Source of the DNA: Phycisphaerales bacterium
GTDB taxonomy: Bacteria; Planctomycetota; Phycisphaerae; Sedimentisphaerales; Anaerobacaceae
DNA length: 47,149 nt
Assembly (NCBI GenBank): GCA_030602885.1
Contig: JAUVYV010000028.1
Coordinates: forward strand, 1 to 47,149
Reading direction: 5' to 3'
The notes below the pieces were generated by a model, which was given only the letters and a program-made list of their open reading frames with translations, was not told the DNA's origin and did no database searches. This document shows, one piece after another, positions 1 to 47,149 of the stretch. Within the stretch, counting starts at the first letter, position 1, and every line of letters starts with the position of its first letter. The translations under genes and the position numbers were made by a program.

Positions 1-67
1 TTCCCCGCTCCCGGCCCCTCCGCGCGACTCCATTCAGCCACCCATAGGACAGATTGGCTCCAAAGGA

Positions 68-132
68 GAAACGCAAAGCGTTTCAGTGGACGAGGCAAGG
101 CACTGCGGACAAGCTTGCTTGGCAAGCAGTGC
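68..132 (+). repeat. Two-hairpin element, copy a
   Basis: Hairpin 1 is a 7-bp stem at 68-74/78-84 with an AAA loop. It is followed by the linker GTGGACGA (86-93) and then hairpin 2: outer stem 100-106/126-132 (GCACTGC/GCAGTGC), a 3/4-nt internal loop, and inner stem 110-114/117-121 with loop TT. The same architecture and linker occur in the copies at 289, 400 and 27859, but with different stem sequences. Function unknown; the layout resembles REP-type palindromes. Confidence 0.65.
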
Positions 133-288
133 ATCCCGAGAACACAAAGCCAATCTGAAGAATCTGCGGCCATCGGCGTTAATCTGTGTCTATAAATTCT
201 CTGTGCTCTCTGCGTTCTCGGCGGTAAAAAATCCGTGCAAATCCGTGGTTAGAACTTTTTTTGTTACTTCGTGCCTTCGAGACTTCGT

Positions 289-375
289 TCAGCCGGTCCC
301 AAATGGAAGCGCACGCTTCCGTGATCGAAGCAAAAGGGCCGCACAGACGCTCGCGTCGAGCAGTCCCTTAGCTGA
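289..375 (+). repeat. Two-hairpin element, copy b
   Basis: Outer closing pairs TCAGC (289-293) with GCTGA (371-375). Hairpin 1 is GGAAGC/GCTTCC (305-310/315-320, loop GCAC). The linker reads GTGATCGAAGC (321-331). Hairpin 2 has outer stem AAGGG/CCCTT (334-338/365-369), a 7/7-nt internal loop, and inner stem GACGC/GCGTC (346-350/353-357) with loop TC. Pairing is kept although the stem sequences differ from copies a, c and d. Confidence 0.6.
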
Positions 376-399
376 GAGCACAACCCCGGCCAACAATTA

Positions 400-504
400 T
401 TCAGTCGGCTCATATTATGAGCGAAGCTCATGTGGACGAAGCCGAGACGTTCCGATAGAGCTCGCTCTGAAAGGAACGTCCGTCGAGGACACCTGCTGAC
501 TGAA
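400..504 (+). repeat. Two-hairpin element, copy c
   Basis: Bounded by a near-perfect 10-bp inverted repeat, TTCAGTCGGC (400-409) and GCTGACTGAA (495-504). Hairpin 1 is ATGAGC/GCTCAT (417-422/426-431, loop GAA). The linker GTGGACGAAGCC starts at 432. Hairpin 2 has an 8-bp outer stem GACGTTCC/GGAACGTC (446-453/473-480), a 3/4-nt internal loop, and inner stem AGAGC/GCTCT (457-461/464-468) with loop TC. The same ends bound copy d at 27859-27966. Confidence 0.7.
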
Positions 505-735
505 TCTTTATGCCCCTCTGCGCCTAACAAAAAATCTGAGTTAATCTGTGTTAATCTGCGTCCAAGAAAAAAACCTCTCTGTGGTCTCTGTGATCTCTGT
601 GGCTATAATCTATCTTTAATCCGTGATAATCCGTGTCAATCCGTGGTTCGAACCTTTTTTTGTTACTTCGTGTCTTTGTCCGCCCCCCAAGGTGAGTTAG
701 CGACGAGAGACCAGCGACCAGCGACTATTTTTTAC

Positions 736-764
736 TTGACATCTAACTTCCCATGTTGTATAAT
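736..764 (+). promoter_or_regulatory. Perfect sigma-70 consensus promoter of repeat copy A
   Basis: TTGACA (736-741), 17-bp spacer, TATAAT (759-764). This is an exact match to both consensus hexamers with optimal spacing, and the identical arrangement is kept in the second copy (28124-28152). Predicted start of transcription is near 771, giving a leader of about 48 nt to the short ORF at 819. Confidence 0.75.
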
Positions 765-818
765 ACCCACCTAACATATGAAAGCTTGATACTAAATTAC
801 AAACACAAGGATTTTGAG

Positions 819-950
819 ATGACCACGCATTTACAAGATGTTATATTTTGTTTCTCAGCCCTTAAACTTTTTCAAAAATCAGTGTTAATCTGTGTAAATC
901 TGTGTCTAAAAAACAAACCGCCTATATTGCCCAACTTAACTTGCTGGTAA
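819..950 (+). CDS. Short ORF of repeat copy A (43 aa), unknown
   Basis: Starts MTTHLQDV and continues through FSAL and LFQKSVLI before reading into micro-repeat sequence. An AAGGA ribosome-binding site (807-811) sits 7 nt before the ATG, and a perfect consensus promoter lies 48 nt farther up. The first ~30 codons are conserved with the ORF at 28208, which also has a good RBS; beyond that point the two copies diverge in reading frame and length. No domain is recognised. It may be a real repeated micropeptide or simply a relic of the repeat. Confidence 0.35.
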   Translation: MTTHLQDVIFCFSALKLFQKSVLICVNLCLKNKPPILPNLTCW

Positions 951-1304
951 TTTACACCTTTTTATGCAAAACAAACCCAATTTTCACAAGGCCCACAATA
1001 AACCTAACTCTATACCTGAAGAGGATTTACGAAAAATATTCACCCCTCCGAACGGTGAAAAGCAAACCCAAAGCAAACCCAAAGCAAACCCAAACAAACC
1101 CAATCTACCCCCGTTTTCAGCCCGCTACGAAAAAACAAACCCAATTCAAACCCAAAACGAACCCAATTTTTCAAGCTCGGCCACAAGCCGAGCGCAGACC
1201 CTGCACCCATTGTGGTGCGGGGCCCAGTTTAACCCCCCCCCACTGCCCGCCCTACTCCCTAAAAACCGTGTTCCAATCCGCCTTTTCTTTCCGATATATA
1301 CCCT

Positions 1305-2003
1305 ATGGAGCTGCTGACAAGCAAAACAAAACAGTGCCCATTCTGTGCCGAAACCATTATGGCACAAGCAATTAAGTGCCGTTACTGCAACGAATACCTC
1401 AACCCCCAACGCGCAAAAGCCATTAAAACCGGCCGAGACCCCGACGCTGATATCGACCCTGAAACCCGTGACGACCAGCCAAATGAAGACATCCTCTTTG
1501 CCGCAAGCCCCTCCTTTTGGGCAATGGCCCCCGCCGCCCTTAAGGCCTTGCTAATACTCGCCTTAGGCGCTTTTCTCATGCGCTACCACATCGAGGATAT
1601 CTCTTGGCTCCACCTCTCCGCCGCCCACGCAGCCATCGCTGCTAACTACCGCTTCCTACTGGGCTTAGCCCTATGCATCCTCGTCGGCCTTGTCCTGCTC
1701 TACAAGGCCGTAAACCTCAAAATGATGTATTACGAGGTCACCGCCGACCGAATCGAGTTCAGCCGGGGAATCCTCGACCGCCGAATCGACAATCTCGACA
1801 TGTTCCGCGTTATCGACCTGAAAATGAGACGTTCCATCCTCGACTGCATCGTCGGCGTCGGCACAATCGTCCTGACCACCACCGACAAATCCGACCCCGA
1901 ATTCACCTTCGAAAAGGTCCCCTACCCCCGCGACCTCTACGATGTCGTCAAAAAGGCCTCGCTCGAAGCCGACAAGAAGACAAACGTTGTGCACCTCGAG
2001 TAA
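1305..2003 (+). CDS. Zinc-ribbon and bacterial PH-domain membrane protein
   Basis: A 232-residue protein with three parts. Residues 11-28 form a small zinc ribbon with pairs C11-x2-C14 and C25-x2-C28. Two hydrophobic segments follow at roughly residues 74-91 and 118-138, separated by a polar loop. The C-terminal part (about 140-220), with the pattern YYEVTADRIEFSRG and later VGTIVLTTTD, matches the bacterial PH-like fold (bPH2, formerly DUF304), a membrane-associated domain of unknown ligand. It is followed 58 nt later by a mini-lipoprotein gene. The upstream sequence is repeat DNA, so its promoter is unclear. The specific role is unknown; domain calls are from family patterns visible in the protein. 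Confidence 0.85.
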   Translation: MELLTSKTKQCPFCAETIMAQAIKCRYCNEYLNPQRAKAIKTGRDPDADIDPETRDDQPNEDILFAASPSFWAMAPAALKALLILALGAFLMRYHIEDISWLHLSAAHAAIAANYRFLLGLALCILVGLVLLYKAVNLKMMYYEVTADRIEFSRGILDRRIDNLDMFRVIDLKMRRSILDCIVGVGTIVLTTTDKSDPEFTFEKVPYPRDLYDVVKKASLEADKKTNVVHLE

Positions 2004-2061
2004 CAGCCATTCAATCGCAAGTCCTGCTCATTCATAGTTTTACAGAAGGCAGTCCCAGACA

Positions 2062-2166
2062 ATGAGAGTTTCGCTGATTACCCTTGGTTTCCTGATGTTC
2101 GTATCGTCCTGTCAGATCACCGGCGTCTCGCGGCGGCCGGCAGATGACGACCGTGAAGATATCTAA
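2062..2166 (+). CDS. Mini-lipoprotein, 34 aa
   Basis: ATG at 2062 opens a 34-residue frame that reads as a signal sequence (MRVSLITLGFLMFV) ending in a lipobox-like VSSC, then a short charged tail rich in Arg and Asp, stopping at 2164-2166. A modest purine-rich stretch (AGAAGG) lies about 12 nt upstream. Tiny lipoproteins of this style occur in many bacteria, but no homologue is recognised. Placement directly behind the PH-domain gene and on the same strand suggests co-transcription. Confidence 0.45.
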   Translation: MRVSLITLGFLMFVSSCQITGVSRRPADDDREDI

Positions 2167-2197
2167 AGCGCCGCTTAGGACATCTTTTAAAGCTTTC

Positions 2198-2773
2198 TTA
2201 TGCGTTTATCTTTTTTAGCAGCCAGGCCATGTTGTGGCCGAGGTCCTGCATCGTCTGCAATCCTTCCTCGTCACTCTCGACATCGCCGGCGGCTCTGCCT
2301 ATGCCAACATTCCAGTATGTTGAGCCGGGGATAATCATCTGGCCAATCAGGAAGAAATGGTTAATCGTATCGAATGCGTGAATCGAACCGGCCCGACGCA
2401 CAGCCACCACCGCAGCTCCGACCTTGCGCTTGAGCATATCGTCATTCGCCCGCGAAACGTAGCCGGCCCGGTCAATAAGCGCCTTGGTCTCGGTGCTGAT
2501 GTCGGCGAAATACGTGGGTGAGCCGAGAATGATACCGTCGGCGGCGAGCATCTTCTCGATGCAATCGTTGGCGATGTCGTCGTCGAATGCGCAGCGTTTG
2601 TCCTGCTTCTTGAAGCACTGGCCGCACGCGCGACAGCCGCGAATCTTCTGCCCTGCAAGCTGTACCAATTCGGTCTCAATCCCTTCTTTCTCTAATTCTG
2701 CCAGCGCCGCCCTTAACAAAATCGCCGTATTGCCGTCCTTCCTCGCACTGCCGTTGAACGCCGTCACCTTCAT
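2198..2773 (-). CDS. Iron-sulfur flavoprotein (Isf-type, NADPH-dependent FMN reductase family)
   Basis: A 191-residue flavodoxin-fold protein. The N-terminal FMN phosphate loop reads GSARKDGNT (8-16). It carries a compact cysteine cluster C47-x2-C50-x2-C53-x7-C61, the pattern described for the [4Fe-4S] site of archaeal and bacterial iron-sulfur flavoproteins. [10 protein letters not shown] (about 84-93) is the usual FMN-contacting segment of the family. It probably shuttles electrons from ferredoxin or NAD(P)H to an unknown acceptor, perhaps in oxidative-stress defence. ATG at 2773. It is transcribed toward the plus-strand mini-lipoprotein gene and stands alone. Family assignment is strong; substrate is unknown. 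Confidence 0.88.
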
Positions 2774-2874
2774 CTCGTACTCCTTAATCTCTCAAGACCC
2801 AAACACGATTGTCGAGGCAGACATATTACCAGATTAGGTCATTCTGCCAAGTGGATAAGCAAACGGCTTCGTGA

Positions 2875-3408
2875 TCAGGTTGTTTTGCACGCATCTTGCA
2901 CTTGTCTTTCGAGGTCGAGCAGTTTTCGCTTTGTTTTGGTGCCGCCGGGGGCGCTGAAGCCGCCGAGTGAGCCGTCTGTTCGCAGGACGCGATGGCAGGG
3001 GATTATCAGCGGGATTGGGTTTTTAGCAAGGGCGTTTCCGACGGCGCGTGCGGCGCGTGGTTTGCCGAGTTTTGCCGCGAGTTGCGAGTAGGTGAGTGTG
3101 TGGCCGGGCGGGGTCTTTCGACAGGTGGCAAGGACGTCTCTGGTGAACGGGGGCAGCCCATCAAGGTCGGTCGGCGCGGTGGCAAAATCAACGAATTTGC
3201 CTCGGAAGTAGGCAATGATTTGCTTTTGAAGGGGCTTGAGCAGACTCTGGTCGGGCCGTGCCTCTGACAGGTCCTTGAGCAGGCGGGATTTGACCTTTTT
3301 GCTGTCGGGCAGCGGCAGGTGAGTTCTGAGCAGGCCATGTTCGCTGGCTGCCAGGCCGAAGAAACCCCATTTGGTTCTGAAAATCGTGTATCGCGTCTTG
3401 TCAGCCAT
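2875..3408 (-). CDS. ogt: Methylated-DNA-protein-cysteine S-methyltransferase
   Basis: Repairs O6-alkylguanine by irreversible transfer of the alkyl group to its own cysteine. The active-site signature IPCHRV is present with Cys138. The helix-turn-helix segment TYSQLAAKLGKPRAARAVG, including the arginine finger, and the downstream LGGFSAPGG strand are intact. With ATG at 3408 the protein has 177 residues, normal for Ogt/AdaB. An in-frame start at 3474 would add 22 residues unlike the family and would run through the promoter region assigned to pheA, so 3408 is preferred. It is divergent from pheA. Confidence 0.93.
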   Translation of the reverse strand: MADKTRYTIFRTKWGFFGLAASEHGLLRTHLPLPDSKKVKSRLLKDLSEARPDQSLLKPLQKQIIAYFRGKFVDFATAPTDLDGLPPFTRDVLATCRKTPPGHTLTYSQLAAKLGKPRAARAVGNALAKNPIPLIIPCHRVLRTDGSLGGFSAPGGTKTKRKLLDLERQVQDACKTT

Positions 3409-3459
3409 GATTTTGCCCTTTAAAGGGGTCAAAAAAACATATGTAACCGGGCAAATTCG

Positions 3460-3488
3460 TTGACGCAAGTGCAAATTTTTGTTATGTT
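3460..3488 (+). promoter_or_regulatory. Predicted sigma-70 promoter of the pheA operon
   Basis: TTGACG (3460-3465), 17-bp spacer, TATGTT (3483-3488), in the divergent region between ogt and pheA. Transcription would begin near 3495, leaving a leader of about 140 nt before pheA. Confidence 0.55.
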
Positions 3489-3563
3489 TATTTGCTTTTA
3501 GAAAAAATTGTTGGGTTACTTAAGTACGAAACGAAGCTGAAAGGCCGACCTCGCTGCGGAGAA

Positions 3564-3587
3564 TCTCAAGTCGGTATGGTCTTGAGA
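3564..3587 (+). promoter_or_regulatory. Inverted repeat in the pheA leader
   Basis: TCTCAAG (3564-3570) and CTTGAGA (3581-3587) form a perfect 7-bp stem with a 10-nt loop, followed by a smaller GGAT/ATCC hairpin and a T-rich stretch just before pheA. No leader peptide rich in Phe codons and no T-box sequence was seen. It could be an operator or an RNA structure. Confidence 0.35.
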
Positions 3588-3636
3588 AGCGTGGGGATTT
3601 TATCCTTTTAGCTTTGGTATGTTGTCAGGTTTTCCT

Positions 3637-4710
3637 ATGCCGCTTGAAGAGCTTCGCAAGAGAATTGATGACCTTGACCACCAGCTTGTCGAGCTGCTGA
3701 ACGCGCGCGCGTGCGTGGTGGTGGAGATAGGCAAGCTGAAGAACAAGACAGGCGGCCAGGTGTATTCGCCGGACCGCGAGAAAGAGGTACTGGAGAAGAT
3801 AACGGAGACGAACAAGGGGCCGCTTCCGGATCGGTGTCTTATGGCGATATGGCGCGAGCTGATGAGCGGGTCATTCGTGCTGGAGCGTTCTTTGCGGATC
3901 GGCTATTTGGGGCCGGAGGGAAGCTTCAGTCATACGGCGGCGAGACGGAAGTTCGGTCAGAGCGTCGAGTACGAGCCGTTGGCGGATATTCGAAGCGTGC
4001 TTGACGAAGTGAGCCGGGGACACTGTGATTATGGTCTTGTACCGATAGAGAACACAACCGGCGGCGGTGTGATAGAGACGCTTGATGCGCTTGTTGACAG
4101 TGATGTCAAGTTGTGCAGCGAAGTGCTGATGGCGATACATCACAGTTTGCTTGCGAACTGTCGGCTGGATGAGATAGAGAAGATTTACAGCAAGCCGGAG
4201 GTTTTTACGCAGTGTCGGACCTGGCTTAGCGCGACATTTGAGGAGGCCAAGACGATTCCGGTCGCTTCAACGGCAAAGGCAGCTCAGATGGCGGCAGGTG
4301 AGTCGAAGTCGGCGGCGATCGGCTCGAAGATAGCGGCGGAGCTGTATGGGCTGCGGGTGGTTTGTGAGAATATCGAGGATATCGCGAACAATGTAACACG
4401 GTTTCTGGTGGTGGCGAAGGAAGACGCCAAGCCGACGGGCGATGACAAGACGGCGATACTGTTCAGCACGGCGCACAAAGCCGGTGCTTTGGCGGACGTG
4501 CTGGATGTATTCAAGAGGTTCGATATCAACCTGACGAATCTGGAGTCGAGGCCGAGCAAGAAGAGAGAGTGGGAGTATTACTTTTTTATGGACTTCTTGG
4601 GGCATCGGACGCAGGAGAAGGTTAAGAGGGGTCTTGATGAGACCCGAAAGCATTGTCTGCAGCTTTCGGTGTTGGGCAGCTTTCCGCGCGCGACGGAGGT
4701 GCTCGAGTAG
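3637..4710 (+). CDS. pheA: Chorismate mutase / prephenate dehydratase (P-protein)
   Basis: Bifunctional enzyme converting chorismate to prephenate and then to phenylpyruvate for phenylalanine synthesis. Three domains are visible: an AroQ-type chorismate mutase (first ~90 residues, starting MPLEELRKRIDDLD), prephenate dehydratase (starting IGYLGPEGSFSHTAA, with the NNVTRF catalytic motif near residue 265), and a C-terminal ACT domain (KTAILFSTAHKAGAL) with the ESRP motif that binds Phe. Feedback inhibition by Phe is therefore expected. ATG 3637 fits the family start; an in-frame ATG at 3619 is possible. It is followed after 72 nt by tpiA. Total about 357 residues, normal for the family. Confidence 0.95.
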   Translation: MPLEELRKRIDDLDHQLVELLNARACVVVEIGKLKNKTGGQVYSPDREKEVLEKITETNKGPLPDRCLMAIWRELMSGSFVLERSLRIGYLGPEGSFSHTAARRKFGQSVEYEPLADIRSVLDEVSRGHCDYGLVPIENTTGGGVIETLDALVDSDVKLCSEVLMAIHHSLLANCRLDEIEKIYSKPEVFTQCRTWLSATFEEAKTIPVASTAKAAQMAAGESKSAAIGSKIAAELYGLRVVCENIEDIANNVTRFLVVAKEDAKPTGDDKTAILFSTAHKAGALADVLDVFKRFDINLTNLESRPSKKREWEYYFFMDFLGHRTQEKVKRGLDETRKHCLQLSVLGSFPRATEVLE

Positions 4711-4782
4711 CGCAGGTTATTTGGTCGCAGGGTCTTTGAGAGAAACAGCGAAGTTGTGAATGAAATTCAGGAGCGCAGGATA

Positions 4783-5541
4783 ATGAGAAAGCCGTTTGTG
4801 GCGGGCAACTGGAAGATGAACACGGATAGTCACAGTAGTGTGGCTCTGGCTGAGGGAGTGGTTTCAAGTTCTGAGAAGCTTGCGGGCCACAAGGTTGATG
4901 TTGCGGTAATACCTCCGTTTGTCTATTTACAGCCGGTGAGCAAAGCCCTTAGTTCATCGAGGGTGGCTTTGGGATCGCAGGATATTTATTTCGAGCAGAA
5001 AGGAGCGTTTACCGGTGAGGTAAGTGCGGCGATGCTGAAGGACGTCGGCTGTACGTATGCCCTTTGCGGTCATTCGGAGCGTCGTCACGTCATCGGTGAG
5101 ACGGATGAGCTGATAAACAAAAAGGTCGCGGCGGCCATCGCGGGGGGGCTTTTGCCGATATTGTGCGTTGGTGAGCTGATTGAGCAGCGCAAGGCGGATC
5201 AAACGGCGGAGGTGGTGATGCGGCAGCTAAAAGCGGGCCTTGAGGGATTAAGCGATGAGAAGCTGCCGGCGGTGACAATTGCGTACGAGCCGGTCTGGGC
5301 GATAGGTACGGGGCTGACTGCGACGCCGGAGCAGGCACAGGAGGTGCACGCGTTGATAAGGGCCCTGTTGGCGGATATGTACAGTACGAAGCTGGCAGAA
5401 GAGACCTGCATCCAATACGGCGGGTCGGTCAAGCCGGGCAATGCGGCAGAGCTTATGGCTCAGAGCGACGTGGACGGGTTTCTTGTCGGAGGAGCGAGCT
5501 TGAAAGTGGATGATTTCGTAGCGATTATTCAGGCGGCATAA
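4783..5541 (+). CDS. tpiA: Triosephosphate isomerase
   Basis: Interconverts dihydroxyacetone phosphate and glyceraldehyde 3-phosphate. All signatures are present: the N-terminal GNWKMN with the catalytic Lys, CGHSERR with the catalytic His, AYEPVWAIGTG with the catalytic Glu, and the phosphate-binding YGGSVKPGN. The length of 252 residues is standard. An in-frame GTG at 4756 exists, but an AGGAG ribosome-binding site at 4769-4773 sits 9 nt before ATG 4783 and the family begins at this methionine. It is followed 53 nt later by secG, a pairing conserved in many bacteria. Confidence 0.97.
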   Translation: MRKPFVAGNWKMNTDSHSSVALAEGVVSSSEKLAGHKVDVAVIPPFVYLQPVSKALSSSRVALGSQDIYFEQKGAFTGEVSAAMLKDVGCTYALCGHSERRHVIGETDELINKKVAAAIAGGLLPILCVGELIEQRKADQTAEVVMRQLKAGLEGLSDEKLPAVTIAYEPVWAIGTGLTATPEQAQEVHALIRALLADMYSTKLAEETCIQYGGSVKPGNAAELMAQSDVDGFLVGGASLKVDDFVAIIQAA

Positions 5542-5594
5542 CAGTTTAAGGCAAAACAGGACAGAGCTTTTGGGTTGGATATAGGGGAACAGAT

Positions 5595-5945
5595 ATGACG
5601 GTTCTTCCGGTATTGGCGGCGGGGTTTTTGGTGTTGTTGGTTCGCGGGCTGTTTATATTCTGCGCGCTGGCGTTGATTCTTGTGGTCTTGATTCAGAAGG
5701 GCAGAGGCGGGGGATTGAGCAGCGCTTTTGGCGGGGGGATGGCGAGCAATATTCTTGGCTCGAAGACAGGTGATTTTCTGACGTGGGTTACGATAGGGCT
5801 TGTGACCTGCTTTTTGGTATTTGCGGTGGCGCTGGCGAAGTGGGACAGGCCCTCAGTAAGTGGTGGTGCGGCTCCGCCGGTTTCCGCAGAGACGACGGAT
5901 GTCAATGTCACAGAAAGCGGCCCTGCAGAGCCGATGGTGGAGTGA
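5595..5945 (+). CDS. secG: Preprotein translocase subunit SecG
   Basis: Small inner-membrane partner of SecYE that assists protein export. It has two membrane segments (about 10-35 and 57-80) joined by the diagnostic cytoplasmic loop with QKGRGGGLSSAFGGG, followed by a Pro/Ser/Thr-rich tail. At 116 residues it is typical. A GGGGA stretch precedes the ATG. Its location downstream of tpiA is the usual one. Confidence 0.95.
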   Translation: MTVLPVLAAGFLVLLVRGLFIFCALALILVVLIQKGRGGGLSSAFGGGMASNILGSKTGDFLTWVTIGLVTCFLVFAVALAKWDRPSVSGGAAPPVSAETTDVNVTESGPAEPMVE

Positions 5946-6021
5946 TTGTGCTTCCAAACGCCGGAGTGCTTTTGGGCCGGTGCAATTTTCATAGGCGATA
6001 ATTGGTGAGAGTTTTGCCGCT

Positions 6022-6903
6022 ATGATAAAGAGTATGACCGGATATGGCAGTGCCGAGGGTGTGCTTTCGGGCGTGACATACGCAGTTGAGATAAGGACTG
6101 TAAACAACCGTTATTTCAAGGCGAATATTCGTTTGCCCGAGCCGGTGGCTTTTTTGGAGGAGGATATTGACAAGGTGCTTCGCAGGGAGCTTTCACGCGG
6201 TATGGTGAGCTATACGCTTCGGTTAAAGGACTTGCCGGTCGAGGTTTTTTATGATCTGGATGAGAAGGCGCTGGCGTCGCTGGTAAGACGTTTGGGCAGG
6301 ATATCAGCGGAGGGCGTGACCTGTGAGGTTGATGTGGGTAGTCTCCTGGCGCTTCCCGGGATTCTGGTTCCTGCGCGACCTGACGAGAAGACGGCCGAGC
6401 GTGTGAGGAGAAAGGTCCTTGCGATAACGCGTGAGGCGTTGAAGGGGCTCAAAGCAATGCGCGCCGCCGAGGGTGCAGCTCTTGCCGCGGACCTTCAGAG
6501 CCATTGTCGGGTGATAAAGCGTAATCTTGCGCGTATTCACGCTCGCAGCACAGTGGGGCTTGTGCAATACGGCAGGAAGTTGAAAAAACGTGTTGACGAG
6601 CTGCTGGCCGGCGCGAAGGTGAAGCTCGACGATGAAGTGATTGCCAGGGAGGTGGCGATTTTTGCCGATCGGTCGGATATATCGGAGGAGACAGCACGGC
6701 TGGATTCTCATCTTGAGCAGTTTGCCAGGGCCCTCGCGGGCAACAGCCAGGCGGGGCGTAAGCTGGACTTCATATCTCAGGAGATGTTGAGAGAGGCCAA
6801 CACGGTAGCGAGCAAGGCGGCCGATGCCGACATTGTGCACTGGGTGGTTGATATTAAATGCGCGATAGACCGTATCAAGGAACAGGTTCAGAACGTCGAG
6901 TAA
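6022..6903 (+). CDS. yicC: YicC/YloC family endoribonuclease
   Basis: 293 residues, starting with the family hallmark MIKSMTGYGSAEG and ending in the conserved DUF1732 tail (GRKLDFISQEMLREANT, then CAIDRIKEQVQN). Members are toroidal endoribonucleases; E. coli YicC has been linked to RyhB decay and B. subtilis YloC is a homologue. It heads the classical yicC-gmk-rpoZ-coaBC cluster; the stop is 10 nt before the gmk start, so they are almost certainly co-transcribed. Confidence 0.93.
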   Translation: MIKSMTGYGSAEGVLSGVTYAVEIRTVNNRYFKANIRLPEPVAFLEEDIDKVLRRELSRGMVSYTLRLKDLPVEVFYDLDEKALASLVRRLGRISAEGVTCEVDVGSLLALPGILVPARPDEKTAERVRRKVLAITREALKGLKAMRAAEGAALAADLQSHCRVIKRNLARIHARSTVGLVQYGRKLKKRVDELLAGAKVKLDDEVIAREVAIFADRSDISEETARLDSHLEQFARALAGNSQAGRKLDFISQEMLREANTVASKAADADIVHWVVDIKCAIDRIKEQVQNVE

Positions 6904-6913
6904 AAACTGTCGA

Positions 6914-7531
6914 ATGAGCGAAGAAGAGGTTTCAAAAGGTGTTGCGGTTGTTGTGAGCGGCCCGAGCGGTGTAGGCAAGGGTACGATTTGCCGTGAGGTC
7001 CTCAAGCATCTGGACAATGTTTATCTGAGTGTGTCGGCCACTACCCGCAGGAAGGGGCCGAACGAAGCCGACGGCGGAGACTACTGGTACATAACAAGAG
7101 ATGAATTTGCCGAGCGTATCGAGAAGGGGATGTTTCTCGAATATGCCGAAGTGTTCGGCAGCCTTTACGGGACACCGAAGGACAAGCTTGAGCAGGCCCT
7201 GTCGGCGGGCAAGGCGGCGATAATGGAAATCGACGTGCAGGGGGGCAGGCAGGTGAAGGCCGTTTATCCGGATGCGGTGATGATATTTATACTTGCTCCG
7301 ACGCAGCGCGAACTTGCCGAGCGCATGAAGAACAGAGGCAGGGAGAACGAAAAGTCCGCGCAGCGGCGGCTGGGCGAGGCGGGCAGTGAGATTGCCGCCG
7401 CTTGGCAATACTACGAGCATATGGTCATAAACGATGATTTGGCCGAAGCGGTAAACGAGGTTGTACAGATTATTACCGGTGCGCGGAAGCGCAAGGAGTA
7501 TTTAGAGAGTCTTGGTAACGAAGCGGAGTAG
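6914..7531 (+). CDS. gmk: Guanylate kinase
   Basis: Phosphorylates GMP to GDP with ATP. The P-loop GPSGVGKGT appears at about residues 15-23, followed by the GMP-binding signature (SATTRRKGPNEADGGDYWY) and the AEVFGSLYGTP segment. The LID-region arginines (RGRENEKSAQRRL) are intact. 205 residues, standard length. It is embedded in the yicC-gmk-rpoZ operon with only 5 nt to rpoZ. Confidence 0.97.
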   Translation: MSEEEVSKGVAVVVSGPSGVGKGTICREVLKHLDNVYLSVSATTRRKGPNEADGGDYWYITRDEFAERIEKGMFLEYAEVFGSLYGTPKDKLEQALSAGKAAIMEIDVQGGRQVKAVYPDAVMIFILAPTQRELAERMKNRGRENEKSAQRRLGEAGSEIAAAWQYYEHMVINDDLAEAVNEVVQIITGARKRKEYLESLGNEAE

Positions 7532-7536
7532 TAAGA

Positions 7537-7761
7537 ATGATAGAAGAGCTTAAGAGCATAGAACTGGTAGATAAGGTCGGGGGCAGGTTCAAGCTGACGG
7601 CACTGACTCAGAAGCGTCTGACCGAGCTGATGCAGGGTTCACGGCCTTTGATAGAGAACACGCAGGGCAAGACACAGCTCGAGATAGTCATAGAGGAAAT
7701 CAAGCAGGACAAGATAGCTATCGACTATGATGAGAGTGATATAAACAAGCCGGCCGGATAA
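7537..7761 (+). CDS. rpoZ: RNA polymerase omega subunit
   Basis: 74 residues matching the Rpb6/omega fold: the KVGGRFKLTALTQKRLTELMQG core corresponds to the conserved omega helix that clamps the beta-prime C-terminus. It stabilises core RNA polymerase and in many bacteria mediates the ppGpp response. Position between gmk and coaC is the classical one and supports the call despite the short length. Confidence 0.9.
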   Translation: MIEELKSIELVDKVGGRFKLTALTQKRLTELMQGSRPLIENTQGKTQLEIVIEEIKQDKIAIDYDESDINKPAG

Positions 7762-7775
7762 TAACGGGGGCCGTG

Positions 7776-8360
7776 ATGGCCAAAAGAAAGGCAAAACTCG
7801 ACAACGTGAACATCCTGCTTGGCGTAAGCGGCGGCATTGCTGCCTATAAGTCGGTTGACCTTGCGAGCAGGCTGGTTTGTGCCGGTGCGCGCGTAAAAAC
7901 GGTAATGACGGAGAGCGCCTGTCACTTAGTGGGAGCAAAGAGCTTCGAGGCGGTGACCGGCTCGGGTGTTCATACAAGTATGTGGGAGGCGCCGGAGGGA
8001 CATGAAATCGGGCACGTAAGCCTGGCGGATTGGGCGGACATTGTCGTGGTCGCGCCGGCGACGGCGAACATCATGGCCAAAACGGCGAACGGACTTTGCG
8101 ATGATTTGCTCAGTGCGGTACTTTGTGCCTGCTGGCAAAAGCCGATGCTGTTTGCACCTGCGATGAACGAAAAGATGTGGACCAATCCGGCTGTTCAGTG
8201 GAATCTAAGGTCGCTTGCGGAGATAGGAGTTGAAGTGATTGGTCCTGAGCAGGGCCGCCTGGCGTGCGGGGCGGAGGGAATCGGCAGGATGTCGGAGCCG
8301 CAGGATATTTTAGAGGCAATAGGGAAAATTGCTTCGAAGATAAAAGCTAAGAAGAAGTAA
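7776..8360 (+). CDS. coaC: Phosphopantothenoylcysteine decarboxylase (stand-alone CoaC)
   Basis: FMN-dependent decarboxylation of 4'-phosphopantothenoylcysteine in coenzyme A synthesis. Visible motifs are the N-terminal FMN site LLGVSGGIAAYK, the catalytic His in GHVSLADWAD, the PAMNEKMW substrate motif, and the flap with ACGAEGIGRM. The protein ends at about 194 residues, so it lacks the ligase half found in fused CoaBC; the ligase is the next gene, 14 nt downstream. A GTG one codon earlier is possible; ATG 7776 is taken. Confidence 0.93.
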   Translation: MAKRKAKLDNVNILLGVSGGIAAYKSVDLASRLVCAGARVKTVMTESACHLVGAKSFEAVTGSGVHTSMWEAPEGHEIGHVSLADWADIVVVAPATANIMAKTANGLCDDLLSAVLCACWQKPMLFAPAMNEKMWTNPAVQWNLRSLAEIGVEVIGPEQGRLACGAEGIGRMSEPQDILEAIGKIASKIKAKKK

Positions 8361-8374
8361 ATCCTTCATAAAAA

Positions 8375-8995
8375 ATGCACTTCCTTATCACAGCAGGCGG
8401 CACACGTGAATACATAGACCCGGTGCGTTTCATCTCGAATGCAAGCAGCGGCAGGACCGGTTATGCGCTTGCGCGTGCGGCGCTGCGGCGGCGGCACAAG
8501 GTGACGTTGATAACGGCGCCGACAGGCCTGCGCCCGCCTTCGGACGCGAAAGCTCTGTGCGTCGAGACAGCGGCAGAGATGTTTGAGGCGGTCAAGAGAT
8601 ACTTTGGCCGGTGCGACTGTCTTATTATGGCGGCGGCTGTGGCGGATTATACGCCTGCGCGACCTCCAGGACGCAAAATCAAGAAGACGCCCAATATGCT
8701 GACGTTGAAGCTCAAGCCGACCGTCGATATTCTAAGATGGGCGGGAACGCATAGAAAGAAAGGGCAGCTCGTCATTGGGTTTGCTTTGGAGGACAGTAAC
8801 GTCAGGGCCAACGCCGAGCGGAAGATGAAAGAGAAAAAACTCGATATGGTCGTGGCCAATACACCTGTTGCGATAGGCTCTGCACAGACGAGCGTTGAGA
8901 TAAAATCGGCCGGCGGCGACTGGCTTCGGATTCGCCGGACGAGTAAGGCCGTTGTTGCCGCAAAGATTATCTCGTTGGCGGAGTCGCTGAAGTAA
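8375..8995 (+). CDS. coaB: Phosphopantothenate-cysteine ligase (stand-alone CoaB)
   Basis: Joins cysteine to 4'-phosphopantothenate using a nucleotide triphosphate. It starts with the diagnostic ITAGGTREYIDPVRFISN and SSGRTGYALA, then the AAAVADYTP segment and the KIKK active-site lysines. 206 residues, matching the CoaB half of CoaBC. It follows coaC closely, so the pair functions as a split CoaBC. It ends the long plus-strand run and converges on the ATP-grasp gene. Confidence 0.93.
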   Translation: MHFLITAGGTREYIDPVRFISNASSGRTGYALARAALRRRHKVTLITAPTGLRPPSDAKALCVETAAEMFEAVKRYFGRCDCLIMAAAVADYTPARPPGRKIKKTPNMLTLKLKPTVDILRWAGTHRKKGQLVIGFALEDSNVRANAERKMKEKKLDMVVANTPVAIGSAQTSVEIKSAGGDWLRIRRTSKAVVAAKIISLAESLK

Positions 8996-9034
8996 AGAGG
9001 TTTTTCATCGGGCCGAGGAATCGGGATCGGCCGG

Positions 9035-10042
9035 TCATTTGTATCGGGCGAGGGCAAGGCGGAGGATGCGGTCGATGAGATTCCGGTAGGTGATGCCGGC
9101 TTGTTGGGCGGCCTCGGCCACCTCTTCACCGTATGCAATGTCAGGGTTGGGATTGGCCTCGAGGATAAAGATTTTGTTATCGGCTGTGAGACGAAGGTCA
9201 ATTCGTCCGTAGTCATGAAGCTGCAGAACGCGATACACCTTCTTGCAGATCCGCTCGATATGGTCGGTAACGGACGTTTCGAGCTCCGCAAACCCGAATT
9301 TGATATTCCATTTCTCGCGATACTCTTCATTCCATTTGACGCGATAGGTAAGCAGGAGCGGGCCGTCTTTTGCATCGGACTCGAAGAAGCATTCGCGAGC
9401 CGGAAATACCGTCAGGCGTTTGTTGCCGAGTATGCTGACGTAGAGTTCCCGACCTTCGATATATTCTTCGGCAATAACCGGCTGGTCCCATCGCTCGTGG
9501 ACGAACTGGGCTCTCTCGGCGAGGGCGGCCTCATCTGAGACTAAGGAGGCATTGGAGATACCTTCGGAACTGTCTTCCAGGGCGGGTTTTACGACCAGTG
9601 GGTAGTGAAGCGTTTTGGGAATGCGGACAGTTCGGCCCGGAGGCAGCCAGACAAAGCCGGGAACATGTATCTTATGCAGCGAGAGCAGCTGCTTGCAGAC
9701 TCTTTTATCGCGGCAGAGCATTAGCCCGACCGGGCCCGTTCCCGTGAAGGCAATGCCGACCATTTCGAGCAGAGCGGCGATATTCTTGTCCTGTCGCCGG
9801 TCTCCCCCTAAGTGCTCGGTGAGATTGAAAACGATGTCCGGCTTGCGTTTAGTGAGCGTGCCGACCATATTACCGATATCATCGACGAACCCGAGTATGG
9901 ACACTTCGTGCCCGAGCTCGCGCAGTGTCTGGATGACATGAAATTCGGTTGAGGCCGTCTCGACAGCGCCCGTAAATTCAGGGTCTTCACCAGGGATTGT
10001 ATTTTCATCGACCAGAACTGTGACATTCAGTTTTTTGCTCAT
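9035..10042 (-). CDS. D-Ala-D-Ala-ligase-like ATP-grasp protein
   Basis: 335 residues with an ATP-grasp fold of the D-alanine-D-alanine ligase group. It shows the N-terminal substrate-binding half (VLVDENTIPGED; IVFNLTEHLGGD), the FTGTGPVG segment, ATP-binding lysines around YPLVVKPALEDSSEGI, and the metal-binding FILEANPNPD near the C-terminus. An AAAGGAG ribosome-binding site precedes ATG 10042; longer in-frame starts would run into the upstream gene. Its start codon overlaps the stop of the metallopeptidase gene by 4 nt (ATGA), implying translational coupling. It probably ligates a carboxylate to an amine, but it is not near cell-wall genes and need not act on D-alanine. Confidence 0.85.
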   Translation of the reverse strand: MSKKLNVTVLVDENTIPGEDPEFTGAVETASTEFHVIQTLRELGHEVSILGFVDDIGNMVGTLTKRKPDIVFNLTEHLGGDRRQDKNIAALLEMVGIAFTGTGPVGLMLCRDKRVCKQLLSLHKIHVPGFVWLPPGRTVRIPKTLHYPLVVKPALEDSSEGISNASLVSDEAALAERAQFVHERWDQPVIAEEYIEGRELYVSILGNKRLTVFPARECFFESDAKDGPLLLTYRVKWNEEYREKWNIKFGFAELETSVTDHIERICKKVYRVLQLHDYGRIDLRLTADNKIFILEANPNPDIAYGEEVAEAAQQAGITYRNLIDRILRLALARYK

Positions 10043-11070
10043 CGATGTCTGCGTCTCCTTTCTGCGCTGAGTGTGTTGCTTGCGATGGTGGTAAGCAGCG
10101 AGGTCATTCCAATGATGCTTTCCGTCTGGCCCGTCGGGGCCCGCAGACCAAGCGCGTCGCAGCGTCGAGCGAGGTTGTTGACGAGCTGATGGATGTCGTA
10201 TTTGCGATGTCCTGTCCATCTCGTGACACTGTTTACGAGCTCGCGACGGTGCGCTCGGAGTAATTTCGAGGCCTTGGGAGACGAAGGGTCGGCCTCTGTT
10301 GTACTGAAAAGCTTGCTGAGACTGTTGTCATAGAACCCCTTAAACTCGGTTCCGAGGGCTTTGCGTTTTCGCTCGTAATAGGCGGCGAGTGTGGAGGTCA
10401 TCCGTGCCGCCGACCACGGTGGACGTTCTCGGGCGGTGACTACCGGGGCTAATTTGCCGATTCTCTTCATGAGCCCATCGACATACTGGAGTTTCTTGAT
10501 AACCGGCCAGCCGTGGTACTTCTGTCCCCATGAGTTGTTTGGTGCGAGCCAGGCAGCGAATGTCTCCGCAAAATCCTCGTCCGGGTGCGACTGGGCATAG
10601 CTGTACCGCAGGTGTATGACGTAGCGCCTGGAGTAGGGTTGATAGTAATAAAAATCCGAGTACGTAGCCGTGAAAGGACCGAAAAGCTCACGCCACTGTG
10701 TTCTTCTGTAGAGCTGGTAGGCGTAGTTTATGGCATGGCCGCACTCGTGGCGGAGCAGTCTCATAAAGGATTCTTCGTCGCCGCCTTCGACCTCGAACAT
10801 CATCTTCTGTTCGATGTGTTTCAGCCGCGGCTGTGCGAGGCAGAAGGGTATGCCGATGATCGGAACCTTGTCCGGGCAGAGCCACCCATCGGCGAGATAG
10901 CAGGGCGGATGAAATTGTATGCCTTTGGCATCGAGCTCCTCGTAGAGCTTGTCTATGAGCGGCTCAAGGACCGAGCCGGGGATTTGCAGCCCTAAGTCTC
11001 GGACGCGCATTTGCACGATTTCTTCGTCCGAGAGCTGCTCCCAATTCTCTGTTTTTTGCGCCTTTGTCAT
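10039..11070 (-). CDS. Putative zinc metallopeptidase (HExxH)
   Basis: 343 residues. A zinc-binding HECGH occurs at 108-112 and a downstream HPDEDFAETFA (162-172) offers E169 as the third ligand, the layout of the 'putative zinc-binding metallo-peptidase' families. There is no signal peptide, so it is likely cytoplasmic. The C-terminal third is basic and of unknown fold. ATG 11070 is chosen; a TTG at 11139 is in frame but no ribosome-binding site favours it. The gene is fused by a 4-nt overlap to an ATP-grasp ligase gene, so the two products probably process or modify the same peptide. Function is inference. Confidence 0.75.
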   Translation of the reverse strand: MTKAQKTENWEQLSDEEIVQMRVRDLGLQIPGSVLEPLIDKLYEELDAKGIQFHPPCYLADGWLCPDKVPIIGIPFCLAQPRLKHIEQKMMFEVEGGDEESFMRLLRHECGHAINYAYQLYRRTQWRELFGPFTATYSDFYYYQPYSRRYVIHLRYSYAQSHPDEDFAETFAAWLAPNNSWGQKYHGWPVIKKLQYVDGLMKRIGKLAPVVTARERPPWSAARMTSTLAAYYERKRKALGTEFKGFYDNSLSKLFSTTEADPSSPKASKLLRAHRRELVNSVTRWTGHRKYDIHQLVNNLARRCDALGLRAPTGQTESIIGMTSLLTTIASNTLSAERRRRHR

Positions 11071-11306
11071 AGCTTGCGTACGAAACTCGGCAAAAGCTAT
11101 CGGGCCGCGGCTGTCAACGGTTGCGCGAACAAAACGCAATGTACGTCTCTATTACAGGGGCATCTATAGCAAAAACAGGGGCTCCCGACAAGGAGGTATT
11201 TCTATGGGTACGTGCCGGCGGATGCAACGAAAGGCCGCAGGCGCTCAGACGGCGATTGCTGCCAACCGCTTAAATAGGTTGAGTCGGGACGACCAATTCC
11301 CATATA

Positions 11307-11721
11307 ATGGCTTTGATGGGCAGAGCAAGAGTAAGGCATTTCGGTCGCCGGCGGTTTCTGGGGTTGCTGGGGGCCGGCTGTGCGGCGGCGGGTGCGGGCG
11401 GCGCGTGGGCGCTGTACCGGTGCTGTGAGGTCGGCCAGCTCGGTCGGCGGGGATGTCAATGTCGTTGTTCGGCAAGGCAACTGGAAGGGGATTTTCAATG
11501 CCGAGCCGGACTTGCTGGAGCTGTACGACTTATCCAAAGACCCGACCGAACAGTTTGATTTGAGTAAGCAGCAGGCCGGCAGGGCCGAGGCGATGCGCAG
11601 TTTCCCAAAGGGCTGGCTTGAAGCATGTTCGTCGGAAGGCGTGCCGACGGCGCCTGTGGGACTGGAATCCCTGGACGAAGAGACGACAGAGAGGTTGCGG
11701 TCGCTGGGTTATATCGATTGA
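11307..11721 (+). pseudogene. Internally deleted sulfatase gene
   Basis: Two pieces in different frames. From 11307 a frame reads like a Tat signal peptide (RRRFLGLLGAGCAAAGAGG). From about 11440 another frame reads RQGNWKGIF, then LLELYDLSKDPTEQFDL and finally ERLRSLGYID at 11721; this is the characteristic C-terminal end of secreted sulfatases (the 'LYDLxxDPxE' segment and the terminal LRxLGY). The catalytic core that should lie between (some 350 residues, including the CxPSR formylglycine motif) is missing, so the gene is a relic. A 74-residue frame at 11204-11428 with a strong AAGGAGG site overlaps it but has no recognisable content. Confidence 0.6.
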
Positions 11722-11776
11722 GCGGCGTGCGGCTGCAAGCTGTGTTCGGCCTTTTAAGATTTTTTCGAGAGGGACT

Positions 11777-14020
11777 ATGAAGCAGAAGTACGGCAGAGGA
11801 TTGTTCTTTCTCCTGTGCGTGATTCTCATTGTCTCCACGACGGCCGCTTATTGGCAGGTACACAGCTTTGATTTTATCAACTACGACGACCCGGTCTATG
11901 TCACTGAAAATCCACGTGTTCTTGAAGGTCTTACCTGGGCAAATATCAAATGGTCGTTTGACAGCATATACGGCAGTAACTGGTTTCCGCTCACCTGGCT
12001 TTCCTTGATGCTCGATCGCCAGCTTTTCGGCGTCAATCCCGGTGCATTTCACCTGGTCAACGTCGCCCTTCATATTGCCGGCACGATTCTGTTGTTCGTC
12101 TTGCTGGCTCGCTGCACAGGGGGTATGTGGCCGAGCTTCTTTGTCGCCGCTGCATTCGCTCTGCATCCCTTTCACGTCGAGTCGGTTGCGTGGATAACCG
12201 AACGCAAAGATGTACTGAGCACGGTATTCTGGATGCTCACGATGCTCGCGTATGTCCGCTATTCACAAAGGCCGACAATAGGGCGATACATATTAGTGCC
12301 CGTAATGCTTGCGCTCGGTCTTATGGCCAAGCCGATGCTCGTAACATTGCCTTTTGTGCTTCTTCTTTTCGACTACTGGCCCCTCGGACGGCTGCGGCTG
12401 CGCAGAGCAGATGCAGACGTAGCAGGCAAAGGGAAATCGGTGATGTGGTTACTGCTTGAGAAGGCGCCTTTGTTTGCTTTAGCGGTTGTGTCGTGTGTGG
12501 TAACACTTATCGCCCAGAGCCGCACAGTCTCAACTTTTCGAGTCTTTTCGCTGTCTGACAGGATCACGAATGCGACAGTCGCATACGCAACATACATCGC
12601 CAAAACTTTCTGGCCCGCCGGACTGGCGATATTCTATCCTCATCCGCACGGTGCGATACCCGTATGGCAGGTTGCGGTATCCGCAGCGGCGTTGCTCGTA
12701 ATATCTGTGGTTGTCTTTATGTTTCGGCGGAAGCGATATCTTGTAACCGGCTGGCTGTGGTATCTCGGCACGCTGGTTCCGGTCATCGGCCTGGTTCAGG
12801 TGGGCGCCCAGGCGATGGCGGACAGATACACGTATGTGCCGCTGGCCGGGCTTTTCGTTATGGTTGCGTGGGGGCTGAAAGACATTGCGGCGGAGAAGCG
12901 TTATTTGAAGCGAGCGGCAGTAGCCGGCGGCCTTGCGGTATGCGCGGCCCTGACAGTCTTGACCTTTGGGCAGGTTGGGTACTGGCGCAACACTATTACG
13001 TTGTTTCAACATACACTTGATGTCACGGCAGACAATTACGTAGCGCACAACAACCTCGGTATTGCTCTTGCCGAAAAGGACGACCTTGCCGCGGCAATGA
13101 CGCACTTCGAGGCGACTTTGAAGATAAAGCCGGATGACACAGATGCACACTTCAATCTTGCCAAGGCGCTGGCGAAAAAGGATAGGGTCGAGGAGGCAAT
13201 GAAGCACTATGAGGCGGTCCTGCGTATCAGGCCGGGTGATGCGGATACCTACGGCGACCTTGCGTCGCTCCAGGCCGAGCAGGGCCGGTTCGAGCAGGCG
13301 GTTGCTGTTTATCGCAAGGCCCTGTCGCTAAACGCCGATGACGGGAGGCTGCACAGCGGCCTCGGCCTGGCTCTGCTGCGGGCCGGTCGGCTGGACGAGG
13401 CGATAGCGGAGCTAAAATCGGCCGTAGAACTAAAACCTGATTCGACGACGTACTGCAATCTGGGCATGGCGGTATCGCTCACCGGCGAGCTTGATAAGGC
13501 AATGGAATACTACAAAAAGGCAATCCGCCTGGACCCGAAGAATGCCGAGGCGTATTACAATCTGGGTAATGCGTACCTGGCTCGAGGCAAGCTGCGTGAG
13601 GCGACCGTCGAATACGGCAGGGCAATTGAGATAAGAAACGATTACGTCAAGGCGCACGGCAACTTAGCCGTCGCGCTTGCACAGCAGGGAAAGCTCGATG
13701 AGGCGATAAAGAATTTTGAGAAGGCCGCTGAGCTTGAGCCGAACAGTCCGGATGCCCATTTCAATCTCGCCGGCACTCTTTTGGAGAAAGGGGACACCGG
13801 GCGTGCCGTCGAGCATCTTCGCAAGGTAGTCGAGCTGGTGCCGCAGGACGTGGGGACGCGGTGTATGCTGGCGGAATTGCTTTTGCAACAGGACAAGATA
13901 GAGCAGGCAATAAGCGAATATCGTGAAGCACTGAAGCTCAACCCCAATTACCCACGGGCGCAAGCGGGCTTGAACAGAGCGCTGAAACTACAGGCAGAGC
14001 TGAACGCGGGCAAACAATGA
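11777..14020 (+). CDS. Polytopic membrane protein with C-terminal TPR array
   Basis: 747 residues. The N-terminal ~430 residues contain roughly 10-12 hydrophobic segments, with FINYDDPVYVTENP early on and ALHPFHVESVAWITERKDVLS in a loop, the signature of the PMT/GT-C-like TPR proteins (DUF1736 group) thought to act in protein or surface glycosylation. From about residue 430 there are nine consecutive TPR units, each with the A-x-x-NLG / P-x-x-x-A pattern, ending in LNPNYPRAQAGL. ATG 11777 has a GAGAGGG site; an upstream in-frame start at 11618 runs through the sulfatase remnant and is rejected. Substrate is unknown. Confidence 0.85.
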   Translation: MKQKYGRGLFFLLCVILIVSTTAAYWQVHSFDFINYDDPVYVTENPRVLEGLTWANIKWSFDSIYGSNWFPLTWLSLMLDRQLFGVNPGAFHLVNVALHIAGTILLFVLLARCTGGMWPSFFVAAAFALHPFHVESVAWITERKDVLSTVFWMLTMLAYVRYSQRPTIGRYILVPVMLALGLMAKPMLVTLPFVLLLFDYWPLGRLRLRRADADVAGKGKSVMWLLLEKAPLFALAVVSCVVTLIAQSRTVSTFRVFSLSDRITNATVAYATYIAKTFWPAGLAIFYPHPHGAIPVWQVAVSAAALLVISVVVFMFRRKRYLVTGWLWYLGTLVPVIGLVQVGAQAMADRYTYVPLAGLFVMVAWGLKDIAAEKRYLKRAAVAGGLAVCAALTVLTFGQVGYWRNTITLFQHTLDVTADNYVAHNNLGIALAEKDDLAAAMTHFEATLKIKPDDTDAHFNLAKALAKKDRVEEAMKHYEAVLRIRPGDADTYGDLASLQAEQGRFEQAVAVYRKALSLNADDGRLHSGLGLALLRAGRLDEAIAELKSAVELKPDSTTYCNLGMAVSLTGELDKAMEYYKKAIRLDPKNAEAYYNLGNAYLARGKLREATVEYGRAIEIRNDYVKAHGNLAVALAQQGKLDEAIKNFEKAAELEPNSPDAHFNLAGTLLEKGDTGRAVEHLRKVVELVPQDVGTRCMLAELLLQQDKIEQAISEYREALKLNPNYPRAQAGLNRALKLQAELNAGKQ

Positions 14021-14035
14021 GAAAGGCCGAGTCTT

Positions 14036-14563
14036 CTACTTGTCTTTTATGCCGAGGTCGTCTTTTGTCAGGATAGATTCGAACGTGTAACCTGCACCGG
14101 TGACGTTCTCTCCTGCGCCCTGTTTGCGGTCGATGACGCAGACGATTTTCTTTACCGTCGCGCCTGCCTCGGTGATTACCTTCGCCGCTTCGAGCACCTG
14201 CCCTCCGGTGGTGGCGATGTCCTCGACTAACAGGACGACGTCGCCTTCTTTCAGGACGCCTTCGACCATTTTTCCTGTGCCGTAGCCCTTCTTACTGTTT
14301 CGAATGATAATCCAGTTCTTGCCGGTCTCCATCGCCGTCGCGGCAGCTAATGCAACGCCGCCTAATTCCGCTCCTGCTATAAGCGTAACATCATCAGTCA
14401 GGTATTTGGCGAATTCGGAGCCGAGCTGCTTTAGTATATCCGGGCAGGTCTCGAAGAGATACTTATCGAGATAGTACTTGCTTCGCTTGCCGCTTCGAAG
14501 GATAAAATCACCTTCCAGATACGCCGTTTCCTTTATGCGTTTGATTAGCTCTTCTCTTGTCAC
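14036..14563 (-). CDS. pyrE: Orotate phosphoribosyltransferase
   Basis: Transfers phosphoribose from PRPP to orotate, making OMP in pyrimidine synthesis. The PRPP-binding loop VLLVEDIATTGGQVLEA is intact and the N-terminal FILRSGKRSKYYLDKY segment matches OPRTase. 175 residues, slightly short but normal for the compact form. It starts 11 nt after the purB stop on the same strand, so purB-pyrE is an operon mixing purine and pyrimidine steps. Confidence 0.94.
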   Translation of the reverse strand: MTREELIKRIKETAYLEGDFILRSGKRSKYYLDKYLFETCPDILKQLGSEFAKYLTDDVTLIAGAELGGVALAAATAMETGKNWIIIRNSKKGYGTGKMVEGVLKEGDVVLLVEDIATTGGQVLEAAKVITEAGATVKKIVCVIDRKQGAGENVTGAGYTFESILTKDDLGIKDK

Positions 14564-14574
14564 TGTGTGCTCCC

Positions 14575-16008
14575 TTATACGTTCAGTTCTACTTTGCGGT
14601 TGAGCGCCTTGCGGTATTTCCGGCGGACGGATGTCACGACCTCGGCGATGAATTCATCGACCTGCTGCTGCGCCCTGCCGATGTATGCCTTGGGATTCAT
14701 TACCTTCTTGAAATCGACCTCTGCAAAGGCAGGGTCGGATTTGAGGCGGTCGATAAGGTCGTTGGGTTTGCCTAATTGCTTTACCTGTGCGGCGGCGGCG
14801 TGTGAGTGCCGACGGATCTTCTCGTGAAGCTTCTGTCGGCTGCCGCCCGCTCGGACGCCGGCCATCATGATGTTCTCACTGGCCATGAACGGTAGCTCGG
14901 CAGCGATGTGTGCCGCAATAACCTTGGGGTACACCACAAGAGCTTCGGTGACGTTGATGAGGATTTCGAGTATGCCGTCAACCGCCAAAAACGACTCCGG
15001 GATAACGATGCGCCGATTGGCCGAGTCATCTAACGTCCGTTCAAGCCACTGCTCCGAAGCCGTCATGCCGGGGCTTGTTGCCAGTGACAGCACAAGTCGG
15101 CTAAGCGCAGTGACTCGCTCGCAGCGCATCGGGTTTCGCTTGTATGCCATAGCCGATGAGCCGACCTGGCTCTTCTCGAACGGCTCTTCCATTTCCTTGA
15201 GGTTTGCGAGCAGGCGGACGTCGTTGCAGAGCTTGTGCGCCGACTGCGCAACCGAAGCGAGTGTGTTGACAATAAGCGTATCGATTTTTCTCTGATACGT
15301 CTGGCCTGTAACCGGACATACCTTCTTGAATCCGAAGGCGTCGGCAACTGATTTATCGAGCCGCTTGACCTTATTGTGATTGCCGTCAAACAACGCAAGA
15401 AAAGATGCCTGAGTACCGGTTGTACCTTTCACTCCTCTAAAGGCCAATGTTTCAAGCTGATGTTCGACTTCGCGAAGGTCCATTACGAACTCATAGCACC
15501 AAAGTGTCGCCCTTCTGCCGACGGTCGTAAGCTGGGCCGGCTGATAGTGTGTAAAGCCCAGTGTCGGCAGCGACCGGTACTTCTTCGCGAATTTTGCTAA
15601 GAGATTTATCACCGCTGCCAATTTGCCTGCAATTATCTGCAGCCCTTCGCGCATAATAATCAAATCTGCGTTGTCACCGACGTAGCAGCTTGTCGCGCCA
15701 AGGTGAATTATCGGCGCCGCCTTCGGAGCAACTTGGCCGAAGGCGTGGATATGTGCCATCACATCGTGGCGGAATCTCTTCTCATACGCAGCGACCTTTT
15801 TGAAATCGATATCGTCGAGGTGCCTGCCCATTTCATTTATCTGTGCCTGCGTGATCTTCAGGCCGAGCTTCTTCTGTGCCCTGGCCAATTCCAGCCACAA
15901 CCTTCGCCATGTACCGAACTTCTTCTGTGCCCCGAAAAGCTCAGCCATTTCTCTCGACGCGTTCCTTTCCACTAACGGACTCGTATAAACGTCCATGTTG
16001 TTGGCCAT
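14575..16008 (-). CDS. purB: Adenylosuccinate lyase
   Basis: Cleaves adenylosuccinate to AMP and SAICAR to AICAR, both releasing fumarate. The superfamily signature is present as GSSAMAYKRNPMRCE, and the catalytic His regions are visible (GATSCYVGDNAD; TLGFTHYQPAQ). 477 residues, close to the eukaryotic-like long form of PurB rather than the ~430-residue Bacillus form. Followed directly by pyrE and preceded after 23 nt by the aldo/keto reductase gene. Confidence 0.95.
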   Translation of the reverse strand: MANNMDVYTSPLVERNASREMAELFGAQKKFGTWRRLWLELARAQKKLGLKITQAQINEMGRHLDDIDFKKVAAYEKRFRHDVMAHIHAFGQVAPKAAPIIHLGATSCYVGDNADLIIMREGLQIIAGKLAAVINLLAKFAKKYRSLPTLGFTHYQPAQLTTVGRRATLWCYEFVMDLREVEHQLETLAFRGVKGTTGTQASFLALFDGNHNKVKRLDKSVADAFGFKKVCPVTGQTYQRKIDTLIVNTLASVAQSAHKLCNDVRLLANLKEMEEPFEKSQVGSSAMAYKRNPMRCERVTALSRLVLSLATSPGMTASEQWLERTLDDSANRRIVIPESFLAVDGILEILINVTEALVVYPKVIAAHIAAELPFMASENIMMAGVRAGGSRQKLHEKIRRHSHAAAAQVKQLGKPNDLIDRLKSDPAFAEVDFKKVMNPKAYIGRAQQQVDEFIAEVVTSVRRKYRKALNRKVELNV

Positions 16009-16031
16009 TTTTCTATCCCTCTGTCTGATTT

Positions 16032-16997
16032 CTATTTCAGTTTTCTTTCTCTCTCAGCCAGCAGTTTTTCGATTTCGTCGATATCTTCTTGTGACAGTAT
16101 CCAATCACCGGCAGCGGCGGTTTCCACGATTTGCGACGGTCTGCGAGCGCCCACAATCGCTGCGGTCACTTCTTCTCTGCGAAGCACCCACGCGATTGCC
16201 AATTGCGCCAAGGTTCGGCCGTTTCGCTCGGCGATGGGTTTTAGTTTTTCGACTAATTCAAGGTTAATCGAAAACTGTGGCTCCTGATATTCGACGCTTC
16301 TTTTTCGATGGTCGTCGGCCGGCAAAGCTGCAACTCTTTCCCGGCTGAACTTGCCGGTCAGTATCCCCCTCTGCATCGGGCTGTATGCGATCACGCCGAT
16401 TTTCTCTTTTGCGCAGTAACCCAGCAGCTCTTCTTCGACATCCCGCCGAATCATACTATATGGCGGCTGAAGCGATGCAACTGGTGCGACCTTACTTATG
16501 CGTTTGAGTTGTGGAACATTATAGTTCGACACGCCGATATACCTCACCTTGCCTTGTTTCTGCAGGGAGGCCATAGCTTGCCAACCCTGTTCGATTTCGT
16601 CTTCGGGCTCGGGCCAGTGCATCTGGTAAAGGTCAATTACTTCAACGCCGAGCCTCTTTAAGCTGTCGTGACATTCGTTGCGTATGCTTTCGGGTTTCAG
16701 ACAGCTTACTTTCTCTCTTTTCTCGTTCCAGAGCAGGCTGCACTTGGTCGCGATGATGGGCTTTTCGCTTGTCTGCTTCAGCGCCTTTCCGACCAGCTCC
16801 TCGCTGTGCCCGCAGCCATAGATGGCAGCCGTGTCAATCCAGTTGATGCCCAGCTCAAGCGCCTTTAGGATACCTGCGACGGCCTCGTCGTCGTCCTGCG
16901 GCCCCCAGCCGAACTGCCACGGCCCGCCAATCGCCCAGGTACCCAGACCAACCGTCGTAAGCTCCAAATCCGTATTACCCAGTTTTTTTGTTCGCAT
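16032..16997 (-). CDS. Aldo/keto reductase
   Basis: NADPH-dependent oxidoreductase of the TIM-barrel AKR superfamily, 321 residues. Catalytic tetrad positions are visible: Asp in NWIDTAAIYG with its Tyr, Lys in IIATKCS and His in YQMHWPEPE. The C-terminal EEVTAAIVGARRPSQI is the cofactor-binding segment. GGGAG lies 9 nt before ATG 16997, which also matches the family start; the longer frame to 17189 is rejected. It lies upstream of purB on the same strand but is probably an independent function. Substrate unknown. Confidence 0.92.
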   Translation of the reverse strand: MRTKKLGNTDLELTTVGLGTWAIGGPWQFGWGPQDDDEAVAGILKALELGINWIDTAAIYGCGHSEELVGKALKQTSEKPIIATKCSLLWNEKREKVSCLKPESIRNECHDSLKRLGVEVIDLYQMHWPEPEDEIEQGWQAMASLQKQGKVRYIGVSNYNVPQLKRISKVAPVASLQPPYSMIRRDVEEELLGYCAKEKIGVIAYSPMQRGILTGKFSRERVAALPADDHRKRSVEYQEPQFSINLELVEKLKPIAERNGRTLAQLAIAWVLRREEVTAAIVGARRPSQIVETAAAGDWILSQEDIDEIEKLLAERERKLK

Positions 16998-17206
16998 AAT
17001 GAAGCTCCCTGGTATTTCCAACAAATCACTAAGATATTGCGCCTTGGTATGTTTATCAATAGTTTTGTGAGCGGGCTCTAAGTGCCGATGAGCCTCCGAA
17101 TCCTTGAAAGGTGTGGCTTGAGCGATTAGAATGGGGCCGCACATCATCTCAGAAAAGTGGCAACGGGGCAAAGTATGAAGAGAAACCATCTTGCGGGGGC
17201 TTTATT

Positions 17207-18343
17207 ATGGCGATGACGAGTCGCCGGCGGATGCTCACGGCGATGACAGGCGGTGTCCCGGACCGTGTCCCCGCATCGCCTGATACGAACTGGACGATAC
17301 CCGTCCGGCTTCTGGGCGGGCCTTTCTGGAAGGTGTATTACTATAACGACCCGCCTTTATGGAAGGCGTATAATGACTGCGTGCGCTATTTCGGCGTCGA
17401 TGGGTTCAGCCATCACGGCGTCTATGACCTGCCCCCCCATTCTGACAGTGAATGGAAAAAAGAAATCATCGAGCAAATTGACGAGCGGCTTGTGGTGCGA
17501 ACAACGATGCGATGTCCCGCCGGCGAGCTGACGCAGGAGGAGACGTTTCTCTACAGCGAGCCGCAGACACCGACCAAGAAGTTCATAACCGATTTCAAGG
17601 CACAATACGACTGCCTTGAATACCTGCTCTTCGGCAACGTCGCTGACATTAAGTTCGACACATACAAGCAGATTCAGCAGGATATGGGCGACGACGGCGT
17701 GGTGGGGTTGTGCATGCTGCTGCCGACGCTTCTGACGCAATGGCGACAGCCCATTGAGGCGGCGTTTCTGGATTACTACGACCATCACGACCTGCTCGCA
17801 GATTTCATCGAGCGATGGACCGACCATCTCGTTCAGATTGCCGAGGCGATAATCGCCCGTGATGTCAGGCCCGACTTCGTCTTCTTCCCGAACTCGGGAA
17901 TGATTACGATGCAGTCCGAAGAGATTATGAAGGAGTTTAGTTTGCCTGCGTTAAAAAAGCTTGCCGGGATGTTCAAACAGGCGGGCATTGTCACGTCACT
18001 GCACTGCTGCGGTAAAGAACGGGCACTGGTGGAAGTGGCGGCACAGGAAACCGACCTTGACTGCATCGACCCGCTGGAAGTTCCGCCGATGGGTGACTGT
18101 AATTTGCGCGAAATCAAACAGAAGTTCGGCAGGAAACTTGCACTCAAAGGCAACCTGCACACAACCGAGGTGATGCTTCGGATGGACCCCGCCGGTGTGG
18201 AGCACCAGGCCCGTAAATGTCTTGATGATGCAATGCAAGGCGGAGGATTTATTCTTTCCACCGGCGACCAGTGCGGACGCGATACACCGGATGAGAATAT
18301 CTTCAAATTAGTCGAGGTATGCGAAAAATACGGGGTCTATTAA
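17207..18343 (+). CDS. Uroporphyrinogen-decarboxylase-family protein, likely zinc/corrinoid methyltransferase type
   Basis: 378 residues of the UroD/MtaA fold. The sequence keeps a zinc site like that of MtaA/MtbA methyltransferases: H266-x-C268 in LHCCGK and C356 in GDQCGRDTPDEN. True heme-pathway UroD lacks this and instead begins with conserved Arg-rich substrate residues, which are not evident here. It therefore probably moves methyl groups from or to a corrinoid protein, although no corrinoid protein gene lies beside it. ATG 17207 follows a GGGGG stretch. It is divergent from the aldo/keto reductase and precedes a GH28-like gene. Confidence 0.8.
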   Translation: MAMTSRRRMLTAMTGGVPDRVPASPDTNWTIPVRLLGGPFWKVYYYNDPPLWKAYNDCVRYFGVDGFSHHGVYDLPPHSDSEWKKEIIEQIDERLVVRTTMRCPAGELTQEETFLYSEPQTPTKKFITDFKAQYDCLEYLLFGNVADIKFDTYKQIQQDMGDDGVVGLCMLLPTLLTQWRQPIEAAFLDYYDHHDLLADFIERWTDHLVQIAEAIIARDVRPDFVFFPNSGMITMQSEEIMKEFSLPALKKLAGMFKQAGIVTSLHCCGKERALVEVAAQETDLDCIDPLEVPPMGDCNLREIKQKFGRKLALKGNLHTTEVMLRMDPAGVEHQARKCLDDAMQGGGFILSTGDQCGRDTPDENIFKLVEVCEKYGVY

Positions 18344-18453
18344 AATAATGAAGGCCGGAATGCTTCGATTCACCATTGAGACCGAGACAAACCTGCCTGA
18401 AATAGATAAGCTGATGGCATAAAAATAGGCTGTTTTTTGAAAGGAATGGAATA

Positions 18454-19929
18454 ATGAAGCGATTGTTTCGGTGCTCAGTATTTATGGTGTGTGTTTTGCC
18501 GGCGGTTCAGCTTACGGCGACGGTCGTGACATATCCTGTGCCCCAGGACGCCAATCTGACGAACGACTACAAAGTGCAGGTCAACGGCAGGGACGTGTTT
18601 GTGTTCAACAATCCGGTTGCAGCCATCGCCGCCTTTGATTTCGAAGGCGAGGTCGAGGTCGCGATTACACCCGTCCGCGATGTCAAATGGGTGGACATCC
18701 GCCCGAAGAGCACACACATCAGGCACACCATCAAAGACAATACGATACGCTTTAAGCTCACCGAGCCGTGCAACCTCAGCATCGAGCTTAACGGCGAGAT
18801 ACTAAGGCATCCTCTGTTTCTCTTCGCAAACCCGCTCGAAAAAAACCCCCCGAAGAAAGGCGACGAAGCTGTCATCTATTTCGAGGCCGGCAAGGTCCAC
18901 AAGCCGGGTATTATCGACGTCAACAACGGCCAGACCGTCTATATCGCCGGCGGTGCCGTTGTCGAGTGCGCAATCTTTGCCGATGCCAAAAAGGATATCA
19001 AGATACGAGGCAGGGGAATTCTCGACGGAACGCGGTTGAGGGAAATTCGCGGCGACAGGCGGATACGGTTCGTACATCTGCAGAACTGCAAAGATGTGGA
19101 GATTGAAGGAATAATCCTGTCGAATAGCACCACCTGGCAGATCGCACCCTACAACTGCGACAATGTCACCATAACCAACGTCAAAATTGTAAGTGACAAC
19201 GGCAGTGATGACGGCATCGACATTGTCAGCAGCCGGGACGTGACGATACGCCGGTGCTTTATCCACACAAAGGACGATTGTATCGTGATAAAGGCCTGGG
19301 GCGATAGAAGGGGCTATCCACGGTCGGGCCGGCGAATCTCGGGCCCTCCGGTCAAGAACGTCCTTGTCGAGGAATGTGTATTCTGGAACTCGGCCTGGGG
19401 AAACGCACTCGATATAGGTTTCGAGCTGCGAACCGATTCCGTCAGCGATATCACCTTCAGGAGCTGCGACGTGATTCACTGCGAGGACGGCGCAACCTTC
19501 AGTATTCACAACGGCGACTTCGCAACCGTAAGCAATATCAGATTCGAGAATATCCGCATCGAGGATTCGCGCCAGAAACTGTTTGACGTGGCAATCTTTC
19601 TTTCACAGTACAGCCACGACCGCCCCGGGGATCGCACCGAGGCCCGAAAACGATACCTGCACGGCGCCTGGGACGGTGTCCTGCGCGTCGAACCCGGCGA
19701 AATGGCAGAGTTCGCCAAAGGCAGGGGACATATCAAAGATATCTGTTTCAAAGACATTCACATCATCGACGGGCTGTTTCCGTTCTCGATTTTTTGCGGT
19801 TTCAACGAAAACCACCTGGTCGAAAATGTCACCATCGACGGACTGTACGTACACGGCAAAAGAATAACCAACGCCGAAGATGGCAAGTTCTACATAGAAA
19901 ACGCTAAGGGTATCAGGTTTATTGAGTGA
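18454..19929 (+). CDS. Secreted GH28-like right-handed beta-helix protein
   Basis: 491 residues with a signal peptide (about 1-22: hydrophobic run VFMVCVLPAVQLTA), an N-terminal beta domain, and then parallel beta-helix repeats from about residue 150. The polygalacturonase-type acidic motifs are present: SDDGID (251-256) and KDDC (273-276). However, the usual later motifs GHG and RIK are not seen; the equivalent stretch reads AWGNALDIGFE. It is thus a distant GH28 relative, expected to cut or process an acidic or sulfated polysaccharide outside the cytoplasm. It may be an operon partner of the preceding methyltransferase-like gene, 110 nt away. Confidence 0.75.
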   Translation: MKRLFRCSVFMVCVLPAVQLTATVVTYPVPQDANLTNDYKVQVNGRDVFVFNNPVAAIAAFDFEGEVEVAITPVRDVKWVDIRPKSTHIRHTIKDNTIRFKLTEPCNLSIELNGEILRHPLFLFANPLEKNPPKKGDEAVIYFEAGKVHKPGIIDVNNGQTVYIAGGAVVECAIFADAKKDIKIRGRGILDGTRLREIRGDRRIRFVHLQNCKDVEIEGIILSNSTTWQIAPYNCDNVTITNVKIVSDNGSDDGIDIVSSRDVTIRRCFIHTKDDCIVIKAWGDRRGYPRSGRRISGPPVKNVLVEECVFWNSAWGNALDIGFELRTDSVSDITFRSCDVIHCEDGATFSIHNGDFATVSNIRFENIRIEDSRQKLFDVAIFLSQYSHDRPGDRTEARKRYLHGAWDGVLRVEPGEMAEFAKGRGHIKDICFKDIHIIDGLFPFSIFCGFNENHLVENVTIDGLYVHGKRITNAEDGKFYIENAKGIRFIE

Positions 19930-19943
19930 GCTTTTTCAGGCGG

Positions 19944-20648
19944 TTATCGATAGACCAGGCCCGGGTAGAGAATCATAAGGGCCAGACCCTGCATCGGAGG
20001 CAACAGTACCCCGATGAGGTACCACGCGCCGACGAGGCCCATAACCCGAACTCCCGGCTGGGATAATGTTGCCTGATATTTTTCCGCCGCCCGGTCGCCT
20101 AAAAAGAGCATCAGGACGTTGCTGCCGTCGAGCGGTGGAAGAGGAATGAGATTGAACACCAGCAAAATCAGATTGAGCGAGAAGAAGATACTGACAGCAA
20201 TCGCAGCGGAATTTGCCAGGGTGTTGGGCTCTGCCGTGGTGATGCGAGTAAAGATGATTGACTCGGGCGCGCCGAATGAGCCAAGCTGCATTCCGAGACG
20301 GATCAGCAGGCCGGCGATAATCAACAGGCACAGGTTTGCAGCCGGTCCCGCAAGGGCCATCTTTGCGGCCTTTTTCCTGTTGTATTGCGCCCAGTACGGG
20401 TCGTAAGGCGCGCTTGCCCAGCCGATCATCCAGCCGTTCAGCACGAATGACACGATGGGGACAATCACCATACCGAAGGGGCTTCTCTTGATGTGAGGGA
20501 TTGGGTCCACTGTAACAAGGCCGTGATGATATGCGGTCGGGTCACCCAGCTTCTTCGCCGCCAGACCGTGAGCGGCCTCGTGGAGCGTAGTCGAAACAAT
20601 AAACGCCGCGTACCACAGCCCCCCAATCGCTATGGTTATGTAATTCAT
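19944..20648 (-). CDS. Site-2-protease-type (M50) membrane metalloprotease
   Basis: 234 residues, strongly hydrophobic, with the zinc motif HEAAH (23-27) within the first membrane helix and the second motif NLIPLPPLDGS near residue 185, the NPxPxxDG signature of M50 proteases. It lacks PDZ domains and resembles the compact 'rhomboid-like S2P' group of uncharacterised bacterial proteins. ATG 20648 is preceded by GGGAG; an earlier start four codons upstream is possible. It sits last in the psd-pssA minus-strand group and may cleave a membrane-bound regulator, which is not identified. Confidence 0.85.
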   Translation of the reverse strand: MNYITIAIGGLWYAAFIVSTTLHEAAHGLAAKKLGDPTAYHHGLVTVDPIPHIKRSPFGMVIVPIVSFVLNGWMIGWASAPYDPYWAQYNRKKAAKMALAGPAANLCLLIIAGLLIRLGMQLGSFGAPESIIFTRITTAEPNTLANSAAIAVSIFFSLNLILLVFNLIPLPPLDGSNVLMLFLGDRAAEKYQATLSQPGVRVMGLVGAWYLIGVLLPPMQGLALMILYPGLVYR

Positions 20649-20713
20649 TGCAGCTCCCACTTAAGGTGAAAATATGTTCGAGAGCTTACTACGCCTTTTT
20701 CTTGCCGTGGGCA

Positions 20714-22066
20714 TCACAAGCCGCTTTGTTCAAGGATTCCGGTTTGATGTCGGATGTAGTCTGCTCGTTCGGGAAACAGCCGCAGCACCTTCTCCATATC
20801 TGCCTGCTCGAGCGTAAACGTCTTGTCCTGTTGCACGGTGATTTTCAGGATGCGTTTGTCTTTGTCGAAATAGACCTCTCGAACGTGTTCACGTCCGTCG
20901 AGGACCTCGATCGAAAGTGCGTAGGCGGCCTGTCGCCCTGAAACGCCGTCGTTGACATCCATTCTTGAGACGACTACAGGCACTACCGAGCCGTCCGACC
21001 TTATCATATCGAGCATAATCCGGTCTCGCCCGCCGTCGAGCATCTGAATAAGGACAAGGTCGAGGAGCGTATCCGGAACTGCTGCCGGATTAGGCATGTA
21101 TTTCCCTTCCAGCGGCATACCTCGCGCATCAAATTCTCTTACCGTTATTACGCCGGAGCCGTCACGCATTACTTCACAGCCGCTTCTGCCGCTGCGAGAG
21201 CTGATTTCACTTTTCAGAAAGAATTCTTCGAATTTGTTGTCGCTTCGCAGCAGCGTTGCCTTTTCGTCTGAAGGGCTGCCTCGAATGTACTGGTAGCTTG
21301 CCGCCTCGATGCTCATCCCGTCAGTTGAGCCGGTGCTGGTCAGCACATCGGTTATAAAGCCGACAGTGCGCCCGCCCTCATCGTTGATAAGCAGGAATAC
21401 CTGCGGGTCGTAGTAGTAAGGCCAGTCCGAGCGGAGAATGCCGTCAAGCCCCTTGTCCCTTACCTGAGCGATGAGCTCGGCTCCGGCGTTGAGAAGTGTG
21501 TTGTCCTCGAATTCTATACTGCCGACGATGCGCTTAAATGCCCGCTCGGCAAGGTCACCCTCATCAGCCGGTTGAAAGGCCTCGATCTCAAGCTTGCGAT
21601 TGTTTGCCAATTCGACGGTGCCGACAAACAGCTCCGCAATCATGTTTGGCTCATGTATATGTGCCCAGTGGATAGTCAGTGCATCTTTTTCAATTTGGCC
21701 TGTCTCGATAATCCGGCCCTGAAGCTGAGCGGCTTTGCGGCTGAACAGCTCTTCGGGCGTCTTGGTTTTCTCTGCCAGCAGGTACCGGCAACGGGCCTGC
21801 GGGTGTACCCCGCCCGAGCCGATAACGAAGAAGCTGCTCAGGTCATAATGGTCGTCCCTGTAGCTCCACCGGCTTTCGCAATACCAGCCGTTTCCGCTCG
21901 GCATTGCCACCGCCAGGCCTGTGTGTTTCAGCTCTGTAAGATCGCAAAGCCGAATTGAAGTCCTTGAGAAGACGATAAGCCGGGCCAAAACCAGCGAGAT
22001 AACGAAAAGCCCGAGAAGGGCGAGCTTGTCGGCGCCGTATCGCTTTTTTCCGTCGGTTCTCTGCAT
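20714..22066 (-). CDS. Membrane-anchored protein of unknown function
   Basis: About 450 residues. One N-terminal membrane helix (ALLGLFVISLVLARLIVF) is followed by a large, probably extracytoplasmic region of mixed alpha/beta character with no recognised motif. Acidic and aromatic content is high and no catalytic pattern is evident. ATG 22066 is taken; a TTG 13 codons earlier (22105) is the alternative. It lies between pssA and the M50 protease gene on the same strand, so it could be a membrane-surface factor or a protease substrate. This context is suggestive only. Confidence 0.7.
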   Translation of the reverse strand: MQRTDGKKRYGADKLALLGLFVISLVLARLIVFSRTSIRLCDLTELKHTGLAVAMPSGNGWYCESRWSYRDDHYDLSSFFVIGSGGVHPQARCRYLLAEKTKTPEELFSRKAAQLQGRIIETGQIEKDALTIHWAHIHEPNMIAELFVGTVELANNRKLEIEAFQPADEGDLAERAFKRIVGSIEFEDNTLLNAGAELIAQVRDKGLDGILRSDWPYYYDPQVFLLINDEGGRTVGFITDVLTSTGSTDGMSIEAASYQYIRGSPSDEKATLLRSDNKFEEFFLKSEISSRSGRSGCEVMRDGSGVITVREFDARGMPLEGKYMPNPAAVPDTLLDLVLIQMLDGGRDRIMLDMIRSDGSVVPVVVSRMDVNDGVSGRQAAYALSIEVLDGREHVREVYFDKDKRILKITVQQDKTFTLEQADMEKVLRLFPERADYIRHQTGILEQSGL

Positions 22067-22153
22067 AACGGCGGCAATGATAGGCGATAGCCGACGAGGG
22101 CACAAGTGCTCATACCGCGGTACGGCGTATTTTTCAGCCGTTCTCGGACGCGA

Positions 22154-23080
22154 TTACTGCAAAGCCGGTGTGACGGCGACGGCCTCGCTTTTTCGGATGA
22201 CCCGGTAATAGAACCATTTTACAAAGCCGCTTGCGGCGAAGCCGCAGAACATCAGAACGAAGGCAACCTGCCTGCTCCAGATGATAAGTCCGAAGAACAG
22301 CAGGACCCGGATGAAATGTGCGAACGGCTTCTTGCCGCGGAGGTATTGATTGAGTATGTGCTGGTAGCGTATCCTGCTCACCATCAGAACCGCAAGACCG
22401 AAGAGCAGCACCGGAAGCGAGAAGACAATGATGCTCTCAAGCACTGAGTGCATCCATGTGCCTTCGGTGGCAATGTCGGGCAGAGCTTCCTGATGAAATA
22501 TTACCAGGCTGACAACGACCCCCGCAGCGGCAGGCGTAGGCAGGCCCACAAAGCTCATGTGCGAGGATTCATCCTCTTCGTTTTCAACATTGAATCGCGC
22601 CAGCCGTATTGCCGCGCAGCTCATATACGCCCCTGCCGCGAGCCAGACGAACCTTTCAGCGAAGCTTCCTATCGTCGGATTGAGTTGTGCGATGCCTGCA
22701 AGTTTGTATTCGAGGACCTTGAGCATCAGAAATGCTGGGGCAACGCCGAAGCTGATTATGTCGCATAGACTATCGAGCTGGCCGCCGAAGCTCGACGTGC
22801 TCTGGCTCATGCGCGCTAAGCGCCCGTCGAGCATGTCGGCTATCATCGCAACGAGAATCATATACCCGCTCATTGCGAAATAAGGGATTGCAAGCCTGTG
22901 ATACGAGAACTGGCCCGTTGGTGCAACCGCCCCCTGGCTCGCCAATGCTATGGCTGCAAAACCGCATATCCCGTTTAAAATCGTTATGAACGAAGGCAGG
23001 ACGGTGATGTACCTCAGCCGCTGTCTGCGCATCCGCCGCAGCAGCGACTCTTTGCCGGCTTTTGTTCTCAATCTGGCCAT
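22154..23080 (-). CDS. pssA: CDP-diacylglycerol-serine O-phosphatidyltransferase
   Basis: Makes phosphatidylserine from CDP-diacylglycerol and serine. The CDP-alcohol phosphotransferase signature D-G-x2-A-R-x8-G-x3-D-x3-D is complete (DGRLAR, then GGQLDSLCD). The 308 residues include about seven to eight hydrophobic segments and a basic N-terminus. A GGATGAGGAAG stretch precedes ATG 23080. psd lies 227 bp upstream on the same strand, so both steps to phosphatidylethanolamine are together. Confidence 0.95.
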   Translation of the reverse strand: MARLRTKAGKESLLRRMRRQRLRYITVLPSFITILNGICGFAAIALASQGAVAPTGQFSYHRLAIPYFAMSGYMILVAMIADMLDGRLARMSQSTSSFGGQLDSLCDIISFGVAPAFLMLKVLEYKLAGIAQLNPTIGSFAERFVWLAAGAYMSCAAIRLARFNVENEEDESSHMSFVGLPTPAAAGVVVSLVIFHQEALPDIATEGTWMHSVLESIIVFSLPVLLFGLAVLMVSRIRYQHILNQYLRGKKPFAHFIRVLLFFGLIIWSRQVAFVLMFCGFAASGFVKWFYYRVIRKSEAVAVTPALQ

Positions 23081-23307
23081 TTTTCACTTCCTCATCCGGC
23101 GATTTGCAGCGTACAGCATACACAACTCGAAATTCATTTGTATCTTACTCAAACCGACCGCTTTGCAGACAAAAATTAACCTAACTTTTTATTCGCTAAT
23201 ATGTTCTGCGTCACAAAAAATATAATAAAATCAGCCGTCCGCCGCAGGCGGATTCAACAATTTTGCATTTTACTCTTTGATTTTTGCACTCTCAAACCGG
23301 CCACCGG

Positions 23308-23994
23308 TCAGTTTGAGTACCTTATCATCGCCGTCAAACCAGCCCTGACCTTGTCGCCTGTCCTGACCAGACACTTGAGGCCTTCGCGGGCGGGCACGTA
23401 CAGTTCTGTTCTGGAACCGAATTTTATCATACCGAATCGTTCGCCGCCAGCTAATTCCTCGCCTGCCTTTACTCTGCAGACGATTCTCCGAGCGATTGCA
23501 CCGCTTATCTGCCGGACAATAAGCTTATCTCCCGGCGGCTCGGTTCTGAGCAGATACAGGTCATTCGACTCATTGACCCGCCCCGATTCGGGATTCATCG
23601 CATTTCTGTATTTTCCCTTTCTGTACGTGATTTTCTCGACCCTCACGCTGCACGGCGCCCGGTTGATATGCACGTCGAAGATGTTCAGAAATATCCCGAT
23701 CCGAATGGCCTTGCCGCCAATGAACTCCTCTTCTTCAACGGCTTCGATATCCGTCACCTTACCGTCCGCCGGCGCAAGCAGCAGGTTTCTGTCCTGCGGC
23801 ACCGCCCTTTCAGGGTCGCGAAAGAACGAAAGCACCCACACTAACACAACAAGCAGGATTGCCTCGATGAACGCCGCCACGCAGACGTTCAATACCGTCA
23901 GCCCCGCCCACAAGACAAGCACCATCCCAGCCGACACAATCACCGCAAAAACAACCACCTGCGGCATACCATATTTCGTCAAAGCAATTCGCAT
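23308..23994 (-). CDS. psd: Phosphatidylserine decarboxylase (short, pyruvoyl type)
   Basis: Decarboxylates phosphatidylserine to phosphatidylethanolamine. The self-cleavage motif reads FGSR near the C-terminus (MIKFGSRTEL); its serine becomes the pyruvoyl group. The conserved NIFDVHINRAP with the autocatalytic His and the APADGKV segment are present. Two membrane segments (about residues 14-55) are near the N-terminus. ATG 23994 gives 228 residues, the size of the archaeal/short bacterial form; a TTG at 24111 would add 39 residues not typical of the family. Next gene downstream is pssA. Confidence 0.94.
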   Translation of the reverse strand: MRIALTKYGMPQVVVFAVIVSAGMVLVLWAGLTVLNVCVAAFIEAILLVVLVWVLSFFRDPERAVPQDRNLLLAPADGKVTDIEAVEEEEFIGGKAIRIGIFLNIFDVHINRAPCSVRVEKITYRKGKYRNAMNPESGRVNESNDLYLLRTEPPGDKLIVRQISGAIARRIVCRVKAGEELAGGERFGMIKFGSRTELYVPAREGLKCLVRTGDKVRAGLTAMIRYSN

Positions 23995-24131
23995 TGCCAG
24001 ATCATAATCGCCAAAGCCGGTACAATCAAGAACACTCCCTAAGAGAGCGAAAGCGAAGCATCCGGCCTCCGAACCACAATCATCCCGGATTCCCCGGATG
24101 AACTTATCCAAAGTCGTAGCACTAGCGCAGA

Positions 24132-24155
24132 CCCCGCACTCAGCGTAGTGCGGGG
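24132..24155. repeat. GC-rich perfect inverted repeat
   Basis: CCCCGCACT (24132-24140) pairs perfectly with AGTGCGGGG (24147-24155), with a 6-nt loop. Neither strand has a T-run after the stem, so an intrinsic terminator is unlikely. It lies upstream of psd and may be a dispersed palindrome. Confidence 0.5.
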
Positions 24156-24244
24156 GGAAAAATAAACTGTTGTTGCCTCGCCAGCATGCTGGTGGATAAG
24201 CCGACTTGAGGAGCTTAGTGCGAGAGAGTTGCCGTTAAAGGATA

Positions 24245-24273
24245 TTGCAGTTTTGTCGGCAATTGCCTATAAT
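24245..24273 (+). promoter_or_regulatory. Predicted sigma-70 promoter
   Basis: TTGCAG (24245-24250), 17-bp spacer, TATAAT (24268-24273). The start would fall near 24280, about 10 nt before a small ORF and about 290 nt before the DUF2971 gene. The promoter also lies inside an AAAGGAT/ATCCTTT inverted repeat, which could serve as an operator. Confidence 0.5.
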
Positions 24274-24291
24274 CCTTTCCTCAAACCGATG

Positions 24292-24399
24292 ATGGGAAAA
24301 CAACCGGGGCGGCAATTAGAGTATTTAGCCCAACGCATAAAAAAACTACACGAAGTGACCGAAAAGATATGCGTAGCGAAAGTAGAAAGCTTTGGTTAG
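24292..24399 (+). CDS. Possible small protein, 35 aa
   Basis: The frame begins MGKQPGRQLEYLAQRIKK and continues as a probable basic amphipathic helix to the stop at 24397-24399; an adjacent ATG at 24289 is in frame. It starts just 10 nt after the predicted transcription start of a good promoter, so a nearly leaderless mRNA would be needed. No homologue is recognised and there is no ribosome-binding site. It may be a relic. Confidence 0.25.
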   Translation: MGKQPGRQLEYLAQRIKKLHEVTEKICVAKVESFG

Positions 24400-24465
24400 C
24401 CACAGAGATCACAGAGAAAAACAATAGTAAATCGTAAATAGAAAATTGCAAATTGAGGATGGCTC

Positions 24466-24537
24466 GCCAGATGCGTCGAATTATTGCGAGACCAGACAGA
24501 AATAAGTTGTGAAAAGAAGATGGAAGGTTTTGTTTAG
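24466..24537 (+). repeat. Repeat with coding-like content, copy 1
   Basis: In one frame it reads ARCVELLRDQTEISC, then EKKMEGFV and stop. The same peptide with conservative changes is found at 25407-25502 (ARCIELLREQTETSC). The conservation at amino-acid level across two DNA copies with synonymous-looking differences suggests a decayed or very short gene. It ends immediately before the DUF2971 gene. Confidence 0.45.
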
Positions 24538-24570
24538 CCAGAGAGGACACAGAGAAAAGAAAAGAGAAGA

Positions 24571-25395
24571 ATGATTGAAGCAGACAAGACACAACAATTA
24601 GAGCAAATACCACTGTACCGGTATCTGACATTTAACAGGTTCTTAGAGACTCTTGATAAGGGCCTTTTTATACCAAAGGCCTCTCTGTTTGAAGATCGTT
24701 GGGAAGCTATGGTGTCTTGGATGCATGATTTTTTGAAAGAAAGAAATGATGCAAGAAGTGCTTCAGAATCTGGGGAAGATGAAAAAGTTCCTACTCTTGA
24801 TGACTATTGCATCCCAGGCAATCATAAACATATCTGTGAAGGAAAGAAGGAAGTCTATGTGAGTTGTTGGAACAAGGCAAACCATGAGTGTGTTGCGATG
24901 TGGAAACTTTATGGAAAAGACGAAAACGCCGTGATGCTTGAGACAAATGCAAAGGAACTTACCGATGCCTTTGACAATTTCAATAATTCAGAAAACAAAG
25001 AATGGCTGGCTTGTTTAAAAGAGTTGGAGTATGTCTTGCCTGGAGATTGGAATTATGACAAGGTTTTTGACGGTAAGGAGCCTCTCTGGATGAACGGTTT
25101 CGAAGGAGGATTTTCACACTCTTTCCGTTTTCACTGTACATATACAGGTTTGCAATACAAGCATATAAGCTATGCTTTTGAAAATGAATACAGACTTCTT
25201 GCCGCGCACAAAGACAGAGGGGAACGCCAAGACAAGGGGATTGTTCTTCCACTTGGGCAGTCGTTTATTAAACGGGTGATATTACAACCGAACTCTTCAG
25301 ATATATTTGAAGGCAAAGTGCGGGATTGTCTTAAGAAATATAATTTTAATGATGTTCCAGTCCAAACATCGTTTCTTGATGAACTGCCGCCATAG
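24571..25395 (+). CDS. DUF2971 family protein
   Basis: 274 residues. The N-terminal YRYLTFNRFLETLDKG, the central VYVSCWNKANHECVAMWKLYG and later AFENEYRLL match the DUF2971 pattern (Y-x-S-C-W ... E-x-x-x-M-W-x-x-Y). Members are common in mobile and defence islands; their biochemical role is not known. The gene is clearly more AT-rich than the flanking housekeeping genes, implying transfer. It is followed by a repeat linker and two other accessory genes on the same strand. Confidence 0.75.
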   Translation: MIEADKTQQLEQIPLYRYLTFNRFLETLDKGLFIPKASLFEDRWEAMVSWMHDFLKERNDARSASESGEDEKVPTLDDYCIPGNHKHICEGKKEVYVSCWNKANHECVAMWKLYGKDENAVMLETNAKELTDAFDNFNNSENKEWLACLKELEYVLPGDWNYDKVFDGKEPLWMNGFEGGFSHSFRFHCTYTGLQYKHISYAFENEYRLLAAHKDRGERQDKGIVLPLGQSFIKRVILQPNSSDIFEGKVRDCLKKYNFNDVPVQTSFLDELPP

Positions 25396-25406
25396 GCGGA
25401 TGAATA

Positions 25407-25502
25407 TTGAAGAAGCAGCGGGAACAACGTGCCAGATGCATCGAACTGCTCCGAGAACAGACAGAAACAAGTTGTCAGGAAAAAATGACAAGTTTCAAAT
25501 GA
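25407..25502 (+). repeat. Repeat with coding-like content, copy 2
   Basis: Begins with ATATTGAAGAAGCAGCGGGAA, also found (as ATATTGAAGAACCAACGGGAA) at 26552-26572. It is open from a TTG at 25407 to TGA at 25500-25502, reading LKKQREQRARCIELLREQ and so on; the middle part repeats the peptide seen at 24466-24537. It is preceded by a small CCGCC/GGCGG hairpin. Such linkers separate the three genes of this island. Confidence 0.45.
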
Positions 25503-25542
25503 GCAATAGTGCCAAAACAGGTAATCTCATAATTCTTGAGTT

Positions 25543-26403
25543 ATGCCCTTATTTGATATGAATAATTTTGTACTACCATTTGACCTGCGATTATGTAACA
25601 AAATGGACCAACACGCTTTGCTATGTTGCCAGAAGTATAACTTTGGCAACGAGAGTGACTGGTTTGGTACATTCAGGGGTGGGCTTTACGGCTTTTACTC
25701 GCGAATAAATGGAGTGAAGAGGCACTTCTATCAAGTTCATGCTTGGATTCCAACTCTATGTACACCATCAGATACCGAGTATCACATGTCGGCAATCCTT
25801 TTTAACATGGATTCTGCGATAGAGTGTTTCACCTTCGCACTCAATGCTCTGGGAAATAGTGTTTGCATCAAGGGATTCCGAGATATAACTGACAGCAAAA
25901 GCCTTCAAAAAATCCATCCCAGAGATGTACTTGGCGACCCCGATCGTAAGAAACCTTTGGAACCAATGTCTGGTTTTGCTAAATATTTTCCTCGTACCCA
26001 AAAACTATGGATAAATCGGCGTGATCTTTTGGACATAATATTTGAGAACCATGATGTCTCAAAACATCGAGAGACGGTATTCCGCGGCGGGAAATGTCGA
26101 AATGATCCTCCGGCTGGATTCTTTGAAGCACTTGGAATTACTGATAAAGCTAATTCCATCCTGTATACGCCTATGGCAGAGATCATTTTGATTTCTGATC
26201 CCAAAACACCCCGTCGAGATAGACAGCCAACTCCCATCGAAGACCAAATACTTCTTGAAGAAATCGCTTTTAGATTTTGCTATTTCATTAACAAAACTGT
26301 TGTCTTGGCTACGCAAGACGCACTGGCTAATATTAAACCTCCGGTAAAAAAGCTGAACGAACAATCTGCGAATAATAATCCTAAGAAGCCATCAAGTCTG
26401 TAA
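25543..26403 (+). CDS. Unknown protein, 286 aa
   Basis: No family recognised. The protein is soluble, rich in aromatic residues and cysteine in the first third (LLCCQKYNFGNESDWFGTFRGG), with a basic low-complexity C-terminal tail. No signal peptide, membrane helix or catalytic motif stands out. ATG 25543 or 25558 could be the start; neither has a clear ribosome-binding site. Base composition is AT-rich like its neighbours, supporting joint acquisition with the DUF2971 and nuclease-fold genes. Confidence 0.6.
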   Translation: MPLFDMNNFVLPFDLRLCNKMDQHALLCCQKYNFGNESDWFGTFRGGLYGFYSRINGVKRHFYQVHAWIPTLCTPSDTEYHMSAILFNMDSAIECFTFALNALGNSVCIKGFRDITDSKSLQKIHPRDVLGDPDRKKPLEPMSGFAKYFPRTQKLWINRRDLLDIIFENHDVSKHRETVFRGGKCRNDPPAGFFEALGITDKANSILYTPMAEIILISDPKTPRRDRQPTPIEDQILLEEIAFRFCYFINKTVVLATQDALANIKPPVKKLNEQSANNNPKKPSSL

Positions 26404-26482
26404 AGCAGACTTTTAGCCCCCCGCTGTTTTTATTTCCGGCCAGATACTACCCAAACCCGCACTTGCCGTCAAAGGAAATACC

Positions 26483-26510
26483 TTGAATTAACCCCGCAAA
26501 TTCATATAAT
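26483..26510 (+). promoter_or_regulatory. Predicted promoter of the nuclease-fold gene
   Basis: TTGAAT (26483-26488), 16-bp spacer, TATAAT (26505-26510). A second TATAAT lies at 26588-26593 but has no -35 partner. The leader would be about 98 nt and would contain the CCGCC-GTA-GGCGG hairpin (26534-26547). Confidence 0.45.
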
Positions 26511-26614
26511 TACAACACAAAAGATTGGACGAGTCCGCCGTAGGCGGATAAATATTGAAGAACCAACGGGAACTTGTTTATAGAGTGTATAATTATTGTT
26601 AGCAAAGGGAACAA

Positions 26615-27082
26615 ATGGGACATCCTTTTAGACATTCAGCCGGTTTCGGTAAACGGATAGAGTATTGGATTATAGGTCGTATGCTCAAAGAAGGCTTTGA
26701 TATCTATGTGCCTCTTGTGGATGACGACGCAATTGACGCAGTAATCCGCCGGTCCGACGGTTCCTTCATTACTGTCCAGATCAAAGCCAGATCTGAATCT
26801 GTTGCTAAAGGAAACGCAGCGATATTTTCTGTTATCTCCCATGAGTTGAGAGAGGATTATTGGTTCGTATTCTATTCAGAACGAATGAATATGATGTGGA
26901 TCATGTCATCTAAAGAGTTCATCGATGAATCATTACAAAACAAGTCTGGCAAATGGAAAGGTCTGCGTAGCATTCGGTTCAACGGTCGAAAAACAGAGAA
27001 AAAGTCAGGCAAAGTAACTGAACACTGCAAACCACAATTCATTGAATATGTCGCAAAAGACTTCAGCCGTCTAAAATCATAA
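26615..27082 (+). CDS. PD-(D/E)xK-like nuclease-fold protein
   Basis: 155 residues. The pattern GFGKRIEYWIIGRMLKEGFDIYVPLVDDDAIDAVIRR followed by a strand ending VQIKAR fits the restriction-endonuclease-like fold: an N-terminal helix with a conserved Glu, a hydrophobic strand ending in Asp (AIDAVI) and the (D/E/Q)-x-K strand with Gln (QIK). It could be a nuclease or a DNA-binding relative used in host defence or element maintenance. A good AAAGGGA site precedes ATG 26615. Assignment rests on motif spacing only. Confidence 0.55.
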   Translation: MGHPFRHSAGFGKRIEYWIIGRMLKEGFDIYVPLVDDDAIDAVIRRSDGSFITVQIKARSESVAKGNAAIFSVISHELREDYWFVFYSERMNMMWIMSSKEFIDESLQNKSGKWKGLRSIRFNGRKTEKKSGKVTEHCKPQFIEYVAKDFSRLKS

Positions 27083-27110
27083 CAGCCCCCGCGGCGCCTG
27101 AGCGGGGATC

Positions 27111-27300
27111 TTATAGAACAACCGCTACGGTATTACTGGGGGGGCTTTGGCCGCCCTTATTAATGGCCTTTACCCGGTATTCTAATTGCACACCTCGCGG
27201 CTGCTTCTTTAATGAGGCCCTTATTTCCAGCGATATTGCCGCCTGTCTCCATTCATCACCCCCGTCAACAAATATCCACCTTCCCCGCCACTGGCGGGCT
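27111..27300 (-). pseudogene. C-terminal remnant of an FN3-type surface protein
   Basis: On the minus strand an open frame reads WIFVDGGDEWRQAAISL and, farther on, LEYRVKAINKGGQSPP and SNTVAVVL before TAA (27113-27111). This is the closing strand pattern of a fibronectin type III domain, a common C-terminal end of large planctomycete surface proteins. No N-terminal part is found; upstream of it lies only the direct-repeat array. It is therefore a truncated gene. Confidence 0.5.
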
Positions 27301-27330
27301 GGCAGGCACTGACACTCTATCCCTCCTCCT

Positions 27331-27695
27331 GGCGCTAGGTCTCATTGCCATCTACTGAAGTTTACCCGCCTTTTACCCGCCTCTCGTAGCGAAGCGGAGA
27401 CCCCTGCATCTTGGAACGCAAGGTCCAGCAGGGGCCATCCCTCCCCCCTCGCGCTAGGTCTCATTGCCATCTACTGAAGTTTACCCGCCGCTTGCCCGCC
27501 TCTGGCGGGCCGACTGGCACTGACACTCTATCCCCCCTCCTGGCGCTAGGTCTCATTGCCATCTACTAACGTTTACCCGCCCGCCGGCGACACCGACTCC
27601 GCCACCGAATTCGCTGACAAAAAACCCGACCATCCCCACACGACTGTATCCCCTATGCGCTAGGTCTCATTGCCATCTACTGAAGTTTACCCGCC
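27331..27695. repeat. Four-copy direct repeat, 39-40 bp unit
   Basis: A unit starting GCGCTAGGTCTCATTGCC and ending TTTACCCGCC occurs at 27331-27370, 27451-27489, 27542-27581 and 27657-27695. Three copies are nearly identical; the third differs by CTAACG for CTGAAG. Spacing is irregular (intervals of about 120, 92 and 115). Parts of the spacers also recur (GCACTGACACTCTATCC precedes copies 1 and 3), and spacer 1 contains a CCCCTGC/GCAGGGG hairpin. No cas gene is near. Confidence 0.75.
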
Positions 27696-27858
27696 GCTTG
27701 CCCGCCTTTGGCGGGCCGGCGGAACCCCCGTGTAATCCCCCATCGCAGCCTCACCGAATACCCATCCATCTCCCTGCTCCCCATCCCTCCACATCAACCC
27801 GCAATACGCGATACGAACCCAATCCGCGTCAATCCCACTCATAAACAAACAAACGCAT

Positions 27859-27966
27859 TTCAGTCGGCTTTTTATAAAGAGCGAAGCTCTTGTGGACGAA
27901 GGCGAAGGGCCTGCGGACAAACCACGTTTGGAGCAAGGCCCGCGCCGAGTACACCTGCTGACTGAA
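27859..27966 (+). repeat. Two-hairpin element, copy d
   Basis: Same ends as copy c: TTCAGTCGGC (27859-27868) and GCTGACTGAA (27957-27966). Hairpin 1 is AAGAGC/GCTCTT (27877-27882/27886-27891, loop GAA); compared with copy c the second pair has switched from T-A to A-T. The linker GTGGACGAAGG starts at 27892. Hairpin 2 has outer stem GGGCCT/AGGCCC (27907-27912/27936-27941), a 5/5-nt internal loop and inner stem CAAAC/GTTTG (27918-27922/27926-27930). Confidence 0.7.
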
Positions 27967-28123
27967 TCTCTCTGTGCTCTCGGCGTCCTCGGCGGTAAAA
28001 AATCCGTGCAAATCCGTGTCAATCCGTGGTTCGAACCTTTTTTTGTTACTTAGTGTCTTTGCCCGCCCCCAACTTCGTTCAGCCGGTGATTAAAATCCGC
28101 GTTAATCCGTGGTTAAAATTATC

Positions 28124-28152
28124 TTGACATCTAACTTCCCATGTAGTATAAT
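28124..28152 (+). promoter_or_regulatory. Perfect sigma-70 consensus promoter of repeat copy B
   Basis: TTGACA (28124-28129), 17-bp spacer, TATAAT (28147-28152). It is identical in layout to 736-764, with one base changed in the spacer. Transcription would begin near 28159, 49 nt before the ORF. Confidence 0.75.
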
Positions 28153-28207
28153 ACCCAGCTAACATATAGAAAGTGAATATAGTATTCTAAACACGGAGGG
28201 TTCAACA

Positions 28208-28522
28208 ATGACCACCCATTTACAAGATGTTACCTTTTATTTCTCAGCCCTTGAACTTTTTCAGAAATCAGTGTTAATCAGTGTGAATCCGTGTCTAAAC
28301 CTCTTCTGTCTCGCGACTTACAACTCTACAACTGTAAAGAACTCTCTACAAATCGACCTTTTTATGCAAAACGAACCCAATTTTCACAAGGCCCACAATG
28401 AACTTAACTCTATACCTGAAAAGGAATTACGAGAATTTTATACCCCTTCGAACGGTGAAAAACGAACCCAAAACGAACCCAATTTCCGAAAACCCCAAAA
28501 TGAACCTAACCCTATACAATAA
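28208..28522 (+). CDS. Short repeat-encoded ORF of copy B (104 aa), unknown
   Basis: ATG 28208 follows a strong GGAGGG site (28195-28200, 7-nt spacing) and a perfect consensus promoter. The first ~30 codons match the ORF at 819 (MTTHLQDV, FSAL, LFQKSVLI). The remainder reads through the tandem units as an Asn/Pro/Lys-rich peptide (QNEPNFHKAHNEL and so on) and looks like translated repeat DNA. Whether a protein is made is unclear; expression signals are unusually good for a non-gene. Confidence 0.35.
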   Translation: MTTHLQDVTFYFSALELFQKSVLISVNPCLNLFCLATYNSTTVKNSLQIDLFMQNEPNFHKAHNELNSIPEKELREFYTPSNGEKRTQNEPNFRKPQNEPNPIQ

Positions 28523-28718
28523 AAGAGATTACGAGAAAAATAGCCCCTTCGGCTGCAAAAAAACGAACCCAATTCAAACCCAAAACGAACCCAATTCAAA
28601 CCCAATTTCAGCAGACCCAAAAATACACCAAAATCCAGTAAAGTGGAAGTTTGTAAGTCCAAAAATGTGGAAACTGTAACACCTTGCAAAACCAGTGACT
28701 TACAAAAAGTTACGGCAA

Positions 28719-28792
28719 CACGCCCGGCAGGACTCGAACCTGCGACCTACGGATTAGAAATCCGTTGCTCTATCCACCTGAGCTACGGGCGC
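28719..28792 (-). tRNA. tRNA-Arg (anticodon TCT)
   Basis: 74 nt folding as a full cloverleaf on the minus strand: acceptor GCGCCCG, D-stem GCTC/GAGC, anticodon stem ACGGA/TCCGT around the loop TTTCTAA, T-stem GCAGG/CCTGC with loop TTCGAGT. The last acceptor pair is G-T. CCA is not encoded. Reads AGA codons. Confidence 0.95.
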
Positions 28793-28810
28793 AAATGCAC
28801 AATCGATTGC

Positions 28811-28840
28811 AGTATAGCAGCATCGAGCCCGTCCTGTCAA
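28811..28840 (-). promoter_or_regulatory. Promoter of tRNA-Arg
   Basis: On the minus strand TTGACA (28840-28835), 18-bp spacer, TATACT (28816-28811), ending 18 nt before the tRNA 5' end. Confidence 0.65.
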
Positions 28841-29227
28841 AGTATGATCGCGGAAGAAATGGATCATTAAGGCCGTCTGGCCACGCAGTTATGCCGGCGT
28901 TAAGATGGGCAAAATATAGCAGGGGCGAATCTTGACAGAACCGGCTTTAAGTGGGAAAATCGGCACAGGATATAGATGGGCTTATATTAAAAATCAAAAG
29001 GTAAATATCAAAAATACAATGCAAAAATCAAAAATGACAGCGGTCGGTCATATTCGCCGGTAAATCCATGCTCGCGGCTCGGGGCATATCTGCCGGTCTT
29101 TACCCAGCGACAGCTCTTTTTGAAATTTGATATGTGGTTTTGCATTTTGATTTTTAATCTTTGATTTTACCGCCTTAAAAGCGTTTTTTATGCGTAAGCT
29201 GCGCTGTAGTATTAAAGGATTGTGTTG
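28841..29227. other. Gene-free region with AT-rich inverted arms
   Basis: Between tRNA-Arg and lhgO. Two AT-rich tracts made of AAAATCAAAA-type words (about 28986-29040) and their approximate reverse complement (about 29117-29168) flank an ~75-bp GC-richer core. The arms are imperfect and resemble generic intergenic boilerplate seen before galE (33893-33950) and the carboxypeptidase gene (43708-43760). No gene is supported. Confidence 0.5.
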
Positions 29228-30448
29228 ATGGGTCAAGGGATTGATTTTGATGTAGTTGTGATAGGCGGCGGGATAGTTGGCCTGGCATCGGCGTATAAGA
29301 TTGCGCTTAGCCACCCCGGGATTTCGATTGCGGTACTGGAGAAAGAAGCTGAAGTCGCCTCTCATCAGACGGGTCACAATTCGGGCGTGATTCATTCAGG
29401 GCTGTACTACAAGCCGGGTTCTGCCAAGGCGAAGACGTGCGCTAAGGGTCGCAAAGAGTTGGTCGCCTTTGCGAAGAAGTACAAGATTGCGCATGAGATT
29501 TGCGGCAAGATAATCGTGGCGACGAGCGAGAAGGAATTGGCAGGGATGGAGATGATTTTCGAGCGGGGCCGGCAAAATGAGATAGAAGGTATTGAAAAGA
29601 TAGGGCCGGAGCAGATAAAGGAAGCGGAGCCGTTTTGTGCGGGGATTGCGGGCTTGCGAGTTCCATGCACGGGGATAATTGATTTTGTTGCGGTCGCCAA
29701 TAAGCTGGCCCAGTTGATAGAGAAGCAGTCGGAGAACAACAAGATATTGACATCGCATAAGGTGGTGGGTTTTGACAAGCACGATTTTTTTACGGAGGTG
29801 GTGACTAACCGGGGCAGCGTGAAAGGGCGGTTTATTATCAACTGTGCGGGTCTGCAGAGCGACCGAATTGCCCGGCTGGATGGGGTCGATACGAAGATGC
29901 GGATTGTGCCGTTTCGGGGGGACTATTATGACTTGACCGAGCAGGCAGCGGAGAAGGTGAGGAACCTGATATACCCGGTTCCCGATCCTGCGTTTCCGTT
30001 TTTAGGAGTTCATTTTACTCGAATGATGGGCGGGGGTATCGAGTGCGGGCCTAATGCGGTGTTCAGCTTCAAGAGGGAAGGTTACGGCAAGACGTCTTTT
30101 AGTTTGAGGGACAGTTGGGATTCGCTTACGTACCGGGGGACATGGAAGCTGTTTATGCGGCACTGCTTTTACGGGTTGGGCGAATACGCGCGGGTTTTCA
30201 GCAAGAAGCTATTTGTTCGGGGTCTGAAACGTCTGATACCGTCGATAGAGCCGGCAGATTTGCGGCGGGGCAATTCGGGCGTGCGTGCCCAGGCACTGGG
30301 TCCCGACGGCTCACTCATCGACGATTTTGTCATCGAGCACAAGGGCAATGCGATTCACGTTCTTAATGCACCGTCACCTGCGGCGACGGCGTGTTTGGCC
30401 ATCGGCGAACATATAAGCGAGATGGCAACAGAGCATTTTAATATCTAA
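29228..30448 (+). CDS. lhgO: L-2-hydroxyglutarate oxidase family protein
   Basis: FAD-dependent oxidation of L-2-hydroxyglutarate to 2-oxoglutarate, feeding electrons to the quinone pool in characterised members. The N-terminal dinucleotide site DVVVIGGGIVGLASAY is followed by the family hallmark SHQTGHNSGVIHSGLYY. A NCAGLQSDRIA segment and a C-terminal RRGNSGVRAQALGPDG are typical of LhgO. 406 residues from ATG 29228, which has an AAAGGA site 9 nt upstream; GTG at 29222 is in frame. It precedes priA by 50 nt. Confidence 0.92.
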   Translation: MGQGIDFDVVVIGGGIVGLASAYKIALSHPGISIAVLEKEAEVASHQTGHNSGVIHSGLYYKPGSAKAKTCAKGRKELVAFAKKYKIAHEICGKIIVATSEKELAGMEMIFERGRQNEIEGIEKIGPEQIKEAEPFCAGIAGLRVPCTGIIDFVAVANKLAQLIEKQSENNKILTSHKVVGFDKHDFFTEVVTNRGSVKGRFIINCAGLQSDRIARLDGVDTKMRIVPFRGDYYDLTEQAAEKVRNLIYPVPDPAFPFLGVHFTRMMGGGIECGPNAVFSFKREGYGKTSFSLRDSWDSLTYRGTWKLFMRHCFYGLGEYARVFSKKLFVRGLKRLIPSIEPADLRRGNSGVRAQALGPDGSLIDDFVIEHKGNAIHVLNAPSPAATACLAIGEHISEMATEHFNI

Positions 30449-30498
30449 AACGTATTGTACCGCCGTACAACCAAGCGGAAACCCGGAAATAAAGCAGT

Positions 30499-32886
30499 AT
30501 GAGCCGATATGAGACCGACAGTTTGTTTGCGGAGATGAATTCCCGGCGGGGCGCCGATGACGAGGAGGCGGTGTGCGGTCATATCATCCGTGTTGCATTC
30601 GAATCGGGGGTTGACAGGGAATTTGATTACGCGGTGCCGGACGAGCTTTGGCCTGTCGAGGCGGGCCAAAGGGTCGAGGTGCCGTTCGGGCGGGGTAATA
30701 AGCCGGCGGTTGGGTTTTGTGTAGAGGCCGATGTAGCTTTTGAGAAGTCGTTTTCAGCGCGGGGCAAGAGGCGTGTTCTTAAAAAGGTTACGAAGGTGGT
30801 TGACAAGGAGCCGCTGCTGGATTCGGGCTTGATGGCCCTTGCGCGGTGGATAAGTGTGTACTATATGTGTCCGCCGGGTCAGGTTCTTACCGCAATGGTG
30901 CCGGCGGCGGTAAAGAAGGGGGCGGGGGTAAGCACGCGGCGACATCTGTATTTAGCAATCGATTCCGAGCAGGTGGAAGGGACGGTTAAACAGCTTCGAG
31001 GCGGCAAGCAAAAAAGAATTGTCGAGTGCCTGAAACGATTGAGGGCGTTCGACTCGGAGAGTGCGGCGGAGCTGCAGGCGGTGCTTGCGGCGGTCGGTTG
31101 TACCGATGTGCCGGTCAAACACCTGGCGGACAAACAGATTGTGAAGATAACGACCAGGGCGGTGCTGAAGTCACTGCCTGCGATTCCGGATGGGATGATG
31201 CTTGAGGCCGAATGTGTAGTTCTAAATGACGACCAGCGCAAGGCGCTTGCGCATATAGAGAGACAGATAGAGACGGGTACATTCGGTGTGACGCTTTTGT
31301 ATGGTGTCACCGACAGCGGCAAGACCGAGCTTTACATAAGGGCGATTGACGCGGTTTTGAAGAGGGGTAAGAACGCCATTGTGCTTTTGCCGGAGATTGC
31401 TTTGACGGCGCAGACGGTCCAGCGGTTCAGCGCACGGTTCGAGCGGATAGCGGTGATGCATTCTGGTTTGACGGCTGCCCAGCGGAACGTGCAGTGGCAA
31501 AAGATAAAGGCGGGCCAGGCGGACGTGGTGATAGGGGCGAGGTCGGCTGTGTTTGCGCCGCTGGCTAACCTCGGTCTTATTGTGGTCGATGAGGAGCATG
31601 AGCCGAGCTACAAGCAGGATACGGCGCCGCGTTATCACGGCAGGGACGTGGCGATAAAGCGGGCGCAGTTGTGTGGAGGGCACTGTGTTTTAGGCAGTGC
31701 CACGCCTTCGTTGGAGACGCTGCTGAACTGCCGGAGCAGGAAGCACTTTAGTATAGCTCGGCTGCCAAAGCGGGTGATGAATCTCGCATTTGCGGAGATG
31801 AAGCTCGTTGATTTGAAGGATTACTATTCGAGAGGGGACGGGGTTACACTTATAAGCGAGCCGTTGGGCAAGCGATTAGGCGAGGTGCTTGGACGGGGTG
31901 AGCAGGCGATACTGCTTTTGAACAGGCGAGGGTACAGCAATTTCGTGTTCTGCCCATCGTGTAAGCACATACTCTCGTGCCGCAACTGCGATGTGACTTT
32001 GACTTTTCACAAGAGGGCGAGGCGCAGCAGCGGCGGTATGGAGACGATAACGGGCAAGAGTATTGATTCGGGCTATGCAATGTGTCACTACTGCGGGGCC
32101 CGGACTTTAGTGCGTCAGAAGTGTCCGTTGTGCGGCAAGGGTATGGCGATGATAGGTATGGGGTCGCAACGGCTCGAGGAGGAGCTTAGAAGTAAATTTC
32201 CCCACGTTCGTGTGGCGCGGGTCGATAGTGACTCGATGCAGGGGGCGGACTATTACCGTGTGCTGAGGGACTTTGGCGAGGGTCGAATTGACGTGCTTGC
32301 TGGCACTCAGATGTTAGCCAAGGGGCTGCATTTTCCGAACGTGACGTTAGTGGGTGTTATCAGTGCGGATACGTGCCTTTATCTGCCTGATTTTCGGGCG
32401 AACGAGCGGACGTTCCAGTTGATTAGCCAGGTGGCCGGCAGAGCGGGTCGGTCTGAGAAGAAGGGTACTGTGTACGTTCAGACGTTTTTGTGCAATCAGC
32501 CGGCGATACAGTATGCCTTGAAAGGTGATTTTGACGGGTTTGTCAAAGAGGAGCTGAAGCATCGGGCGGCGTGCAATTTGCCGCCTTACTGGCGGCTTGC
32601 TGCTGTTGTTATGCGTGACAGGGACTATGAAAAACTTGAGGCGGCGGCGAAGGTGATGCGGGAGAGAATCGATGGGATTATTGCAAGCAGCGGTCTTGAG
32701 CTGAAGGTTCGCGGGCCTATGCCGGCGACGATAAGCAGGATACAGCGGTACCACCGGATGCAGATAATTGTCCAAGCCCCGGATGCGGCAGCGATGCAGA
32801 GTTTGTTCGGTGCTTTGCGCAAGGCGGGGCCGATCAGGGGCGGGGTCAAAGTTGCGATCGACATAGACCCTGTGAATTTATTGTAG
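30499..32886 (+). CDS. priA: Primosomal protein N' (replication restart helicase PriA)
   Basis: 3'-to-5' DNA helicase that reloads the replisome at stalled forks. It has an N-terminal 3'-DNA-binding domain (REFDYAVPDEL), Walker A GVTDSGKTELY (Asp instead of the usual Gly at the fourth position, still a valid P-loop), Walker B VVDEEHEPSYKQ, and the eight-cysteine zinc insertion (CPSCKHILSCRNC, later CHYCG and CPLCG). QVAGRAGRSEKKG is helicase motif VI. 795 residues, normal. In many genomes priA follows coaBC in the gmk-rpoZ cluster; here it lies 21 kb away. Confidence 0.96.
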   Translation: MSRYETDSLFAEMNSRRGADDEEAVCGHIIRVAFESGVDREFDYAVPDELWPVEAGQRVEVPFGRGNKPAVGFCVEADVAFEKSFSARGKRRVLKKVTKVVDKEPLLDSGLMALARWISVYYMCPPGQVLTAMVPAAVKKGAGVSTRRHLYLAIDSEQVEGTVKQLRGGKQKRIVECLKRLRAFDSESAAELQAVLAAVGCTDVPVKHLADKQIVKITTRAVLKSLPAIPDGMMLEAECVVLNDDQRKALAHIERQIETGTFGVTLLYGVTDSGKTELYIRAIDAVLKRGKNAIVLLPEIALTAQTVQRFSARFERIAVMHSGLTAAQRNVQWQKIKAGQADVVIGARSAVFAPLANLGLIVVDEEHEPSYKQDTAPRYHGRDVAIKRAQLCGGHCVLGSATPSLETLLNCRSRKHFSIARLPKRVMNLAFAEMKLVDLKDYYSRGDGVTLISEPLGKRLGEVLGRGEQAILLLNRRGYSNFVFCPSCKHILSCRNCDVTLTFHKRARRSSGGMETITGKSIDSGYAMCHYCGARTLVRQKCPLCGKGMAMIGMGSQRLEEELRSKFPHVRVARVDSDSMQGADYYRVLRDFGEGRIDVLAGTQMLAKGLHFPNVTLVGVISADTCLYLPDFRANERTFQLISQVAGRAGRSEKKGTVYVQTFLCNQPAIQYALKGDFDGFVKEELKHRAACNLPPYWRLAAVVMRDRDYEKLEAAAKVMRERIDGIIASSGLELKVRGPMPATISRIQRYHRMQIIVQAPDAAAMQSLFGALRKAGPIRGGVKVAIDIDPVNLL

Positions 32887-32887
32887 C

Positions 32888-32916
32888 TTGCAAACGGTCT
32901 GTGGTTTTGGTATATT
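32888..32916 (+). promoter_or_regulatory. Promoter of tRNA-Pro
   Basis: TTGCAA (32888-32893), 17-bp spacer, TATATT (32911-32916), beginning immediately after the priA stop and ending 18 nt before the tRNA. Confidence 0.6.
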
Positions 32917-32934
32917 TTAGGTTCTCGGTTTAAT

Positions 32935-33009
32935 CGGGGAGTAGCTCAGCTTGGCTAGAGCGCTGCGTTCGGGACGCAGAGGTCGCAAGTTCAAATCTTG
33001 TCTCCCCGA
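32935..33009 (+). tRNA. tRNA-Pro (anticodon CGG)
   Basis: 75 nt: acceptor CGGGGAG/CTCCCCG starting with the C1-G72 pair typical of tRNA-Pro, D-stem GCTC/GAGC, anticodon stem CTGCG/CGCAG around TTCGGGA, T-stem GCAAG/CTTGT with loop TTCAAAT. CCA is not encoded. Reads CCG codons. Confidence 0.95.
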
Positions 33010-33123
33010 TTTTTGAATATAAAGGTGGTAAGTAAGGCGGGAAATGGAGTTGCCCGTGATAAGGCGGGGAGAATTTCATGGCCAGGATGGGCATACTACG
33101 CGTGCCGCAAAACAGGCTAAAAT

Positions 33124-33163
33124 CACGGGCAGTCCACAGGACGCCTCACGGCGGATGCCCGTG
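33124..33163. repeat. Branched inverted repeat (three-way junction)
   Basis: An 8-bp perfect stem CACGGGCA (33124-33131) / TGCCCGTG (33156-33163) encloses two small hairpins: GTCC-aca-GGAC (33132-33142) and GCC-tcac-GGC (33143-33152). It sits in the 286-bp gap between tRNA-Pro and the lipoprotein gene. Nothing else is evident in that gap. Confidence 0.5.
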
Positions 33164-33295
33164 CCACAGTGGGGGCGGGGGAGTTTGAAAGACAAATGTT
33201 TCTTGAGGTGGTGGCGGTGCGCGCATATAATCGGGCGAACAGGCCCCCGCCACAGGGGTGGGGGGGGGTTGAATAACGCATTCGGTGGAATAATG

Positions 33296-33862
33296 ATGCG
33301 AAGGGCAGAACGATTATTGATATTCGGCTATATGGCCCTGGGCTTTTTAGGGGGGTGCGGGCAGCAGGGATATGTGCGAACCGTCGAGCAGGTTTGCATT
33401 GCGGATGCGAGCAGGGCGGCGGTGATGAGGACGGCGGAAGATGTGCTGGCGAAGATGCATTTCGATATTGAGAAGTTCGATGTCGATATGGGGTATGTAC
33501 GGACTCGGCCTTTGAGTGGTGCGCAGTCGTTTGAATTCTGGCGGAGCGACAATGTGGGGACGTTCAACAATTCAGAGGCGAATCTGCAGAGTATCCGGCG
33601 AAGTGCGGAGCTGAACGTCAGCGGGCAACAGGGACAGGTGTGTATCAATTGCGCGGTGCAGGTGGAGCGGCTGAGCATACCCGAGCGCCAGGTGAGCAGC
33701 GGGCGGGCATACGCGATGTTTTCCGAGAGCAGCAGGAGCATGCAGAGGTTCGAGCTGAGCCCCGAACAGAGCAGAGATATGGCGTGGATTGATTTGGGCA
33801 GAGACGAGCAGCTGGAAACCGAGATACTAAAGAGGATTGAAACAGAAGTCAGGAGCCAGTAG
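33296..33862 (+). CDS. Lipoprotein of unknown function
   Basis: 188 residues with a short signal peptide ending in the lipobox LGGC (FGYMALGFLGGCGQQG), predicted to be lipidated and exported. The mature part contains a beta-rich domain (DMGYVRTRPLSGAQSFEFWRS) and ends in a charged helix. No family is recognised. A GGTGGA site at 33284-33289 favours ATG 33296 (or 33293); the frame upstream to 33044 reads through intergenic sequence and is not used. It precedes galE but with a 173-bp gap. Confidence 0.75.
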   Translation: MRRAERLLIFGYMALGFLGGCGQQGYVRTVEQVCIADASRAAVMRTAEDVLAKMHFDIEKFDVDMGYVRTRPLSGAQSFEFWRSDNVGTFNNSEANLQSIRRSAELNVSGQQGQVCINCAVQVERLSIPERQVSSGRAYAMFSESSRSMQRFELSPEQSRDMAWIDLGRDEQLETEILKRIETEVRSQ

Positions 33863-34035
33863 TAAGAAACCAGGAGAGAAGGAAATCCGAATATCTAAAT
33901 CCTAAATACTAAACAAACTCAAAGCACAAAATTCAAATGTTCAAAACGATTCTGGATCCCCTTGGGGACGAATTTCACGGGAATGACAAGGGGGAGACGG
34001 CAACAAGGGTAAAAGCGAAAGAAGAAAGGAATGGA

Positions 34036-35019
34036 ATGAGGATATTAGTTTGCGGGGGCGCAGGGTATATCGGCAGTAATATGGCGGCGATGCTGGCGAG
34101 GGAGGGGCATCGGCCGATTGTGTATGATAATCTGAGCAAGGGGCACAAGGCGGCGATTGGAGGGGCGGAATTTGTCGAGGGGGATCTGGCTGACTATGAG
34201 CTGCTTGTCGAAACGTTGAAGAGCAAAAGAATCGAAGCGGTGATGGACTTTGCTGCGTTTATCGAGGCGGGCGAATCGGTACAGTTTCCACTGAGGTACT
34301 ATCAAAACAACGTTTCGAATACGCTTGTGCTTCTCGGCGCGATGGAGTCGGCAGGGGTTGATAAGTTTGTTTTTAGCAGCACGGCAGGTGTTTACGGGAT
34401 ACCGAGCAAGATGCCGATTACCGAAGATTTGCCGAAGGAGCCGATCAATCCTTACGGTGAGACGAAGCTTGCGGCTGAGCGGATGTGTCACCATCAGAGC
34501 ATGACGGGCAAGCTGAGGTATGCGTCGCTACGGTATTTCAATGCGTGCGGAGCGGGGAACGACTGTGCGTTAGGGGAGGACCATGACCCTGAGACGCATC
34601 TGATACCGCTGGCGATACAAGCGGCGATGGGCAAGCGCGGTGCAGTTAAGATATACGGGACGGATTACCCGACGGAGGACGGGACATGTGTGCGGGACTA
34701 TGTACATATAGAGGATTTGTGCAGGGCGCATCTGCTGGCGCTTAGAAAGCTGGAGGAAGAGCGGGAGCTGACGTACAACTTAGGCAACGGGAAGGGGTAT
34801 TCGGTTCGGGAGGTGATTGAGACGGTCAAGAAGGTTTCCGGCAGGGATTTTAAGGTTGCCGAAGCGGAGCGTCGGGCTGGAGATGCGCCTGTGCTGATTT
34901 GTGATTCGAGCAGAGCGAAGAGGGAATTGGGGTGGCAGACGCAGTGGCGGGATTTGGGCAAGATTGTCGAGACGGCGTGGCGGTGGCATAATGAGCATCG
35001 CGAAGGATATGATGATTGA
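34036..35019 (+). CDS. galE: UDP-glucose 4-epimerase
   Basis: Interconverts UDP-glucose and UDP-galactose (or the N-acetyl forms). The NAD site GGAGYIGSN is at residues 7-15, the catalytic Ser is in VFSSTAGVYG and the Tyr/Lys pair in NPYGETK. RYFNACGA and TCVRDYVHIEDL are classical GalE motifs. 327 residues. AAAGGA at 34025-34030 precedes ATG 34036; the frame upstream to 33937 translates intergenic boilerplate. It is followed 42 nt later by the hexokinase gene. Confidence 0.94.
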   Translation: MRILVCGGAGYIGSNMAAMLAREGHRPIVYDNLSKGHKAAIGGAEFVEGDLADYELLVETLKSKRIEAVMDFAAFIEAGESVQFPLRYYQNNVSNTLVLLGAMESAGVDKFVFSSTAGVYGIPSKMPITEDLPKEPINPYGETKLAAERMCHHQSMTGKLRYASLRYFNACGAGNDCALGEDHDPETHLIPLAIQAAMGKRGAVKIYGTDYPTEDGTCVRDYVHIEDLCRAHLLALRKLEEERELTYNLGNGKGYSVREVIETVKKVSGRDFKVAEAERRAGDAPVLICDSSRAKRELGWQTQWRDLGKIVETAWRWHNEHREGYDD

Positions 35020-35061
35020 GCCGTGCGCGAGGGAAAGGAAGCTGAGAAGGAGGTTTACGAA

Positions 35062-36369
35062 GTGGACAGGATTAAAGGCAAGGTCGTTGATTTTCTGAAG
35101 AAGCACAAGATGGACTTCGAGGATATCGATGTCGAGACGAATGTGAATGCGTTCCTGGAGGATATGGAGAAGGGCCTGTCGGGGCAGGAGAGTACGCTTG
35201 AGATGATACCGACTTATATCGAGGCGGACAAAGAGATTCCTGTGAATGAGTCGGTGCTTGCGATAGATGCGGGGGGTACGAACTTTCGCGCGGCGAGGGT
35301 GCGGTTCGACGAGCAGAGACGGCCTATCATCGAGGGGATGAAGTCGGAGGAGATGCCGGGCGTAAAGGAGGAGGTGGGTAAGGACGAATTTTTCGAGGTG
35401 ATGGCGGGCTACATCAGTGACATGGTAGATAGGCAAGAGAGCATAGGGTTCTGCTTTTCGTATCCGACGGAGATTTTTCCGAACAAGGACGGGCGTGCGA
35501 TACTGCTCTGCAAGGAGGTCAAGGCCAAGGCGGTGGAGGGGGAGATAGTCGGTGAAAATCTGAACCTTGCACTTCGCGGGATGGGCGGTAAGGGAGCGAA
35601 GCGAATTGTGATACTGAACGATACGGTGGCGACGCTTTTAGCGGGAAAGGGTTCTTCGGACAGATTGTTCGGCGGGTACATAGGATTTATCTTAGGGACG
35701 GGGACGAACTGCTGCTATGTGGAGAAGAACAGCAATATTACGAAGATCAGCGGGCTGGATCCGCAGAAGAGTCAGATTATCAACTGTGAGTCGGGCGGCT
35801 TTGGCAGATTCCGGCGCGGCAAAATAGACCTGGAGTACGACCGGACAACGGTTGACCCCGGTGTGCATGTTTTTGAAAAGTTGATATCTGGTGCTTATCT
35901 TGGGCCTATATCGCTGCGGACTATTCGCAAGGGTTGTGAGGAGGGGTTGTTTTCGAGAGAGGTCTGTAAAAAGGTTGATGGGATAGAGGAGCTGGAGACG
36001 AAAGAGCTTAATGATTTTATGCACTATCCATTCGGGGACAATTCCCTGGCAGCGATATGTGCCGGCGGACAGAAAGCGGATGCTGCTGCGATGTATTTTC
36101 TCGTCGATAGAATAGTGGAGCGGGCGGCGAAACTGACGGCGGTCAATCTGTCCTCGGTAGCGATAAAGTCGGATGCTGGGACAGACCCGAGCCGGCCGAT
36201 GTGCATTGTGGCGGAGGGGACAACGTTTCATCACCTCAAGGGGCTTAAGACGAGGGTGGAGTACTACCTGACGGAGTATCTCGAGAAGAAACGCGGGATA
36301 TATACGGATATAGTGAGCGTTGAGAACGCGGCGATAATCGGCGCGGCGATAGCAGGTTTGACGAATTAG
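35062..36369 (+). CDS. Hexokinase-family sugar kinase
   Basis: Phosphorylates glucose or another hexose with ATP. The actin-fold phosphate-1 motif reads LAIDAGGTNFRAARV, followed by the substrate motif FSYPTEI and the phosphate-2 motif GFILGTGTNCCYVE; NCESGGFGRF carries the glucose-contacting Glu. This is the eukaryote-type hexokinase family, uncommon in bacteria, rather than ROK glucokinase. The start is decided by AAGGAGG (35047-35053) 8 nt before GTG 35062, giving 435 residues; a GTG at 35023 lacks a site. It sits between galE and the phosphofructokinase gene. Exact sugar is not known. Confidence 0.88.
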   Translation: MDRIKGKVVDFLKKHKMDFEDIDVETNVNAFLEDMEKGLSGQESTLEMIPTYIEADKEIPVNESVLAIDAGGTNFRAARVRFDEQRRPIIEGMKSEEMPGVKEEVGKDEFFEVMAGYISDMVDRQESIGFCFSYPTEIFPNKDGRAILLCKEVKAKAVEGEIVGENLNLALRGMGGKGAKRIVILNDTVATLLAGKGSSDRLFGGYIGFILGTGTNCCYVEKNSNITKISGLDPQKSQIINCESGGFGRFRRGKIDLEYDRTTVDPGVHVFEKLISGAYLGPISLRTIRKGCEEGLFSREVCKKVDGIEELETKELNDFMHYPFGDNSLAAICAGGQKADAAAMYFLVDRIVERAAKLTAVNLSSVAIKSDAGTDPSRPMCIVAEGTTFHHLKGLKTRVEYYLTEYLEKKRGIYTDIVSVENAAIIGAAIAGLTN

Positions 36370-36375
36370 GCAGTG

Positions 36376-37131
36376 TTAGAGGAGGCCTGCGGTCCAGTTG
36401 ACGAGATTGGCGAGGAGGGCGGCATACCAATTACCGACTTCTATCGGGTTTGCCCCGGGCGCGTGGGCTTCGAGGCGTGAATCGCCCCAGTCCACCAGGC
36501 CTCCGACCCAGTGAGGAGCGGCGTCGGTGGCAAATGCGCAAACCCTTGCCCGGCCATGTGAACCGACAACCAGCAGTGGATCCGGGTTTTCCTGCGGTGT
36601 GAATGTGAAGGGGCCGGCACTGCGGGAGACCTTGAACCTGCGCGCGAGCAGGATGGTGTTGCTGTTCGGTTTGCTTGTGAACAGGTTGAATCCCCCGATA
36701 GCGGGAGGGTTCTTATCGAAGGGCAGGGAGGCGAGGATTTCGTGGTCTTTTTGCTTTTCAATCAGACAGGGCTGGGCGCAATTGATGCGGTCGTCGCTGT
36801 CGAGCATGACGACGGGCAGGGCTTCGGCGATGGGCGTCTTGTTGTAGTCTCCGCCGAGGCCGGTGAAGGATTCCCAGCCGCCAATCATGAGCAGGCCCAT
36901 TCCTTTGGTGACTCGTTCGGCGAGAGAATTGAGCTGGTCGGGAGAGAAATTGTGGGCCGGGTAATCGCTTATTATGACGGCCCTGCAATCCGGGCCAATA
37001 AGAGCGGGTGAGAATTTTTCGTCGGAAGGCAGGTAGTCGAAGCTGATGTTGTGGGCGTGCATGACGCCTGCGAGGTAGGAGGCGGCGTCGGTGAGTTTGG
37101 TATCGCCTAAATAGAGGACAGAGTTTGCCAT
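36376..37131 (-). CDS. Glutamine-amidotransferase-like protein (DUF1355 type)
   Basis: 251 residues with a class I GATase-like flavodoxin fold: VIISDYPAHNFS and GMGLLMIGGWESFTGLGGDY correspond to the core of the 'putative glutamine amidotransferase' family. The nucleophilic Cys normally at the elbow (GxCxG) is absent; the position reads MIGGWES, so it is probably not a true amidotransferase. VVGSHGRARVCAFATDAAPHW is typical of the family. It is on the opposite strand to the surrounding sugar genes, ending 6 nt from the hexokinase stop. Confidence 0.75.
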   Translation of the reverse strand: MANSVLYLGDTKLTDAASYLAGVMHAHNISFDYLPSDEKFSPALIGPDCRAVIISDYPAHNFSPDQLNSLAERVTKGMGLLMIGGWESFTGLGGDYNKTPIAEALPVVMLDSDDRINCAQPCLIEKQKDHEILASLPFDKNPPAIGGFNLFTSKPNSNTILLARRFKVSRSAGPFTFTPQENPDPLLVVGSHGRARVCAFATDAAPHWVGGLVDWGDSRLEAHAPGANPIEVGNWYAALLANLVNWTAGLL

Positions 37132-37163
37132 AGGCGTGACTATAGCAGGGGTTATTGCCGGAA

Positions 37164-37191
37164 TCCAGTTTTTGGCTCAGAAAAAACTGGA
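37164..37191. promoter_or_regulatory. Perfect inverted repeat between divergent genes
   Basis: TCCAGTTTTT (37164-37173) pairs with AAAAACTGGA (37182-37191), loop of 8 nt. It lies between the divergent GATase-like and phosphofructokinase genes, about 80 nt before the latter. It could be an operator or a bidirectional terminator-like structure. Confidence 0.45.
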
Positions 37192-37269
37192 CAGGTTGTC
37201 TGCTCCCGGTAAGATTCGTGTTTTGGGTTGTCAAACAGAACGAGCTGGTTAGTGGAGGATAACTGGAAA

Positions 37270-38466
37270 ATGCTGAAAGGTAGCGCAATCATCGGTCAAT
37301 CGGGCGGGCCGACTTCCGTAATCAATGCTTCGTTGGCGGGAATAATTGATGCGGCACGGGAGTTTGAGGGTATTGAGAATATCTTAGGTATGCGGTTCGG
37401 CATCGAAGGTTTCATGGCGGGGGATATGATTGATTTTGGCAAGGAGTCGGCCGAGACAATCACCGGACTGAAACATACGCCGTCGAGCGCACTGGGGAGC
37501 TGTCGGCACAAGCTGACGGATGCAGAGCTGCCGAAGGTGCTGGATATGTTCAAGAAATCGGACATCCGCTACTTTTTCCTGATAGGCGGCAACGATACGA
37601 TGGACACGATACACCGCGTGGAGGAGTATGCAAAGGAACAGGGGTACGAGCTGATCGGAGTGGGAGTACCGAAGACAGTCGATAACGACCTTTTCGGAAC
37701 GGACCATACACCGGGCTTTCCGAGTGCGGCTCGATATATCGCCCTTAGCGTGATGCAGGCGGGCATCTTAGCGAGGGATATGCAGAAGGTCGACCAGTTC
37801 GTGATTTTCCAGGCAATCGGGCGTGATTCCGGCTGGCTTACGGCGGCAGGAGCAGCGGGCAAGAAATCGCAAGCGGATGCGCCGCACATTCTGTGCCTGC
37901 CTGAAAGGTCTTTTGAGAGAGATAAGTTTCTCGGCGATGTCAAGCGCTGCTACGACGAATACGGGTGGGTCTCGGTAGTCTGCGGGGAAGGTATAACGTT
38001 CGCAGACGGCTCGCCGGTTAGTGCATCGCAGGCGGCGGACAAGTTCGATAATGTGGAGTTCGGAGCGATGGGTGGTGTGAGTGTGGCGATGGCGCTGCAC
38101 AGAATGATATCGGATGAGTTCGGGTTCCGGGGCGAGTTCCAGATTACCGAGTCGCTGCCGATGAGTGCGGCGGACAGAGCATCACCGCTTGACTTTGAGG
38201 AGGCGTATATGTGCGGTCGTTCGGCAGTGGAGCCGGCACGACAGGGCAAGACGGGACTGATGGTGACTCTGGAAAGAGAGCCGGGCAGCGAATATAAATG
38301 CACAACGGGGACGATACCGCTGAAGGAAGTGGCGATAAAGGCCAAGCCCATGCCGGATGAGTTTATCAATGAAGAGGGCAATTTTATAACAGAGGCATAT
38401 CTGGACTATCTGCTCCCGCTGCTTGGTGAGCTGCCCGGTTACGCCAAATTATCATGTAACCCATAG
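37270..38466 (+). CDS. pfp: Pyrophosphate-dependent 6-phosphofructokinase
   Basis: Phosphorylates fructose 6-phosphate with PPi, reversibly. 398 residues of the PFK superfamily: IGQSGGPTSVINAS at the N-terminus, GGND (106-109) and PKTVDND (134-140). Asp109 in place of the Gly of ATP-PFKs, together with Lys135, are the residues associated with PPi use. GRDSGWL is conserved. GGAGG (37254-37258) precedes ATG 37270. It heads a likely operon with the SIS-domain and gamma-glutamyltransferase genes (gaps 45 and 40 nt). Confidence 0.9.
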   Translation: MLKGSAIIGQSGGPTSVINASLAGIIDAAREFEGIENILGMRFGIEGFMAGDMIDFGKESAETITGLKHTPSSALGSCRHKLTDAELPKVLDMFKKSDIRYFFLIGGNDTMDTIHRVEEYAKEQGYELIGVGVPKTVDNDLFGTDHTPGFPSAARYIALSVMQAGILARDMQKVDQFVIFQAIGRDSGWLTAAGAAGKKSQADAPHILCLPERSFERDKFLGDVKRCYDEYGWVSVVCGEGITFADGSPVSASQAADKFDNVEFGAMGGVSVAMALHRMISDEFGFRGEFQITESLPMSAADRASPLDFEEAYMCGRSAVEPARQGKTGLMVTLEREPGSEYKCTTGTIPLKEVAIKAKPMPDEFINEEGNFITEAYLDYLLPLLGELPGYAKLSCNP

Positions 38467-38511
38467 TGAAACGGTCAGTTTGAGTAAATATGTAAGGAGA
38501 TTTTTTTTGCC

Positions 38512-39522
38512 ATGAAAGACGAAGAGAAATACACAAGATTCGCTCTGGTACGTGAGATGATGGAGACGCCGGGAATTCTCAGGCAGTTCAAGCCGGCCAA
38601 CACCGATAAAGTGGTGGCTCAGATAAAGGAGGTGGGCAAGCTGTTTCTGACGGGAGAAGGGTCGAGTCGGCTATTCCCGGCGAAGAACATTATGGCACAG
38701 GCGATGCGGGACGGCGTGGACATAGAGATATCAACCGAAGGGTCGCTGCAGGCGATGGAGTATGATTTGAGCAGCTTCGTGGTAGTTGCCGCTTCAAACA
38801 GCGGTCAGACGAAGGAGATTATATGGCTTGTGAAAAAGATTAAGGATGCAGGGCACGATAAGATTTTCGGGCTGACGGCGAACAAGGGCACGAAGCTGGA
38901 GTCGCTTGCCAATCAGACGTTCGTGCTGAGCTGCGGTAAGGAAGATGCGGTGGCGGCAACGAAGAGCGTGGCGGAGCAGGCCCTGTTCTGTCAGATGCTG
39001 ATTGCGAAGATACAAGGCAAGTTGCTCGATGTGGCGGCGTTGGGTGATGCATATGAGAATGCACTTACGCAGACAATCGACGAGTCGGTCGTCAAAGATG
39101 TCGCCGATGCCGGCAGGATATACTTCGCCGGTAGAAACGACGGGGTGGCAGAGGAACTTACCTTGAAGACGAACGAGATAACACGCAAGAGCAGCGATTT
39201 CCTTGAGGGTACGTACCTGCTGCACGGCGTGGAAGAGGTTATGAACGCCGGTGATGCGGTGATTCTCATAGACCCGTACAGGTCGGAGCTGGAACTTATC
39301 AAGAAGCTTATTTCAGACGGTGTGGGCGCGAAGGTGATAGCTATTGCGACTGAAGATACGATTTTCCCGACGATAAGGGTAAAGGACATCGGAGCGTTGA
39401 CGACTTACGCTTACTTAGCGGCCGGATGGAATATTCTGGTCGAGGTCGGGATTGCTTTGGGTATAGACCTGGACAAGCCGCAGCGCGCCCGCAAGATTGG
39501 AAACGTCTTTACGGAACAATAA
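38512..39522 (+). CDS. Two-domain SIS sugar-phosphate isomerase-like protein
   Basis: 336 residues resembling only the isomerase half of glucosamine-6-phosphate synthase; the glutaminase domain is absent. The first SIS phosphate loop is SNSGQT (95-100); GEGSSR (48-53) and AATKSVAEQA match GlmS strands; LLHGVEE with H238 corresponds to the catalytic His region. The tail DLDKPQRARKIGNV parallels the GlmS C-terminal DKPRNLAKS. AAGGAG precedes ATG. Lying between PPi-phosphofructokinase and downstream of hexokinase, it may interconvert aldose and ketose hexose phosphates. Substrate is inference. Confidence 0.8.
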   Translation: MKDEEKYTRFALVREMMETPGILRQFKPANTDKVVAQIKEVGKLFLTGEGSSRLFPAKNIMAQAMRDGVDIEISTEGSLQAMEYDLSSFVVVAASNSGQTKEIIWLVKKIKDAGHDKIFGLTANKGTKLESLANQTFVLSCGKEDAVAATKSVAEQALFCQMLIAKIQGKLLDVAALGDAYENALTQTIDESVVKDVADAGRIYFAGRNDGVAEELTLKTNEITRKSSDFLEGTYLLHGVEEVMNAGDAVILIDPYRSELELIKKLISDGVGAKVIAIATEDTIFPTIRVKDIGALTTYAYLAAGWNILVEVGIALGIDLDKPQRARKIGNVFTEQ

Positions 39523-39562
39523 TCGCCATTCTGCCGGGCAGAAATACGTGGAGGTAGAGAAA

Positions 39563-41299
39563 ATGAGGCGTCGGGAGTTTTTGAAGATGGCAGGGGGGGC
39601 AATGGCAGCAGCGGTGGGAGTGAGGCCATCATTTGGCGGTGAGGGAGCAGGGAAGTTGTGGGAGACGGCGTTTATGGATGGGAGGAAGCTCGCGTATCGG
39701 AATCAGAATCGTTCGACGGTTGTTTGTCAAAACGGCATTGTGTGTGCGAGTCAGCCGTTAGCGAGTATTGCGGGGGTCGATATTCTCAAGGCCGGCGGTA
39801 ATGCGATTGATGCTGCGGTGTGTGCGAATGCGGTGCTGAGCGTGGTTGAGCCGATGAGCTGCGGGCCGGGGGGTGATTTGTTTGCAATTGCGTGGATTGA
39901 GAAGGACAGGAAACTGTACGGGCTGAATGCGAGCGGGCGGTCGCCGTATGACTGGAGTCTGGCCGATGCAAAGGCAATGAGGCTTGAGCAGATTCCTCTA
40001 TACAGTCCGCTTTCCTGGTCTGTGCCGGGGTGCGTGAGTGGGTGGGGTGCGCTTCTCGATAGGTTCGGCAAGAGAAGTATGGCTAAAGTTCTGGAGGCGG
40101 CGATACATTATGCGCGTGATGGTTTTGGCGTCTCACCGGTGATTGCGTGGGGGGCGATTGACGGAGAGAAGTATCCGAGTTTAGGCAAGACGTTTATGCC
40201 GGGCGGGAAGAGCGTCAGGTATGGAGAGATATTCAAGAATGCTGATATGGCGGAGTTCTTCGCGGTCATCGCTAAAGGCGGAGCAAAAGCTTTTTATGAG
40301 GGCCAGATTGCCGAGCGGATTGTGAAGTTCTCGGCCGAGCAAGGCGGGCGGTTTTCTATGCGGGACTTTGCCGAGCATAAGGTGAGCTGGGTCGAGCCGG
40401 TAAGCTCGAACTATCGCGGGTACGATGTGTGGGAGCTGCCGCCGAACGGCCAGGGGATAGCGGCGCTGCAGATACTGAATCTGTTGGAGCATTTTGATAT
40501 TGCAGGTTTGGGGGCGAATTCGGCGGAGCAGCTTCATCTGTTTATCGAGGCGAAGAAATTGGCGTTCGAGGACCGGGCGGTGTATTACGCGGATATGGAT
40601 TTTGCGGACGTGCCGGTCAAGCGGCTCATCTCGAAAGAGTATGCGGCTGAGCGGGCCAAGCTGATTGATCCGAAGCGTGCGGCGAGGCAGGTGAAGGCGG
40701 GGAGGTTGACGGGGACGGGGGATACGGTATATCTGACGGCGGCGGATAAGGAGGGGAATATGGTTTCGCTGATACAGAGTATATATCATCATTGGGGTTC
40801 GCATTACGTGCCGGACGGACTGGGTTTTGCGCTTCAGAATCGTGGACAGATGTTCTCGCTGAATGCGGGGGATTTTAACAAGCTTGAGCCGCATAAGCGG
40901 CCTTTCCATACGATTATACCGGGGTTCGTGACGAAGGCCGGCGAGCCGGTGTTTTCGTTCGGCGTGATGGGGGGTTCCTTTCAGCCGCAGGGACATGCAC
41001 AGGTTTTGATGAATATCATCGATTTCGGGATGTCGGTGCAGCAGGCGGGCGAACAGCCGAGGGTGATGCATAATGAAAGCTCGACGCCGACGGGATTGAA
41101 GATGGTCGGCGGCGGCAGTGTGTCTCTGGAACGCGGGATTGGTGATGTGGTAAGAGAAAAGTTGGCTGCAATGGGACATAAGCTCACCGCTGGCGTCGGT
41201 GTCTTCGGGGGTTATCAGGGGATATGGCGAAAGGGAAATCCGCGGCGATATTTCGGGGGCAGCGACCCACGCAAAGATGGCTGCGCGATAGGATATTAG
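39563..41299 (+). CDS. ggt: Gamma-glutamyltransferase-family protein, Tat-exported
   Basis: 578 residues. The N-terminus MRRREFLKMAGGAMAAAVG is a Tat signal. The precursor pattern of Ntn-hydrolases is present: the nucleophile Thr388 lies in GTGDTVYLTAADKEGNMVS, the position equivalent to Thr391 of E. coli Ggt; SCGPGGDLFAI and QPQGHAQVLMN are conserved substrate-side motifs. It should self-cleave into two chains and hydrolyse or transfer gamma-glutamyl groups such as in glutathione. GGAGG (39550-39554) sits 8 nt before ATG 39563. Third gene of the pfp operon, an odd partner for it. Confidence 0.93.
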   Translation: MRRREFLKMAGGAMAAAVGVRPSFGGEGAGKLWETAFMDGRKLAYRNQNRSTVVCQNGIVCASQPLASIAGVDILKAGGNAIDAAVCANAVLSVVEPMSCGPGGDLFAIAWIEKDRKLYGLNASGRSPYDWSLADAKAMRLEQIPLYSPLSWSVPGCVSGWGALLDRFGKRSMAKVLEAAIHYARDGFGVSPVIAWGAIDGEKYPSLGKTFMPGGKSVRYGEIFKNADMAEFFAVIAKGGAKAFYEGQIAERIVKFSAEQGGRFSMRDFAEHKVSWVEPVSSNYRGYDVWELPPNGQGIAALQILNLLEHFDIAGLGANSAEQLHLFIEAKKLAFEDRAVYYADMDFADVPVKRLISKEYAAERAKLIDPKRAARQVKAGRLTGTGDTVYLTAADKEGNMVSLIQSIYHHWGSHYVPDGLGFALQNRGQMFSLNAGDFNKLEPHKRPFHTIIPGFVTKAGEPVFSFGVMGGSFQPQGHAQVLMNIIDFGMSVQQAGEQPRVMHNESSTPTGLKMVGGGSVSLERGIGDVVREKLAAMGHKLTAGVGVFGGYQGIWRKGNPRRYFGGSDPRKDGCAIGY

Positions 41300-41369
41300 T
41301 GTTCGGCGGACAGCGTTCAGGGACTGCCGCGTCGCCCCGACAAGTCGGGATTCCTCGCAACGACAGAGG

Positions 41370-41468
41370 TCATATAAAGTCGTGTTTTTCTTTTTCACTG
41401 AGGGCTTCGTTTAGTGAGCCGGAGCGGAAGGCCCGGAGGGCGAGAGTTGTGAACTCAAAGGCAAACAT
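41370..41468 (-). pseudogene. Orphan larE 3'-end fragment
   Basis: On the minus strand 32 codons read FEFTTLALRAFRSGSLNEAL then SEKEKHDFI and stop. This matches the C-terminus of the intact LarE encoded at 42152-42991 (FKYVTLDLQGFRSGSLNEAL then SDSQKKKSI). The rest of the gene is missing. It shares an exact 31-bp stretch (41400-41430) with the intact gene's 3' end (42182-42212), in the same orientation, and the hicAB pair lies between the two. Confidence 0.75.
41400..41430. repeat. 31-bp direct repeat, left copy
   Basis: Identical to 42182-42212. Both encode the FRSGSLNEAL segment of LarE on the minus strand and bracket the hicAB genes. Confidence 0.85.
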
Positions 41469-41483
41469 TTTTTAAATTTACGC

Positions 41484-41512
41484 TTGACTTGCAGTATCAT
41501 TAGTGGTACTAT
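41484..41512 (+). promoter_or_regulatory. hicAB promoter with embedded palindrome
   Basis: TTGACT (41484-41489), 17-bp spacer, TACTAT (41507-41512). The predicted start of transcription coincides with the hicA ATG at 41519, implying a leaderless message. An 18-bp imperfect palindrome (41493-41510; half-sites AGTA and TACT, 14 of 18 positions symmetric) spans the spacer and -10, a likely HicB operator. Confidence 0.6.
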
Positions 41513-41518
41513 TTAAGT

Positions 41519-41770
41519 ATGGCAGGTGTCGATGATATTTTAAGGAAGATGCAGAGCAATCCGAAAGGGATACGCTTCAAAGACCTGTGCCGAGTGTGTG
41601 ACCATTACTTCGGAACTGTCAGGCAGGGCGGGACAAGCCATAGAATCTACCGGACGCCCTGGGATGGTGACCCTCGCGTCAACATCCAGAATGACAAAGG
41701 TAAGGCCAAGGCGTATCAGGTAAAACAGGTACTCAAAGCCGTCAAGAGGTTGAAAAATGAAAAAGCATAA
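41519..41770 (+). CDS. hicA: HicA-family toxin (mRNA interferase)
   Basis: 83 residues. The double-stranded-RNA-binding-like HicA fold is recognisable: an N-terminal helix, then GIRFKDLCRVCDHYFG, the strand with the catalytic His (RQGGTSHRIYRTPW) and the closing helix YQVKQVLKAVKRL. It is expected to cleave mRNA and stop growth unless bound by HicB. The end overlaps the hicB start by 14 nt. No ribosome-binding site is seen; see the leaderless promoter upstream. Confidence 0.88.
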   Translation: MAGVDDILRKMQSNPKGIRFKDLCRVCDHYFGTVRQGGTSHRIYRTPWDGDPRVNIQNDKGKAKAYQVKQVLKAVKRLKNEKA

Positions 41771-42092
41771 GGTAGTCGACCATTATACGTATCGTGTGAT
41801 TTGGTCCGAAGAGGATAAGCAGTGCGTCGGGCTGTGTGCGGAGTTTCCAAGTTTAAGCTGGCTTGCCTCAACCCCGGAACAGGCACTGAGAGGAATCCGC
41901 AGAGTGGTATCCAATGTCATTAGGGATATGGAATCAAGCAGTGAATCTATCCCGGTGCCACTTTCAGGGAAAAAGTACAGTGGTAAGTTCATGGTGAGAG
42001 TGCCGCCGGAAGTACATCGGCAACTCGCAATAGAGGCCGCAGAGGAAGACATAAGTCTGAACCGGCTGGTGAGCTCCAAACTGTCTTCATAA
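41757..42092 (+). CDS. hicB: HicB-family antitoxin
   Basis: 111 residues: an N-terminal degenerate RNase-H-like domain (YTYRVIWSEEDKQCVGLCAEFPSLSWLASTPEQAL) and a C-terminal ribbon-helix-helix DNA-binding part (KFMVRVPPEVHRQLAIEAAEEDISLNRLVSSKL). It should neutralise HicA and repress the promoter at 41484-41512 through the palindrome there. Translationally coupled to hicA by the 14-nt overlap. Confidence 0.9.
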   Translation: MKKHKVVDHYTYRVIWSEEDKQCVGLCAEFPSLSWLASTPEQALRGIRRVVSNVIRDMESSSESIPVPLSGKKYSGKFMVRVPPEVHRQLAIEAAEEDISLNRLVSSKLSS

Positions 42093-42151
42093 AGTATCGG
42101 CGAGGTGGGAGAGACGGGGTGTGCGGTGGCAACCGCAGCCAAAGGTCGTGG

Positions 42152-42991
42152 CTAAATACTCTTTTTCTTTTGGGAGTCGGAGAGGGCTTCGTTTAGTGAG
42201 CCGGAGCGGAAGCCCTGGAGGTCGAGGGTGACGTACTTGAAGCCGAGGGACTTTAGTTTTTCGATGATTTGTAAGCGGGCGGGCTCAGTCATTACCTTGT
42301 CGAAATCCTTGGGGTGGACCTCGATTCGGGCTATTGTATCGTGATGACGGAGGCGGAATTCGACGAGGCCGAAGGTACGCAGGAAGTTTTCGGCTTCGTC
42401 GATTTGCTTCAGGCGCTGTTCGGTGACTTCGAGGCCATAGGTGATTCGCGAGGCGAGGCAGGGTGACGATGGGATATCGGCGGTGGGGAGATTCAGTTGT
42501 CTGCTTAATCGGCGGATGTCGTCTTTTGTGAGCTTTGCTTCTGCGAGTGGAGAGCGGATACCGAAGGCCTTTATTGCGCGGTTGCCGGGACGGAAGTCGT
42601 CGAGGTCGTCGAAGTTGGTGCCGAAGATGACGTGATTTAGCCCCTTGTCTTTGGCGATGTCGAGCAGTGTCTGGCAGATGTGGCTCTTGCAGTGGAAGCA
42701 GCGGTCGGCTTTGTTGGCGATAAATCTGGGGTCGTTCAGCTCGTCGCTATCGACGACCTGGAGTTCTGCGCCAATCTGCTTTGTGGTCTCTTTCGCCCGT
42801 GCAAGCTGATGGGTTGGCTCCGCGGCGCCGGCGCTTATGCAGGCCAGCACCTTCTCTGCGCCCAGCGTATCGACGGTAACCTTAAGCAGAAATGTGCTGT
42901 CAACACCGCCGGAGTATGCAACGAGGACGGAGCAGAGGTCCTTTAGTATCTGCTGGAGCTTATCGTATTTTTTTTCGAGTGATTCGATCAT
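42152..42991 (-). CDS. larE: LarE-type ATP-dependent sacrificial sulfur transferase
   Basis: PP-loop enzyme that in the Lactiplantibacillus model donates its own cysteine sulfur to build the nickel-pincer cofactor of lactate racemase. PP-loop SGGVDST is at 27-33 and the motif around the sacrificial cysteine is PCLASRITYG with Cys178. There is also a CFHC pair (98-101). 279 residues from ATG 42991; the frame upstream to 43330 reads antisense of the next gene. No larA, larB or larC lies in this window, so the sulfur acceptor may be different. Its partner gene ends 4 nt before the start. Confidence 0.88.
   Translation of the reverse strand: MIESLEKKYDKLQQILKDLCSVLVAYSGGVDSTFLLKVTVDTLGAEKVLACISAGAAEPTHQLARAKETTKQIGAELQVVDSDELNDPRFIANKADRCFHCKSHICQTLLDIAKDKGLNHVIFGTNFDDLDDFRPGNRAIKAFGIRSPLAEAKLTKDDIRRLSRQLNLPTADIPSSPCLASRITYGLEVTEQRLKQIDEAENFLRTFGLVEFRLRHHDTIARIEVHPKDFDKVMTEPARLQIIEKLKSLGFKYVTLDLQGFRSGSLNEALSDSQKKKSI
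42182..42212. repeat. 31-bp direct repeat, right copy
   Basis: Right-hand copy of 41400-41430, within the 3' end of the intact larE gene. Confidence 0.85.
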
Positions 42992-42995
42992 AGGA

Positions 42996-43430
42996 TTATA
43001 GTACCTCGTCAAGAATCTCAGTGGTGGTTTTGACCAGATCGACACAAACCGTTTTGAACAGGTTGTTGTCCTTAGCGTGCTGCATACCTTCGGTGGTGGT
43101 GATGTCGCAGCCGATGAGGTCTTTGCAGGTGAACGAGTTGTGGCGGGCTTTGAATTTTTGTGCGAATTTGGCGACGTATTCGTATGTTCTGGTCTTTGCG
43201 TCCTTGTCCTGTGGTTTGTATCGGCCGAATTTGAGGCCGATGGCCATGATGGCGCCTGTGACGGCGCCGCAGGTCTGGCCGAGGTGCATACCGCCGCCAA
43301 AGCCGGTTGAAATCTTAAGGGCTGTGTCACGGTCCAGGCCGAACTTCTCGCAATAGGACACCAACACCGCTTGTGAACAGGAGAAGCCCTGGTTGAAAAT
43401 CTTTATTGCCTCTTCGGAGTTAGTGCTCAT
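42996..43430 (-). CDS. C_GCAxxG_C_C family protein
   Basis: 144 residues of the cysteine-motif family named for C_GCAxxG_C_C: an N-terminal GFSCSQAVL, then GFGGGMHLGQTCGAVTGA, TCKDLIGCD and a final VCVDLV. The conserved cysteines suggest a redox or metal-binding role; the family is often found beside oxidoreductases but lacks a defined activity. AAAGGA precedes ATG 43430. It is the first gene of a two-gene operon with larE (4-nt gap), linking it to sulfur or metal handling. Confidence 0.85.
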   Translation of the reverse strand: MSTNSEEAIKIFNQGFSCSQAVLVSYCEKFGLDRDTALKISTGFGGGMHLGQTCGAVTGAIMAIGLKFGRYKPQDKDAKTRTYEYVAKFAQKFKARHNSFTCKDLIGCDITTTEGMQHAKDNNLFKTVCVDLVKTTTEILDEVL

Positions 43431-43557
43431 ATTCGCTTTGTCCTTTCACTTCTTATACTACATCGCCAGGGGAGTGTCTTGCTCACCAAGGGGATTATAC
43501 AGGAATCGTCGGTGGGTTCAAACTGTGTCTTTGGGTGCTGAGGATTTGCCGCGATAC

Positions 43558-43629
43558 AGCCGATGGTGGGAATCGAACCCACAACCCCAGCTTTACGAAA
43601 GCTGTGCTCTACCGTTGAGCCACATCGGC
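43558..43629 (-). tRNA. tRNA-Thr (anticodon CGT)
   Basis: 72 nt on the minus strand: acceptor GCCGATG/CATCGGC, D-stem GCTC/GAGC, anticodon stem CAGCT/AGCTG around TTCGTAA, T-stem GTGGG/CCCAC with loop TTCGATT. CCA is not encoded. Reads ACG codons. Confidence 0.95.
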
Positions 43630-43641
43630 GAACTGGTGAAT

Positions 43642-43670
43642 ATGATAGCGGTTATATCGTCATGTGTAAA
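43642..43670 (-). promoter_or_regulatory. Promoter of tRNA-Thr
   Basis: On the minus strand TTTACA (43670-43665), 17-bp spacer, TATCAT (43647-43642), 12 nt before the tRNA 5' end. Confidence 0.6.
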
Positions 43671-43843
43671 CAGGTAGGTTAAGTGAAATCATAAGGCCTT
43701 GGGGCGTCGAAATTCGAAATCCTAAACAAACCCAAATGACCAAAGTTTGAATGTTCAAAAACAGAGGGAGGGGATATGCGTTGACCGGAAGGCGCAGGTG
43801 GGGTATGTTGAGGGGGATTTGAGGGTAATTAAGGAGATTTGGT

Positions 43844-46648
43844 ATGCGCTGGTATGGTTTGAGCTGTGTGGGATTGGCCATTTTTCTCGCGAGTGGGGTT
43901 GCGTTTGGTTCGGGGGCGGCAGAGAAGGCGTTTGTTGAAGGGGTCGAATTTGAGCGGTCGATACCGACGGCGGAATCCGTCATCGGGCATGGTGTTGGTG
44001 AAAAGGCGGTGCGGTACGATGTGCTTGTCGAATACATGAAGGCGCTGGCGGGGGCGAGCGATAAGGTGATACTAACGCCTTACGGCGAAAGCCACGAGGG
44101 GCGGACGCTTTATTATCTTACGATTACGAGCAAGGCCAATCACGAGCGACTTGAGAAGATAAGAAGCGATAATGTGAAGCTCTCGGACCCGCGGAAGCTA
44201 AGCGCCGGGGAGGAGAAAAAGCTTATCAACACAGGGGCGGCGGTTGCGTGGCTGAACTACAGTATTCACGGTGATGAGCTTTCGAGCACCGACGCAGCCG
44301 TTTACTTAGTGTATCATTTAGCGGCGGCGAAGGATGTGCAAACGCGAAAGCTCCTGGAGGAAGTCGTAGTTCATATAAATCCTTTAGTGAACCCGGACGG
44401 GCGAGAGAGATACTTAAGTCACTTAGAGCAGTTGACGGGGGTTGTTTCGAGTCCGGATTATCAATCGATGCAGCATCAGGCGCTGTGGTCGAGGGGGCGC
44501 GGAAATCACTACCTGTTTGATTTGAACCGTGACTGGCTTGTTCAGAATCAGCCGGAGGTGCGACCTCTGGCGGCGGAGATTCTGAAATGGAATCCGCATC
44601 TGTTAGTGGATTCACACGAGCAGGGGCCGTACGATACGTATCTGTTTGAACCGCCACGGGAACCGACGAATGTTCAGCAATCAGAGAAGGTGCTTGCGTG
44701 GCGCAGGCGGTTTGGCCAGGAGCAGGCGGAGGCATTCAACCGGTACGGGTGGAGCTACTATACGAAGGAATGGTACTCGGACTGGGGTCCGATGTATACG
44801 AACTCGTGGGCGAGCTTGCTGGGCTCTGTCGGGCTGCTCTACGAGCAGGCGCGGGTGAACGCGGCGTCGGTGAAGTATCCGACGGGGCATGAGATAAGCT
44901 ATCGCGAGACGGTACACCATCATATTGTAAGCTCATTGGCGAATCTGGAAACACTGCGATCGAACCGCAAACAGATTTTGAGTGACTTTTTGTCCGACCG
45001 CAAGTGGGCACTCAGCGAGCAGGCCGAAGCCGAGGGAATATTGCTTTTGCCGCCAGTGGAAGATGAGTCGAGATGGGGACGCCTTGTGGAATTGATTGAA
45101 CGACAGGGCATCGAGGCCGAGTATGCAACGTCGAGTTTTGAAGCAAGTGGCTTGACAGACGTATGGGGCAACAAGACAGCGAGCAAGCGGATGCCGGCGG
45201 GGACAGTCGTAGTCAAGTCGGCCCAGCCGCATCGACGGATGCTGCACGCTCTGTTCGATTTTGACCCACGTATGCAGGAGAGCTTCCTTTTGAAGGAACG
45301 CAAGGAATTGGAGACTCGGCGACCGAGCAAGATATATGACGTGACGACGTGGAATCTGCCGATGGCGTGGGGTCTGGAGTGCTACCGGGCAAAGGAGATA
45401 TCCGATGCGAAGCTGACATTGAGACCGGCACAGCAGAAGGAACGGGTGGGGGAATTGTCTGAAAGCAGCTATGGGTATCTGATTGATTTTTGCAACTCGG
45501 ACGTGTATTCGGTTTTAGTTCGGCTGTTTGAGAAGCAGTGTTATCCGAGGATTGCGAAGAAGGCGTTTGAGATTGGTGGCGGCAAGTACAAGGCGGGGAC
45601 GGTCCTGCTTCGCGGGCATGAGAATCCGGGGAATCTGTTAAAAGCTCTTAGTGTAATCGCTTCGGATTTTGCCATTGATATTCGAAGGGCAGACAGCGCG
45701 CTGGCAGAGGAGGGCCCTGACCTTGGCGGGCGGGAGTTTGTATTGCTCGGCGAACCGAAAGTGGCGATAGCGTCGCAGTGGCCTATCCGGTCAACCTCGT
45801 TCGGGTCGGCATGGTTTCTACTTGATAACATGCTTCGGCTGCAATGCTCGCCGATCAATATTCAGAGCATCGGCAATATTGACCTTCGAAAATACAATGT
45901 GGTTATCCTGCCTGACAGCGGAGGTCTCGGGCGTGTAGTCAATGCCGAGGCCGTCAAGAAGATTAAGAGATGGGTCGAGGCCGGGGGGACGCTGATTTGT
46001 GTGGGCGGCTCGGCGGCGTTTGCGGCTGACAAAGACCGTGAACTCTCATCAGTACGTTTGCGGCGCGACGTACTGGATAAACTTGACGAATACGAAGAGG
46101 CAGTTAAGCACGAGAAGGGAGCAAGGGACATCAAGATCGATGCGAATGAGATTTGGGCGAGTCGGGCGGTCGAGGAGCCGAACGTCGAGTGCGAAAAAGG
46201 TGAGGAAGAAAGAAGCGAAAAATCCGAGGGAAAGGACGATATCGAGAAACTCAAACGTACGGACGAGTGGCAGCGGATATTCAGCCCGAGGGGTGCATTT
46301 GTGAGAAGTGTGGTCGATACGGAACACTGGCTTGGCTTTGGCCTGACGGATACGCTGGCGGTGATGTTCATGGGTGACCGCGCGTTTATGTCAAAATACC
46401 CGGTTTCGACGCCGGTTCGGCTTTGTGAAAAGGAAGAGCTGCGATTAAGCGGGCTGCTTTGGCCGGAGGTGAGGGAGCGAGTTGCCGATTCCGCTTTCGC
46501 GACGGTCGAGTCGGTGGGACGGGGACAGATGATTTTGTTTGCAACCGACCCGACATTTCGAACTTGGCTTGCAGCGGAACAGCGACTGTTTTTCAACGCC
46601 GTATTGCTGGGCCCTGGGATGGGGACGGATCAGCCGATGCCCTGGTGA
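43844..46648 (+). CDS. Secreted M14-family zinc carboxypeptidase, large multi-domain
   Basis: 934 residues with a signal peptide (MRWYGLSCVGLAIFLASGVAFG). The zinc ligands are H142 and E145 (SIHGDELS) and H258 (LVDSHEQG), with NPDGRERY and FDLNRDW between, all typical of M14 metallocarboxypeptidases; a Glu in LYEQARVN may be the catalytic one. A C-terminal region (about 675-730) has a GATase/ThuA-like flavodoxin fold (NVVILPDSGGLG, AGGTLICVGG). A charged Glu/Lys-rich loop lies around 780-805. AAGGAG (43831-43836) sits 7 nt before ATG. It probably digests peptides outside the cytoplasm. Confidence 0.9.
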   Translation: MRWYGLSCVGLAIFLASGVAFGSGAAEKAFVEGVEFERSIPTAESVIGHGVGEKAVRYDVLVEYMKALAGASDKVILTPYGESHEGRTLYYLTITSKANHERLEKIRSDNVKLSDPRKLSAGEEKKLINTGAAVAWLNYSIHGDELSSTDAAVYLVYHLAAAKDVQTRKLLEEVVVHINPLVNPDGRERYLSHLEQLTGVVSSPDYQSMQHQALWSRGRGNHYLFDLNRDWLVQNQPEVRPLAAEILKWNPHLLVDSHEQGPYDTYLFEPPREPTNVQQSEKVLAWRRRFGQEQAEAFNRYGWSYYTKEWYSDWGPMYTNSWASLLGSVGLLYEQARVNAASVKYPTGHEISYRETVHHHIVSSLANLETLRSNRKQILSDFLSDRKWALSEQAEAEGILLLPPVEDESRWGRLVELIERQGIEAEYATSSFEASGLTDVWGNKTASKRMPAGTVVVKSAQPHRRMLHALFDFDPRMQESFLLKERKELETRRPSKIYDVTTWNLPMAWGLECYRAKEISDAKLTLRPAQQKERVGELSESSYGYLIDFCNSDVYSVLVRLFEKQCYPRIAKKAFEIGGGKYKAGTVLLRGHENPGNLLKALSVIASDFAIDIRRADSALAEEGPDLGGREFVLLGEPKVAIASQWPIRSTSFGSAWFLLDNMLRLQCSPINIQSIGNIDLRKYNVVILPDSGGLGRVVNAEAVKKIKRWVEAGGTLICVGGSAAFAADKDRELSSVRLRRDVLDKLDEYEEAVKHEKGARDIKIDANEIWASRAVEEPNVECEKGEEERSEKSEGKDDIEKLKRTDEWQRIFSPRGAFVRSVVDTEHWLGFGLTDTLAVMFMGDRAFMSKYPVSTPVRLCEKEELRLSGLLWPEVRERVADSAFATVESVGRGQMILFATDPTFRTWLAAEQRLFFNAVLLGPGMGTDQPMPW

Positions 46649-47149
46649 GGCGGTGCCGTTTCTATTATGTTACTCAGACTGACCGATACCCGCCCCGCCA
46701 CACGAATGGCGGGTAAATTTCGCGGGCACATGCTTCATTTTTTAGACGCTGATTTACCCCTGCCCGCCGGCCCGCCAAAAAGACGGGGGGCAAGCTGCGC
46801 TCTGAAATTGGGTTTGAATTGGGTTCGTTTTTTTGCGGCCCGAAGGTTATATATTTTACGTAATCCCTTTTCTTGTATGGAGTTAGGTTCATTTTGGGGT
46901 TTTCGGAAATTGGGTTCGTTTTGGGTTCGTTTTGGGTTCGTTTTTCACCGTTCGGAGGGGTGAATATTTTTCGTAAATCCTTTTCAGGTATAGAGTTAAG
47001 CTCATTGTGGGCCTTGTGAAAATTGGGTTCGTTTTGCATAAAAAGGTCGATTTGTAGAGAATTCTCGACAGATGTAGAGGGGCGAGAGAGGAGAAATCAA
47101 AGTGCAAAGTGTAAAATGCAAAATTGCGGAATCCCGACGGGGTCGGGAT
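46649..47149. other. Gene-free, repeat-filled right end
   Basis: After the carboxypeptidase stop there is GC-rich boilerplate with CCCGCC/GGCGGG words (46690-46795), then the inverted NEPN repeat tail, and at the extreme end a hairpin ATCCCGAC/GTCGGGAT (47131-47138/47142-47149, loop GGG). No gene is supported. Confidence 0.65.
46801..47060 (-). repeat. Repeated transcription unit (NEPN repeat), copy C, inverted
   Basis: Reverse complement of the tail part of copies A and B: it contains the same CGACCTTTTTATGCAAAACG start, the AATTTTCACAAGGCCCACAA segment, the decamer AAACGAACCC four or more times, and the second unit with TAAAATATATAACC. The promoter and ORF half is not present; homology fades beyond about 47060 into unrelated sequence, so this copy is 5'-truncated. 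Confidence 0.65.

Follow-up and report, generated by a model that had tools for sequence, protein, structure and literature searches.

A clade-restricted family of structured dispersed repeats in Sedimentisphaerales-type planctomycetes

Bacterial intergenic DNA is shaped by short structured repeats, and to our knowledge nearly all of those described consist of one hairpin or have ends defined by their sequence. REPs are hairpins of 20-40 bp with a free, unpaired tag (GTAG/CGTC-type) at one end (PMC3733652). Like REP/BIME elements, the planctomycete element analyzed here is extragenic and multicopy, folds as a single strand, has drifting stems and carries a GGAC-like tetranucleotide near a stem, but it is a junction of 97-120 bp, has no Y1 gene alongside and is followed by a polar array after nearly every copy. 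The bcr elements of the Bacillus cereus group (bcr1-bcr18) are similarly clade-restricted, 100-400 bp long and present in tens of copies, with mobile features but without a known enzyme (PMC6542083). Mobility of bcr elements is tied to TTTAT repetitions, whereas the planctomycete element is a three-way junction that shows no duplication and no TTTAT motif in its flank consensus. With the prokaryotic MITEs (ERIC, Correia/NEMIS, RUP and BOX) it shares size, intergenic position and clustering with other repeats, while lacking their constant end sequences and target-site duplication. Rickettsia palindromic elements (RPEs) are structured repeats of ~100-150 bp which can sit inside open reading frames (PMC10969869), as do copies in genus g13 that lie in frame behind a start codon. 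However, RPEs integrate in real metabolic genes whereas the frames around our element consist mostly of other repeats and are not kept in other genera. Finally, in its several covarying stems and its conserved internal loops the element resembles the structured RNAs of Rfam, but no Rfam entry matched at gathering score or at a relaxed E-value, and our literature search found no description of such an element.

We analyzed a stretch of 47,149 nucleotides (the window; contig JAUVYV010000028.1 of the Phycisphaerales bacterium assembly GCA_030602885.1) using two covariance models, R1 built on 14 copies from the source genome and R2 built on 89 diverse copies. Four copies noted in the window by an initial annotation were all present and could be read and matched by covariance model. 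The limits given there were correct for copy d, while copies a and b span more than had been assigned, copy a having been placed at 68-132. Likewise, the proposed pairing of the outer ends was confirmed, while the two hairpins that it was thought to enclose are parts of a single three-way junction of ~110 letters, with P1 as the outer closing stem, P2 as a short hairpin and P3 as a long arm. The copies and the parts of copy a are as follows.

50-157, forward strand: copy a (R1 89.0 bits, E 5e-17; fold z -4.96), among the model-building copies
50-59/148-157, forward strand: P1 of copy a, CAGATTGGCT/AGCCAATCTG
68-74/78-84, forward strand: P2 of copy a, GAAACGC-AAA-GCGTTTC
86-96, forward strand: conserved strand of copy a in P3, facing strand CCGAGAACAC
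287-391, forward strand: copy b (R1 75.3 bits at 289-393; fold z -1.95)
399-505, forward strand: copy c (R1 88.3 bits; fold z -4.5), directly 3' of copy b
27859-27966, forward strand: copy d (R1 62.6 bits, R2 72 bits; fold z -5.8)

Copy c is built from P1 ATTCAGTCGGC/GCTGACTGAAT, P2 ATGAGC-GAA-GCTCAT and the P3 tip AGCTCGCT, and copy d from P1 TTCAGTCGGC/GCTGACTGAA and P2 AAGAGC-GAA-GCTCTT. What had been described as a linker, GTGGACGA(A/G)G, forms the 5' side of the P3 base and lies opposite CCGAGNACAC. This base consists of a GTG/CAC paired segment, a G opposite A, a C-G pair, a GA/GA purine pair and a GG/CC paired segment. Copy b belongs to a GTGATC/GAGCAC type, found in this genome and in a second family, in which the linker carries A.G and T-A in place of the G.A of other copies. 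Stem sequences were reported to be unrelated between copies, which holds only in part, as the genome contains subfamilies whose members are up to 97-100% identical. Copies 97-98% identical to copy d, for example, are found on contigs C42 and C22. Neither 24181-24215 (z +0.45) nor 27388-27434 (z -1.6), both suspected to hold degenerate relatives, was hit by R1 or R2, and the two were rejected as members.

All four window copies folded better than dinucleotide shuffles, with z scores of about -5.0 (a), -1.95 (b), -4.5 (c) and -5.8 (d). In the 89-copy alignment, two-sided changes were observed in 34 of 37 base pairs, including every pair of P1, and double-change cells numbered 721 compared with 216+-17 after shuffling, a value reached in 0 of 500 shuffles. 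Pairing was found in 88.8% of alignment cells and dropped to 37-44% when the partner was slid by one column; fitting of the alignment to a model biases it in favor of pairing. When 51 copies sharing less than 80% identity were folded singly and without a model, the median z was -4.8 and 94% of them formed P1. The base-pair covariation is decisive for the fold and, lying far above shuffled controls and collapsing when slid, strongly supports the earlier proposal of selection on single-strand structure, as RNA or single-stranded DNA. Beyond the helices, the mismatched P3 base (G opposite A in 79/89 copies), the P3 tip (AAGCTYGCTT, exact in 52/89 copies) and a 5' GAA opposite GA are conserved. 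An origin of the family in random palindromes, or in an artefact of aligning intergenic DNA rich in repeats, has a close to negligible probability. It could draw on the bare motif GTGGACGARG, which is about as frequent in the genome as its reversed control (35 vs 30), so that the linker alone is uninformative, but it is refuted by every structure-based test, namely the genome and family searches, the covariation and the individual folds.

The unit defined by this fold has sharp ends. The most frequent end point of homology between copies is 0-4 nt past P1, on one side in 290 and on the other in 271 of 716 pairs, and the flanks are unrelated. The flank consensus is TTT upstream and AA downstream. 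Immediately 3', on the same strand, 89% of copies have at least two TCNGYG/TTCGTG motifs within 80 nt, compared with 39% upstream, 12% in the background and 2% on the opposite strand. Three such arrays are present in the window.

163-274, forward strand: polar array of 8 degenerate TCNGYG/TTCGTG motifs, 3' of copy a
517-673, forward strand: polar array of 10 motifs, 3' of copy c
27971-28029, forward strand: polar array of 5 motifs, 3' of copy d

Arrays located independently of the models pointed to four copies missed by R1, and R2 confirmed these four. Among arrays lacking an R1 copy, a closing stem above the 99th percentile of shuffles was seen in 4/38, not many more than in shuffles, and polar arrays thus exist also without a junction. 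Junction and array might together form a single SINE-like unit of an RNA-mediated process, with a junction-shaped RNA recognized in trans by a reverse transcriptase and the array as its repetitively copied 3' tail, an option to which we give little credence. Flush inverted ends of ~10 bp could alternatively mark P1 as the terminal inverted repeats of a MITE of a conventional DDE transposon, an explanation which the intergenic position, the size of ~110 bp and the clustering with other repeats, as in RUP/BOX/SPRITE (PMC10969869), would fit. However, flank identity was not clearly above shuffled values for duplication lengths of 3-10, so a target-site duplication was not found, and the internal arms covary as well. 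Moreover, a DDE transposase recognizes end sequence, whereas the P1 letters vary between subfamilies with compensatory change instead of forming constant ends, and we consider this explanation very improbable.

To assess copy number, the source genome was searched with two copies by BLAST, yielding ~20 more, and with R1, which gave 37 matches at E <0.001 in 3.2 Mb, 33 of them at <1e-6; R2 returned the same number (37). Altogether more than 30 further copies were found in this genome and more than 100 elsewhere. In a first sample of relatives, 15/60 genomes had R1 matches, all 15 in the element's own family. Within this family, 33/89 genomes and 17/45 genera were positive at E <1e-6, with up to 17 copies per genome outside the source genome. 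Outside the family, a class-wide sample of 397 genomes gave matches in only two genomes, both from one other family within the order, and their three copies agree with the rest in fold and in array; the large surveys were strictly filtered, so that their negatives represent lower bounds. By the DNA pattern of the core, hosts are Phycisphaerae, several of them Sedimentisphaerales, and mostly environmental MAGs. The viral contigs, plasmids and phages searched did not contain the element. Three matches in other phyla, two in what is apparently elongation-factor coding DNA (L121, L124) and one in an apparent glycosyltransferase gene (L126), were rejected as chance matches in coding DNA. We conclude that the element represents a genuine and new family of dispersed structured repeats, restricted to one clade, in Sedimentisphaerales-type planctomycetes. 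A G+C-rich variant (GGGGCAAGGCCGACG...GCCGCCAGGCAAGCCCC) with a weak model match over P3 was also seen at four loci (L173, L174, L184, L185) and is probably a sister subfamily. Separately, chimeric or truncated copies joining halves of two subfamilies (L005:955-1057, L008:534-673) suggest recombination between copies.

Copies sit in long intergenic islands alongside other repeats. Their orientation relative to flanking genes follows no rule (+/+ 20, -/+ 24, +/- 16, -/- 14), and no fixed neighbor gene emerged: orthologues near copies across genera, judged from translations to include an S1-like protein, argC-like and murC-like genes, look like ordinary conserved genes at varying distance. Copies favor the C-rich strand (55/80, p=0.001), also when gene direction is allowed for, a preference which is only suggestive as measured on the local GC skew of draft contigs. 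Sigma-70-like promoters lie near two window copies.

736-764, forward strand: sigma-70-like promoter TTGACA-17-TATAAT, in the intergenic island of copy c, outside the element
28124-28152, forward strand: the same promoter again, downstream of copy d

This near-consensus promoter, TTGACATCTAACTTCCCATGTTGTATAATACCC, is repeated beside many copies in this genome, next to which the same 35-mer recurs, and it often precedes a small frame that begins with MTTHLQDVIFCFSAL. The junction in genus g13 follows an ATG with ribosome-binding site and promoter by 19 or 82 nt, and the open frame crosses the array, 11/13 frames being in phase with a downstream repeat, an arrangement not general across copies. 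Open frames composed of repeats, 96-840 aa long and equipped with a promoter, a ribosome-binding site and an ATG, occur at L206, L207, L209-L217, L254, L255 and L258; their array lengths vary mostly in multiples of three (11/13 in frame), and they are possibly translated repeat mosaics. Other repeats share these islands. One adjoining copy d, CGCTAGGTCTCATTGCCATCTACTGAAGTTTACCCGC, is present in several tandem-like copies at 27331-27700. Another dispersed repeat, TTATGCARAACRARCCCAATTT followed by AAACGAACCCAA arrays, is found in genomes G073, G090, G102 and others, and in the window for example at 965-990, reaching 69 exact copies in a genome, compared with 0 for the reversed control. A coupling of our element to it was rejected, since the TTATGCARAACRARCCCAATTT repeat is independent, much commoner and absent in four element-rich genomes.

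Conserved non-helical features such as the mismatched P3 base, the AAGCTYGCTT tip and the 5' GAA opposite GA would also fit a functional structured RNA kept by the host for its own use, either a multicopy small RNA or a domain within transcripts of these islands. Its junction would bind a ligand or a protein, and copies would spread by recombination only. The promoter, ribosome-binding site and ATG just upstream in genus g13 and of some copies in the source genome are in line with this, and stems contain more G.T than A.C (37:23), the direction expected for an RNA of this strand, although the excess is not significant (p=0.09). On the other hand, copy number ranges from 0 to 37 between genera with none detected in more than half of the family genomes, there is no consistent orientation to flanking genes, and the element has no Rfam relative. 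We therefore regard a host RNA as possible but unlikely.

The initial annotation had also pointed to REP elements and RAYT enzymes. Six Y1_Tnp genes are indeed encoded in the source genome, and a REP/BIME-like element moved on single-stranded DNA by a RAYT/TnpA_REP-type Y1 (HUH) transposase would be compatible with structure-based selection, extragenic dispersal, a GGAC near a stem and a strand bias that could reflect replication-coupled single-strand activity. The adjacency looked for was, however, not found: of 33 Y1 loci sampled across the family, none had a copy or an array within 1.5 kb. Two of the six Y1 genes in the source genome are 2-2.5 kb from copies, and none is so placed among the Y1 positions listed for other genomes. 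Further, Y1 genes are present in 50/60 family genomes regardless of copy number, and genome G019 (74% complete) has several copies but no Y1 match. The anatomy differs as well, the element being three to five times REP length and without a free end tag, while its GGAC lies inside the paired strand of the P3 base. Because neither adjacency nor anatomy fits (PMC3733652; PMC6006769), the REP/RAYT lead is not supported and we consider it doubtful.

A shape that is kept while letters are free, sharp ends, many sites and differences between sister species instead fit a non-autonomous element read by its shape. With slightly better than even confidence, we thus interpret the family as a previously uncatalogued dispersed non-autonomous repeat whose folded strand is recognized in trans by a shape-reading enzyme. 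The mobile unit would be exactly the three-way junction, and recognition of one folded strand would allow copies to spread, a step from shape to spread that we infer. The putative enzyme may read the shape together with a few fixed letters, i.e. the mismatched P3 base (GTGGACGAAGG opposite CCGAGNACAC), the G-CTYG-C tip and the junction, leaving the stem letters free to vary as long as pairing is kept. A copy would either insert at the 5' edge of a polar TCNGYG array or bring that edge with it, and the element would act in single-stranded form, either while DNA is replicated or by way of an RNA. In favor of this interpretation we count the recent spread indicated by copy a and C96:971-1078, which are identical over their match but have different 3' flanks. 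Genomes G005 and G092 hold different copies in a common intergenic region. Different copies were seen in the L234/L236 region, and the flanks of L237 map to different places in sister genomes; turnover is therefore seen, with no precise empty site among these loci. At least one copy was vertically inherited (L213/L255), meaning that some copies stay put. We count this against the interpretation, together with the failure to find a clean empty site, a target-site duplication or copies beside the sampled Y1 loci.

In conclusion, the family has the look of mobile or RNA-like repeats that had not been described before. The R1 and R2 models make it directly searchable, and the 33 positive and 56 negative genomes provide a set in which to hunt for the enzyme by gene association. 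A junction family kept mainly by its shape, coupled to a polar array and spread over dozens of genomes of planctomycetes, would suggest an enzyme for which nucleic-acid shape is the recognition signal.

Follow-up and report, generated by a model that had tools for sequence, protein, structure and literature searches.

Two copies of a dispersed promoter-and-tail unit as putative gene-less derivatives of a promoter-gene-tail element in Planctomycetota

What keeps an exact promoter in place in a repeat whose copies diverge elsewhere? The question is raised by a 47,149-nt window, corresponding to contig C33 of a 3.2-Mb host assembly in 128 contigs, in which two copies of a dispersed unit (A and B) carry a perfect sigma-70-type consensus and a third one (C) does not. 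A preliminary description of this DNA proposed that the unit is a small-RNA gene, a micropeptide gene or a non-autonomous mobile element. Its account of the parts is borne out (Table 1): the promoter is exact in both copies; the leader, given as 48-49 nt, measures about 48 nt from a putative start site at its conserved AAC (773), or 54-55 nt if the whole interval between -10 box and ATG is counted; the ribosome-binding site is good (AAGGA in copy A, GGAGG in copy B); the ORF starts MTTHLQDV...FSAL(K/E)LFQKSVLI in both copies (43 and 104 codons); and copy C has only the tail, with a junction reaching to about 47090. Among its three readings, the non-autonomous mobile element comes out best, its mobility being putative. 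We consider, with roughly even confidence, that copies A and B are gene-less derivatives of a bipartite, dispersed promoter-gene-tail element and that copy C is a lone tail.

Table 1. Coordinates of the three copies in the window.
Feature	Position	Strand	Remarks
Copy A promoter, TTGACA-17-TATAAT	736..764	+	AAC at 745-747, invariant in 22 copies
Copy A leader	765..818	+	transcription probably starts in the region of the invariant AAC at 773-775; RBS AAGGA
Copy A short ORF, MTTHLQDV..., 43 aa	819..950	+	copies share the first ~20 codons only
Copy A tail, AACAAACCCAATTT unit	970..1166	+	second motif ~91 bp on, then motif copies every 10-11 bp
Copy B promoter	28124..28152	+	exact consensus
Copy B ORF, 104 aa	28208..28522	+	MTTHLQDV start happens to read into the tail
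Copy B junction segment, CTCTACAACTGTAAAGAACTCTCTACAAATCG	28324..28355	+	precedes the tail; found in other genera too
Copy B tail	28370..28605	+	two units of ~101 bp each, at 28370-28471 and 28472-28572, plus motif array
Copy C, tail only, two units	46808..47047	-	without promoter; CTCTAC...CTCTAC junction at 47048-47090

Perfect consensus promoters were initially thought to be rare, which does not hold in this order, where relatives carry about 5-43 each versus mostly 0-5 in controls. The host assembly contains 51 exact TTGACA-N15-19-TATAAT sequences versus 1 in the reversed control; in the window, 0.01 exact TTGACA-17-TATAAT is expected from dinucleotide shuffles and two are seen, those of copies A and B. 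The exceptional feature is not the exact consensus as such, it is that the hexamers stay fixed while the copies diverge elsewhere. When 22 copies gathered via homology of the ORF start, independently of the promoter, are compared, a single letter out of 264 deviates in the hexamers, versus 50/374 in the spacer (13%), 40/220 in the 10 nt located 5' of the promoter, 81/438 in the 20 nt located 3' of the -10 box (the flanks deviating by 18%), 146/733 in the remaining leader and 82/1320 in codons 1-20. Drawing 12 columns at random 20,000 times never gives a set as conserved as the hexamers, and the promoter is thus better conserved than the rest, as the preliminary description had supposed. The whole 5' block has the layout TTGACA-N3-AAC-N11-TATAAT-N8-AAC, and its two fixed AAC triplets are found again with the same spacing in other genera. 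The second triplet sits at the expected transcript start, and the first, unexplained by sigma-70 recognition, may be an operator mark.

Used as a query, copy A matches 60 places in the host genome. The family spacer with its AAC is carried by 32 of the 51 exact promoters which, together with L068 (GTGACA), brings the genome-wide count to 33 family promoters. Among these, 22 are followed by an HLQDV-type ORF, L033 (contig C17) by an intact gene and the others by other sequence or a contig end, and six more HLQDV copies are promoter-less (five with a different 5' block, one cut by a contig end). That MTTHLQDV... could be the conserved product of a micropeptide gene is suggested by the roughly 20 first codons common to 28 host copies, by the good ribosome-binding site and by a crude dN/dS of about 0.4. 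However, the short ORFs range from 23 to 107 aa, their frames are alignable over about the first 20 codons and then diverge, and no frame conserved through to the stop is found in the copies compared. Changes in host copies are distributed 31/12/26 by codon position (crude synonymous/non-synonymous 26/43), and the sequence located 3' of the ATG is unrelated in other host copies and in other genera, which are without the peptide. Given these lengths and the unrelated sequences, a peptide function is unlikely, and the micropeptide gene can be practically set aside.

The tail, which makes up the other half, spans about 101 bp of DNA between two AAC(A/G)AACCCAAT motifs and is followed by further, phased copies of the motif. 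In this tail unit, AACAAACCCAATTT comes first, followed by two inner motifs resembling AAATGAACGTAAC and ACAAGGATTACGAAAA, in this order, and lastly by AAAACAAACCCAA. In a set of 68 dissimilar units preselected for 98-105 bp, 67 are 100-103 bp long, and the spacing of successive motifs, to which no length preselection was applied, is 10, 11, 21 or 89-92 bp. Tail units reach 149 per genome, an upper estimate as some hits overlap, and reversed controls give 0; many tails lack a promoter, such as copy C and those of genomes G015 and G050. A protein-coding tail is rejected, since unit lengths are not multiples of 3, in-frame stops are present and the AACAAACCC motif is open in all three frames. 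Dissimilar tail units yield no consensus RNA fold and the Rfam search returns tRNAs only, without any match for the unit, so that a structured form of the small-RNA gene initially proposed is not supported. As the tail has neither a consensus fold nor a preserved frame, the 'NEPN/NKPN' ORFs are to be regarded as by-products.

The unit is bipartite, the tail being its invariant second half. In the host genome, a same-strand tail lies within 800 nt of 27 of the 33 family promoters, the other six being cut by contig ends. The homologous genome records are from uncultured Planctomycetota (Phycisphaerae, Sedimentisphaerales), within which the element is spread over one family, and in other genera (11 other genomes of this family) 21 of 26 promoter loci have such a tail; four of the remaining five are cut by contig ends and the last one, L116, has an intact gene with the tail 178 nt past its stop. 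An antisense tail never follows a family promoter, be it at these 26 loci or at the 33 of the host. Promoter and tail are paired in 12 genera, in all copies that are neither cut by a contig end nor carrying an intact gene.

Between promoter and tail, intact elements have one conserved ORF of about 181-202 aa, the NALKHGL protein (consensus MATxAQxxANRLNAxKSTGPRTxxGKAxxSQNAxKHGLxA...MYERRIEHSLYKTxLELQRL), which starts downstream of the promoter at an ATG preceded by a GGAGG-type ribosome-binding site. The gene lies upstream of a tail in L033 and L131 of the host and in many relatives, the tail motif beginning as close as 8 nt past the stop codon. The same promoter, gene and tail are found together in several genera (L132, L135, L144, L147, L151), the promoter matching at 12/12 hexamer letters before the gene in L132, L135, L142, L144 and L151 and other gene copies having different 5' blocks; in L152, from another family, the gene also stands between promoter and tail, and its promoter matches less well. 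In L136, L138, L139 and L156, mainly in genus g16, another promoter-like block, TTGACTTTTCCTCCAAAATCTGTTAAAATACCCCCCAG, lies upstream of the gene. In the GC-rich genera of L148, L150 and L154, the tail unit, still 101 bp, is contained in the 3' end of the gene or directly follows it, and the ORF may thus read into the tail and be longer. Even in distant Planctomycetales homologues of about 30% identity, AAACGAACCCATTT is still beside the stop codon. The gene is present in 66 of 148 relatives, in at most 21 copies, and evolves under purifying selection (dN/dS 0.12-0.32; 0.12 for the within-genome paralogues L131/L132).

The protein has no match in Pfam, NCBIfam, PHROGs, PADLOC or PDB sequences, apart from one stray weak Pfam hit in 1 of 39 members, and neither Y1_Tnp nor any other Pfam family matches convincingly. 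Its AlphaFold2 model is helical and of moderate confidence (pLDDT 71), and the fold search retrieves unspecific helical matches only, without any nuclease or transposase fold. A defence system, considered for this protein, is rejected as PADLOC gives no match, and so is a viral origin, no relative being confirmed among viral contigs. No paper with the NALKHGL motif was found in a literature search. Across genomes, tails go with the gene: in the family, they are present in 51 of 54 genomes having the gene versus 17 of 35 without it (P=9e-7, phylogeny uncorrected), and outside the family in 7 of 12 versus 4 of 47 (P=5e-4, likewise uncorrected). About 15 genomes, many of them incomplete, have at least 5 tails with the gene undetected.

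In most copies the gene is lost and the middle filled by other repeats. A second dispersed repeat with inverted ends, TTCAGTCGGCT...CTGCTGACTGAAT, which looks MITE-like, lies at 392-505 and 27858-27970 of the window and also 3' of the family promoters of L041, L043 and L060. AATC(C/T)GTGTTAATC(C/T)GTGGTTAA and CTTCGTGTCTTTGTGGTGAA repeats are found at 530-660, 879-909 and 28000-28110 and upstream of the promoters in L101-L128; in several genera they stand immediately 5' of most family promoters, they recur within the unit, and they could possibly be recombination seams. Small repeats in the leader (CTCGTCTCGGCGAAGGCCGAAGCCGTAGCCGGG in L031, L035, L048, L054, L061-L063, L065 and L067; CTTGTGCCCGCGAAGGCGGGTA in L045 and L052) leave promoter and ribosome-binding site untouched. 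A GC-rich hairpin, CCCCGGCCCTACGAGGCCGGGG, followed by CATAAAAAACACCGCGTGCA, is common to three derivatives, 3' of the promoter (L053, L056, L058), and is perhaps a terminator. Finally, an alternative 5' block, GGGCGAATTTTCGCACCAAACGCGCAACTC...GGGGGGCGCTTTAGCCCCC...AAGCG, without any match in Rfam, stands in for the promoter in five derivatives (L061, L062, L063, L065, L067) and in one intact gene (L131, the gene copy on C63). Since some copies, one intact gene among them, have exchanged their 5' block, the promoter block is not strictly required.

With a textbook promoter at one end, a 101-bp tail and a conserved gene in between, the element looks like one of the REP or MITE type whose partner protein is new, and its best reading is that of a REP/MITE-like system in which non-autonomous copies keep promoter and tail, the NALKHGL protein being the candidate partner. 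The promoter would supply this protein in intact copies, and the protein would recognise the motif array of the tail, probably contacting it as DNA along a single face of the helix. Dispersal of tail-bearing copies would then take place in trans, in the way that partner transposases spread REP/REPIN and MITE sequences. In gene-less copies, the promoter would still be selected, being kept exact by transcription through the unit or by exchange with intact copies; its exactness would fit selection for transcription, repeated renewal from intact copies or an involvement of the block in dispersal. Between the ends of copy A, no terminal inverted repeat is found, the best inverted match being 7 nt. 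The ends of the element are uncertain, and the contigs of G015 and G050, two species of one genus, barely align and are too diverged for empty sites or target duplications to be compared.

Other explanations have to be weighed against this reading. The copies could be passive relics of a multi-copy gene family made up of promoter, NALKHGL gene and 3' region, decaying and shuffled by recombination between intergenic repeats, without present function or mobility. The mosaic middles, the swapped 5' modules, the nested small repeats and the truncated gene starts of L103, L106, L122, L125 and L129 are what such relics would look like, but decay would not hold the hexamers at 0.4% deviation versus 13-18% in their neighbours, every testable copy in the 12 genera has kept its pairing, and tails far exceed genes in number; we therefore regard this explanation as rather unlikely. 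In an RNA role, the promoter would drive an A/C-rich, unstructured transcript whose end is the tail, and this RNA would regulate mRNAs or the NALKHGL protein or serve as a decoy for them. Such a role would account for the conserved promoter and for the tail being on the transcribed strand wherever this can be tested. It is nevertheless improbable, as the tail belongs to no Rfam family and is without consensus fold, as the 10/11/21-bp motif phasing suits DNA better and as so many tails are promoter-less.

Two further possibilities have little probability. The 5' block could be a mobile promoter that spreads by giving promoters to host genes downstream, and identical promoters are indeed found before unrelated sequences; however, in crude ORF calls, the downstream host ORF is co-directional in 11 of 25 host-genome cases and opposite in 14 of 25, units stand mostly behind co-directional genes (22 versus 6), and the tail always goes with the promoter. 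Alternatively, an ordinary Y1/HUH transposase (RAYT), and not NALKHGL, could spread the tails as REPs, since Y1_Tnp genes are present in 129 of 148 genomes. Y1_Tnp is, however, equally common where tails are absent (in the family, 9 of 12 genomes without it and 59 of 77 with it have tails), it is undetected in six tail-rich genomes (G001, G011, G019, G039, G064, G081), and the intact element bears NALKHGL, not Y1.

How, then, does the element compare with known systems? Like MITEs, it comes in gene-less derivatives that retain the ends of a longer element: intact promoter-gene-tail forms share the 5' and 3' blocks, their autonomy being only putative. Unlike in MITEs, neither terminal inverted repeats nor a transposase relative are found. 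Correia elements are promoter-carrying MITEs with inverted repeats, and share a carried promoter with the present unit. Putative mobile promoters are near-identical promoters before unrelated sequences; here, by contrast, the promoter is always coupled to a 3' tail and, by the crude ORF calls, shows no apparent bias toward driving host genes. MITEs, Correia elements included, are the subject of a review (PMC10969869). With REP/REPIN sequences and their RAYT (TnpA-REP), the element shares a high-copy, dispersed short repeat, a cis-linked low-copy protein gene, non-autonomous copies far exceeding the genes and a repeat adjacent to the partner gene (PMC3116915, PMC8266576, PMC3733652). It differs by its tail of about 101 bp with direct motifs and no palindrome or consensus hairpin, by a protein without HUH/Y1 domain match and by a promoter as 5' block. 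REPtrons are defined by an HUH/Y1 tyrosine transposase and a palindromic 20-40-bp repeat with a GTAG/CGTC tag (PMC3116915, PMC8266576, PMC3733652), and the element has neither the HUH/Y1 link nor such a tagged palindrome. As HUH match, palindrome and terminal inverted repeats are all lacking, it is not classed as a REP or a MITE, and possibly forms a separate class, which would need proof of mobility. More tentatively, it could represent an undescribed class of mobile elements in Planctomycetota, with NALKHGL outside known transposase families, the 101-bp, helically phased direct-motif tail as its recognition site and the fixed sigma-70 promoter as its standard 5' part; the promoter being fixed even in gene-less copies, transcription may then be needed for dispersal. 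The literature search on repeats in Planctomycetes/Phycisphaerae retrieved, besides unrelated papers, only the one on GTAG/CGTC REPs.

If NALKHGL moves or maintains the tails, it would constitute a REP-like system without RAYT, in a phylum with few described dispersed repeats. If this is true, the NKPN/NEPN-type ORFs of these genomes would be explained as artefacts of the AACAAACCC repeat. The gene-less copies offer a natural test of why an exact promoter persists in a repeat encoding nothing.
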